Assembly (NCBI RefSeq): GCF_007004735.1
Contig: NZ_SSNL01000003.1
Location: 62,001 to 126,000, forward strand
Origin: Salinigranum halophilum
GTDB lineage: Archaea > Halobacteriota > Halobacteria > Halobacteriales > Haloferacaceae
Reading direction: 5' to 3'
DNA length: 64,000 nucleotides
The notes beneath the pieces were generated by a model. It was given only the letters and a program-made list of their open reading frames with translations. It was not told where the DNA came from and searched no databases. Made by a program: the position numbers and the translations under genes. Shown here in pieces: positions 1-64,000 of the stretch (the first letter of the stretch is position 1; the number at the start of each line of letters is the position of its first letter).

Positions 1-587
1 GGTCGCGACTCGTACCCCACCGAGGGGAGTTCCTCGCGGGCGAGCATGTGGACCTTCCGCTGGTCTAACCCCCCGACGGCGAGGTCGAGGTCGAGGTACT
101 CGATGTCGAGCGCCTGCATCAGCGGGTAGACCATCTGCGACACCTTCGCGTGCTCGCCCCGCTGGATCTCCGCCATCGCCCGCTGGGCCCGTGCAACCGT
201 CGTCTCCAGTTCGAGCGCGTGCAGGTCGAGGACGTACTCCTCGTCGAGCTGGTACTCCGAGCCGAGGACGAACTCCGTCTGCGCCTCGTCGAGGCCGTAC
301 GCGATGAACTGCTGTTTCATCTTCTCCGCCGTGGCGCGGATCTCCTCGAACGTCCCCTTGTCGTTGAGGTACGCGTGGACGTCGGCGAGCAGGATGACGA
401 CCTCGAAGCCTTCCTCCTGGAGGTCGATGAGTTTGTTCGCCGTCAGCATGTGGCCGATGTGGAGGACGCCGGAGGGTTCGTATCCGACGTACGCCCGCTT
501 TCCGTCGGGGTCATCGCTCAGCGCACGTACCTCCTCCTCGGTGACCACCTCGGACGTGTTCCGGGTGATCCGTTCGTAGGCGTCCAT
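1..587 (-). CDS. tyrS: tyrosyl-tRNA synthetase, N-terminal part (runs off the left edge)
   Basis: Charges tRNA-Tyr with tyrosine in the cytoplasm. About 195 residues are visible, starting MDAYERITRN. The class I signature is clear: the stretch YVGYEPSGVLHIGHML places the HIGH box at residues 43-46, and the Rossmann region with VVILLADVHAYLNDKG follows, as in archaeal TyrRS. The 3' part, including the expected KMSKS-like loop, lies outside the window. The ATG at 587 is chosen because the reading frame gives the conserved archaeal N-terminus directly. It is transcribed leftward, away from the small membrane protein at 718. Family assignment is secure; only completeness is missing. Confidence 0.93.
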   Translation of the reverse strand, partial: MDAYERITRNTSEVVTEEEVRALSDDPDGKRAYVGYEPSGVLHIGHMLTANKLIDLQEEGFEVVILLADVHAYLNDKGTFEEIRATAEKMKQQFIAYGLDEAQTEFVLGSEYQLDEEYVLDLHALELETTVARAQRAMAEIQRGEHAKVSQMVYPLMQALDIEYLDLDLAVGGLDQRKVHMLAREELPSVGYESR

Positions 588-717
588 ACGCGTGGGGAAT
601 CGACGATACGGGATATGACTTCTGGAACCGCTCGCACGCGGCGCTCCTCCACGTTCGCTCCGTGACCGCCGCAACCGACAGTCTGATTCGCGCTCCGCCG
701 TACCTCATCACGAGACG

Positions 718-1020
718 ATGGCTTCGCTCCGCTCCCCCCTCGCCCTGTTCGTCGGCTTCTTCGTCTTCGTCAGCATCCCGCTCGTCGCCATGTGGGTCTC
801 CGTCGGCGACCCGGCCCTCCTCCTCCCGCTGCTCGGTTTCGTCGTCTACTTCCTCGTCGCGCACGTCGTCGTCCCCGGGTGGGTCTACCTCGACGCCAAG
901 AGCGCGAGGAACGACTACGCCGTCGCCTGGACCGTCCTGAGCTTCTTCGTCCCGCTCGTCGGGGCACTGGTCTACCTGTTGCTCGTGCGCAGCCGCCGGG
1001 ACGTGGCGTCGAGCGGCTAG
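718..1020 (+). CDS. small three-helix membrane protein
   Basis: A 100-residue hydrophobic protein with membrane helices at about residues 8-27, 32-52 and 68-90 and a basic C-terminal tail (RSRRDVASSG), which suggests a cytoplasmic C-terminus. The second half (VYLDAKSARNDYAVAWTVLSFF then VPLVGALVYLL, in two pieces) resembles the short PLDc_N-type membrane domain of many prokaryotic small membrane proteins. That resemblance is from memory and weak. It stands alone between tyrS, which is divergent, and the hypothetical gene at 1124. No function can be assigned. Confidence 0.7.
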   Translation: MASLRSPLALFVGFFVFVSIPLVAMWVSVGDPALLLPLLGFVVYFLVAHVVVPGWVYLDAKSARNDYAVAWTVLSFFVPLVGALVYLLLVRSRRDVASSG

Positions 1021-1123
1021 CCGAACCACGGCCTGACGCATCGTGTACGCTCCGCACTGTCCGTTCCTCCTGTAGATATCTTCATCATCGTTCGTGTCGT
1101 TCGAAGTATCGGTGAACTACACT

Positions 1124-1594
1124 ATGACAACGAAAGCTGCAGAGAGTGGCGACGCGCTCGCACGGTACTTCGGCCTCCGCGGCAAGTATCTAGCGCAGTT
1201 GAGCGAACACGGCTTCCTCGCCCAGAACGGGCGGATCAGCGCCGCAGTGCTCGGGAGCGTCTTCCAGCCGGCCCCGGGCGGGGAAGCGGAGTGGGAGAAA
1301 CACTGCCGCGAACACCCGCGCGACCCGCTCTGTCTCCTCGGCGCCCGTGCCGATATCCGACTCGACGAACTGTTCGAGATACGTGACGACTACCTCAACG
1401 CCATCACGGAAGCCGGACTGACCGACGTCCAGCGCGGCGTCTCGGACATGGTCGCGAGCGGCGTCGGTGTCGGCGTCGCCGTCGGCGGGAACGCCGGACT
1501 CGTCTCCCCCGACCAGCCGAACGCCGACGACATCATCAACAACCCGATAATCGGGCCGCGGGCGCGCGAGTTCGCCGTCCGGATGATGTTCTGA
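1124..1594 (+). CDS. hypothetical haloarchaeal protein
   Basis: A soluble 156-residue protein that I do not recognise. The ATG at 1124 (MTTKAAESGD) is preferred over an in-frame GTG at 1094, because the extra ten residues look non-coding. It contains a Cys pair in CREHPRDPLC near residues 56-65, a charged helical middle (LDELFEIRDDYLNAI) and a Gly/Val-rich stretch (VASGVGVGVAVGG). The C-terminus is short and hydrophobic (FAVRMMF). Base composition matches its neighbours. It is followed by a strong hairpin and T-tract. It may be a lineage-specific protein; function unknown. Confidence 0.6.
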   Translation: MTTKAAESGDALARYFGLRGKYLAQLSEHGFLAQNGRISAAVLGSVFQPAPGGEAEWEKHCREHPRDPLCLLGARADIRLDELFEIRDDYLNAITEAGLTDVQRGVSDMVASGVGVGVAVGGNAGLVSPDQPNADDIINNPIIGPRAREFAVRMMF

Positions 1595-1625
1595 TACCGT
1601 CGGCTGTAAGCTGGCGAACGGGTTC

Positions 1626-1652
1626 GGCACCCCGGGTGCCCGACGGGTTTTT
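1626..1652 (+). terminator. hairpin plus T-tract terminator
   Basis: GGCACC-CCG-GGTGCC forms a perfect 6-bp stem (1626-1640), followed seven bases later by a run of five T (1648-1652). It lies between convergent genes ending at 1594 and 1746 and would end transcription of the + strand gene. Confidence 0.6.
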
Positions 1653-1745
1653 CGACGATGTCACGACCGACAGTGTGGGCGTCGCTCTCGGCCGACGCCG
1701 GATTTCATTGTCGTGTCGGGGCGTATCGCGCCACCGACCCACGCG

Positions 1746-3725
1746 TTACTCTCTGCTTTCCGCCCGGGACTCCGCGCGGTGTTCGGAGATGATCTGGTCG
1801 ACCATGCTCGACTTCTGCTCCTTCCGCCGCTCCTCCGCCCGTACTTCCCAGTCGTCGATGGCCGCCCCGACCTCCGACTCGCGGGCGACGGCCAACTCGT
1901 CCACCTCCTGGATGGTCACGTCCTCTACGGGCGCGACGGGGACACCGTGGTCGAACAACACCTGGTCGGCCACCTGCGAGAGGCCCCCTCGGCGAATGAC
2001 GACGCGGGGTTCGAGGTCGGCGAGTCGCTCGGCCGTCGACCGGCCCGCGCCGGAGGCGTCTCTCAGGTAGACCACGTCGCCCGCGGCGATGCCGTACTGC
2101 TCGACCGTCTGCTCGATGGCGTCGCGGGTGAACTGCTCGACCACCTTCACGGGGACGAGGTTCTTCTCCGTGTTGACGTCCGCGAAGTTCGAGTGGTCGA
2201 GCTTCCACAGCGCCTTCAGCCGCTCGAGCTTCCCGTCGAGTTCCTCGCTCCGCGCTCGCTCCTGTGAGAGTTCGCGTTCGAGCCGGCTCTTCTCGCGCTC
2301 CAGCCGGGAGACCTCCTGGCGCTCGCGCGCCTTCCGCCGCTCCTCGCGTCGCGCATCCGAGAGTTCCTCGCGGTACTCCTCGATGGTGGCCTCCTTCTCT
2401 TCGACGGTCGCTTCGAGGTCTTCGACCTGCGACTCCAGCCGTGCGGCCCGGTCGCGCAGTCGGCGGAGCTCTCTTTCCTCCTCCGTGAGTTCGCGCTCTT
2501 GATGCTCGTGGGTCTCTTCTTCTTCGTTCTCGTCTTCGGTGAGGTCGCGCAGGACGCTCTCGACGCTCTCGTCGTTGCCGAGGACGCGCGAGATGACGAG
2601 CCCTCGCTCGACGTTCGGTGGGACCTTCCGTGAGATGCGCTCGAACTGGTCCTCGTGGTCGTCGAACGCGAACAGTGCCGCCGCCAGCGCGTCCCGCTCG
2701 TGGTCGTTGTCGTACTCGACCGCTCGGGTGCGGTGGAGCTTCTCGTCGACCGGGAGGTCTTTCGGTGGTGTCCACCCGGCGGCGTCGAAGCTCCGCCGGA
2801 ACTTCTCGACGGTCTCGGGAATCGGCGTCACGTCCGCCGCGACGAGCAGCGGCCGGCCCCGCTCGATGAGCCACTCGATGACGCCCGCGGTGTCTTCGGT
2901 CCGTGTGGAGAAGACGTCAAGGACCGAGCCGTCCAGCCCCACGACCGCGGCGGCCGTCGTCGTCCCCGGGTCGATGCCGACGATGACGTAGTCGCGGCGC
3001 TTCACCAGCGGTTCGAACTCGATGCCGTCGCGCCGTTCTCGTTCGACTTCGACCCTGGTGTCGCCCGAGCGTCGCGAGGAGACCGGAATGTCACCGGGGG
3101 GAGCCTCGACGGTGAAGACGGCGTTGGCGTAGCCGCCGTACTTCTCGGTGACGTCCCGTTCGTACGCCAGCCCCGCCTCTTTCAGCTTGGACTCGACCTG
3201 CCGCGTGGTTCGCTTCACCGAGCCGTGGATACGCCGCGTGTAGCGGTCGGCGCTCCATCCGCCCTTCCCCGTCGAGCGTCCGCGCGAGACTTTGACAGTG
3301 GTGGTGTTCTCGAACGCCGACACCTCGTAGCCGACGTTCGCCGCGGCCAGTCGAGCCGCCGCTTCGGCCTCCTTCATCGGCTTCTTCCCGTAGGGGACGC
3401 CGTGTCTCGACGCCACCCGTGAGAGGGGCTCGGGGCGCTCGGCACCGGTCACCTGGACGAGCTTCGTCCCGGACGGGAGTGCCCGCAGGAACCGGACCAG
3501 GTCGTCCTTGTCGGCCGCGAGCTCGTACATGTTGTCGGTGGCGACGATGGCGGGGGTCTCCCGCTCGATGAGCCGCCGGAGCTTGCGGTGCGACACGACA
3601 TCGCGGTCGACCTGCTCGCCGTCGAAGGCGACGACGGCGTACGACGGCGTGTCCCCACGGACGTCACCGCTCTGGATGTCGACGCCGAACACGAGCGAGT
3701 CGAGCGCGCTCGTCCTGTCGTTCAC
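1746..3725 (-). CDS. DUF460 family protein (RNase H-like fold with coiled coil)
   Basis: A 659-residue archaeal protein of the DUF460 family. It has two acidic signature motifs of the RNase H/actin-like type: FGVDIQSGD near residues 13-21 and VGIDPGTTTAA near 249-259. A Lys/Arg-rich segment around 145-175 may bind nucleic acid. A long charged coiled coil runs from about 405 to 530 (repeated LE/RE/EE heptads). The conserved C-terminal domain includes VPVKVVEQFTRDAI and VVYLRDASGAG. The second motif resembles the catalytic Asp motif of Holliday-junction resolvase-like folds. The family is uncharacterised as far as I know, so a role in nucleic-acid processing is inference. A TATA box at 3747-3754 lies about 25 nt upstream of the ATG, indicating a leaderless transcript. 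Confidence 0.9.
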   Translation of the reverse strand: MNDRTSALDSLVFGVDIQSGDVRGDTPSYAVVAFDGEQVDRDVVSHRKLRRLIERETPAIVATDNMYELAADKDDLVRFLRALPSGTKLVQVTGAERPEPLSRVASRHGVPYGKKPMKEAEAAARLAAANVGYEVSAFENTTTVKVSRGRSTGKGGWSADRYTRRIHGSVKRTTRQVESKLKEAGLAYERDVTEKYGGYANAVFTVEAPPGDIPVSSRRSGDTRVEVERERRDGIEFEPLVKRRDYVIVGIDPGTTTAAAVVGLDGSVLDVFSTRTEDTAGVIEWLIERGRPLLVAADVTPIPETVEKFRRSFDAAGWTPPKDLPVDEKLHRTRAVEYDNDHERDALAAALFAFDDHEDQFERISRKVPPNVERGLVISRVLGNDESVESVLRDLTEDENEEEETHEHQERELTEEERELRRLRDRAARLESQVEDLEATVEEKEATIEEYREELSDARREERRKARERQEVSRLEREKSRLERELSQERARSEELDGKLERLKALWKLDHSNFADVNTEKNLVPVKVVEQFTRDAIEQTVEQYGIAAGDVVYLRDASGAGRSTAERLADLEPRVVIRRGGLSQVADQVLFDHGVPVAPVEDVTIQEVDELAVARESEVGAAIDDWEVRAEERRKEQKSSMVDQIISEHRAESRAESRE

Positions 3726-3746
3726 ACCCGCGATAGGGACGGTACG

Positions 3747-3754
3747 AATATATA
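3747..3754 (-). promoter_or_regulatory. TATA box of the DUF460 gene
   Basis: The minus-strand TATATATT lies about 25 nt upstream of the ATG at 3725, the standard spacing for a leaderless haloarchaeal transcript. Confidence 0.6.
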
Positions 3755-3807
3755 CTCCACGCCGCGGCCGGAATCGACACCAGCGACGCTGACTTTCACG
3801 ACCGAAG

Positions 3808-3828
3808 TTTCTATACTATCGAATTCGA
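3808..3828 (+). promoter_or_regulatory. TATA-like element and overlapping palindrome upstream of the HxlR gene
   Basis: A TATA-like stretch (TTTCTATACTAT, 3808-3819) is followed at once by the perfect 10-bp palindrome TCGAATTCGA (3819-3828), about 30 nt before the ATG at 3857. The palindrome sits where a dimeric winged-helix repressor could block transcription, which suggests autoregulation. This is inference from position only. Confidence 0.45.
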
Positions 3829-3856
3829 AGCCAGAGACGAAACGGAGGCTCATCAG

Positions 3857-4177
3857 ATGACAACGTGTTCACGAAGCCGCTGTGTCTGTCCCGACGGTGA
3901 CCTGATGGACGTGCTCGCGAGCCGGTACACGATGCAGCTCGTCTGTATCGTCGACGCCCACGGCACCGTCCGATTCTCCGAACTCGAGTCACACCTGCCC
4001 GACGCGAGTACGTCGACGCTGTCCACTCGACTGACTCGTCTCGTCGAGGCGGGGATTCTCGACCGACAGAAGTACGACGAGGTGCCGCCGCGCGTCGAGT
4101 ACGAACTCACGCGTGACGGCCGCGGCCTCGCCCGCCGCACCCGTTCGCTCCTCTCGTGGGTCGACCGTCACGACTGA
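3857..4177 (+). CDS. HxlR-family winged helix transcriptional regulator
   Basis: A 106-residue DNA-binding protein. It begins with a Cys-rich tip (TTCSRSRCVCPDGDL), then a winged helix-turn-helix covering most of the chain. Recognition-helix region: FSELESHLPDASTSTLSTRL; wing: DRQKYDEVPPRVEYELT. These are typical of HxlR (MarR-like) regulators, which bind as dimers and often respond to electrophiles or redox signals through an N-terminal Cys. Three Cys within the first ten residues make redox sensing plausible here. It is divergent from the DUF460 gene and convergent with rnz; the target is unknown beyond possible autoregulation. Confidence 0.88.
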   Translation: MTTCSRSRCVCPDGDLMDVLASRYTMQLVCIVDAHGTVRFSELESHLPDASTSTLSTRLTRLVEAGILDRQKYDEVPPRVEYELTRDGRGLARRTRSLLSWVDRHD

Positions 4178-4184
4178 ACCGCGC

Positions 4185-5111
4185 TCACTCGTCGGGGTAA
4201 GTGACCTCGACCTCGAGGCCGTCGTGGGCGACGAACGACTCACCGTCGAACGCCCGTGCGGCCTCCGAGGCGATTTCGGAGGCGTCACCCGCATAGCGCG
4301 AGGAGATGTGGGTCAGTGCGAGGCGTCGCACCCCCACCTGCTGGGCGAGTTCGCCCGCCTCTCTCCCGGTCGTGTGGCCCGTCGAACGGGCCCGGGCGGC
4401 CTCGTCGCTCGCGAAGGTCGCCTCGTGGATGAGGAGGTCGGCGTCCTGGGCGACCTCGGCCGTCGAGTTCACCGGCCGCGTGTCGCCGGTGTACACCAGC
4501 TTCCGTCCGGGTCGTGGCTCGCCGACGACCTGTTCGGGTTCGACGACGCGCCCGTCGTCGAGTTCGACGGCCTCCCCATCGTGGAGTCGGCCGAACTTCG
4601 GGCCGACAGGCACCCCGAGTTCCTCGGCGCGCTCGCGGTCGAACCGCCCGCGACGGTCGTCTTCGACCAGCGCCCAGCCCACAGAGCGTGTGCGGTGTTC
4701 GGTTCTGAACGCCCGTACTTCGAAGTCCTCGCCGTCGAGGGCGACGTTCCCCGGTGAGACCTCGTTCACCCGAATCGGGAACCCGGGCTGGTGCCCACCG
4801 GCGTGCAGCAACGACTCGACGTGTTTGCGTGACCCCGGCGGCGCGTGGATCGCCAGCGGCTCCTCCCGGTCGTTGAAATCCCACGTCTGGACCAGTCCTG
4901 GAATCCCGAGGACGTGGTCGCCGTGGAGGTGCGTGACGAAGAGGTGTGAGACCGAAAAGCCGGTCCCGAAGCGCATCATCTGGCGTTGGGTGCCCTCACC
5001 GCAGTCGAAGAGGTACCGCTCGCCCTCTCGGTTGCAGAAGACGGCCGAGGGGGCTCGCTCGGTCGTCGGCACGGCCCCGCTCGTCCCGAGAAACGTCACG
5101 CGCATCGACAT
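4185..5111 (-). CDS. rnz: ribonuclease Z (tRNA 3' endonuclease)
   Basis: A metallo-beta-lactamase-fold endonuclease that removes 3' trailers from pre-tRNA. The 308 residues match the short RNase Z length. Visible features are the N-terminal VTFLGTSGAVPTTERAPSA, the zinc motif HLHGDH at residues 61-66, the flexible-arm (exosite) region in the middle, a later Asp/His ligand region (VYTGDTRP, LLIHEATF) and a C-terminal His motif (LTHISSRY). An ATG six bases downstream (5105) is an alternative start. The 3' end faces the HxlR gene seven bases away. Confidence 0.95.
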   Translation of the reverse strand: MSMRVTFLGTSGAVPTTERAPSAVFCNREGERYLFDCGEGTQRQMMRFGTGFSVSHLFVTHLHGDHVLGIPGLVQTWDFNDREEPLAIHAPPGSRKHVESLLHAGGHQPGFPIRVNEVSPGNVALDGEDFEVRAFRTEHRTRSVGWALVEDDRRGRFDRERAEELGVPVGPKFGRLHDGEAVELDDGRVVEPEQVVGEPRPGRKLVYTGDTRPVNSTAEVAQDADLLIHEATFASDEAARARSTGHTTGREAGELAQQVGVRRLALTHISSRYAGDASEIASEAARAFDGESFVAHDGLEVEVTYPDE

Positions 5112-5154
5112 TCACTCTCTCTCATTCAGGCGGCGGTAAACGGCTGTCGAATCG

Positions 5155-6057
5155 CTACGCTCGTCTGTGCCCTCGCTCGCGTCGGTACTCGACCTCGTTC
5201 ACCCGCCCGCGCCACGCGTGGAGGTCACCGTCGTCGAGATGCCACACGACCTCACCTTCTGTTGGCACGCGCCTCCCGTCTCGCTCCTCGTACTCGCGCC
5301 ACAGGCCCGTCCACGGCGTCGGCTCGAACCCATCTCCCACTGCTCGATATCGGCGCTCCGTATGAACGCGTTCGACGACCGTCTCGCCCCCGTCGCCGTC
5401 GGCAGTCGAGAAGTGAAAGGTCAACGACGCCGTCGTTTTGCCGGCCTCGAGGGTCGCTCTGGCGGTCTGCTCGTCGATTCCCTCCCACGACACGCCGTTC
5501 TCGGGGCGGAGCGCCGCCGGGTACCAGACCGCCTCCGCGAGATACCGCTGGAGGGCGGCTTCGGTCAGTTCTGGACTTCCCGTCTCGCCACCGAGCGAGA
5601 GCGCGCCGAACAGCGCGACGCGAGCCGACCCCTCCCCACCGACGAAGGCGTCGCGGACGCGAACCGACACGAAGGGCGCGAACGTCACCGTCGCGTTCCA
5701 GACGAACCCCGGGGAGTGGACCGTCGCGTGGTGCGTCGCGGTAAACGGCTTCCACGGACTCTCGCGACCGCCGACGCGAAGTGTTCCCTCCTGTTCGATA
5801 CGAACTGACCGCGGTCGGTGTGGGTCGCCGGAGAACGCTGTCTCGAAGTACTGCTGAACGGGCTCTGGGAGGTCGACACGGGCGTCCGTCCCGTCTCGTC
5901 TCTGCTCATTCGCGGCTCCCTCATCGAGCAGTCGGTCGACGACCCGTTCTGTCGCTCGTGTCTCTCGGTGTCTCGCCAGACCGACGAGGCCCAGAACGGT
6001 GACGAGGACAGCGAGCAGCAGCGAGCGACGCGTGAGAACACGGTCGAGCATACCCAT
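5155..6057 (-). CDS. membrane-anchored DUF6544/DUF6920-like protein
   Basis: A 300-residue protein with an N-terminal hydrophobic segment (residues about 11-27, LTRRSLLLAVLVTVLGLVGL) acting as signal anchor, then a globular domain. The body has conserved features I associate with DUF6544/DUF6920 proteins: PVQQYFETAF, VRIEQEGTLR, WKPFTATHHA, then ALQRYLAEAVWYPAAL and a C-terminal DGRRVPTEGEVVWHL. The assignment is from pattern memory and has moderate certainty. The fold probably binds a hydrophobic ligand or lipid in a LolA-like way, but that is speculative. It lies 43 bases upstream of rnz on the same strand and might be co-transcribed. Confidence 0.7.
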   Translation of the reverse strand: MGMLDRVLTRRSLLLAVLVTVLGLVGLARHRETRATERVVDRLLDEGAANEQRRDGTDARVDLPEPVQQYFETAFSGDPHRPRSVRIEQEGTLRVGGRESPWKPFTATHHATVHSPGFVWNATVTFAPFVSVRVRDAFVGGEGSARVALFGALSLGGETGSPELTEAALQRYLAEAVWYPAALRPENGVSWEGIDEQTARATLEAGKTTASLTFHFSTADGDGGETVVERVHTERRYRAVGDGFEPTPWTGLWREYEERDGRRVPTEGEVVWHLDDGDLHAWRGRVNEVEYRRERGHRRA

Positions 6058-6146
6058 ATCAGGGGTTCTCTCTCGCCGCGGGCATCAAACTCAGTATTTC
6101 GCATCACTGCCTCAATCCTTTTCTCGCTCGCAGTCGCCCTCTTCGT

Positions 6147-6557
6147 ATGCGTCCTCTTCGGTCCCGGCACCGCAACCGGGCGACGGGCATCGCCTCGTTG
6201 CTCGTCCTCGGGGTCGGTCTCACCGCGCTGTTCCTCGGATTCGACTGGTTCTGGGTCGTGTTCGCCGTCGGCTTCGCTGTCGTCGTTCCCATCGTGAGCA
6301 TACTCGCGGGTGAGGACGAATCGGAGACCGACGAGTTCCCGACCCCTCCGTCGGAACCAACCACCGACGACCCGCTCGAGACCCTCCGTCGGCGGTACGC
6401 CGCGGGTGAACTCACGGAAGAACAGTTCGAGCGCAAACTCGAGGCGCTCTTAGAGACCGAGACCATGGAGGCCGTCGAAGACCGCGCTCGGCGTCGCGGT
6501 CGGACTCCCGCAGACGACTCCGTGGACGACCCGGAAACGGAGCGCGAGACGAGCTGA
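6147..6557 (+). CDS. SHOCT-domain membrane protein
   Basis: A 136-residue protein with two N-terminal membrane helices (about 14-31 and 33-52), an acidic linker rich in Pro, Thr and Glu, and a C-terminal SHOCT helix pair (DPLETLRRRYAAGELTEEQF at about 75-94). SHOCT domains are short C-terminal modules found in many prokaryotic membrane proteins and are thought to mediate oligomerisation. The tail is highly charged, as in halophile proteins. It lies 54 bases upstream of rfcC. Function unknown. Confidence 0.8.
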   Translation: MRPLRSRHRNRATGIASLLVLGVGLTALFLGFDWFWVVFAVGFAVVVPIVSILAGEDESETDEFPTPPSEPTTDDPLETLRRRYAAGELTEEQFERKLEALLETETMEAVEDRARRRGRTPADDSVDDPETERETS

Positions 6558-6610
6558 CTGCGGACCCCTTGACCGACCGATTCTTAGCCCCTGACCGACA
6601 CGTACGGGGT

Positions 6611-7675
6611 ATGGACGCGCCGCTCTGGACAGAGACACACGCGCCGGCGCTCTCGGAACTCCCCCAACCGGAGGTCCGCGACCGACTCCGGCGGACCGTC
6701 GACGAACCTATGAACCTCGTGCTACAGGGGCCGCCGGGCGTCGGTAAGACGGCTGCCGTTCGGGCACTCGCACGCGAGACACACGACGACCCCGACACCG
6801 ACCTCGTCGAACTCAACGTCGCCGACTTCTTCGACCGCTCGAAGAAACAGATTCGCGAGGACCCGCGCTTCGAACACTTCCTGCAGGGACAGACGGAGTT
6901 CTCGAAGCAGTACCGCCGGGGGAGCGGGTCGAACAAGTACAAGCGCGACTGGTCGAAACGCGACATGCTCCGGCACGTCATCCAGGAGTACGCGGGCTAC
7001 TCACCGACCAGCGGTGAGTACAAGACCATCTTGCTCGATAACGCCGAAGCCATCCGCGAGGACTTCCAGCACGCGCTCCGTCGCGTGATGGAACGGAACC
7101 ACCAGACGACGCAGTTCGTCATCGCCACCCGCCAGCCCTCCCGACTCATCCCGCCCATCCGCTCGCGCTGTTTCGTCGTCCCCGTCCGCAAGCCGACGAC
7201 GGACGAACTCCGCGACGTGCTGGAACACGTCGTCGAGGCCGAGGACGTCGCGTACGACGCCGCCGGCTTAGAGTTCATCGCGGGCTACGCCAACGGGAAC
7301 GTCCGTCGCGCCGTGCTGAGCGCACAGACGACGGCCACCGAGGCTGGAGAGATAACCATGGACGCCGCCCACCGCGCTATCAAGGAGGCCGGCCGCGACG
7401 ACGAACTCAAGGAGATCCTCGCAGACGCACGCGCCGGCGACTACCGCGACGCCCGGAAAGCCCTCGGGACGCTCCTCGACGACGAGGGGTACGAGGGCGG
7501 CGACCTGCTCCAGGCGCTCCTCAGCGTGGCCCGTCGGAGCGACATCGGCGGCGACGACCTCGCCCGCCTCCACCGCATCGCCGGCGAGGTCGACCACGAC
7601 CTCGTCACCGGGACGGACGACCGCCTCCATCTGACGCATCTCCTCACCGCCTGGGGAGCGGAGGCCCACGCGTGA
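6611..7675 (+). CDS. rfcC: replication factor C small subunit paralogue (clamp loader)
   Basis: An AAA+ clamp-loader subunit that helps place PCNA on DNA. Start at 6611 (MDAPLWTETHAP) is the point where homology to RFC begins. Visible motifs: Walker A GPPGVGKTA (about 39-47), sensor 1 region QFVIATRQPSRLIPPIRSRC with the SRC arginine finger, and the sensor 2/lid domain. The Walker B position reads LLDNAEAI, where the usual LDEAD Glu is Asn. A stretch at about 90-125 (KQYRRGSGSNKYKRDWSKRD) is a lineage-specific insertion. The 354-residue length fits. The second small subunit is at 56214. Its stop overlaps the start of the next gene by four bases, implying translational coupling. Confidence 0.92.
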   Translation: MDAPLWTETHAPALSELPQPEVRDRLRRTVDEPMNLVLQGPPGVGKTAAVRALARETHDDPDTDLVELNVADFFDRSKKQIREDPRFEHFLQGQTEFSKQYRRGSGSNKYKRDWSKRDMLRHVIQEYAGYSPTSGEYKTILLDNAEAIREDFQHALRRVMERNHQTTQFVIATRQPSRLIPPIRSRCFVVPVRKPTTDELRDVLEHVVEAEDVAYDAAGLEFIAGYANGNVRRAVLSAQTTATEAGEITMDAAHRAIKEAGRDDELKEILADARAGDYRDARKALGTLLDDEGYEGGDLLQALLSVARRSDIGGDDLARLHRIAGEVDHDLVTGTDDRLHLTHLLTAWGAEAHA

Positions 7676-8277
7676 ACTTCGCACCCGGCGCCCGCAAGTG
7701 GGCGCTCCCGCCGCTCGTCGGCGCGATGATTTTCGCGTTCCTCCTCCCACCGCTGGCCGTCGTCCTCCTCGGGTTCGGCCTGTTCGCCCTCTGGAACTTC
7801 CGCGACCCCGAACGCTACCCACCGACCGTGGGTATCGTCGCGCCCGCCGACGGGACGGTGTCGGTCGTGCGCGAAGAGGACGACCAGTTCCGCGTCGGCG
7901 TCTACATGAGCCCACTCGACGTCCACGTCGTCCGCGCGCCGAAGAAGGGCTACGTCGACGGCGTCGACCACTCCCCGGGCGCGAACAAGCCGGCGTTCTC
8001 GAAGGACTCCGAGAAGAACGAGCGCGTCGACGTCGACTTCGGGCTCTTCGAGGTGTCGCTCATCGCGGGCTGGTTCGCCCGTCGCATCGCGCCGTACGTC
8101 CACGACGGCGACTCGGTCGCCAAGGGCGACCGCCTCGGTCACATCGCGTTCGGCTCCCGCGCGGACGTCCTCCTCCCACCCTCCATCGACCGCGACCACC
8201 TCCTCGTCGAGGAGGGTGATTCGGTCAGAGCCGGCGAGACGGTCATCGCCGAGGTCCCGGACGACGACGACGTCTGA
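7672..8277 (+). CDS. archaetidylserine decarboxylase-like protein (PSD family)
   Basis: A 201-residue pyruvoyl-dependent phosphatidylserine-decarboxylase-family protein. It begins with a membrane segment (about 12-37, LVGAMIFAFLLPPLAVVLLG), then the conserved IVAPADGTVSVV, FRVGVYMSPLDVHVVRAP and the self-cleavage region GHIAFGSRADVLLP (about 162-175), whose Ser would become the pyruvoyl group. This short form matches the archaeal type that makes archaetidylethanolamine from archaetidylserine and is associated with archaeosortase lipid-attachment systems. The GTG start is embedded in the rfcC stop (GTGA overlap). A partner synthase is not in the window. Confidence 0.88.
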   Translation: MNFAPGARKWALPPLVGAMIFAFLLPPLAVVLLGFGLFALWNFRDPERYPPTVGIVAPADGTVSVVREEDDQFRVGVYMSPLDVHVVRAPKKGYVDGVDHSPGANKPAFSKDSEKNERVDVDFGLFEVSLIAGWFARRIAPYVHDGDSVAKGDRLGHIAFGSRADVLLPPSIDRDHLLVEEGDSVRAGETVIAEVPDDDDV

Positions 8278-8342
8278 GCGGGCTGAGCTTCCTCTCTCGA
8301 ACTCGACCACACGCTCGCTGGGCTCTCTCCCCCCGGCCGGGC

Positions 8343-9311
8343 TCACTTCCGCAGGACGTGAACGTGCCGCGTCAACGACCCGTGGACGTACCGCTCGAAC
8401 CGGTCGTCGACCGTCCAGCCCACCGCTTCGGCTTCCGTCTCCCACGAGCGGTCGGCGACGACGACCGCTCGCGGCGCGATGCGGGCCGCCTCGGACAGTG
8501 CGCCCGAGACCAGTTCGGACAGCGTGTGCGTCGCCACCTTCGACTGCCGTCCGTAGGGGACGTCGACGACGACGCCGTCGGCGCTGTCGTCTCTCAGCGG
8601 GAGCGCGGTCGCATCTCCCCTGAGGACCTCGAACTCGTCGTCGAGGTAGGCTGTGAGGTTCTCTCTCGACCCCCGGGTCATTTTCCACTGTGCGTCGAGA
8701 CCGACCACCTCGCTCCCGACGAGGCCGGCCTCGATGAGGAAGCCGCCGGTCCCACACATCGGGTCGACGAGTCTCGTCCCCTCCCCCGCGCCGGCGACGT
8801 TGACGGCCCAGCGGGCGTCGAGGGGGTCCATGCTCCCCGGCTGGAAAAAGGGTCGATCAGTCGGCTGTCTGGTCGAGAAGTCGCGGACGCTTTCGGCCAC
8901 CTGCCACCCGAGCAGGCAGCGAGTACCGGAGAACCACGCACAGAGGACGTGGTCTGGGTCGTCGAGGTCGACCGAGAACCCGCGCTCTGTGAGGACGCTT
9001 CCGAGTTCGACTTCGGCCTCCCGCGTCGAGACGCCGGTCGCCGACCGGACGTCGCGCGCCCGGACGGCGACGCTTCCCGTCCGGTCGATGCCGGCCGCCG
9101 CGAGGAGCGCCTTCGCGCTCTCGACACTCGCGTCGGTTCGGCCGACGAGTTCGGCCGCCCGGTGGGTGTACGCCAGGTTCCGAACGCGTGCGGTGTCGAC
9201 GCCACGGGCGACGGCTAGCCCCGGGGCCTCGACGGTCACGTCGCTCGCGGCCACCCGTGCCTCGCACGCCGCGTAGGCGTCGTCGGTCCCGGCGAGTTCC
9301 AGCCCGTACAC
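8343..9311 (-). CDS. trmG10: tRNA (guanine10-N2)-dimethyltransferase
   Basis: Methylates G10 of tRNA using SAM. The N-terminal half carries a THUMP-type region and the C-terminal half a Rossmann methyltransferase: LVDPMCGTGGFLIEAGL (SAM motif I), VVGLDAQWKM, LRGDATALPL and the catalytic DVPYGRQSK (motif IV, the D/N-P-P-Y/F class of amino methyltransferases). I choose the GTG at 9311, giving YGLELAGTDDAYAACEAR at the N-terminus as in archaeal Trm11-like proteins. An in-frame extension back to 9485 would run through the tbp promoter and is not convincing. It is divergent from tbp. Confidence 0.9.
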   Translation of the reverse strand: MYGLELAGTDDAYAACEARVAASDVTVEAPGLAVARGVDTARVRNLAYTHRAAELVGRTDASVESAKALLAAAGIDRTGSVAVRARDVRSATGVSTREAEVELGSVLTERGFSVDLDDPDHVLCAWFSGTRCLLGWQVAESVRDFSTRQPTDRPFFQPGSMDPLDARWAVNVAGAGEGTRLVDPMCGTGGFLIEAGLVGSEVVGLDAQWKMTRGSRENLTAYLDDEFEVLRGDATALPLRDDSADGVVVDVPYGRQSKVATHTLSELVSGALSEAARIAPRAVVVADRSWETEAEAVGWTVDDRFERYVHGSLTRHVHVLRK

Positions 9312-9394
9312 GCAATCGACTCCACGCTGCCGGCGAAAGAGCGTGTCGGTCCGGTCTCTCCCTTCCTTTCGCGGTGCCGACCGCTGCACCAACC

Positions 9395-9402
9395 TTTTTA
9401 AA
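9395..9402 (+). promoter_or_regulatory. TATA box of tbp
   Basis: TTTTTAAA centred about 31 nt upstream of the tbp ATG, giving a near-leaderless transcript. TBP may bind its own promoter here. Confidence 0.6.
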
Positions 9403-9429
9403 TCGTACAGACGAGGTTCAACCCGATAT

Positions 9430-9993
9430 ATGAGGGACCCAAAGGAGACCATCAACATCGAGAACGTGGTCGCGTCGACGGGCATCGGGCAGGAACTCGA
9501 CCTGCAGAGCGTCGCGATGGACCTCGAAGGTGCCGACTACGACCCCGAGCAGTTCCCCGGTCTCGTCTATCGGACACAGAACCCCAAATCTGCGGCGCTC
9601 ATCTTCCGCTCCGGCAAGATCGTCTGCACCGGTGCCAAGAGCACCGACGCGGTCCACGAGAGTCTCGAGATCGTCTTCGACAAGCTCCGCGAACTGGAGA
9701 TTCCTGTCGAGGACGCCCCCGAGATTACCGTCCAGAATATCGTCACCTCCGCGGACCTCGGTGTGAGCCTTAACCTCAACGCCATCGCCATCGGCCTCGG
9801 GCTGGAGAACATCGAGTACGAACCCGAGCAGTTCCCCGGCCTCGTCTACCGCATCTCCGACCCGAGCGTCGTCGCGTTGCTCTTCGGCTCCGGTAAACTC
9901 GTCATCACCGGCGGGAAGGAACCCTCGGACGCCGAGGAAGCCGTCGACAACATCGTCTCCCGGCTCGACGAACTCGGTCTCCTCGCCGAATAG
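9430..9993 (+). CDS. tbp: TATA-binding protein (TBP/TFIID)
   Basis: General transcription initiation factor that binds TATA boxes. The 187 residues form the classic two-fold repeat. First copy: NIENVVASTGIGQELDLQSV, YDPEQFPGLVYRTQNPK, LIFRSGKIVCTGAKS. Second copy: VQNIVTSADLGVSLNLNAIA, YEPEQFPGLVYRISDPS, LLFGSGKLVITGGK. The C-terminus is acidic, as in haloarchaea, which often carry several TBP genes. The start at 9430 gives the conserved N-terminus MRDPKETINIENVV; upstream in-frame codons belong to the promoter. Confidence 0.97.
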   Translation: MRDPKETINIENVVASTGIGQELDLQSVAMDLEGADYDPEQFPGLVYRTQNPKSAALIFRSGKIVCTGAKSTDAVHESLEIVFDKLRELEIPVEDAPEITVQNIVTSADLGVSLNLNAIAIGLGLENIEYEPEQFPGLVYRISDPSVVALLFGSGKLVITGGKEPSDAEEAVDNIVSRLDELGLLAE

Positions 9994-10117
9994 CCCGCCG
10001 TTCTCGCACCTCGTCCCTCCACCGGCCGCTGCGCTCGACCCCCGTCCGTGACGGCTGTCACAGCCACGACCGCGCGAGATAGTCGGACCTAAGGCCCTCT
10101 CGCCCGACGAGTCCGGT

Positions 10118-10489
10118 ATGGTCGTTCTCCAGACCGTACCCTCTGGCAGCCCGGCACAGGTGGCCGGCACATTCGCCCTCTTCGCGCTCTTTTTCACCGT
10201 CACGGCGCACCTCGCCGCCAGGAACGTCCTCGGCGACGTCGAGGTCAAGCGGGCGTTCGCCGTCGGGCCGGCCATCCCGGCGATCAGCTTCGTCTTCGTC
10301 GCGCTCTCGTGGCCGGCCGCGCTCGCCTTGCCGCTCGCGCTCGCGGCCGACTTCGGCCTCTTCCGGTACGTCTACGGCCGGTCGAACCGACTCACGGCGT
10401 ATCTGACGCTCATCCACGTCGTCGTGAGCATCATCCTCGGGGTCATCGTCTTCGGGCTGTTGGCGCTCGTTCAGAGCGCGCCCGGGTGA
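10118..10489 (+). CDS. haloarchaeal integral membrane protein, four helices
   Basis: A 123-residue protein that is almost entirely hydrophobic, with helices at about 14-35, 46-63, 65-82 and 94-118. A short polar loop RYVYGRSNR lies between helices three and four. I recognise it as a conserved haloarchaeal membrane family (DUF7473-like) but not by function. No catalytic motif is visible. It is followed by a 265-bp intergenic stretch before the CPBP protease gene. Confidence 0.7.
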   Translation: MVVLQTVPSGSPAQVAGTFALFALFFTVTAHLAARNVLGDVEVKRAFAVGPAIPAISFVFVALSWPAALALPLALAADFGLFRYVYGRSNRLTAYLTLIHVVVSIILGVIVFGLLALVQSAPG

Positions 10490-10754
10490 CGACCCGAACT
10501 CGCCCTGTCTCGGTCCGCGCGCCGCGACTCCACGGCGGCAGACGACGAAACCCTCCCGACTGGTTTCTCGCGACGGCACCGCTCGGCCGAGCGGACACGA
10601 GCGCGGCACACGGGCGCGTCGCCTCCCACTCGTCTCGGCCGCCTGCGTCTCTCGGGCCTCCGTGCCCGTTCGCCCCTGCGACCGAGCACCGACACGACGC
10701 CCCTGTCGCCCGAGACCGTGTACTGAAGTGACTGTCGGACACACCGTCGAGACG
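10490..10754. other. 265-bp intergenic region with inverted repeats
   Basis: No convincing gene. It holds an inverted repeat GAAACC / GGTTTC around 10548-10566, the palindrome CTCGGCCGAG (10582-10591) and a stretch (10603-10645) starting GCGGCACAC and ending GCCGCCTG that loosely resembles the bipartite repeat seen at 26483 and 38142. Confidence 0.4.
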
Positions 10755-11723
10755 ATGGGTTCCCCTCTCGCCCTCGTGAGACGGCTCCTCTGGAACGCCG
10801 ACGAGCGCCGCCCACGCGCACCGTGGCGACTCCTCGCCGGCGTCGTCGTCATCGTCCTCTCGCTCGTCGGGACGGCGCTCGCTCTCCGGCCGCTCCGCCC
10901 GATGCTCTCGCCGCTTCTCGTCGAGAGCCTCTCTGCCGTCGCGGTCGTCACCATCGTCACCAGCGTGGTGAGTGCCGGCGCGATCGCGTTCGTCGGGTGG
11001 TTCGTCGACCGCCGCCGGCTCTCGGACTTCGGTCTCGGTCTCGACCGCGACTGGTGGCTCGACCTCGGATTCGGGCTCGCGCTCGGCGCGGGCCTCATGA
11101 CGCTCGTCTTCGCCCTCGAACTCGCGCTCGGCTGGGTCGTCGTCACCGGGACGTTCACCGCGTCGGGGAGCTTCGCCTCGGCCTTTACCGCCGTCGTCGT
11201 CCTCTTCCTCGTCGTCGGCGTCCAGGAGGAACTCCTCGCGCGAGGCTACCTCCTGACCAACGTCTGCGAGGGGCTCGCGGGCTGGCTCGGTGACCGCGGC
11301 GCGACGGCCGTCGCCGTCTTTTCGTCCTCGGTCGTGTTCGGCGCGCTCCACCTCGGCAACCCGAACGCGACGCTCGTCTCGGCGCTCTCTATCTCCTTCG
11401 CGGGCGTGATGCTCGCGCTCGGCTACGTCCTCACCGACGAACTTGCCATCCCCATCGGGCTTCACATCACGTGGAACCTCTTTCAGGGCGGCGTCTACGG
11501 CTTTCCCGTCTCGGGCCTGGGCCTCGACGCCGCGGTCATCGCCGTCTCCCAGCGCGGTCCTGCGGTGTGGACCGGCGGCGCGTTCGGCCCCGAGGCCGGC
11601 CTGCTGGGTGTCGGTGCTATCGCGCTCGGCACGCTCGCCATCGTCGGCTACGTCCGCTTCCGATACCAGTTCCTCGCGGTCCACCCGTCACTCACCGTCC
11701 CCGACCTGCGGTGGCGCGACTGA
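10755..11723 (+). CDS. CPBP-family intramembrane glutamic protease
   Basis: A multi-helix membrane protein of 322 residues of the CAAX-protease/bacteriocin-processing (CPBP, Rce1-like) family. The diagnostic motifs are all present: VQEELLARGYLLTNV (the EExxxR motif, about 157-171), VVFGALHLGNPN (the F/HxxxH motif) and GLHITWNLFQGGVYG (HxxxN). These residues form the catalytic glutamate site within the membrane. The ATG at 10755 is used; an upstream in-frame extension to 10662 is Arg/Pro/Cys-rich and non-conserved. Substrate unknown; roles in prenyl-protein or peptide processing are possible. Confidence 0.9.
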   Translation: MGSPLALVRRLLWNADERRPRAPWRLLAGVVVIVLSLVGTALALRPLRPMLSPLLVESLSAVAVVTIVTSVVSAGAIAFVGWFVDRRRLSDFGLGLDRDWWLDLGFGLALGAGLMTLVFALELALGWVVVTGTFTASGSFASAFTAVVVLFLVVGVQEELLARGYLLTNVCEGLAGWLGDRGATAVAVFSSSVVFGALHLGNPNATLVSALSISFAGVMLALGYVLTDELAIPIGLHITWNLFQGGVYGFPVSGLGLDAAVIAVSQRGPAVWTGGAFGPEAGLLGVGAIALGTLAIVGYVRFRYQFLAVHPSLTVPDLRWRD

Positions 11724-11744
11724 CCGCCCGGGCGACGAGGCGGC

Positions 11745-12590
11745 CTACTCGACCAGCCGCTCGATTTCGGTGACGAGGATGCCGCTCGCGCCGACGTTCT
11801 TCAGTTCGTTCACGACCTCGTACACCTCCCGCTCGTTCACGACCACGTGGACCGCCACCCGGTCGTCACCCGCGATGTCCATCACGGTCGGGCCGCCCAG
11901 TCCAGGGATGACCTCGCGGACCTCGTCGAGGCGCTCTCGCGGCGCGTTCATCATGAGGTAGCGTTTGCCCTCCGCGGAGAGCACCGAGCGGAGCGCCATC
12001 ACCAGCTGCTGGACCTTCTCGTCGTCGGCGTGGTCGGGGTGGGCGAACAGCCGCGCCGACGACGAGAGCACCTCGTCCACGACGGCGAGGCGGTTGACCG
12101 CGAGCGTCGTCCCCGTGGAGGTGATGTCGATGATGGCGTCGGCCATGTCCACGTGCGGGGTGAGCTCCGTCGCGCCCGTCACCTCCACCACCTCGGCGTC
12201 GATACCCTCCCGCCGGAAGTAGTCGCGGGCGATGGTCGGAAACTCCGTGGCGACCGTCCGCCCGGAGACGTCTGCGGCCGTCTCGATGTCGCCGTCCTCG
12301 GGGGCCGCGAGGACGAGCCGGCACTTCCCGAACTCGAGGTCGACCAGTTCGGTCAGGTCGTGACCGGACTCGCGCACCTGGTCGTAGCCGGTGACGCCAA
12401 CCGCGGCAGCGCCGTCCCACACGTACTCGGGGATGTCGGCGGCGCGGGCGAACAGTACCGTCACGTCGGGGTCGACCGTTCCGGCGTACAGTTTGCGGTC
12501 CGCGCCGTTGTCGAGGTGGAGCCCGGCGCGTTCGAGCAGGTTCAGCGTCGGGTCGTGGAGACGACCCTTGTTGGGAACGGCGATGCGCAT
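11745..12590 (-). CDS. hisG: ATP phosphoribosyltransferase, long form
   Basis: First enzyme of histidine biosynthesis, condensing ATP with PRPP. The start at 12590 gives [20 protein letters not shown], the canonical N-terminus. Visible are the periplasmic-binding-like catalytic domain with [13 protein letters not shown] and the PRPP-binding loop [16 protein letters not shown] (about 160-175). A C-terminal ACT-like regulatory domain follows (from about 205, ending [21 protein letters not shown]). It therefore belongs to the long, histidine-feedback-inhibited class of about 280 residues that does not need HisZ. No other his gene is adjacent. It is convergent with the CPBP gene. Confidence 0.96.
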
Positions 12591-12688
12591 ACTCACCCCT
12601 GACGCCGTCGGGTGAACTGCCTTTCGCCCCACGCGGTGGCGGGTCGAAGATAACGCTTTTAGCTCTCTCGGTACTGGTGCGACCTACT

Positions 12689-14059
12689 GTGGCTGGAAAC
12701 CGTATCAGCGGACGGCGACGCTTCCTCGGCACGGTCGGTGCGGCCGCTGTCACGGGGCTCGCCGGGTGTGCCGGTGGCGGGGGGAGTGGTGACACGTCCG
12801 GTGGTAGCTCCGGCGACGGCACCGTCGAGGGCGACGGGAGCACGTCGCCGACGACCGACGCCGGCGCTGGCTCTGGCTCTGGCTCCGGCTCTGCCGACGC
12901 CTCCATCGGCGTCCTCCTCCCGTTCACCGGCGAGTACGACTGGGTCGGCGGGAACGTCCTGCCCGTCGTCGAGATGCTGGTCGACGCGCTCAACAGTTCG
13001 GGCGGTATCGACGGCACCCAGGTCCGGGTCGTCCAGGCGGACACCGAAGCGACCGTCGACGCGAGCGTCTCGGCCGCCCAGAAGCTCATCAACGTCGACA
13101 GCGTCGACCTGATCGTCGGGCCGACGAGCCTCACGTTCACCGGCGTGATCGACCTCATCCGGGAGAACGGGGTCCCCGTCGTCACGCCCACGGCCGGCAC
13201 GACGGCGCTCGACTCCGTCGGCGGCGAGTACATCTTCCGCACCGTCCCCTCCGACTCGCTCGGCGGCCGCGCCATCTCGCGGGCCGCGCGGAACCAGGAG
13301 TTCAACACCGCCGCCTCCTACGAGAACATGGGACTGATGGTCGGGAACGCCCCGGCGCTCCAGTCGTTCAAGGAGCCCATCAGCTCCTCGTTCGAGGAGT
13401 ACGGCGGGACCCTCACGTCGGTCCTCGACTACGCGACCGGCAAGTCGTCGTACCAGTCGGAGGTGTCGAAGATGCTCTCGTCGGACCCCGAACTCGTCAC
13501 GCTCGTCGGCACGCCCGAAGACAGCGCGAAAATCCTCCGTGCGGCCTTTCAGGCCGGCTACGAGGGCAACTGGTTCGTCACCCAGGACCAGACCAACGCC
13601 GACTTCCTCGAACTCACCGACGACCGCGTGACCGAGGGCATCCTGGGTCTCGTCGAGGCCGACTCCCCCGCCGCGGTCGAGGCCGGCCGCGTCGAACAGT
13701 TCGCCGCCGACTTCCAGTCGTACGCGGGCCGAGAGCCCGGCATCTTCGCGAAGAACACGTTCGACGCGGTGAACATCGGCGCGCTGGCGATGAAGGCCGC
13801 CCTCGCCGCCGACGGCGAACTCACCCGCGACGGCATCGCCGCTCAGATTCGCCCCGTCGCGACGCCCGGCGGCGAGACCGTCACCAACTACGCCGAGGGC
13901 GCGGCGGCGCTCGACGCCGGGAGCGAGGTCAACTACGAGGGGCTCGTCGGCCCCTGTGACTTCGACGAGAACGGCGACATCGCCTCGCCGTTCGCCGTCA
14001 TGAAAGCCAGCGGCGGCGCGTGGGAGCAGGTGGCGACCCTCCCGGCCGACGAACTGTAA
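12689..14059 (+). CDS. livJ: branched-chain-type ABC transporter substrate-binding lipoprotein
   Basis: Extracellular solute-binding lipoprotein of the type 1 periplasmic-binding fold (Peripla_BP_6). The N-terminus is a Tat signal with lipobox: GRRRFLGTVGAAAVTGLAGC, followed by a Gly/Ser/Thr-rich tether to about residue 72. The binding domain starts SIGVLLPFTGEYDWVGGN and includes VDLIVGPTSLTFTGVI and PVVTPTAGTTAL. A GTG at 12689 is preferred over the in-frame GTG at 12677, because it yields the usual M-A-G-N-R start and suits a TATA-like element near 12655. First gene of a five-gene operon. The solute is probably an amino acid or amide; not provable here. Confidence 0.92.
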   Translation: MAGNRISGRRRFLGTVGAAAVTGLAGCAGGGGSGDTSGGSSGDGTVEGDGSTSPTTDAGAGSGSGSGSADASIGVLLPFTGEYDWVGGNVLPVVEMLVDALNSSGGIDGTQVRVVQADTEATVDASVSAAQKLINVDSVDLIVGPTSLTFTGVIDLIRENGVPVVTPTAGTTALDSVGGEYIFRTVPSDSLGGRAISRAARNQEFNTAASYENMGLMVGNAPALQSFKEPISSSFEEYGGTLTSVLDYATGKSSYQSEVSKMLSSDPELVTLVGTPEDSAKILRAAFQAGYEGNWFVTQDQTNADFLELTDDRVTEGILGLVEADSPAAVEAGRVEQFAADFQSYAGREPGIFAKNTFDAVNIGALAMKAALAADGELTRDGIAAQIRPVATPGGETVTNYAEGAAALDAGSEVNYEGLVGPCDFDENGDIASPFAVMKASGGAWEQVATLPADEL

Positions 14060-14060
14060 G

Positions 14061-14936
14061 ATGGTCACCGAGGCGCTCCTCGGCGTCGTTCAGACCGTCG
14101 TCTACGGCCTCGTCAACGGGAGCGTCATCGCCGTCGGTGCCGTCGGGTTGACGCTCTCGTACGGCGTTACACGGTTCATCAACTTCGCCTACGGGGAGTT
14201 CCTCACCCTCGGTGCCTACGTCGCGCTCCTCGTCGTCGGTCTCGGCCTCGGCGTTCCCGTCGCGGCCCTCGTCGCGCTCCTCGTCGTCGGCCTGCTCGGC
14301 GTGGGACTCGCGCGCGTCTTCTACGACCCGCTCTCCGACCGGGGGCCGCTTCCGTTGCTCATCACGAGTATCGGCCTCGCGTTCGTGCTCAGGAACTCGG
14401 TCCGCGCCGTCGCCGGGACCGAGGCCAGACAGTTGCCGGTGCCGCTGGTGCGGCCGTGGACGGTTTTCGGGGTGCGGCTCACCCCTGTCGAGGCCGGTCT
14501 CCTGCTCACCGCGCTGGCGACGATGCTCACCGTCCACCTCCTCCTCCAGCGGACGATGCTCGGCAAGCAGATGCGTGCGACGAGCGGGAATCGTCGCCTC
14601 GCGGCCATCGCCGGCATCGACACCGACAGCGTGGTCCGCCGCACCTGGTTCCTCTCGAGCGTCGTCGGCGCGCTCTCGGGCGTCCTCCTCGCCATCCAGT
14701 TCTCGCCGTTCCGTCCCACGATGGGCTGGGACTTCCTCATCGTCGTCTTCGCCGCGACCCTGCTGGGTGGGATCGGTAAGCCCTACGGCGCGATGGTCGG
14801 TTCGCTCGTCGTCGGCGTCGCCATGAGCCTCGGGACGCGGTATCTCGCCACCGAGTACACGATGGCGTACGCGTTCGTCATCCTGGTCGGCGTGCTCCTC
14901 CTGAAACCCGAGGGAGTCGCCGGGGGTGCGCGCTGA
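14061..14936 (+). CDS. livH: branched-chain-type ABC transporter permease LivH
   Basis: Integral membrane permease of 291 residues, eight or so helices. Conserved LivH landmarks: YGLVNGSVIAVGAVGLTLSY, RFINFAYGEFLTLGAY near the N-terminus, and the ATPase-contact loop MRATSGNRRLAAIAGIDTDS (about 171-190). The end reads LLLKPEGVAGGAR. Only one base separates it from livJ, and its stop overlaps the livM start, so it is part of a tightly coupled operon. It would pair with LivM to form the channel. Confidence 0.94.
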   Translation: MVTEALLGVVQTVVYGLVNGSVIAVGAVGLTLSYGVTRFINFAYGEFLTLGAYVALLVVGLGLGVPVAALVALLVVGLLGVGLARVFYDPLSDRGPLPLLITSIGLAFVLRNSVRAVAGTEARQLPVPLVRPWTVFGVRLTPVEAGLLLTALATMLTVHLLLQRTMLGKQMRATSGNRRLAAIAGIDTDSVVRRTWFLSSVVGALSGVLLAIQFSPFRPTMGWDFLIVVFAATLLGGIGKPYGAMVGSLVVGVAMSLGTRYLATEYTMAYAFVILVGVLLLKPEGVAGGAR

Positions 14937-15904
14937 TGGTCGAAGTCGCCGGCGTCGCGGCGGCGCTGCTCAGCATCGGGACCATCGCGCTCATCTACGC
15001 GATGCTCACGATGGGGCTGAACGTCCACTACGGGTACACCGGCCTCCTCAACTTCGGGCACGTCGCGTTCTTCGCCGCGGGGGCGTACACCGCGGCCATC
15101 CTGACGATGCCGCCGCCGGGCCCCACCGCGAACTACACCGTCGCCTTCGCGCTCCCGATGCCGTGGGCGCTCCCGCTCAGCCTCATCGCCGCGGCGCTGG
15201 TCGGCGGCCTGCTCGCGACCCTCATCGGGCTCACCAGCGTCCGACTCGGGACACACTACCTCGCCGTCGCGACGTTCGCCCTCGCGGGCATCTTCGAGGA
15301 CGTCCTCGTCAACGAGGCGTGGCTCACCGCGGGGACGTTCGGGCTCAACAGCGTCCCGCGACCGGGGCGGGCACTCCTCGGGCCGGGGACGTGGCAACTG
15401 GGTTATTTCGTATTCGCGCTCGTGCTCACCGCCGGCGTGTATCTGGTCGTCGAGCGCCTGGGCGACGCGCCGTTCGGCAGACTGCTCAGGGGTGTTCGCG
15501 AGTCCGAGGACGCCGCCGAGGCACTCGGCAAAGACACCACCCGGGTGAAGCTGAAGTCGTTCGCCATCGGCGGGATGATCGCCGGCCTCGCGGGTGCGGT
15601 GTACGCCCACTACATCGGCAGCGTCGTCGCCGTCACGTTCGTCGCGCTCATCACCTTCCTCGTGTGGGTGGCGTTGCTCATGGGCGGCGCGGGTTCGAAC
15701 CTCGGCGCTATCGTCGGCGCCGTCGTCCTCGTCGGCTTCCGCGAGGGGACGCGCTACCTCCCGGACGTCGGCGGGTCGGCGACGCTCCTCCCCTCGCTCC
15801 GGTTCGTCGTCATCGGCCTCCTCCTCGTCCTCGTCGTCCGCTTCCGCCCCGCCGGCCTCTTCGGGAACCCGAACGAACTCGTCCTGGCAGGTGACGAGGA
15901 GTGA
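14936..15904 (+). CDS. livM: branched-chain-type ABC transporter permease LivM
   Basis: Second permease, 322 residues. Typical motifs: MTMGLNVHYGYTGLLNFGHV then AFFAAGAYT near residues 22-50, HYLAVATFALAGIFEDVL in the middle, the coupling loop LLRGVRESEDAAEALGKDTT (about 181-200) and the C-terminal VVRFRPAGLFG. The ATG overlaps the livH stop (TGATG) and the 3' end overlaps the livG start by four bases. Confidence 0.94.
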   Translation: MVEVAGVAAALLSIGTIALIYAMLTMGLNVHYGYTGLLNFGHVAFFAAGAYTAAILTMPPPGPTANYTVAFALPMPWALPLSLIAAALVGGLLATLIGLTSVRLGTHYLAVATFALAGIFEDVLVNEAWLTAGTFGLNSVPRPGRALLGPGTWQLGYFVFALVLTAGVYLVVERLGDAPFGRLLRGVRESEDAAEALGKDTTRVKLKSFAIGGMIAGLAGAVYAHYIGSVVAVTFVALITFLVWVALLMGGAGSNLGAIVGAVVLVGFREGTRYLPDVGGSATLLPSLRFVVIGLLLVLVVRFRPAGLFGNPNELVLAGDEE

Positions 15905-16680
15905 CCGCCTCGCCCGCGCGCCCGCCGGCACTCGCCGTCGACCACCTCGTCAAGACGTTCGGCGGCATCACCGCCGTCGACGGCGCTTCGTTCACCGTCC
16001 CCGAGGGGTCGGTCACGGGCCTCATCGGGCCGAACGGCGCGGGGAAGTCGACCCTGTTCGACCTCGTCACGGGCGTGTTCACGCCCGATTCGGGCACGAT
16101 TCGCCTCCAGGGCGAGCCCGTCGTCGGCCGCGCCCCACACGAGGTCGCCGCCGCCGGCGTCGGCCGGACGTTCCAGACGCCGAAGATATTCGCGGGCATG
16201 ACCGTCGCCGACAACCTCGCCTTCGCGGCCACCGGCCAGAGCGGCGAATCGGCGCTCAACGCCCTGTTCAGAGCCGGGACCGTCGCCGACGAGGAGCGCG
16301 CGCTCGACGCACGCGTGGCGGAGACGCTGGACTTCCTCGACCTCGCCCCCCTCGCCGACGAGTACGCCCGCGGGCTCTCGGGGGGCCAGCGCAAACTCCT
16401 CGAACTCGGCCGCGTCCTGATGCTCGACCCGTCGCTCCTCATGCTCGACGAACCCGCCGCCGGCGTGAATCCCGCGCTCACGGACCGACTCCTCGAACGC
16501 GTCCGCGCACTCAACGACGAGGGCCGCACTGTGGTCTTGATTGAACACGACGTCGACCTCGTCATGCGCGAGTGCGACCACGTCGTCGTCATGCACAACG
16601 GGTCGACGCTCGCGACGGGGCCACCCGAGGAGATTCAGGCGAACGACCGCGTCATCGACGCCTATCTGGGGGGCGTCTGA
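15901..16680 (+). CDS. livG: ABC transporter ATP-binding protein LivG
   Basis: ATPase of the transporter, 259 residues. Walker A GPNGAGKST at residues 43-51, Q-loop region GRTFQTPKIFAGMTVADNLA, signature LSGGQRKLLELGRVL (about 159-173), Walker B LLMLDEPAAGVNP and H-loop VVLIEHDVDLVM. The LivG-specific insertion between Q-loop and signature is present. The GTG start lies inside the livM stop region (GTGA overlap). Confidence 0.95.
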   Translation: MTASPARPPALAVDHLVKTFGGITAVDGASFTVPEGSVTGLIGPNGAGKSTLFDLVTGVFTPDSGTIRLQGEPVVGRAPHEVAAAGVGRTFQTPKIFAGMTVADNLAFAATGQSGESALNALFRAGTVADEERALDARVAETLDFLDLAPLADEYARGLSGGQRKLLELGRVLMLDPSLLMLDEPAAGVNPALTDRLLERVRALNDEGRTVVLIEHDVDLVMRECDHVVVMHNGSTLATGPPEEIQANDRVIDAYLGGV

Positions 16681-16681
16681 G

Positions 16682-17431
16682 ATGGTCGACGAGCCGCTCG
16701 ACGCAATCGCCCGCGTGGACGACGCGCTCCTCTCGGTCCGCGGCGTCGAGACCGGCTACGGCGACCTGCAGGTGCTCCACGGCGTCGACGTCGACGTTCG
16801 CGAAGCGGAGGTGGTCGTCGTGTTCGGGCCGAACGGCGCGGGGAAGTCGACGCTCATGCGCGCCATCTACCGGCTGTTGCCGCTGTGGGCGGGGACCGTC
16901 ACCGTCGGCGGGACCGACGTCTCGGCGGTCGAGACGGACGACCTCGTCGACTACGGCATCGGCTACGTCCCCCAGACCGAGAACGTCTTTCCCAACCTGA
17001 CCGTCTCGGAGAACCTCGACATCGGGGGAGCATCCGTCTCGGAGCCCGCACGGCGTCGCGCCGAACTGTACGACCTGTTCCCACGGCTCGAAGAGCGACT
17101 CTCCCAGCGGGCGTCGACCCTCTCCGGCGGCGAGCGACAGATGCTCGCGATGGCCCGAGCGCTGATGCCCGACCCCGACGTGTTGCTCGTCGACGAACCG
17201 TCGGCGGGGCTGGCACCCCAGCTGGTCGAGCGAGCGTTCGACCACGTCCAGCGGGTCCGAGCGTCCGGCACGGCCGTCCTGATGGTCGAACAGAACGTCC
17301 GCGCCGCACTCGCCGTCGCCGACCGCGGCTACGTCCTCGACATGGGCGAGAACCGCTTCGAGGGGAGCGCGGACCGACTCGCCGCGAGCGACGCGATTCG
17401 CGACCTCTACTTGGGCGTGCGCGGGGACTGA
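16682..17431 (+). CDS. livF: ABC transporter ATP-binding protein LivF
   Basis: Second ATPase, 249 residues. Walker A GPNGAGKST (about 49-57), Q-loop YVPQTENVFPNLTVSENLDI, signature LSGGERQMLAMARALM, Walker B VLLVDEPSAGLAP and H-loop VLMVEQNVRAAL. It starts one base after the livG stop. I take the ATG at 16682; a frame extending upstream into livG is a shadow. Last transporter gene; the next gene (17489) follows after 57 bases and could be in the same transcript. Confidence 0.95.
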   Translation: MVDEPLDAIARVDDALLSVRGVETGYGDLQVLHGVDVDVREAEVVVVFGPNGAGKSTLMRAIYRLLPLWAGTVTVGGTDVSAVETDDLVDYGIGYVPQTENVFPNLTVSENLDIGGASVSEPARRRAELYDLFPRLEERLSQRASTLSGGERQMLAMARALMPDPDVLLVDEPSAGLAPQLVERAFDHVQRVRASGTAVLMVEQNVRAALAVADRGYVLDMGENRFEGSADRLAASDAIRDLYLGVRGD

Positions 17432-17488
17432 GGCGGCCCCCTGACCGGGACCGACGGGGTTTTCGCCGGAGCGGACGGACCCGAGCAC

Positions 17489-18784
17489 ATGCCAACACTC
17501 TGCGTCGCCGGCGGACAGGTCCTCCGCCCCGACGGCTCCGTGACGACGGCGGACGTGCTCGTCGACCAGGCGAGTGGCGACATCATCGACGTCGGTCCCG
17601 AACTCGGCGGCGAGGCCGACGAGGTGCTCGACGCGGCCGGGTCGGTCGTGATGCCGGGCCTCGTCAACGCCCACACGCACGCCGCGATGACGCTCCTCCG
17701 GGGCTACGCCGACGACAAACCGCTCGACGCGTGGCTCCGCGAGGACATCTGGCCCGCCGAGGCCACGCTCGAACCCGTCGACGTCCGCGCCGGCACCGAC
17801 CTCGCCCTCCTGGAGATGATTCGCTCGGGAACCACGGCGTTCGGCGACATGTACTTTCACGTCCCCGACGTGGTCGCGGCCGTCGACGACGCCGGCCTCC
17901 GCGCCCGCGTCGGCCACGGCATCGTCACCGTCGGGAAGGACACCGAGACGGCGCACGACGACGTCGACGAGAGCCTCAACGTGGCGCGCGAGTACGACGG
18001 TGCCGCCGAGGGCCGGATTCGAACGGCCGTGATGCCGCACTCGCTGACCACTGTCTCCAGCGAGGCGTTCGAGCGGTGCGTCGAGGTCGCCCGTGACATC
18101 GGGGTGCCCCTGCACCTCCACGCGAACGAGACGCGGGACGAGGTCGACCCGCTCGTCGACGAGTACGGCACGGACCCGCTCCAGTACGCCGACTCGCTGG
18201 GCGTCCTCGACTCGAGCACGTTCCTCGCCCACGGCGTCCACGTCTCCGAGACCGAAATCGACCTCCTCGTCGAGCGGGGCAGTAGCGTCGTCCACTGCCC
18301 GGCGTCGAACATGAAGCTCGCCTCGGGGATGGCACCGGTCCAGCAGTACCTCGACGCGGGCGTGACCGTCGCGCTCGGTACCGACGGTGCGGCCTCGAAC
18401 AACGACCTCGACCTCTTCGACGAGATGCGCGACGCGGCGATGCTCGGTAAACTCGCCGCCGACCGCGCGGACGCCGTCGCCGCCCCCGACGTCGTGCGGA
18501 TGGCCACGGCAGGCGGGGCCGACGCGCTCGGTCTCCCCGGCGGGCGTCTCGAACCCGGCGCGGCCGCGGACCTCGCGGTCGTCGACCTCGACGCCCCCCA
18601 TCTGACTCCGGTCCACGACGTCGTCTCCCACCTCGTCTACGCCGCCCGCGGCGCGGACGTCCGCCACACGATGTGCGCTGGGCAGGTGCTCATGCGCGAC
18701 CGCGAGGTGCTGACGATGGACGCCGAACGAGTGAAACAACGGGCCCGCGAACGGGCCGCGGTGATGGCCGACCGCGCCGGCTGA
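17489..18784 (+). CDS. dadD: amidohydrolase, 5'-deoxyadenosine/SAH deaminase-like
   Basis: A zinc hydrolase of 431 residues from the adenosine-deaminase-like branch of the amidohydrolase superfamily. Metal and catalytic residues are in place: GLVNAHTH (His62, His64), LHLHANET (His/Glu pair near 206-213), AHGVH and GTDGAASNND (Asp near 298). Archaeal homologues deaminate 5'-deoxyadenosine, S-adenosylhomocysteine and methylthioadenosine. It sits directly after a solute transporter and 2.5 kb from ahcY, so it may deal with nucleoside by-products of SAM use. The exact substrate is not decided by sequence. Confidence 0.85.
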   Translation: MPTLCVAGGQVLRPDGSVTTADVLVDQASGDIIDVGPELGGEADEVLDAAGSVVMPGLVNAHTHAAMTLLRGYADDKPLDAWLREDIWPAEATLEPVDVRAGTDLALLEMIRSGTTAFGDMYFHVPDVVAAVDDAGLRARVGHGIVTVGKDTETAHDDVDESLNVAREYDGAAEGRIRTAVMPHSLTTVSSEAFERCVEVARDIGVPLHLHANETRDEVDPLVDEYGTDPLQYADSLGVLDSSTFLAHGVHVSETEIDLLVERGSSVVHCPASNMKLASGMAPVQQYLDAGVTVALGTDGAASNNDLDLFDEMRDAAMLGKLAADRADAVAAPDVVRMATAGGADALGLPGGRLEPGAAADLAVVDLDAPHLTPVHDVVSHLVYAARGADVRHTMCAGQVLMRDREVLTMDAERVKQRARERAAVMADRAG

Positions 18785-18817
18785 CACTGCTCCCCCGAGG
18801 CGGCGGCTCGGTCCTCG

Positions 18818-20137
18818 TTATCGCTCGTCCGCCACCGCGTTCGCCAGCGCGAAACTCGTCACCGAGACGGCGTCGCCGATACCGACCGTGCTCGCGGGGT
18901 TGTCGACGACCCGGTTCGCCACGGCGACGACACCCGGCGACGCGATGGCCCCGTCCACGCTCGGGACGTCCAGATGGGCCGCGAGCCGGCCCACGGCGTC
19001 GACCCCCTCCGCGGCGCGTTCGAACCGCGTCGCGTCCCCGAGGTCGGCCGCGCCGGTCACCAGCCCGTCTTCGGCCTTCGCGGCCGCGACGCACGCGGCG
19101 AAGTCGAACCCCTCCTTGACCGCCGTCGGCGGGAGGTACCCGTCGTCGAACGTCGCGAGGAAGTACGATTTCGCGTGAAACGAGAGTGCGTCGACGCCGA
19201 GTCGCTCTCGGACCCGGTCGAGCGTCTCGTACCGGCGGGTGACCGCGTGGTCGTGGCGCTCCTGCGTCGAGAGTCCGAGGTCGTCACGGAGCTGGTCGAG
19301 TTCGCGGCTGTCGAGGCTCACCACGTCGGCCTCCGGGACGACGACCTCGCGCAGCCGCCGACGGACGTCGGGGTCGTGGGTCACGCCGAGTTCGACCTGG
19401 ACCCGGGCGTTCCGTCCCACCGCGCGGACGAACGCCGCCGCGTTGTCGAGACACGTCTCGAACGTCTCCGCGTTCTCGTACTCGCGATTGACGCTGTGAA
19501 ACCCCGAGAGGACCGCACAGCCGACCCGTTCGCCGAGTTCGACGGCGTGGTCGTCGACGGGGGTGTGGAGGTCGAACTCGTCGGGCCGGGAGGCCGCGAT
19601 GAACCGCGAGGCGTCGGTCGCCGTCGTCCCGCAGCACGTGTCGCCGTCGTCGAACTCGAAGATCCAGTTGAGCTTCGTCCGGTCGGCGGTGGGCGCGTCG
19701 TCGAGCGGGCGGAGCGCGAGTCTGCCCTCCTCGACGACGGGGAACCGGATACCGTCGGCGTGGATGAACTGTGCGCGCTGGCGCTCCGAGAGGAGGTAGG
19801 TGTACAACACCGGTGCCCCGCCGAGCGACGAGAGCACGTCGGACATGATGCCGGCCTGTCCGCCGAGGCGCTGTTCGTCGGCGGTGAGCGACGATTCGAG
19901 GTCGGCCGCGAACGCACTGGTCATGGCGCGCTCGTCGCCGCTCCCGTCCGCCATCGTCGCCGCGATGGCCGCCGCGAGTTCGCCCCGAGAGTCGAGTCGT
20001 CCGTTCGGGCTCTCCCCTGGAGGGCCGAGAAACGTTTCGAGGTCGGTGTCGACGCGCCGGATGGCGTCGACGTTCGCGTTGTACGCACACAGGACTGGAT
20101 AGTCCGTGAGCGTGTCCAGCGCGGTCTGGAGGTCCAT
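18818..20137 (-). CDS. ADP-dependent glucokinase/phosphofructokinase family protein
   Basis: A 439-residue sugar kinase of the archaeal ADP-dependent family (ribokinase-like fold), which phosphorylates sugars with ADP rather than ATP. The N-terminus CAYNANVDAIRRV and the motif RLGGQAGIMSDVL are substrate-side features. The C-terminus holds NPASTVGIGDAVSVTSF, where Asp422 of the GxGD motif is the expected catalytic base. A Cys pair TCCGTTATDASRF is unusual. Whether it acts on glucose, fructose 6-phosphate or another sugar cannot be told; haloarchaea mostly use a modified Entner-Doudoroff path, so a different substrate is likely. Confidence 0.85.
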   Translation of the reverse strand: MDLQTALDTLTDYPVLCAYNANVDAIRRVDTDLETFLGPPGESPNGRLDSRGELAAAIAATMADGSGDERAMTSAFAADLESSLTADEQRLGGQAGIMSDVLSSLGGAPVLYTYLLSERQRAQFIHADGIRFPVVEEGRLALRPLDDAPTADRTKLNWIFEFDDGDTCCGTTATDASRFIAASRPDEFDLHTPVDDHAVELGERVGCAVLSGFHSVNREYENAETFETCLDNAAAFVRAVGRNARVQVELGVTHDPDVRRRLREVVVPEADVVSLDSRELDQLRDDLGLSTQERHDHAVTRRYETLDRVRERLGVDALSFHAKSYFLATFDDGYLPPTAVKEGFDFAACVAAAKAEDGLVTGAADLGDATRFERAAEGVDAVGRLAAHLDVPSVDGAIASPGVVAVANRVVDNPASTVGIGDAVSVTSFALANAVADER

Positions 20138-20249
20138 ACCGGCGTGTCAGCACCCCGACTGTTAGGCGTTCTGTTCACCGGCGAGCGACTCGTCTGGTCG
20201 CCGTCCGGTCGCGATGTCCTGGCGGGGTCCGACTGTCCCGACCGGCCGC

Positions 20250-21119
20250 TCACCGCTCCTCGACGCGGACGTTCCGGAACGCCGATTCGACAGCACCACC
20301 GCCGTCCTCGTCGTTGACGAACACAAGTTTCGAGACGTCCCCCTGGAACGTCTCACCGACGGGTATCTCGTAGCGCGTCCAGCCGTCCCCGTCGGCGTAG
20401 GTATCGTACGTCCCGTTGAAGTTGTACGCGCCGGTGCTCCCCACACTCTGTGTCCCGTACAGCTTGTACAGCGGCTGTGACCCCTGGTTGTCCGTGCCGA
20501 GGCCGACGGCGTGTAGTTCCCCCTCCGCGGTGCTGTTGAACTCGAAGACCAGCACGGTGTCGGTCGTGACGGTGTAGTCGAAGTCGACCTCCTTCCACGT
20601 GTTCCCCGACAGCCGGTAGGTGCCGTCCGTGACCGTCAGCGACCCGCCTCCGTCCTGTCCGCCGGCCGAGTAGCTGGCGACCGCCGCGGAGGGGTCCGGC
20701 GTCGTCCCGACGACGGGGACGTCGAACTCGTCGCGGGCGAGGACGCTCCCGCTCGGGCGGTGGACGACTCTGACCGTGGCCTCGCCCCCACTGAGGCCGT
20801 GGCCGGCGACGAACGTCTCACCGGCGGTGAACGACCCGTCACCGTCCCCCTGTCGCGTCGCCGCGTCCAGCGCGAGTCGCGCCGACTCCCCTTCGCCCTG
20901 GACGACGAGGTCGACGTCGCTCGTGGCGAGTTCGTCTCCCGACTCGTGGGTGACGGTGACGTTCCGCCCATCGACGTCCGTCGTCACTGCCGCCGAGACG
21001 GGCTCTCTCTGCGCACCGGTGACGACCTCGTTCCCCGCGTAGGCGACGCTCCCGCCGACGACGAAGATGACGGCGACCAAGAAGACGGTCGCGACTGTCG
21101 TCGACTGTCCGCGATTCAT
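20250..21119 (-). CDS. type IV pilin-like protein with bacterial-type extracellular C-terminal domain
   Basis: A 289-residue surface protein. The N-terminus MNRGQSTTVATVFLVAVIFV then VGGSVAYA is an archaeal type IV pilin signal, with likely PibD cleavage between Gly4 and Gln5. A beta-rich region follows to about residue 145 (VSAAVTTDVDGRNVTVTHES). From about 150 to the end lies a separate domain with YSAGGQDGGGSL, LSGNTWKEVDFDYTV, VLVFEFNS, GELHAVGLGTDN, LYGTQ, YEIPVGETF, LVFVNDEDGG and FRNVRV. I remember this pattern from secreted bacterial enzymes, where it is thought to bind polysaccharide. A TATA-like palindrome GGTTAACC (21144-21151) lies 28 nt upstream. It is probably a minor pilin or adhesin. 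Confidence 0.8.
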   Translation of the reverse strand: MNRGQSTTVATVFLVAVIFVVGGSVAYAGNEVVTGAQREPVSAAVTTDVDGRNVTVTHESGDELATSDVDLVVQGEGESARLALDAATRQGDGDGSFTAGETFVAGHGLSGGEATVRVVHRPSGSVLARDEFDVPVVGTTPDPSAAVASYSAGGQDGGGSLTVTDGTYRLSGNTWKEVDFDYTVTTDTVLVFEFNSTAEGELHAVGLGTDNQGSQPLYKLYGTQSVGSTGAYNFNGTYDTYADGDGWTRYEIPVGETFQGDVSKLVFVNDEDGGGAVESAFRNVRVEER

Positions 21120-21250
21120 TACACGCCGGTCCCGCTCACCTCGGGTTAACCTTTCCGCCGCGGTCTCACGGCTGATACTCCCGCCCGTGCTCTCCGTCCG
21201 GTGACACTCCCTTCGGTAGGGTTTTGCCGGCGCTCCCGCAACCGCTACCT

Positions 21251-22531
21251 ATGAGTCAGCCGTCTATCACAGCCCGCCTCGACGACCCCGAGGCGGCACG
21301 CGAGGAGGGTCGGCGCAAGATGGACTGGGCGATGCAGCATATGCCCATCTTACAGTCGCTCTCCGAGGAGTTCGCGAGCGAACGACCCCTGGACGGGGAG
21401 GTCGTCGGCATGGCCATGCACGTCGAGGCGAAGACGGCTAACCTCGTCGAACTTCTCGCGGAGGGTGGCGCGGAGGTGGCCATCACGGGCTGTAACCCGC
21501 TGTCGACGCACGACGACGTGAGTGCGGCGCTCGACGCCCACCCACAGATTACCTCTTACGCCGAGCGCGGCGTCGACGACGAGCAGTACTACGCCGACAT
21601 CGAGGCGGTCATCGGCCACGAGCCGACCATCACCGTCGACGACGGGATGGACATGGTCGCGGCCATCCACGAGTCCCACGCCGAACTCATCGAGACCATC
21701 GTCGGCGGCTGTGAGGAGACGACGACGGGTGTCCACCGCCTCCGCGCGATGGACGCCGACGGCGAACTGAACTACCCCGTGTTCGCCGTCAACGACACGC
21801 CGATGAAGACGCTGTTCGACAACGTCCACGGCACGGGCGAGTCGGCGCTCGCCACCATCGCCATGACGACGAACCTCTCGTGGGCGTCGAAGACCGTCGT
21901 CGTCGCCGGCTACGGCTACTGTGGGAAGGGCGTCGCGAAGAAGGCCGCCGGCCAGAACGCCAACGTCGTCGTCACCGAGGTCGAACCCCGCCGGGCGCTG
22001 GAAGCGCACATGGAAGGGTACGACGTCATGCCGATGGCCGAGGCAGCGAAGGAAGGCGACGTCTTCATCACCACCACCGGAAATCGAGACGTCATCACCC
22101 GCGAGCACTTCGAGGCCATGCAGGACGGCGTCCTCCTCGCGAACGCCGGTCACTTCGACGTCGAGGTCAACCTCGACCACCTCTCGGACCTCGCCGTCGA
22201 CCAGTACGAGGCACGCGACGGCGTCGAGGCGTACGAGCTGGCCGACGGCCGACGCCTGAACGTCCTCGCCGAGGGGAGGTTGGTGAACCTCGCCGCCCCC
22301 ATCGCGCTCGGCCACCCGGTCGAGGTGATGGACCAGTCGTTCGGTGTCCAGGCGGTCTGCGTGCGCGAACTCGTCGAGAACGGCGAAGCGTACGACCCCG
22401 GCGTCCACGACGTCCCGGACGACCTCGACCGTGAGGTGGCGGAGATCAAACTCGCCGCCGAGGGCGTCGAGTTCGACTCGCTCTCCGACGCCCAGGCCGA
22501 GTACATGAACTCCTGGGACCACGGGACGTAA
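21251..22531 (+). CDS. ahcY: adenosylhomocysteinase
   Basis: Hydrolyses S-adenosylhomocysteine to homocysteine and adenosine, relieving product inhibition of methyltransferases. The 426-residue archaeal form shows [41 protein letters not shown], the NAD-binding loop [17 protein letters not shown] (about 217-233) and [10 protein letters not shown]. The C-terminal ends in a short form typical of archaea. The ATG at 21251 follows a TATA-like GGTTTTGC about 27 nt upstream, indicating a leaderless transcript. Confidence 0.96.
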
Positions 22532-22595
22532 GCGGTCTCACCACCCCGTCACGCGGTGCGGCCGATTTAAGTACGGCCGACGACGACTGCGCGCT

Positions 22596-23021
22596 GTGTC
22601 TTCGAACCGCAAGGGCGACCGCCGGGAGCGCGAACTCGTCAATCTGCTCGACGAGGCCGGGTTCGCCGTCATGCGCGCGCCCGCGTCCGGCAGCGCCACC
22701 ACCCGCGAACTCCCCGACGTGCTCGCCGGCAACGGCGACGTCTTCTACGCCATCGAAGCCAAATCGAGCGCCGGCGACCCCATCTACCTCACCGGCGAGG
22801 AGGTCGAGGCGCTCATCTACTTCGCACAGAACTTCGGCGCCAAGGCCCGCATCGCCGTCCGTTTCGACCGTGAGGACTGGTACTTCTTCCACCCGGGCGA
22901 CCTCTACGTCACCGACGGTGGCAACTACCGGGTGAAAAAAGAGACCGCACTGGCGGAGGGTGAGGACTTCGACGAGTTCGTCGGTCGCTCGAAACGGACG
23001 ACGCTCGACGACGTCGAGTGA
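22596..23021 (+). CDS. hjc: Holliday junction resolvase Hjc
   Basis: Structure-specific endonuclease of 141 residues that cuts four-way junctions during recombination. Active-site elements of the archaeal Hjc nuclease fold are visible: [15 protein letters not shown] (Glu near 13), [20 protein letters not shown] (Asp near 40 and the E-x-K pair near 53-55) and the later Gln/Tyr region. The GTG at 22596 is supported by ATTTAAGT 28 nt upstream. The C-terminus is acidic. Confidence 0.95.
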
Positions 23022-23023
23022 GG

Positions 23024-23791
23024 TCAGGCGGTCGATTCGACCCCGGCGGACGTCTCACCTTCGACCCGCAGTTCTCCACGCGGGGCGGCGGTTCCGCTCG
23101 CCCTTCGCCGCCGAGTGTTCGCCGAGTCTCCGCTCGTGTCCTCGTCCGTCCCTGCTTTCGAGCGCGGCGGTCGTTCCCCCCTGCCGTCCGTGGTCGTCTC
23201 CTGTCGGCGGAGGCGCGATGCCGGGAACCGGTACCGCTTCCGCGGCGCTCGGTCCTCGAGGTAGACCGCGTCGACGACGGGCTCGTGTCCGCCGTAGTGG
23301 CGGTTGGACTCGTAGTCGGCGATGAGCCGTCCCTCGGCGGTCTCGACGGCGTCCGCCCGGTCCGTCGTGACGCCGACGACCAGGAGGGTCGACTCCGTCT
23401 CGCGGTCGGTGACGACGTCGCCGGGGTGGTGCCTGTGACGGTCACAGAGCCGTGCGCCCGTCGAATCGAACGGGACGAACGTCTCGCGGCCACAGACCGC
23501 ACAGACGCCGGGCCGTTCGTCCGGGGCGGGGACGCGTCGCTCGGTGACCTCGATGGCCACGCGACGGAGGTGTTTGCACCTGGCACCGCGGATGACGTGG
23601 TCGGGGCAGGTGCACGTCCGCCGCTCGATGTCGACGACGTACGTTCCACCGTCGGTCTCGACGACGTATCGCCTGTCGCGGAGGGGGCGGACGGTCATCG
23701 GTTCAGTGCGGGCACGGAGCGCGCGGCCCGTGGTGCCCGCCGAGGGCAGTCGCGTGTGCTGTGACGCGGGTGTGTGTGCTGGGTGCGTCAT
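23024..23791 (-). CDS. SWIM zinc-finger protein with second Cys-rich motif
   Basis: A protein of about 255 residues. After a Thr/Ala-rich N-terminal tail, a SWIM finger spans CTCPDHVIRGARCKHLRRVA (CxC...CxH, about 62-81), preceded by the strand pair VVETDGGTYVVDIERR. A second knuckle, CAVCGRETF then LCDRHRHH, suggests another zinc site. The last 80 residues are Arg/Glu/Thr-rich and probably disordered. SWIM domains bind DNA or protein; role unknown. The ATG at 23791 is preferred; upstream in-frame sequence is the promoter side. It is convergent with hjc, two bases apart. Confidence 0.78.
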   Translation of the reverse strand: MTHPAHTPASQHTRLPSAGTTGRALRARTEPMTVRPLRDRRYVVETDGGTYVVDIERRTCTCPDHVIRGARCKHLRRVAIEVTERRVPAPDERPGVCAVCGRETFVPFDSTGARLCDRHRHHPGDVVTDRETESTLLVVGVTTDRADAVETAEGRLIADYESNRHYGGHEPVVDAVYLEDRAPRKRYRFPASRLRRQETTTDGRGERPPRSKAGTDEDTSGDSANTRRRRASGTAAPRGELRVEGETSAGVESTA

Positions 23792-23959
23792 GGTCGTGAG
23801 AACCGAGTCGAGGACCGGTTTCTCGCGCGTCGATAGGTACCGAACGGGCGTAAGTCTTCGTCCCCCTGGCCCGAATCGGCCGATTCCGACACTCTCGGCC
23901 CCTCGTTCGCTCTCGCTTCGAAGCACTTTTCAGAACGTCGGGGGTAGCGACAGCAGACA

Positions 23960-24157
23960 ATGGCTCTCGAAGCGGAGATGCGCCGGAAGATCGTCGTCTC
24001 CATCGTCACCGTTCTCGTCTTTATCGGCATTATGATCGGTATCGGCGTGACGTTCAACGACGGCGGCCTCGGGAGTACCGGCGGTCTCGCCCTCATCGGG
24101 AGTATCGTCCTGTTCGTCCTCCTGATGGCCGGCGTCGGCCTCTTCCTCTCGCGGTAA
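23960..24157 (+). CDS. two-helix small membrane protein
   Basis: A 65-residue protein: a short charged N-terminus (MALEAEMRRK), helix one at about 11-30, a Gly-rich loop (FNDGGLGSTGG) and helix two at about 42-63. I recognise it as a conserved haloarchaeal small membrane protein (DUF7472-like) without known function. Helix-loop-helix topology with both ends likely cytoplasmic. Confidence 0.72.
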   Translation: MALEAEMRRKIVVSIVTVLVFIGIMIGIGVTFNDGGLGSTGGLALIGSIVLFVLLMAGVGLFLSR

Positions 24158-24261
24158 CTCCGTCCGAGTCGGCTCTCGTCGCGGTCTCGCTCCTCTTGCC
24201 GGTCCCCGTTCTCACCGCTTCGCGGTCGTTCTCCCCTGACCTCCCGCGTTCGTCGACCGCC

Positions 24262-25374
24262 TCAGCGTTCGTCGCTCGCCTCGGCGGTTTCTACCGGGCC
24301 GGCAGCGCCGGCGTCGTTCGCCTCGATGGCGGTCTTGTAGTACGACAGGGGATGGGTGATGCGCTCACAGCGGTCGTCGCGGTTCACGCAGTCGCCGTAC
24401 GCCTGCATCGTCGCACACGAGGGCGAGGGGTACTGCACCCCCTCTCTGTCCCGGAGGAACTCGACCTGCGTCGTCGCCGCTTCCTCGTCGACCCCCGCGA
24501 CGGACGCGATGGTCTCGCCGTCGAGGCCGATGGCGACGAGGAACGCCGTGAGCGCGAAGCGTGACTCCGGCGAGAGCCGTTCGCCACCGCGACTCCGTTC
24601 GAGGAGTGCCTTGACGCAGGGGGGGAACAGCGAGGGCTCGACGACGCCGACCCCCGACGTCGGCGCGTGTCCCGCCGTGAGTAACTGCCGAACCGACGCC
24701 AGCGTGGGTTCGAGCGCGTCAGCCAGGTCGGGGTTGCGCTCGCGCACGTCGAACGGGAGGCCCTCGGCGACTCGTCGCCGGACGGCCTCCTCGACGAGCC
24801 GGTCGAGTTCGGCCTGCTCGATTCGGACCCTTCCGGCGGCGACCTCGCGGTTGACGAGCCGCCAGTCGTCACCCCAGTCGGGGTCCGAGTAAGTGAGATA
24901 CGTCTCCAAAGCGACCCGGTACCAGCCGCGTCCGCGACTCGCGCGCCGCCGCTCGGATTCGAGCTCGGGCTCGGCGTCGATTCCGAACTCCTCGAGTACT
25001 TCCTCGCGAGTGACGCCCACGCGTTCGACGCTCCGAAGGCCGTCGTCGTCGGACGCGAAGTCCGTCTCGAACCGTTCGGCCGCCGTCGCCGCCTCCGCGG
25101 CCGCGTACTTCTTCACGGCCGTGCCGTCGTCCAGGAGCGAGACGAGGATACGTGCGATGGGGTACGAGAGCAAGTCGTCGGTGGGGTCCCACCGGTCGGG
25201 CTCCTCGGGTGCGGTTGTTCCGGCGGTGAGCGCCCGCTCGACGCGCTCGCGCGCCCGCTCGACGGCCGGCGCATCGCGGTCGACGAGCCCGAAGAGCGAC
25301 AGGTCGGCCGCTCGCACGGCCTCTCTCGCCGCGCTGAAGAACGGGTATCGGGCGTGGCGCACCTCCCGTGACAT
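24262..25374 (-). CDS. priL: DNA primase large subunit
   Basis: Regulatory subunit of the archaeal/eukaryotic-type primase, needed with PriS for RNA primer synthesis. The 370-residue protein has the N-terminal helical domain (YPFFSAAREAVRAADLSL, the YPFL-like opening) and the C-terminal iron-sulfur domain with four Cys in order: LFPPCVKALL (about 253), SPSCATMQAYGDC (two Cys, about 319 and 328) and DDRCERITHPLSYY. These would bind a 4Fe-4S cluster. The small subunit gene is not in the window. Confidence 0.95.
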   Translation of the reverse strand: MSREVRHARYPFFSAAREAVRAADLSLFGLVDRDAPAVERARERVERALTAGTTAPEEPDRWDPTDDLLSYPIARILVSLLDDGTAVKKYAAAEAATAAERFETDFASDDDGLRSVERVGVTREEVLEEFGIDAEPELESERRRASRGRGWYRVALETYLTYSDPDWGDDWRLVNREVAAGRVRIEQAELDRLVEEAVRRRVAEGLPFDVRERNPDLADALEPTLASVRQLLTAGHAPTSGVGVVEPSLFPPCVKALLERSRGGERLSPESRFALTAFLVAIGLDGETIASVAGVDEEAATTQVEFLRDREGVQYPSPSCATMQAYGDCVNRDDRCERITHPLSYYKTAIEANDAGAAGPVETAEASDER

Positions 25375-25470
25375 CTGATGCGTCTTGCGCCCCGCCTCGA
25401 ATAAACACGGCGGTCCGCGCCTTCGCTCCCACTCCGTGGAGACTATACTGGCGTCTGCGCGACTCCTCGT

Positions 25471-26403
25471 ATGGACCTCTCGGCTCCGCCCACCGTTCTC
25501 CTCCTCGCGTTCTTGCCGGCCATCATGTGGGGGTTCACCCCCGTCATCGAGAAACGGGCGCTCTCCGGCGGCGGGACGCCGCTCCAGGCGGCGGTCACCG
25601 TCGTCGTCGTCGACTCGACCGTCTATCTGGTCGCCCTCGCGCTGTTTCAGCCGGACCCCTTCGGTGACCTCACGCTCGGGACGCTCGCCATCTTCGCCGC
25701 CGCGGGGGCCGTCGGGACCGCCCTGGGCCGACTGGCCATCTTCGCCGGGAACGCGCGGGTCGGCGCGAGCATCTCGAGTGCGGTCGTCAGCGCCCGTCCG
25801 CTGTTCGCGACGACGCTCGCCGTCGGCTTCCTCGGCGAACCGCTCACGCTCCCGACGGGTGTGGGTATCGTCGTCCTCGTGGTCGGTCTCGGCGTCCTCT
25901 CGGTCGCGAAGGGCGGTGACCTCGGCGGGTGGTCGCGCCGTGACCTCCTCGTCCCGCTCGCCGCCGCCGGGTTCTTCGCCGTTGGCAACGTCGCGCGGCG
26001 CTGGGGCCTGTCGGCCGCGGAAGCGACGCCGCTCGAAGCGGTCGCGGTCAACGAACTCGCCGCGTTCGTCACGCTCGGCGCGTACGTCGCCGTCGCCGGC
26101 CGTGACCGAGTGCTCGGCCGCCCGCGGAAGTCGTATCTGGTGTTCGCCGCGAGCGGTCTCATCACCGCCGTCGCCCTCCTCTCGATGTTCACGGCGCTCT
26201 CACACCCGGCAGGCAGAATCGCCGTCGTCGACCCACTCGTCGCGACGGCACCGCTTTTCACCGTGGTGTTCTCCTGGTGGCTTCTCGGCGACCTCGAACG
26301 GGTCACGCGCGGGGTCGTCGTCGGCGCACTCCTCGTCGTCGCCGGTGCGGCGCTCGTGACCGGCGGTCCCGCGCTCGTCGCCGGACTGTCGATTACTCCG
26401 TGA
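25471..26403 (+). CDS. EamA/DMT-family transporter
   Basis: Ten-helix drug/metabolite transporter of 310 residues, built from two EamA repeats (about 10-145 and 160-300). The first opens with LAFLPAIMWGFTPVIEKRAL, and each repeat ends with a conserved ISSAVVSARPLF / IAVVDPLVATAPLFTVVFSW helix with a Pro or Gly kink. It probably exports or imports a small metabolite; substrate unknown. It is divergent from priL. Confidence 0.88.
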   Translation: MDLSAPPTVLLLAFLPAIMWGFTPVIEKRALSGGGTPLQAAVTVVVVDSTVYLVALALFQPDPFGDLTLGTLAIFAAAGAVGTALGRLAIFAGNARVGASISSAVVSARPLFATTLAVGFLGEPLTLPTGVGIVVLVVGLGVLSVAKGGDLGGWSRRDLLVPLAAAGFFAVGNVARRWGLSAAEATPLEAVAVNELAAFVTLGAYVAVAGRDRVLGRPRKSYLVFAASGLITAVALLSMFTALSHPAGRIAVVDPLVATAPLFTVVFSWWLLGDLERVTRGVVVGALLVVAGAALVTGGPALVAGLSITP

Positions 26404-26599
26404 CGTCTCCTCCGAAGCCTCAAATACGAGCCCGCGGCCACCCCCGGTATCCGCTGACTGTCGCGGAGGGCGTCTCGCGATTGTGCGGCACACCGTCCTC
26501 CGAATCGGACCTGCCGCCTGTTCGCCCTCGCTCCGCCCCGTACGTCTCCCTTGCACGCCGACCACGGGACATATTACGGGTGGATGCCAAGCGGGTGGC
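26404..26599. other. intergenic region with hairpin repeat and TATA box
   Basis: No gene seen. It contains copy 1 of the bipartite hairpin repeat (26483-26524) and, at 26570-26577, CATATTAC, which lies 27 nt before the GTG at 26600 and is the likely promoter of that gene. Confidence 0.5.
26483..26524 (+). repeat. bipartite hairpin repeat, copy 1
   Basis: Starts GTGCGGCACACCG (26483-26495) and ends TGCCGCCTGTTCG (26512-26524), separated by 16 bases. GCGGCA pairs with TGCCGC, and inside it GTCC pairs with GGAC around an eight-base loop. Both 13-mers recur identically at 38142-38185, in the same order with an 18-base spacer. Confidence 0.7.
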
Positions 26600-27184
26600 G
26601 TGCCGCGCTTCACCTACCCCTGTCCGGCCTGTCGGAGCACGAACAGCCTCCACGGCACCGACTGCCGGTTCGAAGGGACGCCGTGGGCCGAGGTGGAGCG
26701 CGCCTACATCGACGTCCTCTCTCGGCTCTCCGCGTCGCCGCTCCGCGAGGACGCCCTCCGAGACGAGGTCGAGTGGTCGGCGCTCCACGAGGCGGCACTC
26801 CGCCAGCTGAAACACGAGGACCGCCTCACCGAACGGAACGGCGTTCTCCGGCTCCGAACGGCCGAGGAGTATCGCGAAGAGGTCTCCGAGCCGACAGTCG
26901 AACCGCTCCGAACGATCTACCAACAGGGGTCGGTCCCCGGCTGTCACGACAACGCCGTCTTCGCGATGATCGCCTGGTACGAGATGGTCGGCCTCTCGTG
27001 GGCCGAGACGAAAGAGAACGTCGTCGCCTGGCTCGAAGAGAGCGGGACGTGGGGCCGCGGCGGCTTCGAGGAGACCTCGCCGGGTGAACTCGTCGAGAAG
27101 AAACGCCACGTCTACGAGGCCGGCTACGGCTGGAAGGAGAAGGCCGAGTCGGCAAAGCGCGTCATCGACCGTCACCTGGGGTAG
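26600..27184 (+). CDS. hypothetical protein with N-terminal zinc knuckle
   Basis: A 194-residue soluble protein. The N-terminus RFTYPCPACRSTNSLHGTDC has CxxC plus a further Cys (about 7, 10, 20), a likely zinc site. Next comes a winged-helix-like region (EWSALHEAALRQLKHEDRLT, LRLRTAEEY) suggesting DNA or protein binding. The C-terminal half contains SVPGCHDNAVFAMIAWYEMV and HVYEAGYGWKEKAESAKRVI. Start GTG at 26600 is fixed by a TATA-like CATATTAC 27 nt upstream. A conserved haloarchaeal family, not recognised by function. Confidence 0.78.
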   Translation: MPRFTYPCPACRSTNSLHGTDCRFEGTPWAEVERAYIDVLSRLSASPLREDALRDEVEWSALHEAALRQLKHEDRLTERNGVLRLRTAEEYREEVSEPTVEPLRTIYQQGSVPGCHDNAVFAMIAWYEMVGLSWAETKENVVAWLEESGTWGRGGFEETSPGELVEKKRHVYEAGYGWKEKAESAKRVIDRHLG

Positions 27185-27226
27185 GTGGACCGACAGGCCG
27201 AAGCACCTCCCCCTGCTCGGAGAGGT

Positions 27227-28561
27227 ATGGCTGTCCCCGAGGCGTCAACGGCTTCGCTCACCACGCCCCGTCGCGCACTCGCCACCGTCATCTTCGTCGT
27301 CTTCTTGGACCTCGTCGGCTTCGGCGTCGTCATCCCCATTCTCCCCTTCTACGTCCGCAGCTTCGGCGTCAGCGACGTCTTCATCGGCCTCCTCGCGGCG
27401 TCGTACTCGCTCATGCAGTTCGTCTTCGCGCCCCTCCTGGGCCGCATCTCCGACACTCACGGCCGGCGACCGGTGCTCATGCTCTCGCTCGTCGGGAGCA
27501 CCGTCGCCTGGACGGTGTTCGGTCTCGCGGGCGAAGTGCTCGCCGCCGCGGGTCTCGTCGCCGGCGTCGCGACACTGTTCGCGTCACGGATGCTCGCCGG
27601 CGCGATGGGCGGTAACATCGCGACGGCACAGGCGTACGTCGCGGACGTGACGCCGCTCGAACGTCGCGCCGCCTCGCTCGGACTCATCGGTGCCTCGTTC
27701 AGCCTCGGCTTCATCTTCGGCCCCGCGCTGGGTGGGCTCCTCGCCAGCGACGCCGTCGTCGCGCTCGCCCGTGACCTCCTTCCCGCGTTCGTCCCGACCA
27801 CCCGCTTCTCGCTCCCGTCGTTCGGCGCTGCCGGACTCAGCCTCCTCGCGCTCGGGTCGGCGGCGCTGTTCCTCCCCGAACCCGAACGCACCCGTGGGCC
27901 GGCCCAGCGTGTGACGCTCGTCGGAGGGTTCGTCGAGGCGCTCTCGAACCTCCGCCTCCGAGGGCTCGTCGTCTCCTTCTTCCTCCTCTCGCTCGCCTTC
28001 TCGGGCGTCCAGGTGATGTTCATCCCCTTCGCGGCCGACGTCTACGGCTACGACGCCACCCAGACGGCCTTCTTTCTCACCTACATCGGCTTTCTGGGTG
28101 CGGTCAACCAGGGCGTCCTCGTCGGTCGGCTCTCGGCGCGATTCCCGGGCGACCGGCTCGCCGTCGTCGGCGCGCTCTTCCTCCTCGTCTCGCTCGTCTT
28201 GCTTCCCTTCTCGCCGGACGTCGGTCGACTCCTCCCACCCCTCGGCGGCCCTCCGTGGTTCACCCGCGAACTGTTCGTCCTGCTCGTCGACGGCGCGCTC
28301 CTCTCGTTCGGGAACAGCCTCCTGAACGTCTCGCTCGCCACGCTGGTCTCGACCCGCGCGAGCGCCGACCGCCAGGGCAACGCGTTCGGTGTCACCCAGG
28401 GGGCCGGGAGCCTCGGACGCACTGTCGGCCCGCCGGCGATGGCCGCGCTCTACGTCGTCGGCTTCCCGCTGCCGTTCCTCGTCGGCGCGGTCATCCTCGT
28501 TCCCATCGTGTACATCCTGGCACGGTCGCCGCACGTGACGCTCGGCCACACCGCTGGCTGA
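27227..28561 (+). CDS. MFS transporter, DHA1/TetA-like
   Basis: Twelve-helix major facilitator of 444 residues. The MFS signature between helices 2 and 3 is clear: LLGRISDTHGRRPVLMLSLV (about 73-92). The N-terminal LVGFGVVIPILPFYVRSFG is typical of tetracycline/drug efflux-type carriers, as is the motif C region GLIGASFSLGFIFGPALGG near helix 5. A long polar insert with FTRELFVLLVDG lies between helices 9 and 10. Probably an efflux pump; substrate not predictable. Confidence 0.9.
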   Translation: MAVPEASTASLTTPRRALATVIFVVFLDLVGFGVVIPILPFYVRSFGVSDVFIGLLAASYSLMQFVFAPLLGRISDTHGRRPVLMLSLVGSTVAWTVFGLAGEVLAAAGLVAGVATLFASRMLAGAMGGNIATAQAYVADVTPLERRAASLGLIGASFSLGFIFGPALGGLLASDAVVALARDLLPAFVPTTRFSLPSFGAAGLSLLALGSAALFLPEPERTRGPAQRVTLVGGFVEALSNLRLRGLVVSFFLLSLAFSGVQVMFIPFAADVYGYDATQTAFFLTYIGFLGAVNQGVLVGRLSARFPGDRLAVVGALFLLVSLVLLPFSPDVGRLLPPLGGPPWFTRELFVLLVDGALLSFGNSLLNVSLATLVSTRASADRQGNAFGVTQGAGSLGRTVGPPAMAALYVVGFPLPFLVGAVILVPIVYILARSPHVTLGHTAG

Positions 28562-28683
28562 CTGGGCCGTCGGCTCCGAGGTGACTTTCCGGTCGCATCC
28601 CCTCCGGACCGTCGCCTCGTGTGCATTGTCACATCTGATTATCACCCGTGAATCCTTTTGACGGTCCACCCGAGAGTGCCGGC

Positions 28684-30354
28684 ATGCTCCCGGGCGTCTC
28701 ACCGCTGGTCGTCGGGTCCTTGCTGGCCGGTGGTACCTCGCTCTCGCTCGCGCTGTACGCCCGGTCCGAGCAGGCCGAGCCGGGGTCGACCGCCTTCGCC
28801 CTCCTGATGCTCGGGGCGACGGTGTGGTCGTTCTCGTACGCGGTCGCCCTCGGCGTCTTCGAACCGTCCCTGCGCGTCCTGATGGAGGTCCCCATCGAGG
28901 TCGGAAAGGCACTCGTCGCACCCGCCTGGCTGGCGTTCGCGCTCGGCTACACCGGCCGCGCGGAGTACCTCACTCGACGCACCGTCGCCGCGCTCGCGGC
29001 CTTTCCGATCGCGACCTTACTCGTCGTCGCCCTGCCCGAACTCAGACCGCTCATCTGGACGAACTACCACCTCACCCCGACGCTCGGCGCGGCGACGGTG
29101 TCGTACGACCCGGCGCTCTGGCACTACGCCCACGCCGCGTACGGGTACGTCCTCGTCGGCGCGGGGATGGCGCTCCTCGTCGACACGCTGGCCTCACACG
29201 GCGCGCTGTACCGCGACCAGACACTCGCGCTCGTCGTCGGGTCGCTCTTCCCGACCGTCGCCCACGTCAAGCGCACCTTCCAGTTCGGCCCGGTGGTCGC
29301 CGTCGACTTCACACCGATGGCACTCGCGATAACGGGGCTCACCTTCGGTTACGCGCTCTTCCGGTTCGACCTGTTCGACCTCGTTCCGGCGACCAGCTAT
29401 CGGGGGCGTCGGACCGCCATCGACGACCTCGGCGTCGGCGTCGTCATCGTCACGAACGACGACCGAATCGTCGAACTCAACCGGGAGGCCCGACGGCTGT
29501 TCGGTGTCACCGACGCCGCGGGCGACCCGCTCTCGACACTCGTCCCCGCCCACGCGTTCGACGGCGGGACGTTCGACGTCGTCGTCGAGGGTCATCGCCG
29601 CACGCTCGAAGTCGTCCCGTCCCGAATCGACCATCCGCACGGGACCGCCGCCGGTCGGACCATCGCCCTACACGACATCACCGACCGCGAGGCCCGCCGT
29701 CAGCGACTCGAGGTGCTCAACCGCGTCCTCAGACACAACCTCCGGAACGAGATGACGGTCGTCATGGGCTACGCCGACCTCCTCGCGGAGTCGCTCTCGG
29801 GTGACGACGCGGCGTACGCGAGAAAGATTGAGTCGCGCTCGACGGCCCTCGCCGAACTGGGCCAGAAGGCCCACGACTTCGAGTCGGTGCTCGAATCAGC
29901 GCCCGACGCCACTCCATCGTCCGTCGACCTCGACACGGTCGTCACGGACGTCACGGCCGACTTTGCCGACGACGCCGACGTCGAACTGGACGTCCCGCCC
30001 GACCTGACTGTCGAGACCAACGAGCGCGTGCTCCGGATGGTGCTCGTGACCGTCGTCGAGAACGCCGTCGAACACAACGACAGCACCGACCCCTGGGTCG
30101 CGGTGACGGCCCGCACAGCTCGTCTCGACGGTGGCGACACCGACGGCGGCGATGCCGTCGTCATCAAAATTGCGGACGACGGTCCCGGCATCCCCGAGTA
30201 CGAACTCGGTGTCGTCACAGCGGGCGAGGAGACGCCGCTCGAACACGGGAGCGGACTCGGCCTGTGGATTCTCCAGTGGGGGAGTCGGTGGCTGGGTGCC
30301 GACGTCGACTTCGAGACCGGCGACCGGGGGACGACGGTCCGCCTCCGGCTCTGA
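28684..30354 (+). CDS. sensor histidine kinase, 7TM-type input with PAS
   Basis: A membrane sensor of about 556 residues. Residues 1-225 form seven membrane helices of the HisK-N 7TM type. A PAS-like domain follows (GVVIVTNDDRIVELNREARR), then a HisKA-like helix with the phosphoacceptor in VLRHNLRNEMTVVMGY, and a C-terminal HATPase (NAVEHND N-box, [14 protein letters not shown]1, EHGSGLGLWIL G2). No receiver or output domain is attached, and no response regulator is adjacent. An in-frame GTG 36 bases upstream (28648) is an alternative start. Confidence 0.9.
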   Translation: MLPGVSPLVVGSLLAGGTSLSLALYARSEQAEPGSTAFALLMLGATVWSFSYAVALGVFEPSLRVLMEVPIEVGKALVAPAWLAFALGYTGRAEYLTRRTVAALAAFPIATLLVVALPELRPLIWTNYHLTPTLGAATVSYDPALWHYAHAAYGYVLVGAGMALLVDTLASHGALYRDQTLALVVGSLFPTVAHVKRTFQFGPVVAVDFTPMALAITGLTFGYALFRFDLFDLVPATSYRGRRTAIDDLGVGVVIVTNDDRIVELNREARRLFGVTDAAGDPLSTLVPAHAFDGGTFDVVVEGHRRTLEVVPSRIDHPHGTAAGRTIALHDITDREARRQRLEVLNRVLRHNLRNEMTVVMGYADLLAESLSGDDAAYARKIESRSTALAELGQKAHDFESVLESAPDATPSSVDLDTVVTDVTADFADDADVELDVPPDLTVETNERVLRMVLVTVVENAVEHNDSTDPWVAVTARTARLDGGDTDGGDAVVIKIADDGPGIPEYELGVVTAGEETPLEHGSGLGLWILQWGSRWLGADVDFETGDRGTTVRLRL

Positions 30355-30362
30355 GGGCGGTC

Positions 30363-30905
30363 TCAGTCGGTCAGCAGCCTCGTCACCGAGTCGACGGGGA
30401 CGGAGACCCCCATGTCCCGCCACGTTTCCAACGCCGTGTCGGCCGCGTCGGTCGAGAGTGCGTCTCGTTCGACGGCGCGGGCGACCAGGCCGACGGACCC
30501 CGTGGTCGGGACGCCGTACGTCGTGGCGACGGTGCGGACGTCTCGGTCGTCCGTCGCCAGGGGGACGCCGGCAGCCCACGCCTGATAGAGCACCGACGCC
30601 TCTCCCGCGGCGAGGCGGTCGAGGAGTTCGGGCTTCCGCTGGCGGACGAGCGACCCCGCGACGGTGATTCCGCCCCCGGCCGATTCGTCGAGCGGGTCCG
30701 AGAGCCCGGTGAGCGCCCGCGAGAGGCTGTCGAACCCCGCGGTGACGCCCGCGTTGAGTTCGGCGCGAACCGCGTACGAGGTGCGGGGGTTGTCGACCGT
30801 CTCGGGGATGACGCCGACGATATCGGCGGCAGCGAAGTTCGCGAGGACCGTCGTGTCGAGGTAGAGCCGGTCGTACGACGGCCGTGACTCGCTGGCGGGA
30901 GTCAT
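30363..30905 (-). CDS. PIN-domain putative toxin (type II TA)
   Basis: A 180-residue PIN-fold ribonuclease candidate. It starts DRLYLDTTVLANFAAADIVG (acidic residue Asp17), has a central Glu (YAVRAELNAGV) and the late acidic pair ATDDRDVRTVATTYGV (about 117-132), the usual layout of metal-binding acidic residues. Its ATG overlaps the stop of the upstream antitoxin by four bases, so both are translated together. DUF3368-type PIN toxins are commonly paired with UPF0175 proteins, as here. RNA target unknown. Confidence 0.8.
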   Translation of the reverse strand: MTPASESRPSYDRLYLDTTVLANFAAADIVGVIPETVDNPRTSYAVRAELNAGVTAGFDSLSRALTGLSDPLDESAGGGITVAGSLVRQRKPELLDRLAAGEASVLYQAWAAGVPLATDDRDVRTVATTYGVPTTGSVGLVARAVERDALSTDAADTALETWRDMGVSVPVDSVTRLLTD

Positions 30906-31123
30906 CTGACCGTGCGGGCGACGTCGAGTTCACGCCGTGCCGCCTCGCGCTCTGTGACTCCGAGGCGGAGGTCGACGCTCGACGACCGGAGCGTCTCGGC
31001 CAACTCGAACCGCGAACAGTTCGCTCGCTCCGCCGCCTGCCCGAGTGTCGACTCGCCCAGCGCGTACTGCCCGACGGCCGCGGCGAGCCACTCGTCCGTC
31101 TCGTTCGGACCCGAGTCTGTCAT
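30902..31123 (-). CDS. UPF0175-like antitoxin
   Basis: A 73-residue helical protein preceding the PIN gene. The sequence WLAAAVGQYALGESTLGQAA then ERANCSRFELAETLRSS contains a helix-turn-helix-like pattern typical of UPF0175 (antitoxin of the PIN/DUF3368 systems). The Arg-rich C-terminus (RLGVTEREAARRELDVARTV) could wrap the toxin. Autoregulation of the operon is likely but not shown by sequence. Confidence 0.78.
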   Translation of the reverse strand: MTDSGPNETDEWLAAAVGQYALGESTLGQAAERANCSRFELAETLRSSSVDLRLGVTEREAARRELDVARTVR

Positions 31124-31202
31124 TCCCGGGGACGTACTCGGCCGTTCAGTATGAAAGTACGGTTCGGCGGTCTCGAGAGGCGCGTCGCCTCCGTCTCGAC
31201 GC

Positions 31203-31958
31203 TCAGTTGCTCTGGATGCGCGGCGCGAGCATGTACGTGACCTGCCCCTGCCCCTCCGCGATGGCGTAGTGGAGTTTGACCGGGAACTCCTCGCCGAGTT
31301 CGACGGTCACCTCGGCGTCCTTGGGGATGGCTTTGTTCATGTCCTTGAGGTAGTCGAGCGAGAACAGCGAACTGGCCGGGCCGGCGGAGAGCGAGATGAG
31401 GTCGGCTTTCGTGAGCGTGAGGTCGACGTCGTCGGTGTCGCCCTCGGCCTCGATGTGGAAGGTCTCTTCTTCCTCGTCGACGCGCAGGGAGATGTGGTCC
31501 GAGACCATGTCGGCGGCCTTGATACCGCGGTCCAACTGCGCGCCCTCCAGGACGATACCGGCGGGGAGGTCGAGGTCGGGGATGTCGGGCTCTTTCCTGA
31601 TGGAGTCGGGGTCGATGAGCGCCAGCGTGTACGACAGCTTCGAGTCGGCGGTGTCGATCTGGATGTGGAGTTTGCGGGTCTCCTCGTTGAGTTCGAGGTG
31701 CACGAGGTCGTCGGCGTTCGCCATCTTCGCGATCTCTTCGAGGCGGTTGAGGTTGACGCCGATGACGCCGCCGTCGGCCTCGTAGGACTCGAACGCGGCC
31801 GCCTCCAGCGTGAGGTCGACCATCCCGACGTTCGCGGGGTCGACGGCGGTAATCGAGAGGTCGTCTTCGTTCAACCGAATCTTGCACTCCTCGACGAGGA
31901 CGCTCACTGAGTCGAGCGCGTCGCGGAGCGTCGCGGCGCTCACGATGGCGTTGAACAT
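31203..31958 (-). CDS. pcn: DNA polymerase sliding clamp PCNA
   Basis: Homotrimeric ring that tethers DNA polymerase and other factors. The 251 residues show the clamp fold with two related halves. Landmarks: [37 protein letters not shown], the Leu/Ile-rich interdomain connector ([15 protein letters not shown]) and the C-terminal [12 protein letters not shown]. Its surface is very acidic. A minus-strand TATTTTTA centred near 31986 lies 28 nt upstream of the ATG. Confidence 0.97.
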
Positions 31959-32409
31959 GTACTCGCAGGTACGACAGCGGTCTTAAAAATACTCCTGATT
32001 TAGTGTCTCTCGTGCGCGTCGCGTGTGCGACGGCAGGCCGTGTCGCTCACGACCCACGTCCACTGACGCTCCGGAGCGTCTCCCCCGTGTCGCCTCCGGC
32101 GTCTCGGTGTCGCTCGGCCGACACTCTCCGATTCTTAAAATAATTTGAAGTACTCCCCCGTGCAACTCCGCCTGTCCTGTTGGACCACAGGACGCGCTCG
32201 GATGGTTTCGTCGTCACCCTCCCCGGGTACTGGGACCATCTGACCTCTCCTCTCCCTTTCGACCCGCTGAGGCTGCCCGAAGCCGCCGCCACCGCCTCCC
32301 GACTCGACTCTCGATTCGGCACCCCTTTCAGCCTCGGCGGCGTCGAGACGGCTATGAAACACGGCTCGCACGACGGTGTCTCACGACCACTCGCTGAGGT
32401 GCCCTGACC
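31959..32409. other. 451-bp intergenic region with two AT-rich promoter-like elements
   Basis: Holds the PCNA TATA element (31983-31990) and a second, stronger AT-rich block (32130-32150, CTTAAAATAATTTGAAG). On the + strand the latter lies about 25 nt ahead of a hairpin GTCCTG-TTGGACCA-CAGGAC (32175-32194). No convincing protein gene lies in the remainder (32195-32409), so a leader or small RNA is possible. Confidence 0.4.
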
Positions 32410-33183
32410 ATGCCACGTAAAGACGAGTACTACAACCGGGCCAAGCAGGAGGGCTACCGCGCTCGCTCGGCGTACAAGCTCAAACAGCTCGACCGCGACG
32501 CCGGCCTGTTCGGTCCCGGCAACACGGTCGTCGACCTCGGTGCCGCTCCGGGCGGGTGGCTCCAGGTGGCCGCCGAGGCGGTCGGCCCGCAGGGACGCGT
32601 GGTCGGCGTCGACCTCCAGCGCATCAAGCCGCTGGACGACCACGACAACGTCGAGACCGTCCGCGGCGACATGACCGACGAGGAGACCCGTGCTCGTATC
32701 ACGGAACTCGTCGGCGAGGAGGGTGCGGACGTCGTCATCTCGGACATGGCACCGAACATGACCGGCGAGTACTCACTGGACCACGCCCGCTCCGTCCACC
32801 TCGCGCGACAGGCGTTCGAGACCGCGTTGGCAGTGCTCGCGACCGGCGGCGACCTCGCCGTGAAGGTGTTCGACGGCCCCGACGTCGCCGACCTCCGAAG
32901 CGAGATGGACGCGGAGTTCCAGTACGTCCGGTCGATTCGCCCCGCCGCCTCTCGCGACGCCTCCTCGGAGCAGTATCTCGTCGGCAAGCATCGCATCACG
33001 GCACCGGTCCGCGAGGGGGACGAACTCGCGGTCGACATCGAGGACGTCGGCAGTGAGGGCGACGGTATCGCCAAGGTGGACGGCTTCACGCTGTTCGTGC
33101 CCGGCACCGAGACGGGCGAGACGCTCCGCGTGCGGGTGACGGACGTGAAACCGCGGTTCGCCTTCGCGGAACGGCTGGACTAA
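32410..33183 (+). CDS. rlmE: 23S rRNA 2'-O-ribose uridine methyltransferase with TRAM domain
   Basis: FtsJ/RrmJ-type SAM methyltransferase, 257 residues. The N-terminus YNRAKQEGYRARSAYKLKQL carries the catalytic Lys (about 23). The SAM motif is VVDLGAAPGGWLQVAAEA, the catalytic Asp lies in VVISDMAPNMTG and the later Lys in GDLAVKVFDGPD. The last 60 residues are a TRAM RNA-binding domain (DELAVDIEDVGSEGDGIAKV, RVRVTDVKPRFAFAE), the usual fusion in haloarchaea. Its 3' end overlaps the convergent gene by four bases. Confidence 0.95.
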   Translation: MPRKDEYYNRAKQEGYRARSAYKLKQLDRDAGLFGPGNTVVDLGAAPGGWLQVAAEAVGPQGRVVGVDLQRIKPLDDHDNVETVRGDMTDEETRARITELVGEEGADVVISDMAPNMTGEYSLDHARSVHLARQAFETALAVLATGGDLAVKVFDGPDVADLRSEMDAEFQYVRSIRPAASRDASSEQYLVGKHRITAPVREGDELAVDIEDVGSEGDGIAKVDGFTLFVPGTETGETLRVRVTDVKPRFAFAERLD

Positions 33184-33383
33184 CCGTTCTCTCTCGGGCC
33201 GTGGCCGGGTTCGATGATGAGGTCGAGCCCCAACTGTGTCGAACACTCGCCCCGCCACGCCCCGCGACACCGACCGGTCGCGACGATGTCGGTAAACGAC
33301 GTGTAGCTTCCGCAGTTCGGGCACCGTACTCCCCGCTCCATCGCGTCGTCCTCGGAGAGACGGATTCTGCGGCAGTCGGGCAT
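33180..33383 (-). CDS. small zinc-binding protein
   Basis: A 67-residue protein with four or five Cys, including the knuckle CPNCGSYTSF and a second pair in RCRGAWRGEC (about 39 and 46), consistent with one zinc site, plus an N-terminal Cys (MPDCRRI). The start at 33383 is supported by a TATA-like AGTTTATC about 27 nt upstream. A later in-frame ATG at 33341 would give only the zinc core. Unknown haloarchaeal family. Confidence 0.68.
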   Translation of the reverse strand: MPDCRRIRLSEDDAMERGVRCPNCGSYTSFTDIVATGRCRGAWRGECSTQLGLDLIIEPGHGPRENG

Positions 33384-33480
33384 ACGTGGGCTACGTTAGC
33401 ACTGGTGATAAACTAGCCCGGCGTTTCGGTCGGAGACGCGACGACGGAACGCCGTAGCGACCCGCTCTCTCGGGAGGCGG

Positions 33481-34191
33481 TCACTCCACCGTCCACGGGT
33501 TGGCCGGCTCTTCGTCCGTCCCGTCGCTCACGAACCGCACGACTGCGTAGACGAACGGCGTGTCGACGAGCGCGATGAGTAGCTTCAGGAGGTACTGACC
33601 GACGACGAGCGCGACCAGCACCGAGACCGGGAGCGCCTGGCCCGTTCCGAGCAGGGTCGGGGCGGCGAAGAAGGCGATGGAGACGAACAGCACGGTGTCG
33701 ATGGCCTGCGAGGTCGCCGTCGACCCGATGTTCCGCAGCCACAGGTAGCTCCCCTCCGTGCGGTCTCTGAGCGCGTGGAACACGAGGACGTCCCAGTTCT
33801 GGCTCACGACGTACGCGAGCAAGCTCCCGGCGACGATGTTGGTGCTCGCGCCGAGGACGGTGGCGAACTGTCCGGGGTCGACGCTCGTCGGCGCGGCGGG
33901 CGCGAGGATGGTGCTCCACACCAGCGCGAGGAGCACGAAGTTCATCACGAAGCCGACGTTGACGAGCACCTGCGCGTCGCGCTTCCCGTACAGTTCCGCG
34001 TAGCAGTCGGAGGCGAAGAAGGTGAGCGCGTACGCGAGTGCGGCCCCGGGGAGGAACACCGTCGACCCGACGGGACCGACGGAGACGGGCAGCGGGACCG
34101 CGAGCACCTTCGAAGCCGTGAGCTGAGCGGTGACGAGCGCCGTGACGAACAGCGCGACGAGCGCCGTCCGGGCCGTCCGCCGCCTACTCAT
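33481..34191 (-). CDS. queuosine precursor transporter-type membrane protein (VUT/YhhQ family)
   Basis: Six-helix transporter of 236 residues. The family pattern is clear: VTAQLTASKVLAVPLPVSVG, GAALAYALTFFASDCYAELY then GKR, and QNWDVLVFHALRDRTEGSYLW then LRNIGSTATSQAIDTVLF. In bacteria the family imports queuine or preQ0/preQ1. In archaea it would salvage a 7-deazapurine for archaeosine, which is inference. It overlaps the preceding RHH gene by eight bases. Confidence 0.9.
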   Translation of the reverse strand: MSRRRTARTALVALFVTALVTAQLTASKVLAVPLPVSVGPVGSTVFLPGAALAYALTFFASDCYAELYGKRDAQVLVNVGFVMNFVLLALVWSTILAPAAPTSVDPGQFATVLGASTNIVAGSLLAYVVSQNWDVLVFHALRDRTEGSYLWLRNIGSTATSQAIDTVLFVSIAFFAAPTLLGTGQALPVSVLVALVVGQYLLKLLIALVDTPFVYAVVRFVSDGTDEEPANPWTVE

Positions 34192-34357
34192 CGTCGATTC
34201 GTCCGTGTCGTTCGTCGATCTCGTCGAGGAGGTCCAGCGTCTTCCGAATCGACGCCCGGATGGCGTCGGAGCGGTTGACGAACTTCTTGTCGTCGCCGAC
34301 GTGTTCGTCGAGGTCCGCGAGCAACTCGTCGGGCACTTCGACGCTTATCTTGGCCAT
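34184..34357 (-). CDS. ribbon-helix-helix (CopG-type) protein
   Basis: A 57-residue DNA-binding protein. The N-terminal beta strand AKISVEVPDELLADLDEHV and the helix pair FVNRSDAIRASIRKTLDLLD are textbook RHH; the dimer would read the major groove with the strand. The tail is Asp/Glu-rich. The stop overlaps the ATG of the transporter gene by eight bases, so the two are cotranscribed and the protein may regulate that operon. No operator was identified. Confidence 0.88.
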   Translation of the reverse strand: MAKISVEVPDELLADLDEHVGDDKKFVNRSDAIRASIRKTLDLLDEIDERHGRIDDE

Positions 34358-34401
34358 ACTCGCGGATTCGCACGCGAATACTTACGGGCTTCGCACCGCG
34401 G

Positions 34402-36570
34402 CTAGACCTCTGCTGTCCGCGGCTTCGCCAGGTTCCGCCGCCCACCGAGGGTGATGACGTAGAGGATTCCCAGCCCCGCGCCGTACGCCGCCATCAGAGG
34501 GACCGTGACGAGGAACATCGTGATGATGTCTGCGGGGGTAAACAGCGCCGCGAAGGTGAGGATGCCCACTGTCACTTCGCGCCACCGCTCTCGCATCATC
34601 CGGTAGCTGATGCCGGCGGTGTTCAGAAGCACCATCAACACGGGGATGTCCGCCAGCAGGCCGATGCCGGCGGTGGTGAAGAAGATGAGCCAGAAGAAGT
34701 TGGTGATGCGGTAGGCGATGATCATGTTCGACTGGACGGCGTCGGCGACGAGGAACGAGATGATGGTCGGCGCGACGTAGCCGTAGCCGAGTGCGAACCC
34801 ACCCAGGAGCCCGGCGGTGAGCGCGCCGGCCCAGCCGAAGATGACGCGCCGGCGTCGGCGGACGATGTTCCGCTCGCGCAGGGCGGGCCACGCGTAGTAC
34901 GCGATGACCGGGAGTGTCACGAGGGCGGCGATGAGCGTCGAGAACTTCACCTGGAAGATGAGCGCCTCCATCGGGTGGAGGGCGACGACGGTGATGCTCT
35001 GGTCCGGCTGCACCGCTGCCGGCAGTTGCGACAGGAACTGGTCGAAGACCTCACCGATGCCGCCCGTGTAGAGCCAGCCGAACACCGCCGCGAGGGTGAT
35101 GCCGAAGACGGCGGCGATGCGGAACGACCGGGAGGTGATGGAGTCGAAGACGAACGCGATCTCGTCGTAGTAGCCGCCGACGTCGTCCTCGTCTTTCTCC
35201 CCCTCGGTGAGTTCCGAGAGGAACGTCCCCGTCGCACGCGAGGTGCGGTCGGTCACGTCTTCGACGGGGTCCGACTCCGGTTCCGCCGCGTCCTCACCGG
35301 CGTCTTGCTCCGCTTCGGCGTCGTCGAAGCGGTCGAGGATGGCGCGCGCCTTGTCCTTGTCGCCCGCTTCCATCGCCTGGCTCGACAGTCTGAGCGCCTC
35401 GGACTCTTCCATCTCGGCGAACGCCTCCGGCGGCGCGGCACGGACGCCCATCGCGTCGAGTTCCGAGAGGTCGATGTCCGCCGGGTCGCCGACGCGTCCG
35501 GGGGTAGCGCTCCCGGCGAGGGCGGTGATGTCGGTGTAGACGAAGTACATCGCGGCGAGCACGAGCGCGACGAGGCCGGCGGCGACGACGGACGCGTACA
35601 GCAGCGTCGTCTCGGGGGCCACGGCTCGGTAGTCGGAGCCGGCGGCGACGAGCAGGTCGTTCGCCGCGGTGATGCCTCCGTAAGTGAAGAAGCCGTAGGC
35701 GGCGACCCCGCCGAGGACGGCGACGCCCGCGAGCAGGTTCCACCGGGTCGTGAGCGTCCGTCTGAGGTCGAGGCGGTCCGAGCCGCGGCGGGCGGTCACG
35801 ACGACCTTCGCGAGGTACAGCGAGAAGCCGTACAGCACGATGACGGGCGTCGCCCAGAGCACCTGCGTGAAGGGGTCCGGCGGGGTGAATAGCGCGCCGG
35901 CGAGGAAGATACCGGCGACGGCGTGGCGCCACTTGTCCCTGAACGTCTCGTAGGGGACGATTTCGGTGTACGACAGGCCTGTCATCACCAGTGGAAGCTG
36001 CGTGGCGAGGCCGAACGAGACGGTCAGGAGGAAGATGAACTGCGCCCACTTGACGATGGAGTACGTCGGTGCGAACCCCGCGGCGATGGCGTTGTTCGCG
36101 AGGAACGCGAAGGTAAAGGGGAAGAACACCAGGTAGCCGTAGGCAACGCCGAGGACGAACAGCACGACCATCGCCGCGAGGATGGTGACGAGTTTCCAGG
36201 CGGGCACCGGAGACGAGGGCCAGAGGTTGCGGTCGCGGAGGGCGTCTCGCGAGAAGTAGATGAACGGCGGGATGCCGAAGAGGACGCCGACGACCAGCCC
36301 GATTTTCGCCTGGAGGAGGATGACGTCGAACGGTGTCTGGGCGATGATCTCGACGCTCTCGGCCGTCAGCGAGTTCATCTTCGCCTCGGTGACTCCCTTG
36401 AAGAAGTCCCAGATGTACAGCCGGAGCGCGTAGAACGTCCCGAGGAAGCCGACGAGGAAGACGATGAACACCTTCTGGAGGTCCTTCTGCGCCGCTCGCA
36501 GCATCGCACCCGCCGTCTCCCGTCCCTGTGCGATGGTCTGGCGAGTGTCCTCGTCGAGCGCGCTAGACAT
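34402..36570 (-). CDS. tatC2: twin-arginine translocase TatCt (tandem TatC fusion)
   Basis: A 722-residue membrane protein made of two TatC units joined by a linker. Unit one (about 30-265) shows LRLYIWDFF, FPFTFAFLANNAIA and FRDKWRHAVAGIFLAGALFT. Then come extra helices and an acidic linker of about 110 residues (EAEQDAGEDAAEPESDPVED). Unit two (about 480-722) shows ALRERNIVRRRRRVIFGWAG, FLVADAVQSNMIIAYR and RMMRERWREVTVGILTFAAL. TatCt is the haloarchaeal form that works with TatCo in folded-protein export, the dominant route in this group. The ATG at 36570 is used; upstream codons belong to the promoter. Divergent from tatCo. Confidence 0.95.
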   Translation of the reverse strand: MSSALDEDTRQTIAQGRETAGAMLRAAQKDLQKVFIVFLVGFLGTFYALRLYIWDFFKGVTEAKMNSLTAESVEIIAQTPFDVILLQAKIGLVVGVLFGIPPFIYFSRDALRDRNLWPSSPVPAWKLVTILAAMVVLFVLGVAYGYLVFFPFTFAFLANNAIAAGFAPTYSIVKWAQFIFLLTVSFGLATQLPLVMTGLSYTEIVPYETFRDKWRHAVAGIFLAGALFTPPDPFTQVLWATPVIVLYGFSLYLAKVVVTARRGSDRLDLRRTLTTRWNLLAGVAVLGGVAAYGFFTYGGITAANDLLVAAGSDYRAVAPETTLLYASVVAAGLVALVLAAMYFVYTDITALAGSATPGRVGDPADIDLSELDAMGVRAAPPEAFAEMEESEALRLSSQAMEAGDKDKARAILDRFDDAEAEQDAGEDAAEPESDPVEDVTDRTSRATGTFLSELTEGEKDEDDVGGYYDEIAFVFDSITSRSFRIAAVFGITLAAVFGWLYTGGIGEVFDQFLSQLPAAVQPDQSITVVALHPMEALIFQVKFSTLIAALVTLPVIAYYAWPALRERNIVRRRRRVIFGWAGALTAGLLGGFALGYGYVAPTIISFLVADAVQSNMIIAYRITNFFWLIFFTTAGIGLLADIPVLMVLLNTAGISYRMMRERWREVTVGILTFAALFTPADIITMFLVTVPLMAAYGAGLGILYVITLGGRRNLAKPRTAEV

Positions 36571-36644
36571 AGGTGTTGGAAGTAAGTTGGCCGTTATCAA
36601 CCTTTTTCATCATGACGGCTCACCCGCGAGCCGATGGAAAAAGG

Positions 36645-36652
36645 CCTATAAC
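36645..36652 (+). promoter_or_regulatory. TATA box of tatCo
   Basis: CCTATAAC centred 28 nt upstream of the ATG at 36677. Confidence 0.55.
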
Positions 36653-36676
36653 CGCCCGGTGGCCTACTCCGAATGA

Positions 36677-38020
36677 ATGGGTGACGATTCGGAGTCGCAC
36701 GGGTCCCGACCCGACCAGGAGGGCGACTCGGCGGCCGACACTGACGCGGTGGTCGAAGCCGACCCCGCGTCGCAGGCCGACCCCGAGGAGCGCTCGGACT
36801 CGGTATCCGAACCCACAGACGACACGCCCGATGCCACCGATGGCGAGTCGGTGACCGACGAGAGGGCCGACGAGGCGCTCGACGGTGTCGACGACTCCGA
36901 CGACGGCTCGAACGGCACCGACTGGACCACCTACGCGGCCGGCGACCGCGACGAGGACGGAATGCCGAACCCGACGCCGCCACCGGCCGACTTTTCGGAG
37001 CCGGTCGACGCCACCGAGGACGGCGACACCGACGCCAACAACGCCAACGCCAACAACGCCGACTTCGACTTCGGCGCGCCGCAGGTCGACGACCGCGTCG
37101 AGGCGGACGAGGAGGGGGTCGACGCGTCGGCCCCCGCGGCCGCCGAGACGCCGCCCGTCGTCGAATCGGACGGGACTGCCGACGCTCGGGACGCTCCGGC
37201 GTCGGGCGCTGCGGTCGCCGACCCCACCGGGACCGAGGTGGAACCCGCATACGACCCGACCCCTGCGGACGAGGACGACGACTTCTTCGACGGTCCAGAC
37301 TCGGACGTGGAGATGCCGCTCGCGGACCACGTCGAGGAGATGGTCCGACGGCTGGGAATCGTCTTCCTCATCGCGGGCGTCGTCGGCGTCGTCGTCTTCC
37401 CCATCGCCGACGACCTCGTCAACTTCCTCTGGAACACTCACATCCCCGGCGCGACGACAATCGAGTCCCGACGGCCGCGGCTGTACGGTCCGCTGGAACT
37501 CATCCTCACCGAACTGAAGGTCGCCGGCCTCGCCGGGTTCGTCGTCGGTCTCCCCGTCTTCGTCTATCAGACGTATCGGTTCATGCGCCCCGGGCTCTAC
37601 CCCAAAGAGCGGAAGTACTACCTCGCGGCCGTCCCCACGAGCCTCATTCTCGCGTTCATCGGCGTCGCCTTCGCGCACTTCGTCGTCCTTCCGGCCATCT
37701 TCGCGTACTTCACGTCGTACACCATCGGAACCGCCGTCATCGCCTTCGGCCTCAAGGAGACCTTCGGACTCATCCTCGTGCTGATGGGCTACATGGCGCT
37801 CGTCTTCCAGATTCCGCTGTTCATCATGCTCGCCATCATGATGAACCTCGTCACGCGACAGTGGCTCGCCGAGAAGCGCCTGCTCTTCTGGGGTGGGTTC
37901 CTCGGCCTCTCGTTCCTGGTCTCGCCGGACCCGACCGGGATGGCACCCATCATCGTCGCGGCGACGATGATTACGCTGTTCGAGGGAACGCTCCTGCTCT
38001 TGCGCTGGGTCGACCGCTGA
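36677..38020 (+). CDS. tatC1: twin-arginine translocase TatCo with long acidic N-terminal extension
   Basis: A 447-residue TatC. The core (about 215-447) has six helices with the TatC landmarks MPLADHVEEMVRRLGIVFLI, FVYQTYRFMRPGLYPKERKY, VLPAIFAYFTSY then TIGTAVIAFGLKETFGLIL, and QWLAEKRLLFWGGFLG. The first 210 residues are an acidic, Asp/Glu/Thr/Ala-rich, probably disordered region (EADPASQADPEERSDSVSEP and similar) not needed for the fold. Such extensions occur in halophiles but the length here is large. TATA at 36645-36652 (CCTATAAC) lies 28 nt upstream. Confidence 0.95.
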   Translation: MGDDSESHGSRPDQEGDSAADTDAVVEADPASQADPEERSDSVSEPTDDTPDATDGESVTDERADEALDGVDDSDDGSNGTDWTTYAAGDRDEDGMPNPTPPPADFSEPVDATEDGDTDANNANANNADFDFGAPQVDDRVEADEEGVDASAPAAAETPPVVESDGTADARDAPASGAAVADPTGTEVEPAYDPTPADEDDDFFDGPDSDVEMPLADHVEEMVRRLGIVFLIAGVVGVVVFPIADDLVNFLWNTHIPGATTIESRRPRLYGPLELILTELKVAGLAGFVVGLPVFVYQTYRFMRPGLYPKERKYYLAAVPTSLILAFIGVAFAHFVVLPAIFAYFTSYTIGTAVIAFGLKETFGLILVLMGYMALVFQIPLFIMLAIMMNLVTRQWLAEKRLLFWGGFLGLSFLVSPDPTGMAPIIVAATMITLFEGTLLLLRWVDR

Positions 38021-38075
38021 CCCTTCCGTTCTCTCCGCTATCGGGGCCAGCGCGTTCGCTCGTCACCGGCGAGCG

Positions 38076-38083
38076 TTTATATA
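38076..38083 (+). promoter_or_regulatory. orphan TATA box
   Basis: TTTATATA, one of the best TATA matches in the window, in the 174-bp gap between the tatCo stop (38020) and the convergent SRPBCC gene (38195). No start codon lies at the expected +26 position. The only downstream ORF is nine codons. A small RNA beginning near 38105 is the likeliest product. Confidence 0.5.
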
Positions 38084-38122
38084 CGATGTCGCGGCCACCG
38101 GTGAGCGTGCGCTGACCGACGC

Positions 38123-38161
38123 CACAGGGTGCTCCGCGGCCGTGCGGCACACCGCCCTGTG
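38123..38161 (+). ncRNA. candidate small RNA hairpin
   Basis: CACAGGG (38123-38129) pairs perfectly with CCCTGTG (38155-38161). Inside, CCGC pairs with GCGG around a six-base loop (GGCCGT), and GTG with CAC. The stem lies about 18 nt downstream of the start predicted from the TATA box at 38076. It overlaps the second copy of the bipartite repeat. Candidate only. Confidence 0.35.
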
Positions 38162-38185
38162 TCGAGTGCCCGTGCCGCCTGTTCG
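38142..38185 (+). repeat. bipartite hairpin repeat, copy 2
   Basis: GTGCGGCACACCG (38142-38154) and TGCCGCCTGTTCG (38173-38185), both identical to copy 1 at 26483. GCGGCAC pairs with GTGCCGC. Spacer is 18 bases against 16 in copy 1. Confidence 0.7.
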
Positions 38186-38194
38186 CTTCTGTCG

Positions 38195-38677
38195 TCACGT
38201 GGTCGTCTGTCCGTGACCTACACCCGCTCTGGTGTCGCGCGCTCCGGCCGCTCCCTCGACGCGGCGCTTCAACGCTACGTTCATCGCCTCGAACCCGCGC
38301 TGGGTCCCTGCGCGCACGACTCGCCCGGCGAGCGGCGAGAGCACCCCCGTGAACACCTCCGCGTGAGTCAGCGCCGTCCGGTTCCCACCGTCGAGTGGTT
38401 CGAGGACGAACCGGTGTTCACCGTCGAATACGCCCGGCCGGAGGAGGTGACCGAGCCACCGGAGGTCACGGCCGGGTTCGACCCGCGTCACCGTCGGTCT
38501 GAACCGCATCGTCCGGCCGCCAGGGGGCGTGAGTTCGACGTGGAGCCGTGCGTTCTGCGTCGGGCGCCCCGCGACCCGTGCGAACGGGTTCCACTCGTGG
38601 TAGTGGTCGAAGTCGGTGAGGACCTCCCACACGCGTTCGGGCGGCGCGTCGATATCGATGTGCGTGACGAGTTCCAT
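38195..38677 (-). CDS. SRPBCC-family (START-like) protein
   Basis: A 160-residue helix-grip protein that would bind a hydrophobic ligand. Pattern: VTHIDIDAPPERVWEVLTDF and YHEWNPFARVAG (about 20-40), followed by the strand series FRPTVTRVEPGRDLRWLGHL, GEHRFVLEPLDGGNRTALTH and a C-terminal helix GFEAMNVALKRRVE. Members include polyketide cyclase/AHSA1-like and CoxG-like proteins; which is not decidable. No operon partner. Confidence 0.88.
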   Translation of the reverse strand: MELVTHIDIDAPPERVWEVLTDFDHYHEWNPFARVAGRPTQNARLHVELTPPGGRTMRFRPTVTRVEPGRDLRWLGHLLRPGVFDGEHRFVLEPLDGGNRTALTHAEVFTGVLSPLAGRVVRAGTQRGFEAMNVALKRRVEGAAGARDTRAGVGHGQTTT

Positions 38678-38796
38678 ACGTTCTCAATCGACGTCTCAGG
38701 ACGTGAAGCTGCCGTCTGTGGTGACCGTGGGACGCCTCGTCGTCGCCGACTCGTCGCACGGAAACGCTCATCGCACTCCGTGTCATAGGCCGCCAC

Positions 38797-39441
38797 ATGG
38801 CTACGGTACTCCTCGTCCGCCACGGCGAGACGACGTGGAACCGGAGCGGGCGCGTCCAGGGGTGGGCGCCGACGCCGCTCACGGAGCGGGGGCACGAGCA
38901 GGCCGCCGCGCTCGGTGCGCACCTCGCCTCGACAGTCGACGTCGACCGACTCGTCTCGTCGGACCTCAGGCGGGCTCAGGAGACCGCACGATACGTCGCC
39001 CGCGAGACCGAGAGCGAACTCACCACCGACGCCGCCTGGCGCGAGCGCGACTTCGGGTTCCTGCAGGGCTTCTCACCCGCGGAGGTCTTCGAACAGTATC
39101 CGGAGTACGCCCTCTCGGTCTCGGGTGCGGCGGCGGCGACCGCCCGTCCCGACAGTGGTGAGACGCTCGTCGAGGTGCGCGACAGGGTACTCGACGGGTG
39201 GGAGCGGTTACGGGTCGACCTGACCTCGGACGAGACTGTCGTCGTGGTCGCTCACGGTGGCCCGAACCGTCTGCTCCTCGGGTCGTTGTTGGGCTACGAC
39301 GTCGTCGGCTCCGTTCTCGACATCGACCAGCACAACTGCGCGATAAACGAGATATACGCCTCCGACCCGCGCGTGGTCCGCCGGAACGACACTCGCTATC
39401 TCCCCGATGGGCTCGCGGTCGGCTCGGAGACCGTCGCGTAG
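38797..39441 (+). CDS. histidine phosphatase family protein
   Basis: Phosphoglycerate-mutase-like (2H) phosphatase of 214 residues. The catalytic RHG motif is LLVRHGETTWN (about 5-15, with the phosphohistidine at 9). The second His is in VVVVAHGGPNRLLLGSLLGY (about 150-169), with Arg/Glu in SSDLRRAQETARYV and the Glu in WRERDFGFLQG. The substrate could be a phosphorylated sugar, cobalamin intermediate or other phosphoester; the sequence does not say. Its 3' end faces larE. Confidence 0.9.
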   Translation: MATVLLVRHGETTWNRSGRVQGWAPTPLTERGHEQAAALGAHLASTVDVDRLVSSDLRRAQETARYVARETESELTTDAAWRERDFGFLQGFSPAEVFEQYPEYALSVSGAAAATARPDSGETLVEVRDRVLDGWERLRVDLTSDETVVVVAHGGPNRLLLGSLLGYDVVGSVLDIDQHNCAINEIYASDPRVVRRNDTRYLPDGLAVGSETVA

Positions 39442-39452
39442 CGCTCCTGCTC

Positions 39453-40322
39453 TCAGTCGTCCGAGGGGTACTCCTGTGCGAACACGTCCTCGACGAGTGG
39501 CTCGTCCTCGCTTTCGGGACTCACGCTCCCCGTCCGGTACCCTTCGAGGTCGAGGGTCACGTGGTCGAAGCCGAGTTCGGAGAGGTGTTCGTTCGCCGCC
39601 TGCGCGAAGTCCGGGTCGAGCGCTCTGTCGAGTTCGTCCGTCCCGATCTCGATACGGGCGAGGCCGTCGTGGTCGCGAACGCGGAACTGCGAGAAGCCCC
39701 ACTCGCGCAGGAGCGCCTCGGCACGTTCGACGCGCGTGAGGCGCTCCTCGGTGACCTCGAGGCCAGTCGGGATGCGCGAGGAGAGACAGGCCATCGCCGG
39801 CTTGTCGGCCACCGACAGTCCGTAGGTGTCGGCGATGGCGCGTACCTCCTCTTTGGTGATTTCGTGAGCCAGCAGCGGCGAGAACACCTCTAACTCCTCG
39901 ACGGCACGGAGACCCGGCCGGTGTCCCTCGCCGGGGTCCGAGGCGTTCGTCCCGTCGCAGACGGTGTCGATGCCGAGGTCGCGGGCGGCGTCGTACATTC
40001 GCCCGAGGCGCATCGTCCGGCAGTGGTAACAGCGGTCACCGTCGTTCTTCACGAAGTCCGGGTTGTCGAGTTCGGAGAACTCGACGACTTCGTGGCGGAT
40101 ACCGATCTCGTCGGCGACCCGCCGCGCTTCGTCCAGCTCGGCGTCGGGGAGGGTCTCGCTCTTGGCCGTACACGCCACGGCGTCGTCGCCGAGTGCGTCG
40201 CGTGCGAGCGCGGCGACCACGCTGGAGTCGACACCGCCCGAGAAGGCGACGAGGACGCCCGCTCGCTCTGCGAGCGCGGCCCGCACCGAATCGGCCTTCG
40301 CTTCCGTCGCGGCCGTTGTCAT
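39453..40322 (-). CDS. larE: ATP-dependent sacrificial sulfur transferase LarE
   Basis: PP-loop ATP pyrophosphatase that donates its own Cys sulfur to pyridinium dicarboxylate mononucleotide during assembly of the nickel-pincer cofactor. The 289 residues include the PP-loop FSGGVDSSVVAAL (about 27-39), YHCRTMRLGRMYDAA, CDGTNASDPGEGHRPGLRA and KPAMACLSSRIPTG. The Cys in the last segment matches the sacrificial Cys position. The ATG at 40322 is used; a longer reading upstream runs into the start region of the divergent MutS-like gene. Confidence 0.9.
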   Translation of the reverse strand: MTTAATEAKADSVRAALAERAGVLVAFSGGVDSSVVAALARDALGDDAVACTAKSETLPDAELDEARRVADEIGIRHEVVEFSELDNPDFVKNDGDRCYHCRTMRLGRMYDAARDLGIDTVCDGTNASDPGEGHRPGLRAVEELEVFSPLLAHEITKEEVRAIADTYGLSVADKPAMACLSSRIPTGLEVTEERLTRVERAEALLREWGFSQFRVRDHDGLARIEIGTDELDRALDPDFAQAANEHLSELGFDHVTLDLEGYRTGSVSPESEDEPLVEDVFAQEYPSDD

Positions 40323-40419
40323 GCCCTCCCGTACCTGGCCGAGCGTCAAAAGCGACGCGACTCGTTCCCTCCTGAGCGACCCGCAAGGTTTTGTCGGCCG
40401 GGGCGATACCACCACGCGA

Positions 40420-42390
40420 ATGGACCTCACGGCGATCTCGGGCATCGGCGAGAAGACCGCGACGGCGCTCGCCGAACTCGACGACCCCGAGCGAGCGCTC
40501 CGCGCCGGCGACGTCGCGACACTCGCCGAGGCCCCGGGTATCTCCGAGGGGCGTGCCGCCCGCATCGCCCGCGCGGCGATCCGCCACGAACACGGCGACG
40601 ACGGCGGTTTTCTCGCGACCGACAACGCCGCCGCCGTCTACCGCGACGTCCTCTCGCTCTTGAAACGTCGGACCGTGACGGACTACGCCGCGAAGCGCGT
40701 CGAGACGTTCTTCCCGACCGCCTCTCGGTCCCGCATCGACGAGGTTCGCGCCTTCGTCGCCGAGGCGGTCGACCGAACGCCCGACGACGCCGTCCTCGAT
40801 GCGCTCTCCGACGTCCGACCCCTGCACTCGCCCGCACCGGTCCGCGTCCGCGAGCGCTGTCTCGCCACCCTCGATGCGGAACGATACGCCGAGGCGAACG
40901 ACGCGTTCCCCGAACTCTCCGTCGAAGTCGTCGACGACGCCCGCGGCCTCGCGGAACTCGCCCGGTCGTACTCGACGGTCGTCGCACTCGACGAGACGTT
41001 CGCCGGCGTCGACGTCACCGGCGACGTCCGCGTCCGTCCCGACGCGTTCGAGTGTCCCGACGAAATCGTCCCCGAGCGCGTGCTCTCGGTCTTCGCCGCG
41101 AACCGCGAGTCCATCTTGGCCGCCGCGGCCGTCCACGAGGCGGCCGACGAGACCCCACCCTGTGACCTCGACCGACTCCGCGCGGCGCTGGACCGCCTCG
41201 ACGAGGACGGCACCCCGGCCGGCGACGCGGAACTCGACCGCCTCGTCCGTGCCGTCGACGACCTCGACGCGTCCGTCTCGACGGCGAAGTCGGTCGCCAA
41301 CGACCGCCTCCGGGACGCTATCCGCGAACGCGACGTCACCATCGAGGGGACGGACTTCCTCTCGCTCGTCGAGCAGGGTGCCCGCATCGACTCGCTGCTC
41401 TCGCGTGAACTGGCCGACGAGTACGACGCGGCCGTCGACGCCGCCCGCGACCACCTCGTCGACGCCCTCTCCCTCGACGAGAACGAGGCCGAACTCGCCC
41501 GGCGCGCCTTCGGCGGTGACCCCACGTTTCCCGTCGAACGGCGCGACGACGCCGTCTCTCGGCTCCGAACGGAGCTGACGGCCGCCCGCGATCAGCGCGC
41601 CGAGCGGTTGAAACGCGACCTCTCGAGCGACCTCTCGGACCTCCGCGACCCCGTCGAGACCCTGGTTCGAGACGCGCTCGAACTCGACGTCGAACTCGCC
41701 ATCTCGCGCTTCTCCCGCGACTTCGACTGTACGGTCCCCGAGTTCTGTGCGTCGGGGTTCGCCATCGAGGGCGGCCGCTCCCCGCTGCTCGACGTCGCCT
41801 TCGACGACGTCGACCCCGTCGACTACGGCGTCGAGGGCGTGACGCTCCTCTCGGGGGTGAACTCCGGGGGGAAGACGTCGACGCTCGACCTCGTCGCGCT
41901 CGTCGTCGTCCTCGCACAGATGGGCTTTCCCGTCCCGGCCGAGTCGGTCCGCCTCTCCCGCTTTTCCGAACTGCACTACTACGCGAAGTCGCAGGGGACG
42001 CTCGACGCGGGCGCGTTCGAGTCGACGCTCCGCGACTTCGCCGGGGTCGTCGACGGCGCGTCGGACCGGCTGGTGCTCGTCGACGAACTCGAATCCATCA
42101 CGGAACCCGGCGCGTCGGCGAAGATCATCGCCGGCATCCTCGAAGCCCTCGACGAACAGGGGTCGACGGCCGTCTTCGTCTCCCATCTGGCGAGCGAAAT
42201 CCGCGACGCCGCCACCTTCGACGTCGCCGTCGACGGCATCGAGGCGGTCGGCCTCGTCGACGGGGACCTCGTGGTGAACCGCTCGCCGGTGAAAGACCAC
42301 CTCGCCCGGTCGACGCCCGAACTCATCGTGGAGAAACTCGCCGGAAACGACGAGACGGGCTTCTACGCGCGACTGCTGGAGAAGTTCTGA
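40420..42390 (+). CDS. HhH-MutS-like ATPase
   Basis: A 656-residue DNA-binding protein with an N-terminal helix-hairpin-helix pair (LTAISGIGEKTATALAELDD, EAPGISEGRAARIARAAI), a long helical lever region and a C-terminal MutS ATPase. The ATPase shows Walker A LLSGVNSGGKTSTLDLVAL (about 482-500), Walker B LVLVDELESITEPG and VFVSHLASEIRDAA. It lacks the MutS mismatch-recognition domain, so it resembles archaeal MutS2-related proteins with HhH instead of Smr. A role in recombination or junction binding is inferred. TATA-like GGTTTTGT lies about 28 nt upstream. Confidence 0.9.
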   Translation: MDLTAISGIGEKTATALAELDDPERALRAGDVATLAEAPGISEGRAARIARAAIRHEHGDDGGFLATDNAAAVYRDVLSLLKRRTVTDYAAKRVETFFPTASRSRIDEVRAFVAEAVDRTPDDAVLDALSDVRPLHSPAPVRVRERCLATLDAERYAEANDAFPELSVEVVDDARGLAELARSYSTVVALDETFAGVDVTGDVRVRPDAFECPDEIVPERVLSVFAANRESILAAAAVHEAADETPPCDLDRLRAALDRLDEDGTPAGDAELDRLVRAVDDLDASVSTAKSVANDRLRDAIRERDVTIEGTDFLSLVEQGARIDSLLSRELADEYDAAVDAARDHLVDALSLDENEAELARRAFGGDPTFPVERRDDAVSRLRTELTAARDQRAERLKRDLSSDLSDLRDPVETLVRDALELDVELAISRFSRDFDCTVPEFCASGFAIEGGRSPLLDVAFDDVDPVDYGVEGVTLLSGVNSGGKTSTLDLVALVVVLAQMGFPVPAESVRLSRFSELHYYAKSQGTLDAGAFESTLRDFAGVVDGASDRLVLVDELESITEPGASAKIIAGILEALDEQGSTAVFVSHLASEIRDAATFDVAVDGIEAVGLVDGDLVVNRSPVKDHLARSTPELIVEKLAGNDETGFYARLLEKF

Positions 42391-42399
42391 GTCGGCGGT

Positions 42400-42756
42400 T
42401 CAGGTGCCGCTGGTCCGTCCGCCCGACGCCACGTGGAGCGAGTAGGTGATGAGCGAGAGGCCGGCGAGCTGGAGCAGCCGGACGACGAGCCGAAACACGC
42501 TCTGGAACGACAGCGAGACGACGTGGAAGGCGATCATCCCCTGCCCGACGATGGCCAGGAGGTAGGTGACGCCGAACAGGAGGACCATCCCGGCCGAGAG
42601 GTACCGCATCGCCGGCTCGTCGTTGCGGCGGAGGCCGCGGTACGCCTGGTAGCCGATGTAGAGGCCGACGAGCGCCGACCCCGTCGACGCCGCTCCTGCG
42701 AGCAGACCGACGAGCGACTCGTTCCCGAGCATCAGCGTCAGCATCGGAATCGGCAT
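42400..42756 (-). CDS. four-helix membrane protein (DUF7521-like)
   Basis: A 118-residue membrane protein with helices at about 14-34, 44-65, 68-90 and 92-110; few polar loops. The ATG overlaps the stop of the upstream winged-helix gene by one base (TGATG). That arrangement, a small helix-turn-helix gene before a DUF7521-type membrane protein, is recurrent in haloarchaea by my recollection. It could be a sensor-regulator pair. Confidence 0.75.
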   Translation of the reverse strand: MPIPMLTLMLGNESLVGLLAGAASTGSALVGLYIGYQAYRGLRRNDEPAMRYLSAGMVLLFGVTYLLAIVGQGMIAFHVVSLSFQSVFRLVVRLLQLAGLSLITYSLHVASGGRTSGT

Positions 42757-43115
42757 CAGAACTTCCCCCACAGGCGCGTCAGTTCGTCGGCGACGTCCGT
42801 CTCGGTGCGCTCGACTGACCAGTGCAAGTCGCCGTCTCGGACCGACAGTTCGAACCGTTCGAGCGCCGTCACGTACACCGTTTCGTGGTGGCCGTCGCTC
42901 CGCGGGCGGGTCCGCTCGCGGAGTAGGTCGGCGTCGACGAGGCGGTTCGTCCGGCGGTAGATGGCCGACACCGACACGTCACACCGCTCTGCGAGTTCCG
43001 CCGCCGACAGGGGCTCGTCGCTCGTCGCGACCAGTATCGACCGGACGTGGTCGTCGTCGAACAGGCTGACGAGGGTCCCGAGCTCCGGCTCTTCCGCCAC
43101 GGGTTCATCGCTCAT
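42756..43115 (-). CDS. winged helix-turn-helix regulator (ArsR/DUF7342-like)
   Basis: A 119-residue regulator with wHTH pattern VSLFDDDHVRSILVATSDEP, LSAAELAERCDVSVSAIYRR (recognition helix) and TNRLVDADLLRERTRPRSDG then HHETVYVT as wing. The C-terminal part (LSVRDGDLHWSVERTETDVA) probably dimerises. The ATG at 43115 removes a non-conserved basic extension. It is coupled to the membrane protein after it and may be regulated by or signal to it. Confidence 0.84.
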   Translation of the reverse strand: MSDEPVAEEPELGTLVSLFDDDHVRSILVATSDEPLSAAELAERCDVSVSAIYRRTNRLVDADLLRERTRPRSDGHHETVYVTALERFELSVRDGDLHWSVERTETDVADELTRLWGKF

Positions 43116-43207
43116 GGCACGGTGAAATAAATCGTCCGCCGACGGCAGCCACACCTCTCGTTCCGTCGTGGTTCGTCGGCTGGCGGCTCCGACGCGGGCC
43201 GGGACGG

Positions 43208-44467
43208 TCATCGGGCCCCCCCCAAGCCGACGCTGAACAGGCCCCGACCCGTCGTCGACGTCGACCCGGGGGCGAACGCGAGGACCAGCCTGGTCGCCGG
43301 TCGGCGCTCGCCCGCCTCGGCGGGGTCGGCCGCGTCGTCGACGTCGTCGGGGTCGAACACCACGACGTCGGGGACGTCACGCACGTCCACGGTCACGGTG
43401 TCGCCGGGAGCGAGTCGCTCACGCTCGGTGGGGAGCGACCGGTCCACCGGCCGCGTCCACCGGTCGTCCACGTCCGCGTCGAACCGGAGCGCGAGCGCGG
43501 CGGTCGGAACCGACTCGCCGGCCTCGTGCCGGAGCCGGACGGTCCCGGACTCGCTGTCGCGGCCGTACCCCCACGTGACCTGCGGCGGGTACGGCGGGTC
43601 GACGTCCGCCGGCTGGATTCCTGCTTCCGGTGGGATTCGACCTTCGACGGTGACGAGTCGGCCGTCGACCCGGAAGTCCGTGTTCTCTACCTCCCGCGTG
43701 AGGACCGTCCCGGTCTTGCTCCGGCGGCGAAGCTCCGCCTCGGGTGGCGTCTCACCGTCGGGGTAGCGGAACGTCCGGACGTGGTACGCCACCGCACCGT
43801 CGAAGCGGAACCCCTCGCAACTCGCCCACGTCCGTTCGTCGTTCGGGGGGACGTACTCCACCATCCGGCTCTCGCCGACCGCGTCGGTCACCTGTCCGAA
43901 CGTCCCGCTTTCCTCGTGGTAGCGGGGGAGGCGTCCGTCGTGCGCGTCGACGAGCGCCTCGACGTTCGGCCGGTCGTGGACGCGGTGACTCGCCCAGACG
44001 AGCGCGCCGTCGGTCACCACCGCGCGTCGCCGGACGTCCGACCGGACGAACACGTCGCCGCCCTCGTGCGTCCCGTCCCGTCGGTAGCCGCTCTCGGTGA
44101 GTGTCACCTCCGCCGCCGCCGGGTCGACACCTTCGAGCACCGTCCCGAACGGCGTCCTGAGCAGCCGGTCGTAGTTCGCGTAACCGACACCGAAGGAGTC
44201 GAGTTCGGTCGGCCGTCTGAGGAGGAACGCGTAGTGTGCGTCGTCGAGGCCGACGGCGGCCGGCGCGGGGAGCCAGCGACGATATGTCGGTGCCGACGCG
44301 GGCGGAACGTCGACGCGGCCGAACCGCTGTGCGGAACCGAGCGGCGGGACCGCCGACGTGCACCCGGCAACGAGCGTCGTGAGGCCGGCGGTGAACGCGC
44401 CGGCACCCTGTCGGAGCAGGGCACGGCGCGTCGTGTCGTGCGTGGAGGGAGCGTCGTCGGGAACCAT
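43208..44467 (-). CDS. Tat lipoprotein of unknown function
   Basis: A 419-residue secreted protein. The signal RRALLRQGAGAFTAGLTTLV then AGC is a Tat signal with lipobox. The mature part is beta-rich and has no motif I recognise. It contains conserved-looking stretches YAFLLRRPTELDSFGVGYAN, LTESGYRRDGTHEGGDVFVR and ESRMVEYVPPND, and a C-terminal strand-rich domain. The start at 44467 avoids a GTG nine bases upstream. Divergent from orc1. Confidence 0.75.
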   Translation of the reverse strand: MVPDDAPSTHDTTRRALLRQGAGAFTAGLTTLVAGCTSAVPPLGSAQRFGRVDVPPASAPTYRRWLPAPAAVGLDDAHYAFLLRRPTELDSFGVGYANYDRLLRTPFGTVLEGVDPAAAEVTLTESGYRRDGTHEGGDVFVRSDVRRRAVVTDGALVWASHRVHDRPNVEALVDAHDGRLPRYHEESGTFGQVTDAVGESRMVEYVPPNDERTWASCEGFRFDGAVAYHVRTFRYPDGETPPEAELRRRSKTGTVLTREVENTDFRVDGRLVTVEGRIPPEAGIQPADVDPPYPPQVTWGYGRDSESGTVRLRHEAGESVPTAALALRFDADVDDRWTRPVDRSLPTERERLAPGDTVTVDVRDVPDVVVFDPDDVDDAADPAEAGERRPATRLVLAFAPGSTSTTGRGLFSVGLGGAR

Positions 44468-44622
44468 CGTCACCACACCCTACTGGTGCCGCCAGTATCA
44501 GGGTGGGTGATGGACCGCACCGTCGCGCAGGCCGGCGAAACGTTGATATACGTCCTCGGAGGCTTCGCAAGCGGCCGTCCGCACGTCCCGCCGCGTCGTC
44601 CACTGTCAGGGCCTGGCAAACG

Positions 44623-44630
44623 GTTAAGTA
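44623..44630 (+). promoter_or_regulatory. TATA-like element of orc1
   Basis: GTTAAGTA centred 27 nt upstream of the ATG at 44654. Confidence 0.5.
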
Positions 44631-44653
44631 GCCACCGAAGCGAGGTGAAAGTG

Positions 44654-45778
44654 ATGAGGGACGACCCCGACGAGGGGATGCTGTCGTGGGACGAGACGGT
44701 GTTCCGCGACGAACACGTCTTCGAGATCGACCACGTCCCGGAGACGTTCGACCACCGCGAGAGCCAGTTGGAGAGCCTGAAGTACGCGCTCCGGCCGGCG
44801 GTCAGAGGGTCGCGTCCGCTGAACACCATCGTCCGCGGGCCGCCCGGTACCGGGAAGACCACCGCCGTCCAGAAGCTGTTCGGCGAACTCCGCGGGCAGT
44901 CGAGCGTCCGCGCCGTCCACGTCAACTGCCAGATGAACTCGACGCGGTACGCCGTCTTCTCCCGCGTCTTCGAGGACCTCTTCGAGTACGAACCGCCGTC
45001 GTCGGGAATCTCGTTCAAGAAGCTCTTCTCGCAGATTTCCGACCGACTCGTCGAGGACGACGAGGTCCTGGTGGTGGCGCTCGACGACGTGAACTACCTC
45101 TTCTACGAGAACGAGGCTTCCGACGTGCTCTACTCGCTCCTCCGGGCACACGAGACGCACGCCGGGGCCCGAATCGGCGTCATCGTCGTCTCCTCGGACC
45201 TCTCGCTTGACGTCATCGACGAACTCGACGGGCGCGTCCAGTCGGTGTTCCGCCCCGAGGAGGTGTTTTTCCCCCGCTACGACCAGAGCGAGATCGTCGA
45301 CATTCTGGGCGAACGCGCGAAGCGTGGCTTCCACGAGGGCGTGCTGAACACGACGGGACTGGACCGGGTCGCGGAACTCACCGCCGAGAGCGGCGACCTC
45401 CGGGTGGGAATCGACCTCCTCCGGCGGGCCGGTCTCCACGCCGAGATGCGTGCCTCGCGGACCATCGAACCCGAGGACGTCGAGGCTGCTTACGACAAGT
45501 CGAAACACGTCCACCTCTCGCGGTCGCTTCGAGGGCTGTCGGACTCGGAGCGCGCGCTCGTCCGCGTCATCGCCGACCACTCCGGCGAGCAGGCCGGTGC
45601 GGTCTACGAGGCGTTCCACGAGGAGACCGACTTGGGCTACACGAGATACTCCGAAATCGTCAACAAGCTCGACCAGCTCGGCCTTATCGACGCCGAGTAC
45701 GCCGAGGTCGACGGCCGCGGTCGGTCGCGGTCGCTCACGCTCACGTACGACGCCGACGCGGTGAGAGAGCGGCTGTGA
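44654..45778 (+). CDS. Orc1/Cdc6-type replication initiator
   Basis: AAA+ origin-recognition protein of 374 residues. Walker A GPPGTGKTTAVQ at about 62-73, Walker B reads VVALDDVNYLF (Asp-Asp rather than Asp-Glu), sensor 1 VIVVSSDLSLDVIDEL, arginine-finger region GRVQSVFRPEEVFFPR, and a C-terminal winged helix (SDSERALVRVIADHSGEQAG, YSEIVNKLDQLGLI). Haloarchaea carry several paralogues; only some define active origins. No origin-type repeats were found nearby. Confidence 0.93.
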   Translation: MRDDPDEGMLSWDETVFRDEHVFEIDHVPETFDHRESQLESLKYALRPAVRGSRPLNTIVRGPPGTGKTTAVQKLFGELRGQSSVRAVHVNCQMNSTRYAVFSRVFEDLFEYEPPSSGISFKKLFSQISDRLVEDDEVLVVALDDVNYLFYENEASDVLYSLLRAHETHAGARIGVIVVSSDLSLDVIDELDGRVQSVFRPEEVFFPRYDQSEIVDILGERAKRGFHEGVLNTTGLDRVAELTAESGDLRVGIDLLRRAGLHAEMRASRTIEPEDVEAAYDKSKHVHLSRSLRGLSDSERALVRVIADHSGEQAGAVYEAFHEETDLGYTRYSEIVNKLDQLGLIDAEYAEVDGRGRSRSLTLTYDADAVRERL

Positions 45779-46066
45779 ACGACGGTCGGAGCGCCCGCGA
45801 CGACCGCCCCTACGGTCTCGCGGGGGCGTGACGCTCGCGGCTCCGTCCGCGAGCACACGCGAGGGACGAGGAGCACAGTGACCGAGCGAAGCGAGGGCAC
45901 GAGCACCGCAGTCGGTTGGGGAGGCTCGTGGCTTCAGCGCCCTGGCGGCCGCCTCCCTCCTCCGTCTCCGATGTGCTCGCCGACGACATCTCGACCCTCT
46001 CCACGACGACACATCGACCCTCTCCACGACGACACACCGACTGTCTCTTCCGACACTCCCGCGCTC
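45779..46066. repeat. GC-rich repeat block with tandem 23-bp duplication
   Basis: A 288-bp non-coding stretch. Its middle carries CGAGCGAAGCGAGGGCACG, then GTCGGTTGGGGAGGC, a phrase I recall in many haloarchaeal intergenic regions and spurious ORFs. At 45991-46036 a 23-bp unit is duplicated exactly, with a degraded third copy up to about 46058. No plausible gene crosses it. Confidence 0.6.
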
Positions 46067-46762
46067 TCAGAACTCCTCGACGTGCGGCCGGAGGTCCAGC
46101 TCCAGCGTCCACGCGCTCCGGTCCTGCTCGACGAGGTGCCAGTACGAGTCGGCGACGGCGTCGGGGTCGAGATACTCCGCCGGCCGTTCGACCTCCTGCC
46201 CCGGCGGCAGGATGCCGCCGTCGATGACGACGTGGGCGACGTGTACCCCCTGCGGCCCGAACTCCCGCGCCATCGACTCCGCCAGCCCCCGCACGGCGAA
46301 CTTCGCGCTGGAGAACGCGGCCGCGCCACCCCGCCCCCGGACGGAGGAGGTGGCCCCGGTGAAGACGATGGTCCCGCCCGTTCCCCCCTCGCCGAGCATG
46401 TCGTCGAGCGCCTCCTGTGCGCACTGCAACCCCGCGCGGGCACCGACCTGCCAGGCGTGTTCGAACTCGTCGAGCGACACCTCCCGAACGCCCTTCCACG
46501 ACCCGCCGCTGGCGTGGTTGACGAGGACGTCGACAGGCCCCAGTTCGGTCCGGACCGTCTCGAACGCCGATTCGACCTCGTCGGGGGCGGTGAGGTCCGT
46601 CGGGACGGCGACCACCCCGTCGCCGAAGTCGTCGGCGAGTCCCTCGACGTACGAGGCGGTTCGCGCCAGGAGCGCGACCCGACACCCCTCTTCGACGAAC
46701 CGTCGGGCGAGCGACTCTCCGAGACCGGGACCGACGCCGGCGATGACGACCGTGTGTGTCAT
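46067..46762 (-). CDS. short-chain dehydrogenase/reductase (SDR) family protein
   Basis: NAD(P)-binding oxidoreductase of 231 residues. Cofactor motif VVIAGVGPGLGESLARRFVE near the N-terminus, NNAG-equivalent VLVNHASGGSW, and the active-site stretch ATSSVRGRGGAAAFSSAKFA, where the usual Tyr of YxxxK is Phe (FSSAK). The catalytic Tyr is thus missing, so it may be a binding protein or a divergent enzyme. The start at 46762 is the first Met that gives the dinucleotide fold. Confidence 0.88.
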   Translation of the reverse strand: MTHTVVIAGVGPGLGESLARRFVEEGCRVALLARTASYVEGLADDFGDGVVAVPTDLTAPDEVESAFETVRTELGPVDVLVNHASGGSWKGVREVSLDEFEHAWQVGARAGLQCAQEALDDMLGEGGTGGTIVFTGATSSVRGRGGAAAFSSAKFAVRGLAESMAREFGPQGVHVAHVVIDGGILPPGQEVERPAEYLDPDAVADSYWHLVEQDRSAWTLELDLRPHVEEF

Positions 46763-46808
46763 ACTTCGCCGTGGAAGGCGAGCGGCAAAACCGTTCCCGC
46801 CGTGACGC

Positions 46809-47309
46809 TCACGACACGAGCGCCGCGGCGGCCCGGTCGAGCGCCACGTCGAGGGCGGCGAAGACGACACCCACTACCGCACCGACGAGCGGCGCGAGGA
46901 GGCCGCCGGCGACGAGGACGAGGGCGGCGAACGTGGGGTTCGTCGCGACGAACGCCGCGACGACGACACAGCCGAGGAGCGGCAGGCCGGTCACCGCCCC
47001 CCACCGCGCGCCCACAGCGAGCGTCCTGCCGGCGTCCGCGAACGCACACGCCGCGAGATACCGACGGTTCGTCCACCAGGTCGCCCCCCAGAGGACGAGG
47101 AAGAGCGCGAGGCCGACGAGCGTGTCGAGGCCGGCGAGAAGGTCCCCGAGCGCGTCCGGGGCGACGACGTGGGCGAGCGTGAGCGGGACGAGGAGGAGGG
47201 TGGCGGCGTGGAACGTCGCGAGCGCCCACGCGGAGAGCGCCGCGTCTCCCTCTCGGCCGTCGTCTCCCGGTCGCGTCCTCTCACCACCCTGTCGTGTCGT
47301 CTCAGCCAT
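46809..47309 (-). CDS. integral membrane protein
   Basis: A 166-residue membrane protein with a charged N-terminus (about 25 residues) and four to five helices (about 27-48, 62-80, 104-125, 127-150). The start overlaps the stop of the upstream CopD-like gene by eight bases, so they form an operon. No catalytic motif. Possibly a partner subunit of the CopD-like protein. Confidence 0.65.
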   Translation of the reverse strand: MAETTRQGGERTRPGDDGREGDAALSAWALATFHAATLLLVPLTLAHVVAPDALGDLLAGLDTLVGLALFLVLWGATWWTNRRYLAACAFADAGRTLAVGARWGAVTGLPLLGCVVVAAFVATNPTFAALVLVAGGLLAPLVGAVVGVVFAALDVALDRAAAALVS

Positions 47310-47763
47310 GCGCCAGCACCTCCGCGAGCGTGAGCACAGCGACCAGTCCGAGCGCCGTCGCGCCGTACGCCCGCCGGAGCAGTCGCATCGGGACGCCGCC
47401 CGCCGAGCGACGAACCCGCACCAGGAGCCGCGTCCGCACGGCGGACCCGACGAGGACGACGACCACGAGCGCGAGTTTCGCGTCGAGCGTCGTCCGCCAC
47501 GTTCCGCCGGGGAGGGTGGGCGCGAACGCGCCGAGGTTGCCGACGCCGGTCATCACGAGCGTCCCGACGGCGGCCCAGAAGAGCCACTCGTAGGCGCGGG
47601 CGAGACGGACGGCGTCGCGTCCCTCACCGTCAAACGGTTCGACCCGGAACCGGAGCCACGTCAGGACGCCACCACCGACGGCGACAGTCGCCGCGAGGAC
47701 GTGGAGCCAGCGGACGCCGAGGGTCGTCACTGCGAGCGGCCGGGGAGGCGGGAGGGGGACCAT
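47302..47763 (-). CDS. CopD-like membrane protein
   Basis: A 153-residue protein with four helices. The N-terminus VRWLHVLAATVAVGGGVLTW has a conserved His after a helix start, and WLFWAAVGTLVMTGVGNLGA and LPGGTWRTTLDAKLALVVVV resemble CopD/copper resistance D-type and related DUF membrane proteins, where His and Met may bind copper. The assignment is moderate. Cotranscribed with the following membrane gene. Confidence 0.7.
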   Translation of the reverse strand: MVPLPPPRPLAVTTLGVRWLHVLAATVAVGGGVLTWLRFRVEPFDGEGRDAVRLARAYEWLFWAAVGTLVMTGVGNLGAFAPTLPGGTWRTTLDAKLALVVVVLVGSAVRTRLLVRVRRSAGGVPMRLLRRAYGATALGLVAVLTLAEVLAHG

Positions 47764-47814
47764 ACGCCCGCTACTCCCGTCGAAGTGATGAGTTTCGGGG
47801 TCGGGGTCGCGAGC

Positions 47815-47821
47815 TTTTTTA
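47815..47821 (+). promoter_or_regulatory. TATA-like element of rpiA
   Basis: TTTTTTA centred 28 nt upstream of the ATG at 47846, compatible with a leaderless transcript. Confidence 0.5.
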
Positions 47822-47845
47822 CCGGTTCAGTGCGCGCGGAGGTGT

Positions 47846-48535
47846 ATGAAGACGACCGGCGGGAGCGACGAGGCGAAGCGACGGGCGGGCGAGTCGGCCG
47901 CCGCGCTCGTCGACTCGGGGATGACAGTCGGCCTCGGCACGGGGAGCACCGCCGCCCACGCCATCCGACGCCTCGGCGAGCGCGTCGAAGACGGCCTCAC
48001 CGTCCAGGGCGTCCCCACGTCGTTCGACGCCCGCCAGCGCGCCCGCGAGGCTGGGATTCCGCTCCGGGCACTCGACGACGTCGACCGCATCGACCTCGCC
48101 ATCGACGGGGCCGACCAGGTCGCGGCCTTCGAACTCGTCAAGGGCGGCGGAGCGGCGCACGCCCGCGAGAAACTCGTCGACACGATGGCCGACCGGTTCG
48201 TCGTCGTCGTCGACCCCTCGAAGCAGGCGGACGTCCTCTCACACCCGGTTCCCGTCGAGGTCCTCCCAGTGGGCCACAGCGCCGTCGCCCGGTCGGTCCG
48301 CGAGGCCGGCGGCGACCCGACGCTCCGGCGCGCCGAACGCAAGGACGGCCCGGTCGTGACCGACAACGGAAACCTCGTTCTCGACTGTGACTTCGGGGCG
48401 GTCGACGACCCCGCAGCGCTCGCACGGACGCTCTCGGAGACGCCCGGCGCCGTCGAACACGGCCTGTTCGTCGGCAGCGCGGACGAGGTCCACGTCGGGA
48501 CGGACTCCGGTGTGACGGTCCTCGAACGCGAGTGA
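47846..48535 (+). CDS. rpiA: ribose-5-phosphate isomerase A
   Basis: Interconverts ribose 5-phosphate and ribulose 5-phosphate. The 229 residues have the signature MTVGLGTGSTAAHAIRRLGE, the catalytic region RIDLAIDGADQVAAFELVKG (about 81-100) with the Asp-Gly-Ala-Asp motif and GGGAAHAREK, and the C-terminal PGAVEHGLFVGSADEVHVGT. Length and motifs match the family fully. Confidence 0.96.
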   Translation: MKTTGGSDEAKRRAGESAAALVDSGMTVGLGTGSTAAHAIRRLGERVEDGLTVQGVPTSFDARQRAREAGIPLRALDDVDRIDLAIDGADQVAAFELVKGGGAAHAREKLVDTMADRFVVVVDPSKQADVLSHPVPVEVLPVGHSAVARSVREAGGDPTLRRAERKDGPVVTDNGNLVLDCDFGAVDDPAALARTLSETPGAVEHGLFVGSADEVHVGTDSGVTVLERE

Positions 48536-48625
48536 GTCGCCGCTCGAACCAGTCGACATCGCTGACGCTCGCGGTGGACCTACCTGTACCAGCGACGAAA
48601 AAATCGAGAAGTGAGTGACGGCGAC

Positions 48626-48793
48626 TTACAGGTCGCGGGGCTGGACGGTCTTCCGGTCGTTATCCTCGGCTCGACGAGCGGCGTCCTCGAGCAGCTCTTT
48701 CACTTCCGCGTCCAGCGCGTCGTAGAAGTCGGAGGCTACGTTCTTGTCGCTGAGCGCTTCTTTGACGGCTGCCTTGACAATGAGGTCTGCCAT
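48626..48793 (-). CDS. DUF1931 histone-fold mini-protein
   Basis: A 55-residue protein of the DUF1931 (histone-like fold) family. Sequence pieces MADLIVKAAVKEALSDKNVA and DFYDALDAEVKELLEDAARR (second helix) and DRKTVQPRDL at the C-terminus match the haloarchaeal members. The start at 48793 is set by a TTATTAATAA TATA box whose centre is 26 nt upstream; an ATG nine bases earlier would be too close to it. Possibly a chromatin or DNA-binding accessory protein, not proven. Confidence 0.88.
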   Translation of the reverse strand: MADLIVKAAVKEALSDKNVASDFYDALDAEVKELLEDAARRAEDNDRKTVQPRDL

Positions 48794-48814
48794 ACGAGAC
48801 ATAGTACTAGCCCC

Positions 48815-48824
48815 TTATTAATAA
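48815..48824 (-). promoter_or_regulatory. TATA box of the DUF1931 gene
   Basis: TTATTAATAA, a perfect palindrome centred 26 nt upstream of the ATG at 48793; this spacing decides the start codon. Confidence 0.65.
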
Positions 48825-48887
48825 GATTTCCCCAAACGACGGTCTCTGCCGGTGTATCGGGCGAATTCCGGTTTTCGGGGGACTGGA

Positions 48888-48895
48888 TTTATATA
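48888..48895 (+). promoter_or_regulatory. TATA box upstream of larB with long leader
   Basis: TTTATATA, predicted to start transcription near 48918, about 155 nt before the larB ATG at 49073. A weaker CCTATGTG at 49041-49048 lies 28 nt before that ATG and could be a second promoter. Confidence 0.5.
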
Positions 48896-49072
48896 CTATG
48901 CCCGATAACGGCGGTGTCAGTCCTCATTCAACGCTGATATCGGGGTATGGACGTGGCCATCGAGTCGCCCCATGTCAGTCTCTGTGCCTCGCTCCTCGTC
49001 GCCTGGCGAGACGTCTCCCGCTCGGCACGGCGGAACGACACCTATGTGACCGACGAGGCTCGACAGTGCGGT

Positions 49073-49834
49073 ATGCGAGACATCCTCGACGCGGTCGCTG
49101 CGGGCGACCTCTCCCCCGAGGCAGCAGAGGCACGGTTACGCGGCTACGCGACGACGGAGGCGGGACGCTTCGACGCCGCACGCGAGACGCGACGCGGCGT
49201 TCCAGAGGCCATCCTCGCGGCGGGAAAGACGCCGGCTGAGACGGCCGACCTGGCCGCGACGAGCGTCGAGACGACGGGCCGCGCCGTCGTCACCCGCGCC
49301 GACGACGAGACCGCCCGAACCGTCGACGACGGACTGCCCGAGGTCGTCGCCGTCGACTACGACGCGCGCGCCCGGACCCTCGTCGCTCACGCCCCCGACT
49401 TCGAACCCCCCGCGCTCGATGCGACTGTCGCGGTCGTCACCGCGGGCACCTCGGACGCGCCCGTCGCGGGCGAGGCGGCCGCCATCGCTCGCGAGATGGG
49501 GGCCGAGGTGGAGTGGCTCGAGGACGTCGGCGTCGCCCACCTCGGCCGCATCCTCGACGTCCTCGACCCCATCCGTGGCGCGGACGTCGTCGTCGTTGCC
49601 GCGGGACGCGAGGGCGCACTCCCGACGGTCGTCGCCGGACTCGTCGACACGCCGGTCATCGGCCTCCCGGTTTCGACGGGCTACGGCTTCGGTGGCGACG
49701 GCGAGGCGGCCCTCTCGGGGATGCTCCAGTCTTGTACCGTCCTCTCGACGGTCAACGTCGACGCCGGCTTCGTCGCGGGCGCGCAGGCGGGACTCGTCGC
49801 TCGCGCCGTCGACGGCCGCTCACGACCCGACTGA
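49073..49834 (+). CDS. larB: pyridinium-3,5-biscarboxylate mononucleotide synthase LarB
   Basis: Carboxylates and hydrolyses nicotinate adenine dinucleotide to begin nickel-pincer cofactor synthesis. The 253 residues show the AIR-carboxylase-like C-terminal domain: VVTAGTSDAPVAGEAAAIAR, DVVVVAAGREGALPTVVAGL and the end region STGYGFGGDGEAALSGMLQS, with the helical N-terminus DILDAVAAGDLSPEAAEARL. The start at 49073 gives the usual N-terminus. Upstream in-frame codons back to 48947 are non-conserved. Confidence 0.94.
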   Translation: MRDILDAVAAGDLSPEAAEARLRGYATTEAGRFDAARETRRGVPEAILAAGKTPAETADLAATSVETTGRAVVTRADDETARTVDDGLPEVVAVDYDARARTLVAHAPDFEPPALDATVAVVTAGTSDAPVAGEAAAIAREMGAEVEWLEDVGVAHLGRILDVLDPIRGADVVVVAAGREGALPTVVAGLVDTPVIGLPVSTGYGFGGDGEAALSGMLQSCTVLSTVNVDAGFVAGAQAGLVARAVDGRSRPD

Positions 49835-49927
49835 CCTCGCTCACTAGTCGTTCACTCCTCCCTCACGCGTCCGCCGGTTCGGTTCACAACGTGTGTTCTC
49901 AGCCGAGAAGAGTGGACGAACGGTCAC

Positions 49928-49949
49928 GCTTCGCGCGTGCGCGCGAAGC
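49928..49949. repeat. perfect 10-bp inverted repeat
   Basis: GCTTCGCGCG (49928-49937) and CGCGCGAAGC (49940-49949) separated by TG. It lies between larB and the DUF7563-like gene, 31 bases before the TATA-like CATATTAC near 49971. It could be a terminator-type hairpin, an operator or a slipped-strand hotspot. Confidence 0.6.
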
Positions 49950-50008
49950 CCTATTACGCCGCAGGCCAAAGGCATATTACCGGCACCGGTGGTTGCCGGG
50001 CGCACACG

Positions 50009-50158
50009 ATGCCACGCTGCGACCATTGCGGGTCGCACATCTCCGAGCGCTTCGCGCGCGTGTTCGCCGACGAAGTCGGGCGAGTCCTCGCCTGTCCAAA
50101 CTGTTCGGCGAACGCGGGTATCGCGGAGGTCGCACGGGACCGGACCCGCAACGCATGA
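50009..50158 (+). CDS. DUF7563-like small zinc protein
   Basis: A 49-residue protein with a Cys2-Cys2 zinc site: CDHCGSHISE at about residues 4-13 and LACPNCSANAGI at about 30-41. I recognise it as a conserved haloarchaeal mini-protein (DUF7563-like); function unknown. The ATG at 50009 follows a TATA-like CATATTAC about 35 nt upstream. Confidence 0.75.
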   Translation: MPRCDHCGSHISERFARVFADEVGRVLACPNCSANAGIAEVARDRTRNA

Positions 50159-50256
50159 CCGCTGAGTCGCGGACGACCACCACGCGAAGCCACTTTCTGC
50201 CACCCTGTCGACACCGGTGAGAAAGCTTGACGAGCCTCCCGCCCGCGCTCTCGACC

Positions 50257-50532
50257 GTGCACTACGCGTACCTCCTCCGGTGTGCGGACGGGACGTACTA
50301 CGCGGGATACACGACCGACCCTCGCCGTCGCGAAGCGGAACACGACGCGGGTGAGGGGGCGAAGTACACCCGCGGGCGGACGCCCGTCGAACTCGTCCAC
50401 GTCGAGGCGTTCGACTCGCGGTCCGCGGCGATGTCCCGCGAGTACGCCCTCAAACAGCTCTCGCACGACCGGAAGGCGCGGCTCGCCGCCGAGACCGACG
50501 TCGACGACGTCGTCGGGGAGTCGACGGCGTAG
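50257..50532 (+). CDS. GIY-YIG nuclease family protein
   Basis: A 91-residue standalone GIY-YIG domain. The motif appears as YAYLLRCADGTYYAGYTTDP (GIY equals AYL-YAG here), with the conserved Arg in DPRRREAEHDAG and the Glu in MSREYALKQLSHDRKARL. The GTG at 50257 gives the usual N-terminus; a TTG at 50227 is less likely. Stand-alone members (UvrC-like small nucleases, YhbQ-like) may repair or process DNA, but their substrates are not known. Confidence 0.9.
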   Translation: MHYAYLLRCADGTYYAGYTTDPRRREAEHDAGEGAKYTRGRTPVELVHVEAFDSRSAAMSREYALKQLSHDRKARLAAETDVDDVVGESTA

Positions 50533-50548
50533 CGGTCCGCCCCCTCGT

Positions 50549-51088
50549 TCACCGTCGAAACCGCTCCGCGTAGTCGACGACCTGGTCGACGAGGGCGTCG
50601 AGTCGGTCGGCGATTCCCTCGTCCGTGAGTTCGCCGTCGGCGAACTTCGTCCGGGCACTTCGAACGCCGACCTGTCGGGGGACGACGAGGCCGTGGACGC
50701 CGCGCACCGTCGACCGCATGTGGTCGAGTGTGCTCCCGTACGACCCGCCCCCCGCGACGGCGACCAGGCCGACGACCGTCTCGTCGTACTCGTCGGAGCC
50801 GCAATAGTCGTGGAAGTTCTTGAACGTCGACGAGTACGAGCCGTGGTAGACGGGCGACCCGAGGACGACGGCGTCGGCCTCCCGCACCAGTCGCAGGACG
50901 GCGACGGCGTCACCGCGCTCGGACGCCGAGCGGTCCGGGTGATAGAGGGGCAGGTCGACGGACCCGAGGTCGAGCAGGGTGGCCTCGACCCCTCCGCTTC
51001 GCACCCTGGCGAGGACGTGCTCGAGGACCTGTCTGGTGTAGCTACCGTCGCGACGACTGCCGCTGACGGCGACGAGCCGGGTTGGCAT
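50549..51088 (-). CDS. NADPH-dependent FMN reductase
   Basis: Flavodoxin-fold reductase, 179 residues. The FMN phosphate loop is VAVSGSRRDGSYTRQVLEHV (about 6-25) and the flavin region ADAVVLGSPVYHGSYSSTFK (about 86-105) with GGGSYGSTLDHMRSTVRGV later. The family reduces flavins or quinones. The start at 51088 removes a non-conserved N-terminal extension. Convergent with the GIY-YIG gene, divergent from the phosphohexomutase. Confidence 0.92.
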   Translation of the reverse strand: MPTRLVAVSGSRRDGSYTRQVLEHVLARVRSGGVEATLLDLGSVDLPLYHPDRSASERGDAVAVLRLVREADAVVLGSPVYHGSYSSTFKNFHDYCGSDEYDETVVGLVAVAGGGSYGSTLDHMRSTVRGVHGLVVPRQVGVRSARTKFADGELTDEGIADRLDALVDQVVDYAERFRR

Positions 51089-51152
51089 CGACCGTCGTTG
51101 GCACGAGCCGGAGAAAAACGCACCGTACGCGTCGCCGTGGTGTCGACTGCCA

Positions 51153-51162
51153 TACTTTTTAG
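51153..51162 (+). promoter_or_regulatory. TATA-like element of the phosphohexomutase gene
   Basis: TACTTTTTAG centred 28 nt upstream of the ATG at 51186. Confidence 0.55.
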
Positions 51163-51185
51163 GTCGGTCCTGTGGAGTGGTCCGT

Positions 51186-52559
51186 ATGGACGCGATCTCC
51201 TTCGGCACCGATGGCTGGCGCGCCACGCTCGACACGTTCACCGACGACCGCGTACGAATCGTCGGACAGGCCGTCGCGGACTACCTCCGTGACGAGGGCT
51301 TCGACGACCCGGTGCTCGTCGGCTACGACGCCCGGGAATCGTCGCCCGGGTTCGCCGAATCGCTCGCGGAGGTCCTCTCCGGAAACGGGTTCGACGTCAT
51401 CCTGCCCGAGCGGGACTGCCCGACGCCCGTCACGGCGTACAACATCGTCGACCGCGGCTGTTCGGGCGCGCTCATGCTGACGGCGTCGCACAACCCGCCC
51501 GAGTACAACGGCGTGAAGTTCATCCCGAGCGACGGCGCGCCCGCCCTGCCCGAGGTCACAGAGCAGATCGAGGCGAACCTCCGCGAACCGGAGTACCTCC
51601 CCAAAGAGGGACGCGGAGAGATCAGACGGGAGGACCTCGTCTCCGTCCACGCCGAGCACGCCCGCTCGCTCGTCGACGCCGACCTCTCCGGCGTGACCGT
51701 GGTGTACGACGCCATCCACGGCTCCGGCCGTGGCGTCACGGACGCCCTGCTCGAATCGGCCGGCGCTGAAGTCATCCGTCTCCGCTGTGCGGACGACCCG
51801 ACGTTCGGCGGCGCACACCCCGAACCGAGCGCGGAGAACCTCGTCGGACTCGAGGAGGCCGTCGAGGAGCACGACGCAGACCTCGGCGTGGCGAACGACG
51901 GCGACGCCGACCGGGTCGCGTTCGTCACACCCGAGCGCGGCAAACTGGACGAGAACCTCTTTTTCGCCGCGCTGTACGACTACCTGCTCGAGTCGGACGC
52001 CGGCCCCGCGGTCCGCACGGTGTCGACGACGTTCCTCATCGACCGCATCGCCGAGGCCCACGGCGAAGAGGTGTTCGAGACGCCCGTCGGCTTCAAATGG
52101 GTCGCTCAAGGGATGAAAGAGCACGACGCCCTGGTGGGTGGCGAGGAGTCCGGCGGCTTCTCCATCCGCGGCCACATCCGCGAGAAAGACGGCGTCCTCA
52201 TGGGTCTGTTAGGTGCTGCCATCGCCAGCGAGGACCCCTTCGACGCCCGCGTCGACCGCCTGCTCGAAGAGCACGGCGACATCGTCGCGGACAAGGTCTC
52301 CGTCGACTGCCCCGACTCCGAGAAGGAACGCGTCCTCTCGGACCTCGAGAGCGAACTCCCCGAGACTGTCGCCGGTCAGGGCATCGCCAAGGTCGTCACG
52401 CTCGATGGCTTCAAACTCCTCCTCGACGACGGCTCGTGGCTCCTCGTCCGCCCCTCGGGAACTGAACCGGTGCTCCGCGTGTACGCCGAGGCGGGAAGTC
52501 ACGAGCGCATCGAGAAACTCCTCGAGGCCGGTCGCGACCTGGTCGAACCGCTCGTCTGA
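51186..52559 (+). CDS. phosphoglucomutase/phosphomannomutase family protein
   Basis: Alpha-D-phosphohexomutase, 457 residues. The catalytic serine loop is MLTASHNPPEYNGVKFIPSD (about 98-117), the metal loop NDGDADRVAFV (about 237-247), the sugar-binding GGEESGGFSIRGHI and the phosphate-binding loop RPSGTEPVLRVYAE near the C-terminus. It interconverts 1- and 6-phosphates of glucose, mannose or glucosamine; the archaeal proteins often do more than one. Precise substrate is not decidable. Confidence 0.94.
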   Translation: MDAISFGTDGWRATLDTFTDDRVRIVGQAVADYLRDEGFDDPVLVGYDARESSPGFAESLAEVLSGNGFDVILPERDCPTPVTAYNIVDRGCSGALMLTASHNPPEYNGVKFIPSDGAPALPEVTEQIEANLREPEYLPKEGRGEIRREDLVSVHAEHARSLVDADLSGVTVVYDAIHGSGRGVTDALLESAGAEVIRLRCADDPTFGGAHPEPSAENLVGLEEAVEEHDADLGVANDGDADRVAFVTPERGKLDENLFFAALYDYLLESDAGPAVRTVSTTFLIDRIAEAHGEEVFETPVGFKWVAQGMKEHDALVGGEESGGFSIRGHIREKDGVLMGLLGAAIASEDPFDARVDRLLEEHGDIVADKVSVDCPDSEKERVLSDLESELPETVAGQGIAKVVTLDGFKLLLDDGSWLLVRPSGTEPVLRVYAEAGSHERIEKLLEAGRDLVEPLV

Positions 52560-52616
52560 CGCCCTCGTCGCGGCTGCTGTTCGGGTTCTGCACCTCCCGT
52601 CGGACCACGAACACAC

Positions 52617-53015
52617 TCACCGCTCGCGTTCGCCCCACAGCCGCGTCTCACCCGCTCGTTCCCGGATATCGAACCCCAGCGACTCGTAGAAGGGCCGCAC
52701 CTCCTCGCGGAACTCGGCCGTCAACCGACCGGTCTCGGCCAGCGCCCGCTCGACGAGCAGGCTCCCGATTCCCCTCCCGCGCCGGTCCGGGTGGACGGCG
52801 ATGGCCTCGACGTGGTCGCCGTCGCGGACGAGGGCACCGACGACTCTCCCCTCGTGGGCGGCGACGAGCACCTCGTCCGACTCGGTCCGCCGGCGCACCT
52901 GGTTCGCCCCCATCTCGAGCATCGCCCCCTCGACGATCCGAAGGACTGCGAGGAGGTCACCCTCGCGTCCGCGGCGAACTGTCGGGTCGGCGTCGGCGGG
53001 CGGGTCGTCGCTCAC
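52617..53015 (-). CDS. GNAT-family N-acetyltransferase
   Basis: A 132-residue acetyltransferase. Acetyl-CoA motif A is VHPDRRGRGIGSLLVERALA (R/QxxGxG/A, about 75-94), preceded by DHVEAIAV. The C-terminus FREEVRPFYESLGFDIRERA is the usual motif B. The GTG at 53015 is the likely start. Substrate unknown; could be an amino acid, amine or protein N-terminus. Confidence 0.9.
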   Translation of the reverse strand: MSDDPPADADPTVRRGREGDLLAVLRIVEGAMLEMGANQVRRRTESDEVLVAAHEGRVVGALVRDGDHVEAIAVHPDRRGRGIGSLLVERALAETGRLTAEFREEVRPFYESLGFDIRERAGETRLWGERER

Positions 53016-53059
53016 GTCTCCGGGTTCGTTCGGCCGACAGAAATATGCGTGGACTCGGC

Positions 53060-54076
53060 TCAGGGCTCGAGGACGGCTCGGAAGCGCGCCTCGTTCTCCA
53101 TCATCCGGTCGTAGGCGGCTTCGGCCTCCTCCAGTGGGTACGTCTCCACCGTCGGGGTGACGTCACGGAGGGCGCTGAACTCGAGGGTGTCCTGGGAGTC
53201 ACGGGCGTGGCCCGAGGCCCACCCCTCGACGGCACTCCGACTCATCACGAGTTGCTGGACGTCGATCTCCGCGGCCTCGTGGGGGACGCCGACGACGACG
53301 AGTTCGCCGTCGATGCCCAGCCCGCCGACGACGGACTCGATGGCGCTGGCCGACGGGGCCGTCCCGAGGACGACGCGCGCCCCGCCGAGTTCCTGCAGCG
53401 CGTCGGCGGCGTCCTCCGCCGACGCGTCGACGAAGTGGTCCGCGCCGAGTTCGAGCGCCAGGTCGCGCTTGTCGGGGCTGCGCGAGAGCGCGACGGTCTC
53501 GAACCCCGCCGCGTGGGCGTACTGGAGGCCCAGGTGTCCCAGGCCGCCGATCCCCTGGACCGCGACGAGGTCGCCGGGTTGCGCCCCGCTGTTCCGCAGG
53601 GCGTTGAACGTCGTGACGCCCGCACAGAGCAGGGGCGCGGCGTCGACGGCGTCGAGGTCGTCGGGGATGCGCGCGAGCGCCTCCGCCGGGACCGTCGCGT
53701 ACTCGGCGTACCCCCCGTCGAAGGTCAGGCCCGTTATCTCCGCGTTCTCACACTGGAGGAACTGCCCGCGTCGGCACGGGTCACAGGTGAAACAGTGCCC
53801 ACCGTGCCAGCCAGCGCCCACCCTGTCACCCTCGCTCCAGGCGGTGACGTTCTCGCCGACGCTGTCGACGTGGCCGGCGACCTCGTGGCCCGGGACGCGG
53901 GGATATTCGAGACCGGGAAACCCCCCGGCCTTCACGTAGCTATCACTGTGGCAGATGCCACAGGCGTCGACGGCGACGCGAACCTCGTCCGGTCCGGGGT
54001 CGGGAACGTCCCGCTCGACGACTTCGAAGTCCGCGCCGGGTTCGGTGACGACGACCGCCCGCATGCTGTCGGACAT
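53060..54076 (-). CDS. zinc-dependent alcohol dehydrogenase family protein
   Basis: Medium-chain dehydrogenase of 338 residues. Catalytic zinc ligands: VDACGICHSDSYVKAGGFPG (Cys) and the GHEVAGHVDSVG region (His). The structural zinc site is CFTCDPCRRGQFLQCENAEI. The NAD(P) fold is LVAVQGIGGLGHLGLQYAHA. The start at 54076 gives MSDSMRAVVVTEPGADFEVV. Probable role is reversible oxidation of an alcohol; the substrate is not known. Divergent from a Tat lipoprotein gene. Confidence 0.93.
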   Translation of the reverse strand: MSDSMRAVVVTEPGADFEVVERDVPDPGPDEVRVAVDACGICHSDSYVKAGGFPGLEYPRVPGHEVAGHVDSVGENVTAWSEGDRVGAGWHGGHCFTCDPCRRGQFLQCENAEITGLTFDGGYAEYATVPAEALARIPDDLDAVDAAPLLCAGVTTFNALRNSGAQPGDLVAVQGIGGLGHLGLQYAHAAGFETVALSRSPDKRDLALELGADHFVDASAEDAADALQELGGARVVLGTAPSASAIESVVGGLGIDGELVVVGVPHEAAEIDVQQLVMSRSAVEGWASGHARDSQDTLEFSALRDVTPTVETYPLEEAEAAYDRMMENEARFRAVLEP

Positions 54077-54198
54077 ACGGATAGTGCCTCGGCCTCCGTC
54101 GGCAAAACCGGTTCGGCCGGCGCGTGTTCGTCGACGACAGCGTCCGAGCATCGGCCAGCGTCGACACCTACATCCGTCGCGCCTCGAATACGAGACCG

Positions 54199-55365
54199 AT
54201 GCGCCGCCGTTCGGTTCTCCGCGCCCTCTTCGGGACTGCCGGCGTGAGCGGACTCGCCGGATGCAACGCCTTCTCGGACACCGATTCGACGGCCACGCCG
54301 TCCGCGGCGGCCCCGTCCGAGTCGCCAGGGTCGACTCGGGCGAGCGACCCCTCGGAAGGGGGGCCCGGGTCGAACGGCACCGGACCGGCCGCGCAGGAAC
54401 CGTACCGCGCCACCGGTGTGCCCCCGCTCGAACGCCCGCGCGGGGTCAACGTCCGTAACCTCGGCTCGACGGAGCGCTTCCTGACCGTCGTCGTTCGCGA
54501 CGGTGAGACGGAGGTGTTCGCCGCCAGCACCGCCGTCCCCGCCGGCGAGACGGCGTCGTTCCGGCGGCTCCTCGCCAGCGAAGGCCGGTACGACGTGCTC
54601 GTCGAGACGGCCGACGGTGCCCGCGACAGCTACCGGTGGGACCTCCGCGCCGACCTCGACGACCTCTGGGTCGACCTCGTCCCGGCGCTCTCGTTCCGCC
54701 GTCCCGTCGTCTGTCTCACCGACTGCCCGTTCGTCGTCGACGCCGCCGACCAGTCCGTCGCGTACGACGTCCCCGACGACGTCGACGTCGCCGCGGCGCT
54801 CGGACGGACACCCGCCGTCGCACTCGACAACGACGGGCCCGCGCGTCGACGGGTGACGCTCCACGTCTGGGACGGCGGTCGACTCCACTTCGCCTCGGAG
54901 TTCGACCTCCCGCCGGACGTGCGCCTGCTCGTCCCGACACTCCCCGCCAGCCAGCGGTACGGTGTCGTGGTCCGCACGCCGGACGGCGAGGCGATATACG
55001 ACTGGCTGCCGGCCGTCAGAGGGACGCTCTACGCCTCGGTCGCCGCCGCCCCCGAGTTCCGCTGTGGCTACGCCGACCACGACGTACAGGTCCGAAACGA
55101 GACCGACCAGCCCCGGGCGGTTCGCGTCCGGGTGTTCACCGGAGAGGAGACGCTGTTCGAGCGGACGTTCGAACTCGACTCACGCGCGGTCGAGACGGTC
55201 CCGTCGGCCGTCGACCCGGCCGGTCCCCTCCGGTTCGAGGTCGAGACCGACGGCGCGGTCGAGCGGTACAACTGGGTCCGGTGTGCGCCGAACGGCCCCA
55301 TCACCGTCGCCGTGAGCGACGACGGGGTCTCGGTCTCCGTCCGTCCCACGACCGAGTCGTCGTGA
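54199..55365 (+). CDS. Tat lipoprotein with repeated beta domains, unknown function
   Basis: A 388-residue secreted protein. Signal: RRRSVLRALFGTAGVSGLAG then Cys (Tat plus lipobox). A low-complexity Ser/Pro/Gly/Thr stretch follows to about 75. The rest appears to be three related Ig-like or beta-sandwich units, with the recurring pattern RGVNVRNLGSTERFLTVVVR, ALDNDGPARRRVTLHVWDGG and HDVQVRNETDQPRAVRVRVF, each about 100-120 residues apart. The internal repeat is my reading from sequence pattern. Confidence 0.78.
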   Translation: MRRRSVLRALFGTAGVSGLAGCNAFSDTDSTATPSAAAPSESPGSTRASDPSEGGPGSNGTGPAAQEPYRATGVPPLERPRGVNVRNLGSTERFLTVVVRDGETEVFAASTAVPAGETASFRRLLASEGRYDVLVETADGARDSYRWDLRADLDDLWVDLVPALSFRRPVVCLTDCPFVVDAADQSVAYDVPDDVDVAAALGRTPAVALDNDGPARRRVTLHVWDGGRLHFASEFDLPPDVRLLVPTLPASQRYGVVVRTPDGEAIYDWLPAVRGTLYASVAAAPEFRCGYADHDVQVRNETDQPRAVRVRVFTGEETLFERTFELDSRAVETVPSAVDPAGPLRFEVETDGAVERYNWVRCAPNGPITVAVSDDGVSVSVRPTTESS

Positions 55366-55372
55366 CGTTCCG

Positions 55373-55750
55373 CTAGGCGAGTTCGGCCGTAACGTCCGTC
55401 GACGAGACCATCCCGACGTAGTCGTCGCCGTCGACGACCGGGAGGTGTTTGATGCCGAGGCTCGTCATCATCGCGGCCACCTCCTCGATGAGGAGGTCCG
55501 GCGGGACGGACTCGACCCCGGCGGTCATGACGTCCTCGACGGTCGTCGCGGCGGGGTCGCGACCGTCGGCGACGACGTGGAGGACGTCCGTGCTCGTGAC
55601 GATTCCGGGCGCACTGCTCCTCACGACGAGGGCGCTGATGCCGCCGTCGCGCATCACCTGTGCGGCCTCGACGACCGACGCTGACGCGGAGATGGTCTCC
55701 AGCGGCGTCGACATCACTTCCTCGACGCGGGTTCGCTTGTCGCGGTTCAT
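55373..55750 (-). CDS. CBS-domain pair protein
   Basis: A 125-residue protein consisting of two tandem CBS motifs (about 8-58 and 68-125): VEEVMSTPLETISASASVVE then GGISALVVRS, and VEDVMTAGVESVPPDLLIEE then LGIKHLPVVDGDDYVGMVSS. Such stand-alone CBS pairs bind adenosyl nucleotides and act as energy sensors. The ATG at 55750 is the first Met fitting the CBS start; the in-frame stretch upstream is the dehydrogenase relic, not part of the gene. Confidence 0.92.
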   Translation of the reverse strand: MNRDKRTRVEEVMSTPLETISASASVVEAAQVMRDGGISALVVRSSAPGIVTSTDVLHVVADGRDPAATTVEDVMTAGVESVPPDLLIEEVAAMMTSLGIKHLPVVDGDDYVGMVSSTDVTAELA

Positions 55751-55819
55751 ACCGGTCGAACGACTGCCCTCGGTATTGTCCTTTTGACTGCGGCACGGTG
55801 CGGGGTGTCCGACGCGCAG

Positions 55820-55915
55820 TGACGACGTGTTCGACATCCCGCCGTCGACGACGAGCGACTCGCCGGTGACGTCGTCGTCGAGGGTCGACGCGAGGACGCG
55901 GGCGGCGCGCACGCT
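55820..55915 (-). pseudogene. relic of a short-chain dehydrogenase C-terminus
   Basis: In the frame that runs into the CBS gene, about 32 codons read as the end of an SDR protein: [20 protein letters not shown] then VDGG. The VTGxxLVVDGG block is the C-terminal hallmark of SDR enzymes. No Rossmann part precedes it, because the SAMP2 gene occupies that position. It is probably a remnant left by deletion or insertion. Confidence 0.5.
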
Positions 55916-55919
55916 GTCG

Positions 55920-56126
55920 TTACCCACCCTTCACGAGCCGCAGCACGCGAACGTCCGTCCGCTCGTCGTCGACCGCGCGGTCCTCGGGCACGGGCTGACC
56001 GTCGACGAGAACGGTCACCTCGTGGACGCTGTAGCCGACCGCTCGGACGAGGTCGGCGTACGTCGCCCCCTCGTCGAGGGCGACTGTCTGGCTCCCTTCG
56101 CCGACGACGTCGACCGTGAGGTGCAT
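55920..56126 (-). CDS. samp2: SAMP2-like ubiquitin-fold protein
   Basis: A 68-residue beta-grasp protein ending in Gly-Gly (VLRLVKGG), the form activated by E1-like UbaA for protein sampylation and tRNA thiolation in haloarchaea. Body: [20 protein letters not shown], then [20 protein letters not shown]. Length and the C-terminal diglycine fit SAMP2 exactly. The ATG at 56126 faces the divergent rfcA gene across 87 bases. Confidence 0.9.
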
Positions 56127-56182
56127 ACGCTCACCTCGCGGAGGACCGAGAAATCGGCTTCGGCTCTCTCCCGTCTCGGGGA

Positions 56183-56190
56183 GTTTATGA
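56183..56190 (+). promoter_or_regulatory. TATA-like element of rfcA
   Basis: GTTTATGA centred 27 nt upstream of the ATG at 56214. Confidence 0.5.
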
Positions 56191-56213
56191 GGCGACACCC
56201 CCCTCCATTGGAC

Positions 56214-57203
56214 ATGAGCGAGGCCTCTCAGGATTCGAGTTCGAGTTCGCCGCCGGGCCGCGAGATCTGGATCGAGAAGTACCGCCCCCAGACGCTTTCG
56301 GACATCTACGGGCAGGAAGACACCATCGAGCGCCTCCAGTCGTACGTCGACCGCGACGACCTCCCGCACCTCATGTTCGCCGGGCCCGCCGGCGTCGGGA
56401 AGACGACCGCCGCGACGGCCATCGCCCGCGAACTCTACGGCGACGACTGGCGGGGGAACTTCCTCGAACTCAACGCGTCGGACGAGCGTGGTATCGACGT
56501 CGTCCGTGACCGTATCAAGGGGTTCGCACGCTCGCAGATGACTCGAGACCACGATTATCGATTGATCTTCCTCGACGAGGCCGACTCGCTGACCGACGAC
56601 GCCCAGTCCGCGCTCCGTCGGACGATGGAGCAGTTCTCCGACACCACTCGCTTCATCCTCTCGTGTAACTACTCCTCGAAGATCATCGACCCCATCCAGT
56701 CTCGCTGTGCGGTGTTCCGCTTCTCGCCCCTCTCGGACGACGCCGTCCGACACCAGGTCGAGGACATCGCCGCCGCCGAGGGCATCGAGATGACTCCCGA
56801 TGGTATCGACGCGCTCGTCTACTACGCCGACGGCGACATGCGCCGCGCCATCAACGCCCTGCAGGCCGCGGCGACGACGGGCGAGGTCGTCGACGAGGAG
56901 GGGGTCTTCACCGTCACCTCCACGGCCCGCCCCGAAGACATCCGCGAGATGGTCGGTGCCGCCGTCGACGGCGACTTCCCGGCCGCGCGGGCGAAACTCG
57001 CGACGCTCCTCGACGACGTCGGCATGGCCGGCGGCGACATCATCGACCAACTCCACCGGTCGGTGTGGGACTTCGACCTCACCGACCGGGAGGCGGCCCG
57101 GCTGATGGAACGCATCGGCGAGGCCGACTACCGTATCGCCGAGGGTGCGAACGAACGCGTCCAGCTCGAAGCGCTCTTGGCGTCGCTCGCACTCGACCGC
57201 TGA
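56214..57203 (+). CDS. rfcA: replication factor C small subunit
   Basis: Clamp-loader ATPase, 329 residues. RFC boxes are intact: [20 protein letters not shown], Walker [16 protein letters not shown] (about 57-71), Walker [21 protein letters not shown], sensor 1 [19 protein letters not shown] with arginine finger, and sensor 2 [18 protein letters not shown]. It starts with an acidic Ser-rich tail ([16 protein letters not shown]). The Walker B Glu is present, unlike the paralogue at 6611. Confidence 0.96.
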
Positions 57204-57269
57204 GTCCCGCCGACGCGTCGGACCCGTGTGAACGCCGCAGACCCCGTCCCCGACGCGGGCCGTTCCGGC

Positions 57270-60200
57270 TCAGTCGTCGTCCACGTCGACGCCGGTGAAC
57301 TCGAACCGCGCCCCGCCCTCGGTCCCGTCCACGACTCGCACCGACCAGTCGTGTTCGGCGGCGATGTCGGCGACGATACGCAGACCCAGTCCGGTGCCCT
57401 CCGCGCTCGTCGAGTGCCCCGCGTCGAACACCGCATCGACCTGTCCCGGCGGGATGCCGACGCCGTCGTCCTCGACGGCGAACCCCGCCGGCAGGTCGCA
57501 GACGGTCACGGTGAGCGGCCCCGCATCCGCGCTCACCCCGTGTTCCACCGCGTTCCGGAACAGGTTCTCGAAGAGCTGCCGGAGCCGGCTCTCGTCGGCC
57601 AACACGCGCCGCGTCGTCTCGACGGCGAGAGACGCGTCTGCGGTCTCGACGCTCTCCCACGACGCGGTCGCGGCGGTCGCCAGGTCGAGCCGGGCCCGCT
57701 CGTGCCCGGTCTCGCCTTCGACCGCCAGCTGCAGGAGGCCCTCGATGAGGCGGTCCATCCGGGCGTGTGCGTTGGCGACGGCTTCGAACTGCTCCTCGTC
57801 GCCGGTCCGTCGCGCGAGCTCCAGCCGGCCGCGGGCCACGCTCAGTGGGTTGCGGAGGTCGTGTGAGACGATGCTCGCGAAGCGCGACAGCCGCTCGTTC
57901 TGCTGTTCGAGCCGCTGCTCGCGCCGCCGGAGCCGCTGTTCTCGCTCGACGCGGTCCATCGCGGCCGTCAGAGAGGCTACGAGGATGTCGACGAGCGCCC
58001 GGTCCGTCTCGTCGTACGCGTCCGCGACCGGTGAGGAGACGATGAACAGGCCGTGGTGGCCGACCGGGTGGAGCAACACACTCTGTGCGGGTGACTGCTC
58101 CGATAGCGGGTCGCACGCTTCGACGTCGGGAATGTACCGCGGCTCGCCGCGCTCGAACACCTCCCAGGCGATGGCGGCGCGGGTCCCCGGCGCAGCGTCC
58201 CTGTCGTAGCACGGCGTCGCCGGGAACTGTTCTGCGACGGACCCCGCCATCACGCCGGGTTCGAGTCGGTCGCCGTCGCCGTTCAGTCGGTGGAAGCCGC
58301 TCAGTGGCGCGTCGATGACCTCCTGTGCCGCGTCGACGGCGACCCGGGCCGTCTCCTCGATCGTCTCCGTGTGCATCAGCGCCTGCGACCGCTCGCGCAG
58401 CTGGTCCAGCTTCCGTTCGTGCTCGACGCGCGCCGTGACGTTCTGCGTGACGGCCATGCCCGCCGTGACCGTCCCGTCGGCGTCTCGGAGCGGGAGCGTC
58501 TGGAGGTGATAGTGGGTCCCGCTCGCCTCGTACTCGAACGAGCGTGTCTCGCCCGCCAGCGCCGCCCGGTAGTGTGTCTCCAGGTACGTCGTCCCCTCCG
58601 GGCTGAGGTTGTCCCGAAGCGGCTCCCCGACGGACTCGTCGGGGTTCCAACTCGCCCGCTCGAACTCGGTCCCGCCGCCGGCGATGACCCGGAGGTCGTG
58701 GTCGAAGAGGACGACCCCGCCGGGGAAGTTGTCGATGAGCGTCTGGTAGAACTCCTTGCTCTCTTTTAGCTCCCGCTCGCGCTCGACGTGCTCGGTGATG
58801 TTCTGGGCGACGGCCATGCCCGAGATGACCTCTCCCGCCTCGTTGCGGAGCGGAATCGTCTGGACCTGATAGTGTCGGCCCTGGTAGCTGTCCTCGAACG
58901 AGCGCGTCTCGCCCGCCAGCGCCGCGCGGTAGCTCTCGGTCAGGAGCGCCGCGTTCGCCGGCGGGAACACGTCCGAGGGGGTCCGGCCGACCATCCCCTC
59001 CGCCGTCAGCCCGCCTTTGAGGAGTTCGTCCCCGCCGACCATCGTGTACCGGAGGGATTCGTCGAAGAGGAAGACACCGCCGTTGGGGAAGGCGTCGACG
59101 AGCGCCCGATACCGCTCGCGCGAGCGCTGTAGCTCCCGCTCGCGTTCGTTCTTCTCCGTCACGTCGCGGGCGAACCCCTGGACGAACTCGACGTCGCCGT
59201 CGTGACGGACGGGGCTCGCGCTCACCTCGACGTCGAAGGGGTCGCCCTCGTCGTCGACGAGCGTCAGCGCCAGCCCGCGGACCACTTCGCCGTCGATGAC
59301 CCGTCCGATTCCCTCCCGGGCCGCTCCGTGGCTCCCGTCGGCGACGACCCGCCCGAACGGCGTGCCGACGAGGTCGTCGGCCGACCGCCCGAGCAACGCT
59401 TCGCTCGCGGGCGAGACGTAGGTGAAGACGCCGTCGACGTCCGTCCGGAAGATGCCGTCGGGGCTGAGTTCGGCGATTTCACGGAAGCGTGACTCGCTCT
59501 CGCGGAGCCGCGTCTCCGCTCGCTGTCTGTCGATGGCGGCCGCGAGGACGTTCGCGACGTTCTGGACGAACGTGACGTCTTGGTCGGTGAACTCGCGACG
59601 ACTGGCCGTGTGGACCCCCAGGACGCCCCACGGCGCTTCGACGGACCCGACGGCGACGCTGATTCCGCTCACGACGCCGTGGTCGACGAGGAGGTCGGGA
59701 CCGCCGAAGCGGGTCTCCTCCGCGAGGTCGTCGACGACGACGGGTTCCGCGCACGCGAGCGTGTAGCCCGCCTGCGAGTCGGCTCCCCCCGGAACGCACA
59801 TCCGCCCACGAACCGCTTCCGACCAGCCGACGCCCGCACGGAGGTCGAACGCCGCTCGCTCCGGTCGCCACTCGAGGATTTTCGCGTAGTCGCCGTCGAG
59901 GCCGTCGGCGACGAGGCCGACCGCGGTGTCGAACAGCGACGCGAGGTCGTCGGCCGCGAGCGCGTCGCGCCCGAGCGTGGCGAGCGCCTCCTGCTGGGTT
60001 ATCCGCCGCTCCAGGTCCACCTCGGTCCAGTACTTCTCCGTGGCGTTGACGACCCGGTTCGCCAGCACGGTGTACTGGTCGACGCCCGCCTCTTTCTGGA
60101 GGTAGTCCGTCACGCCCGCCGACACCGCATCGCTGGCTACCTCCTCGCTCCCCTTGCCCGTGAAGAGGATGAACGGCAGCCGAGCGTCCCGCTCGCGCAC

Positions 60201-60428
60201 GCGCTCGAGGAAGCTGATGCCGGTTCCCCCCGGCATGTCGTAGTCGGAGACGATACAGTCGACCTGCTCGTCGGCCAGTAACTCGAGTCCGGCGCTGGCG
60301 CTCGTCGCCGTGAGGACCTCCAGTCGCGGCTCGACGGCTTCGAGCAGTTCGGCAGTCACCGTGCCGAACATCTCGTCGTCGTCGACGTGGAGCGTCCGGA
60401 TGGTTGCCCGCCCCGTGAGCGCTTGCAT
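57270..60428 (-). CDS. large soluble sensor kinase: receiver, GAF, three PAS, GAF, HisKA, HATPase
   Basis: A cytoplasmic multi-domain kinase of about 1050 residues with no membrane helix. N-terminal receiver (TIRTLHVDDDEMF, phosphoacceptor in DCIVSDYDMPGGTG, LFTGKGSEEV). Then a GAF domain (about 160-310), a PAS with REIAELSPDGIFRTDVDGVF, and two PAS-like copies that share YRAALAGETRSFE. Another GAF with Cys residues (PATPCYDRDAA) follows. His[22 protein letters not shown]. HATPase: NLFRNAVEHG, VEDDGVGIPPGQVD, GTGLGLRI. The exact start among 60428, 60443 and GTG 60455 is uncertain. Confidence 0.88.
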   Translation of the reverse strand: MQALTGRATIRTLHVDDDEMFGTVTAELLEAVEPRLEVLTATSASAGLELLADEQVDCIVSDYDMPGGTGISFLERVRERDARLPFILFTGKGSEEVASDAVSAGVTDYLQKEAGVDQYTVLANRVVNATEKYWTEVDLERRITQQEALATLGRDALAADDLASLFDTAVGLVADGLDGDYAKILEWRPERAAFDLRAGVGWSEAVRGRMCVPGGADSQAGYTLACAEPVVVDDLAEETRFGGPDLLVDHGVVSGISVAVGSVEAPWGVLGVHTASRREFTDQDVTFVQNVANVLAAAIDRQRAETRLRESESRFREIAELSPDGIFRTDVDGVFTYVSPASEALLGRSADDLVGTPFGRVVADGSHGAAREGIGRVIDGEVVRGLALTLVDDEGDPFDVEVSASPVRHDGDVEFVQGFARDVTEKNERERELQRSRERYRALVDAFPNGGVFLFDESLRYTMVGGDELLKGGLTAEGMVGRTPSDVFPPANAALLTESYRAALAGETRSFEDSYQGRHYQVQTIPLRNEAGEVISGMAVAQNITEHVERERELKESKEFYQTLIDNFPGGVVLFDHDLRVIAGGGTEFERASWNPDESVGEPLRDNLSPEGTTYLETHYRAALAGETRSFEYEASGTHYHLQTLPLRDADGTVTAGMAVTQNVTARVEHERKLDQLRERSQALMHTETIEETARVAVDAAQEVIDAPLSGFHRLNGDGDRLEPGVMAGSVAEQFPATPCYDRDAAPGTRAAIAWEVFERGEPRYIPDVEACDPLSEQSPAQSVLLHPVGHHGLFIVSSPVADAYDETDRALVDILVASLTAAMDRVEREQRLRRREQRLEQQNERLSRFASIVSHDLRNPLSVARGRLELARRTGDEEQFEAVANAHARMDRLIEGLLQLAVEGETGHERARLDLATAATASWESVETADASLAVETTRRVLADESRLRQLFENLFRNAVEHGVSADAGPLTVTVCDLPAGFAVEDDGVGIPPGQVDAVFDAGHSTSAEGTGLGLRIVADIAAEHDWSVRVVDGTEGGARFEFTGVDVDDD

Positions 60429-60773
60429 CGCGCTCGCCCTCATCGGGGGCTCCACGTCGGCGGCGGCCCGCGTTCTCGCACCGACCCGTCCCGGCCGACC
60501 GGAGCGCTCGTCGACTCGTCGCTTCGCCGCCCCCTCACGTCCCTCGACGTGTATCTCTGCGTGACTCTCATACGTTCAGGCGCGTTCGTTGCAACGTTCC
60601 CGCGTCACGTCGACCGACAAGTCGCGTCCGCCGTCCCCGCTCCGTCCCGACTGCGGACGCCTCCCCGCACGCGCGTGTCTTGCTTCTCATACAAGCCACT
60701 CGACTGTAAATAACTGTCGCCGACCCGTCGAGACCGAGTACGCCGCCGGCGGGGCGTCTCGCCGCCGGGGGCC
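60429..60773. other. intergenic region between two sensor-kinase genes
   Basis: No gene is supported. At 60705-60717 the minus strand reads CTGTAAATAACTG in complement, an AT-rich block that could serve as promoter with a long leader for the 57270 gene. CTTG/CAAG form a weak hairpin near 60681-60697. The rest is GC-rich without clear structure. Confidence 0.3.
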
Positions 60774-63569
60774 TCAGAACGTGACCTCGAACCGCGCGCC
60801 ACCGTCTCTGGCGTCGGTGACCGACAGCGACCAGCCGTGCGCCTCGACGATGCGCTTGACGATGGCGAGGCCGTAGCCGATGCCGGCGGTGCTGGTCGTC
60901 TCGCCCGGTTCGAACACCGTGTCGCGCTTCGCTTCGGGGATGCCGGGGCCGTCGTCGGCGACGGCGAAGCCGTCGACCGCCCCATCCGGCCCCGCGAGCG
61001 CCTCGACGCGAACGGTCACGGCCTCCCCGGCGTGTTCGATGGCGTTCCGAAACAGGTTCTCGAACAGTTCGATCAGCCGTCCCTCGTCTCCCTCCACGGG
61101 GAGCGAGTCGGGCCGCTCGAGCGTCGCGTCGAGCGTCCGCACGCCGGCCCACGCCTGCGTCGCGACCGTCGCGAGGTCGAGCGGCGACGGTTCGCCGACC
61201 ACCTGCCCCTTTCGCGCCAGCGACAGGAGGTCCTCGACGAGGCGGTCCATCCGGTCGAGCGACGCTTCGACCCGCTCGAACGCCGCCGGGTCGCCCGTCT
61301 CGGCCGCGAGGTCGAGGTAGCCCGAGGCGACGGCGAGCGGGTTCCGCAGGTCGTGTGAGATGATGTTGGCGAACTCCTCGAGCCGTTCGTTCTGGCGGCG
61401 GAGTTCGCGCTCCCGTTCCTGTCTGTCCGTGATGTCGGTGTAGATGGCGAAGCCGGCGACGTTCTCCTGGCCGAGTTCGAGCGGGACGACCTGCAGTATG
61501 AACGTTCGGAGCCCCCCTTCGGTCTGTCGCTGGCACTCGGCGCGAACGCTCTCGCCGGCCCTGAGTCGGTCGTTCAGCCGTCGGGCCTCCGCGCGCTTCT
61601 CGTCGTCGTCGGCGATGACGTACTCGTCGAGGTTCTCCCCGACGAGGTGCTCGCTCGTGAAGCCGAAGACGCGCTCGAACGCCGGGTTCACCGCCTCGAC
61701 GTGCGGTTCGTCGTCGACCAGCCGGTACGAGACGGCCGCGTCGGGGATGTTCTCGAACAGCGCGCTGAGGCGGTCGCGCTGGCTGCGGAGTTCGGCCTCC
61801 GCGCGGAGGCGCTCGCGGTTCGCCGTCACGTGCGAGGCGAGGAGCTCGGCGAGTTCGAGGTCGAACTCGCCGAACGTGTCGGGGTTGCGCGAGACCGCCT
61901 GGAAGACGGCGTCGTCACCCAGCGCGACGCTGATTCCACCGCCGGCGCTCGTCTGGAGCGGCTCCGCGGCCTCGGCCGTCGAGACGTCGCGGACGAGCCG
62001 CGACTGCCCGCTCCGGTAGGTCTCGCTCGCGACGCCGTGGTCCAGCGGGACCGGCCGGACCGGGTCGTGGTCCTCGTGGGTCACCTGGGCGACGGGGACG
62101 AACTGGTCGTCTCCGGCGACGAAGATGTAGGCCGTGTCGAAGCCCAGCACCGACCGGGCCGTCGCGATGGCCCGCTCGTACAGTTCGGCCACGTCGTGAC
62201 AGCTCACCAGCTCGACGGTGGCCGCGTGGAGCTGCGCCACCCGTCCGCGCTGTTCGCCGAGGTCCGCCTCCGCGCGAACCCGCGAGAACGTCCCTGTGAG
62301 GTGGTCGGCCAACAGCTCGGCGAGTTCGAGGTCGTTGGTGTCGAAGGCGGCCTCGGCCGTCGAGACCGCCTGGAAGACGCCCTGGTCACCCAGCGGGACG
62401 CTGATACCCGAACGGTACGTGTCCTTCGTGGGCTCGGCGTCCGACCCGTCGACACGGTCGACGAGTTGCGGCTCGCCCGTTCGGAGGGTCTTGCCGACGA
62501 GGCCCTCCGAGAGCGTCATCGGGCGGACAGCGTCGGCCGGCGCTCCCGACGACACCGCGTACGGCACGACCGTGTCTCCCTCGCGAACCCCGACGTAGCA
62601 GGTGTCGAACGAGAGGATTCGTTCGGCGAGTTCGACGGCGACGGCCGCGGCGGCTTCGAGCGTCGTCACCGCCGCCAGCGCCGCCGTCCCGTCGTGGAGC
62701 GTCTCGATGAGTTCGCGCCGCTCCTGGATGGCCTCGGCCGACTGGATGCGTGCGAGCGTCCCCTCGGTGTACCGGACGAGCAGTTCGGCGAGTCCGCGGT
62801 CGGCCCCGGTGAAGGCGTCCGGCTCGTCCGCGATGACGACGAAGACGCCGTCTTCCCCGAGGGGAACGGCGATTCCCGACCGGTGTGAGGGGCGGGCCGG
62901 GTCGGCCTCCGGGTGGGCGTAGGTGTCCTGTACCAGATGCGTCACACCGGTCTGATAGCTGTCACCGACGAGTCCGTGGTCGACCGAGAGCGACTCGTCG
63001 CTCACGTCGCCGACGCCCGCCTGCTTGACGAGGACGTCGCCCTCGGCGATGGCGATGTAACAGCTGTTGAACTCCAGCAGCCGGCTCGCGATGTCGACCG
63101 TCCGCTCGAACAGGTCGGTCGGCGTCGTCGCCTGGATGAGGCTCACGGTCCCCTCGTGAAGCGTCTCCAGTCGGGCGTCGTCGCGCACCCGCTCGGTGTG
63201 CGCCGCACGCTGTGTTGGCTCCCTCGCGACGGCCCAGCGGAGCTGGTCACAGAGCGCGTCGACGTCACCCGTTCGGGCGTACCCCGCGAATCGGGTCGGG
63301 TCGCTGACCGCCGTCGGAGCCGGCGCGTACAGGACGACAGGGTCCCCGTCAGGCCGCCTGCGTTCCGTGGCCGTTCCCTCGGTGTCGACGACCAGACAGT
63401 CGACGTCGGTCGGACGCTCGTGGTCGCCCGCCGACGTCGCGTCGACGACGACGAAGCCTCGGCTGGTGAGCGCCGCGGCTAGCCCCTCGTCGGCGTCGCC
63501 GTGAAGCCGAACGCGGGGCGCGTCCGGCGTCGACCTCTCGGCTGACCGCTGTTCTGGTTCGTTCGACAC
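60774..63569 (-). CDS. soluble sensor kinase with degenerate receiver, three tandem GAF domains, PAS, HisKA, HATPase
   Basis: About 931 residues. N-terminal receiver-like domain lacks a normal phosphoacceptor context (DCLVVDTEG). Three GAF repeats of about 165 residues follow, each opening LHxxT and containing GxxYxxG and GIxVxLGxxGVF: [60 protein letters not shown]. Then PAS ([20 protein letters not shown]), His[22 protein letters not shown] and HATPase ([35 protein letters not shown]). Start GTG at 63569; a longer reading to 63722 overlaps the alaS promoter. Confidence 0.88.
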
Positions 63570-63697
63570 TGATGCTCCACCGTGTGCCTGTCTGACGAGA
63601 CACACGCGGTGTTCGGTCTGCCCTTGTGACGGGGATACTAAAGCCGTATCGCCGACAGACTCGGAGTTGATAGCCTCCGGGACCGCTTCCCGGAACT

Positions 63698-63705
63698 GTT
63701 TTACC
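63698..63705 (+). promoter_or_regulatory. TATA-like element of alaS
   Basis: GTTTTACC centred about 28 nt upstream of the ATG at 63730. Confidence 0.5.
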
Positions 63706-63729
63706 CGGTCCTCAGCCAACAAGAGAACA

Positions 63730-64000
63730 ATGAGCGAACTCGAAGAGGAGTACCGCCTCGAGTACTTCGAGGAGGAGGGATTCTATCGGCGGCAGTGTCC
63801 GGTGACGGACGTCTGGTTCTGGACACGGGACCCAGAGCGCGAGACCTGCGGCGAACCACCGGCCGACGACTACTCGTTCATCGACAACCCCGGGTTCGAC
63901 CGCGAGTACAGCTTAGAGGAGATGCGCGAGGAGTTCCTCTCGTTCTTCGAGGAGCGCGGCCACGAACGCATCGACCCGTACCCGGTGGCGGCGAACCGCT
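63730..64000 (+). CDS. alaS: alanyl-tRNA synthetase, N-terminal part (runs off the right edge)
   Basis: About 90 residues visible, starting [20 protein letters not shown]. The archaeal N-terminal extension [20 protein letters not shown] with its two Cys precedes the start of the class II core ([20 protein letters not shown]), the usual archaeal AlaRS opening. The catalytic and editing domains lie beyond the window. Divergent from the kinase at 60774. Confidence 0.93.

Follow-up and report, generated by a model that had tools for sequence, protein, structure and literature searches.

Several described systems resemble the sequence reported here in part. In bacteria, BOX and ERIC are modular intergenic repeats with RNA-like structure, and inverted pairs of REPs are termed REPINs. 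Two-tetrad quadruplex aptamers have a GG-TT-GG pattern similar to one that recurs below. Parts of PMC3733652 describe the REPs themselves as being bound, in single-stranded DNA form, by RAYT transposases. Haloarchaea have palindromic repeats of their own: according to passages of PMC3119063, the PATEs and SMRs of Haloquadratum walsbyi are repeated and transposase-free. On the scale of a single hairpin, sections of PMC4686876 report that mini-hairpins with GNA loops are extraordinarily stable as DNA.

The window analysed is a stretch of 64,000 nucleotides from Salinigranum halophilum (contig NZ_SSNL01000003.1, positions 62,001 to 126,000), and coordinates below count from its first letter. The gap at 45779-46066 (288 bp) is bounded by two stop codons, those of an orc1/cdc6 gene and of a convergent SDR gene. 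Gene calling by codon usage, performed with our own script (which called some starts too long), left the gap empty, in agreement with the initial annotation that it is noncoding. That annotation had also picked out the motifs CGAGCGAAGCGAG and GTTGGGGAGGC, and both are present where it had placed them. We found that 45826-45964 is one copy of a dispersed, unnamed haloarchaeal noncoding element. The features of the locus are:

Ends at 45778: orc1/cdc6 gene, replication initiator (family NF001626, ORC1-type).
45826-45860, plus strand: P1 hairpin, outer GCGTG/CACGC (45826-45830 with 45856-45860) and inner CTCGCGG/CCGCGAG (45834-45840 with 45847-45853), from predicted folds on both strands.
45861-45864, plus strand: conserved linker GAGG, invariant in the 30-copy alignment.
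45865-45913, plus strand: GA-ladder hairpin GAC-ga-GG-a-GC-aca-GTG-a-CC-ga-GC-[gaa]-GC-ga-GG-g-CAC-ga-GC-a-CC-gca-GTC, read by hand from the ladder folds of relatives and from covariation.
45883-45895, plus strand: CGAGCGAAGCGAG, the ladder tip (GCGAAGC at 45886-45892), read from the sequence; GNA triloops are common at tips.
45914-45931, plus strand: GG-TT-GGGG-A-GG-CTCGT-GG, a possible two-tetrad G-quadruplex judged from GG spacing.
45932-45964, plus strand: 3′ part (CTTCAGCGCCCTGGCGGCCGCCTCCC...), covered by BLASTN matches to query position 186; a similar terminus, CACCGCCCTGGCG, occurs in other copies.
45981-46041, plus strand: 23-bp tandem array of 2.7 copies (TRF, period 23), outside the element.
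46067-46762, minus strand: SDR gene, short-chain dehydrogenase, convergent to the orc1/cdc6 gene.

In aligned copies the order from 5′ to 3′, on the strand that reads GGGGAGG, is P1, GAGG linker, ladder, core and a variable 3′ part. The ladder is built from rungs of 2 bp, with tandem G.A mismatches between them. Its segment recurs at lengths of 30, 38, 46 and 54 nt, among other lengths, and in many other copies its outer part reads GA-NN-A-NN-GCA on each side. The window copy's own energy-only fold differs from the ladder read by hand. The mini-hairpin that had been suspected at GCGAAGC fits this anatomy, as the tip of a longer GA-ladder hairpin. The tips of 151 single-hairpin ladders comprise 116 triloops, of which at least 90 are GNA, as well as 14 tetraloops, with 2 GNRA among the 25 loop types listed in this tally.

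Some copies carry additional segments. Extra hairpins between GAGG and GAYGA in L128, L125, L096 and L105 resemble expansion segments. In Halobacteriales archaeon QS_1_68_20, stretches of alternating AT-rich sequence (TATATGAATATATG-like) lie directly 5′ of P1 in L072, L078, L087, L095 and L117. In the same genome, the core of L077, L078, L086, L155, L160, L174, L176 and L177 is followed by a different segment (CATCCCTAGG...TCGCTAG...) and then by inverted core-like sequence; the segment is perhaps another repeat within the element.

Base pairing in the ladder was compared with shuffled controls. Of 320 possible rung pairs in the ladder, 302 form, compared with a mean of 218.6 for shuffled partners (maximum 240 in 2000), a count that upholds the conserved hairpins proposed at the outset. 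All four rungs form in 71 of 80 copies, where shuffles average 14.6; this test left out 15 of 95 copies in which no 5′ half could be recognised, and some of the 9 imperfect copies had two candidate 5′ halves. In the 30-copy alignment, 98.0% of cells are paired, compared with 76.9% when shuffled and 15.9-39.1% when slid, and two column pairs show all four Watson-Crick types (CG, UA, GC, AU). One of five covariation measures fails: this alignment has 5 pairs with changes on both sides, against 4.7 in shuffles.

The ladder fold is mainly on one strand. In samples of 45, its energy z was -2.21 for the sense strand and -0.14 for the complement in Salinigranum, and -1.12 and -0.60 in others; P1 folds on both strands (z about -3). 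Folding of the whole window copy was unremarkable (z -0.13 sense, -1.59 complement), and a plain energy test would therefore have missed the element. The ladder, whose length varies, was also missed by RNAalifold run on 18 copies aligned with MAFFT.

The core is GGYTGGGGAGG. A further GG follows 1-7 nt 3′ of it in 241 of 249 copies (227 at 4-5 nt), compared with a background of 0.28. Together, GG-YT-GGGG-A-GG and the further GG provide four GG tracts, a possible two-tetrad G-quadruplex judged by their spacing. The invariance of the core is partly built in, because most copies were gathered by searching for the exact core motif. A search anchored solely on the 5′ part yielded 177 exact cores plus 27 fuzzy ones, among which 13 are credible variants.

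BLASTN with the 288 bp hit 11 places in the same genome, self included, and gave matches in 17 of 40 relatives. The multicopy character and the related haloarchaeal sequences named in the initial annotation are both evident in these counts; a single-copy sequence without matches elsewhere, the outcome it had named as adverse, is not what we found. Exact matches to the 13-mer TCGGYTGGGGAGG number 58 in congener G003 and 44 in congener G002, compared with 1 and 0 for the reversed pattern. The largest contig holds 58 of 58 in G003 (4.25 of 5.0 Mb) and 43 of 44 in G002 (4.0 of 4.9 Mb). Within the window, two single motifs (mismatches allowed) were no commoner than in shuffles.

A covariance model (R1), built from 30 copies, matches 109 of 145 genomes of the haloarchaeal class, some of which contain training copies, and 50 of 59 genera, with up to at least 36 copies per genome. 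A draw of 146 genomes across the phylum (E 1e-5) gave 8 with a match, every one from the same order; 118 of the genomes without a match were counted irrespective of order and may include members of that order too. Scanning named genomes gave at least 120 stretches. Twenty-six were set aside because their record titles are not haloarchaeal, and those of them that were read have no ladder. The 94 remaining include Halorussus, Haladaptatus, Halosimplex, Haloarcula, Halococcus, Haloarchaeobius, Halorientalis, Halobaculum and Haloterrigena. Some plasmids carry matches as well: those of Halobaculum salinum, Halobaculum halophilum and Halorussus salilacus have matches over the core region at 73-74% identity (H1, H2, H9). 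Rfam 15 gave three matches in window positions 45500-46300, all far under gathering scores, and no match at E 0.5 in 10 further loci. No description of the element was found among the papers listed by the literature searches. We are highly confident that the family exists with the structure described.

A viral origin was considered and rejected. All 17 IMG/VR stretches with the core 17-mer are without a ladder in the sequence read, and BLAST gave one weak phage match. On contig C1 of G019, 20 of the 36 copies listed are within the first 1.2 Mb; the plus strand carries 17 of the 20. This skew is possibly tied to replication direction; it is not clear in G003.

Both G003 and G002 carry a counterpart of the window copy at the same place among the genes. 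By eye, P1 of the G003 ortholog is GTCGCGG/CCGCGAC, compared with CTCGCGG/CCGCGAG in the window, which is a compensatory change, and P1 compensation was seen in the same way in at least 4 of 11 orthologous sets. The second ladder rung, GC/GC in the window copy, appears by eye as AC/GT in G002, and G003 has lost the first rung. Rearrangement or decay is evident in other copies, such as L280 and the G003 remnant of the L044 locus. Among 22 locus entries of the window's own genome (some pairs entered twice), there are 6 whose two flanks both lie next to a copy in G003, and a further 2 for which one flank does. So few shared loci are as expected if copies come and go, and argue against host function.

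In Haloarcula, seven genomes have 1-4 covariance-model copies each, and the radB-phoU gap holds one copy in all seven. Across the six distinct genomes compared (L382 was dropped as identical to L378), element windows in this gap are 0.95-0.99 identical, compared with 0.72 and 0.54 for windows directly beside it and 0.82-0.96 for coding sequence. We read this alignment as purifying selection on the copy as a noncoding unit. Conservation in the gap is not unique to the element, because a second noncoding block at +70 is equally conserved (0.96). This block (ACCGCGCGAGCGGAGCGAGCGC), about 70-105 nt after the core in L377-L384, resembles a small GA-ladder hairpin. A second conserved Haloarcula copy is flanked by two genes of the cobalamin pathway and is antisense to each; by eye it has no TATA-like box. 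With compensatory substitutions and with conservation above its flanks, the family has the marks of a structured element under selection. We consider a host-level function at some copies probable.

We propose that the folded strand, hairpin plus G-quadruplex, would be a recognition platform for a DNA-acting protein. The protein would act while the DNA is transiently single-stranded, during replication, repair or supercoil-driven extrusion, and the element would thereby mark or punctuate the chromosome. The molar intracellular K+ of haloarchaea would favour such a fold. The same structure may once have allowed copies to spread in the manner of REPs and REPINs, which would account for the inverted pairs in Salinigranum. 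That this is an old haloarchaeal noncoding chromosomal element working as a folded single strand by such a mechanism seems to us an even proposition. The most far-reaching version, which we consider unlikely, is a selected, strand-specific ssDNA device, with an aptamer-like G.A-ladder/GNA-tip hairpin plus G-quadruplex, that would mark many intergenic sites for a replication or maintenance protein.

The weakest step is that the active form is DNA rather than RNA, a view to which we incline at roughly even odds. On the side of DNA are the tips, which are GNA triloops (at least 90 of 151 single-hairpin ladders) and not GNRA tetraloops, together with the absence of orientation bias and of a conserved promoter, and the conserved Haloarcula copy that is antisense within the cobalamin gene pair. 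Against DNA, one pair of P1 is G.U or G.T in 31 of 82 copies (A-T/A-U never, A.C once), and the pair that closes the ladder is U.G in 9 of 75 Salinigranum copies and in 41 of 85 other copies, a set selected by a pattern that fixes one side. Both look RNA-like. The ladder is also unsupported by DNA energy parameters, which gave one end-closed hairpin in 20 of 183 ladders, compared with 151 of 183 with RNA parameters (Vienna).

The same wobble pairs and RNA-parameter folds favour a structured RNA, in which the GA strand would be RNA, either a small noncoding RNA family or an element of transcript processing or stability. The conserved radB-phoU copy, which starts about 30 nt past the radB stop in the sense direction, and the optional inserted hairpins, which are like RNA-domain expansion, point the same way. 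The gene context and the GNA tips do not. Our own gene caller placed 210 of 213 copies between genes. In a set of 96 copies none is inside a called gene, the four orientations number 25/21/20/18 and 12 copies have no called neighbour; among 117 Salinigranum copies the orientations are 24/33/26/31 and 3 are inside called genes. Neither set has an orientation bias relative to neighbouring genes, and among the 84 copies whose two neighbours were both called, 39 lack an upstream gene in the sense direction. The 65 of 96 copies with P1 located share no conserved TATA-like box 5′ of it. We hold the RNA reading as a tentative one, with a likelihood that overlaps those of the other readings.

Several narrower roles were also considered. 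An independent promoter was rejected with the same 65 copies; AT content 5′ of P1 climbs from about 0.33 to 0.45. The orientation counts give no support to a terminator or UTR role, and the fixed orientation to neighbouring genes that is expected of a cis-regulatory UTR RNA was not observed. The 30 neighbour proteins scanned, of 40 picked round 24 random copies, have no common theme (6 without a Pfam match), and no protein partner of the element was found.

Another reading is that the element is selfish, a non-autonomous mobile element like MITEs, REPINs or PATEs with no host role, and that its structure is kept for mobility alone. In Salinigranum some copies are paired head to head, and 35 of 114 intergenic cores have an inverted partner upstream; pairs about 180-200 bp apart were observed. 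Some copies thus form the inverted doublets of a REPIN; the window copy is unpaired. The paired unit is about 280 bp, with 13 full-length matches in Salinigranum, 11 of them aligned. By eye, GACCGCRCGRYACACGGGCGCGGTG and CACCGCGCCCGTGTACCGCGCGGTC form inverted repeats at the ends of about 6 of these 11, a MITE feature not seen in the window copy; the rest differ at the right end. Inverted pairs occur in Halorussus and QS_1_68_20 too. One pair locus differs between species, with a remnant in G003 and nothing recognisable in G001 and G002, and most copies in the window's own genome are not common to G003. Such pairs, some with terminal inverted repeats, suggest that the element can spread.

Against this, the copies look old by sequence: none are near-identical, and the best non-orthologous match among 228 copies is about 91% over 156 bp. 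At two loci examined for an empty site the noncoding DNA was not alignable, and no precise empty site or target duplication was read; at the pair locus a duplication is not readable because the gap does not align. Association with a RAYT/Y1 transposase was not supported: Y1 was not found in five nearly complete element-bearing genomes (G001, G009, G012, G016, G019), and the core motif was in 0 of 30 Y1 loci. No transposase was present among the 30 neighbouring proteins scanned, 6 of them without a Pfam match, and no parent transposon was found. Purifying selection at the fixed Haloarcula locus also argues for more than mobility. We consider the purely selfish reading rather unlikely.

A second structured domain, starting with GGACTGAAAGGG or similar, lies up to 140 nt 3′ of the core in 29 of 175 copies, a set that retains duplicates from overlapping loci. 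Of these 29 copies, 23 also show GGGCTTTC further along the stretch read. Five loci on haloarchaeal plasmids (L370-L374) have this domain without the first in view, and the window copy is without it. The second domain (GGACTGAAAGGGGC ... GGGGGCTTTC) carries a similar ladder, for example in L035, L072, L085, L105 and plasmid L370-L374.

The 23-bp array requires separate treatment. The initial annotation had reported an exact tandem duplication and a decayed third copy, and this is correct: 45991-46013 equals 46014-46036, the third copy is degenerate, and TRF counts 2.7 copies. It had also placed the array in one block with the motifs, which does not stand. The tandem block is outside the repeat family because the BLASTN matches listed, self excepted, stop by query position 186, with the sole exception of G026 (query 212-272). 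Tandem arrays are not enriched beside the element either, with 12 in 98 element gaps (33.2 kb, window locus included) compared with 4 in 47 control gaps of the same loci (9.1 kb). The orthologous gap beside the same orc1 gene in G003 has a different array, of 21 bp (L312, 1389-1447), and that of G002 has none by TRF (score ≥50). We regard the 23-bp tandem as an ordinary intergenic repeat.

That the tandem repeat and the motifs together are merely low-complexity GC-rich intergenic sequence is extremely improbable; tandem arrays like this one are frequent in such gaps and the description holds for the array only, whereas the 13-mer counts (58 and 44, against 1 and 0 when reversed) and the covariation contradict it for the rest. 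A protein-coding origin can be dismissed almost entirely, since long ORFs overlap the stretch mechanically but codon usage gives no gene, and 8-nt steps in ladder length and base-pair covariation are not coding signals.

The element is thus real and unnamed, a folded noncoding sequence of haloarchaea that shows evidence of selection, and we infer for it the mechanism proposed above. It covaries and is found in 109 of 145 haloarchaeal genomes, with no credible Rfam 15 match where searched and no description in the literature searched. With DNA as its active form, it would offer a rare example of selection acting over long times on a single folded strand of DNA; with RNA, it would be a new haloarchaeal RNA class. 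It may also explain some spurious haloarchaeal ORF calls.

Compared with known systems, the element is like REP, BIME and REPIN sequences in being a palindromic intergenic repeat with many copies and inverted pairs. However, its arm is about 130 bp, beyond the size of a REP, which is a palindrome of 20-40 bp tagged GTAG or CGTC, and it differs further in its G.A-mismatch ladder, its GG tracts, its lack of Y1 association and its spread across a whole archaeal class. It resembles MITEs in the terminal inverted repeats of some Salinigranum units, but no target duplication (two loci examined) or parent transposon was found, and the single arm is far wider spread than the paired unit. As neither the transposase link of REP/REPIN nor a MITE parent was found, it is not filed as a member of these families, though partly alike. 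BOX and ERIC share its modular intergenic build, and it is set apart from them, by description only, as archaeal. Like the PATEs and SMRs, as parts of PMC3119063 describe them, it is haloarchaeal, transposase-free, repeated and palindromic; PATEs are related there to IS605-type ends, and it is the distribution of the element (50 of 59 genera) that distinguishes it. Its tip is of the same sequence type as the d(GCGAAGC)-type GNA mini-hairpins treated in sections of PMC4686876. Those mini-hairpins and the quadruplex aptamers are short model or synthetic DNAs, whereas the element is a genomic family.
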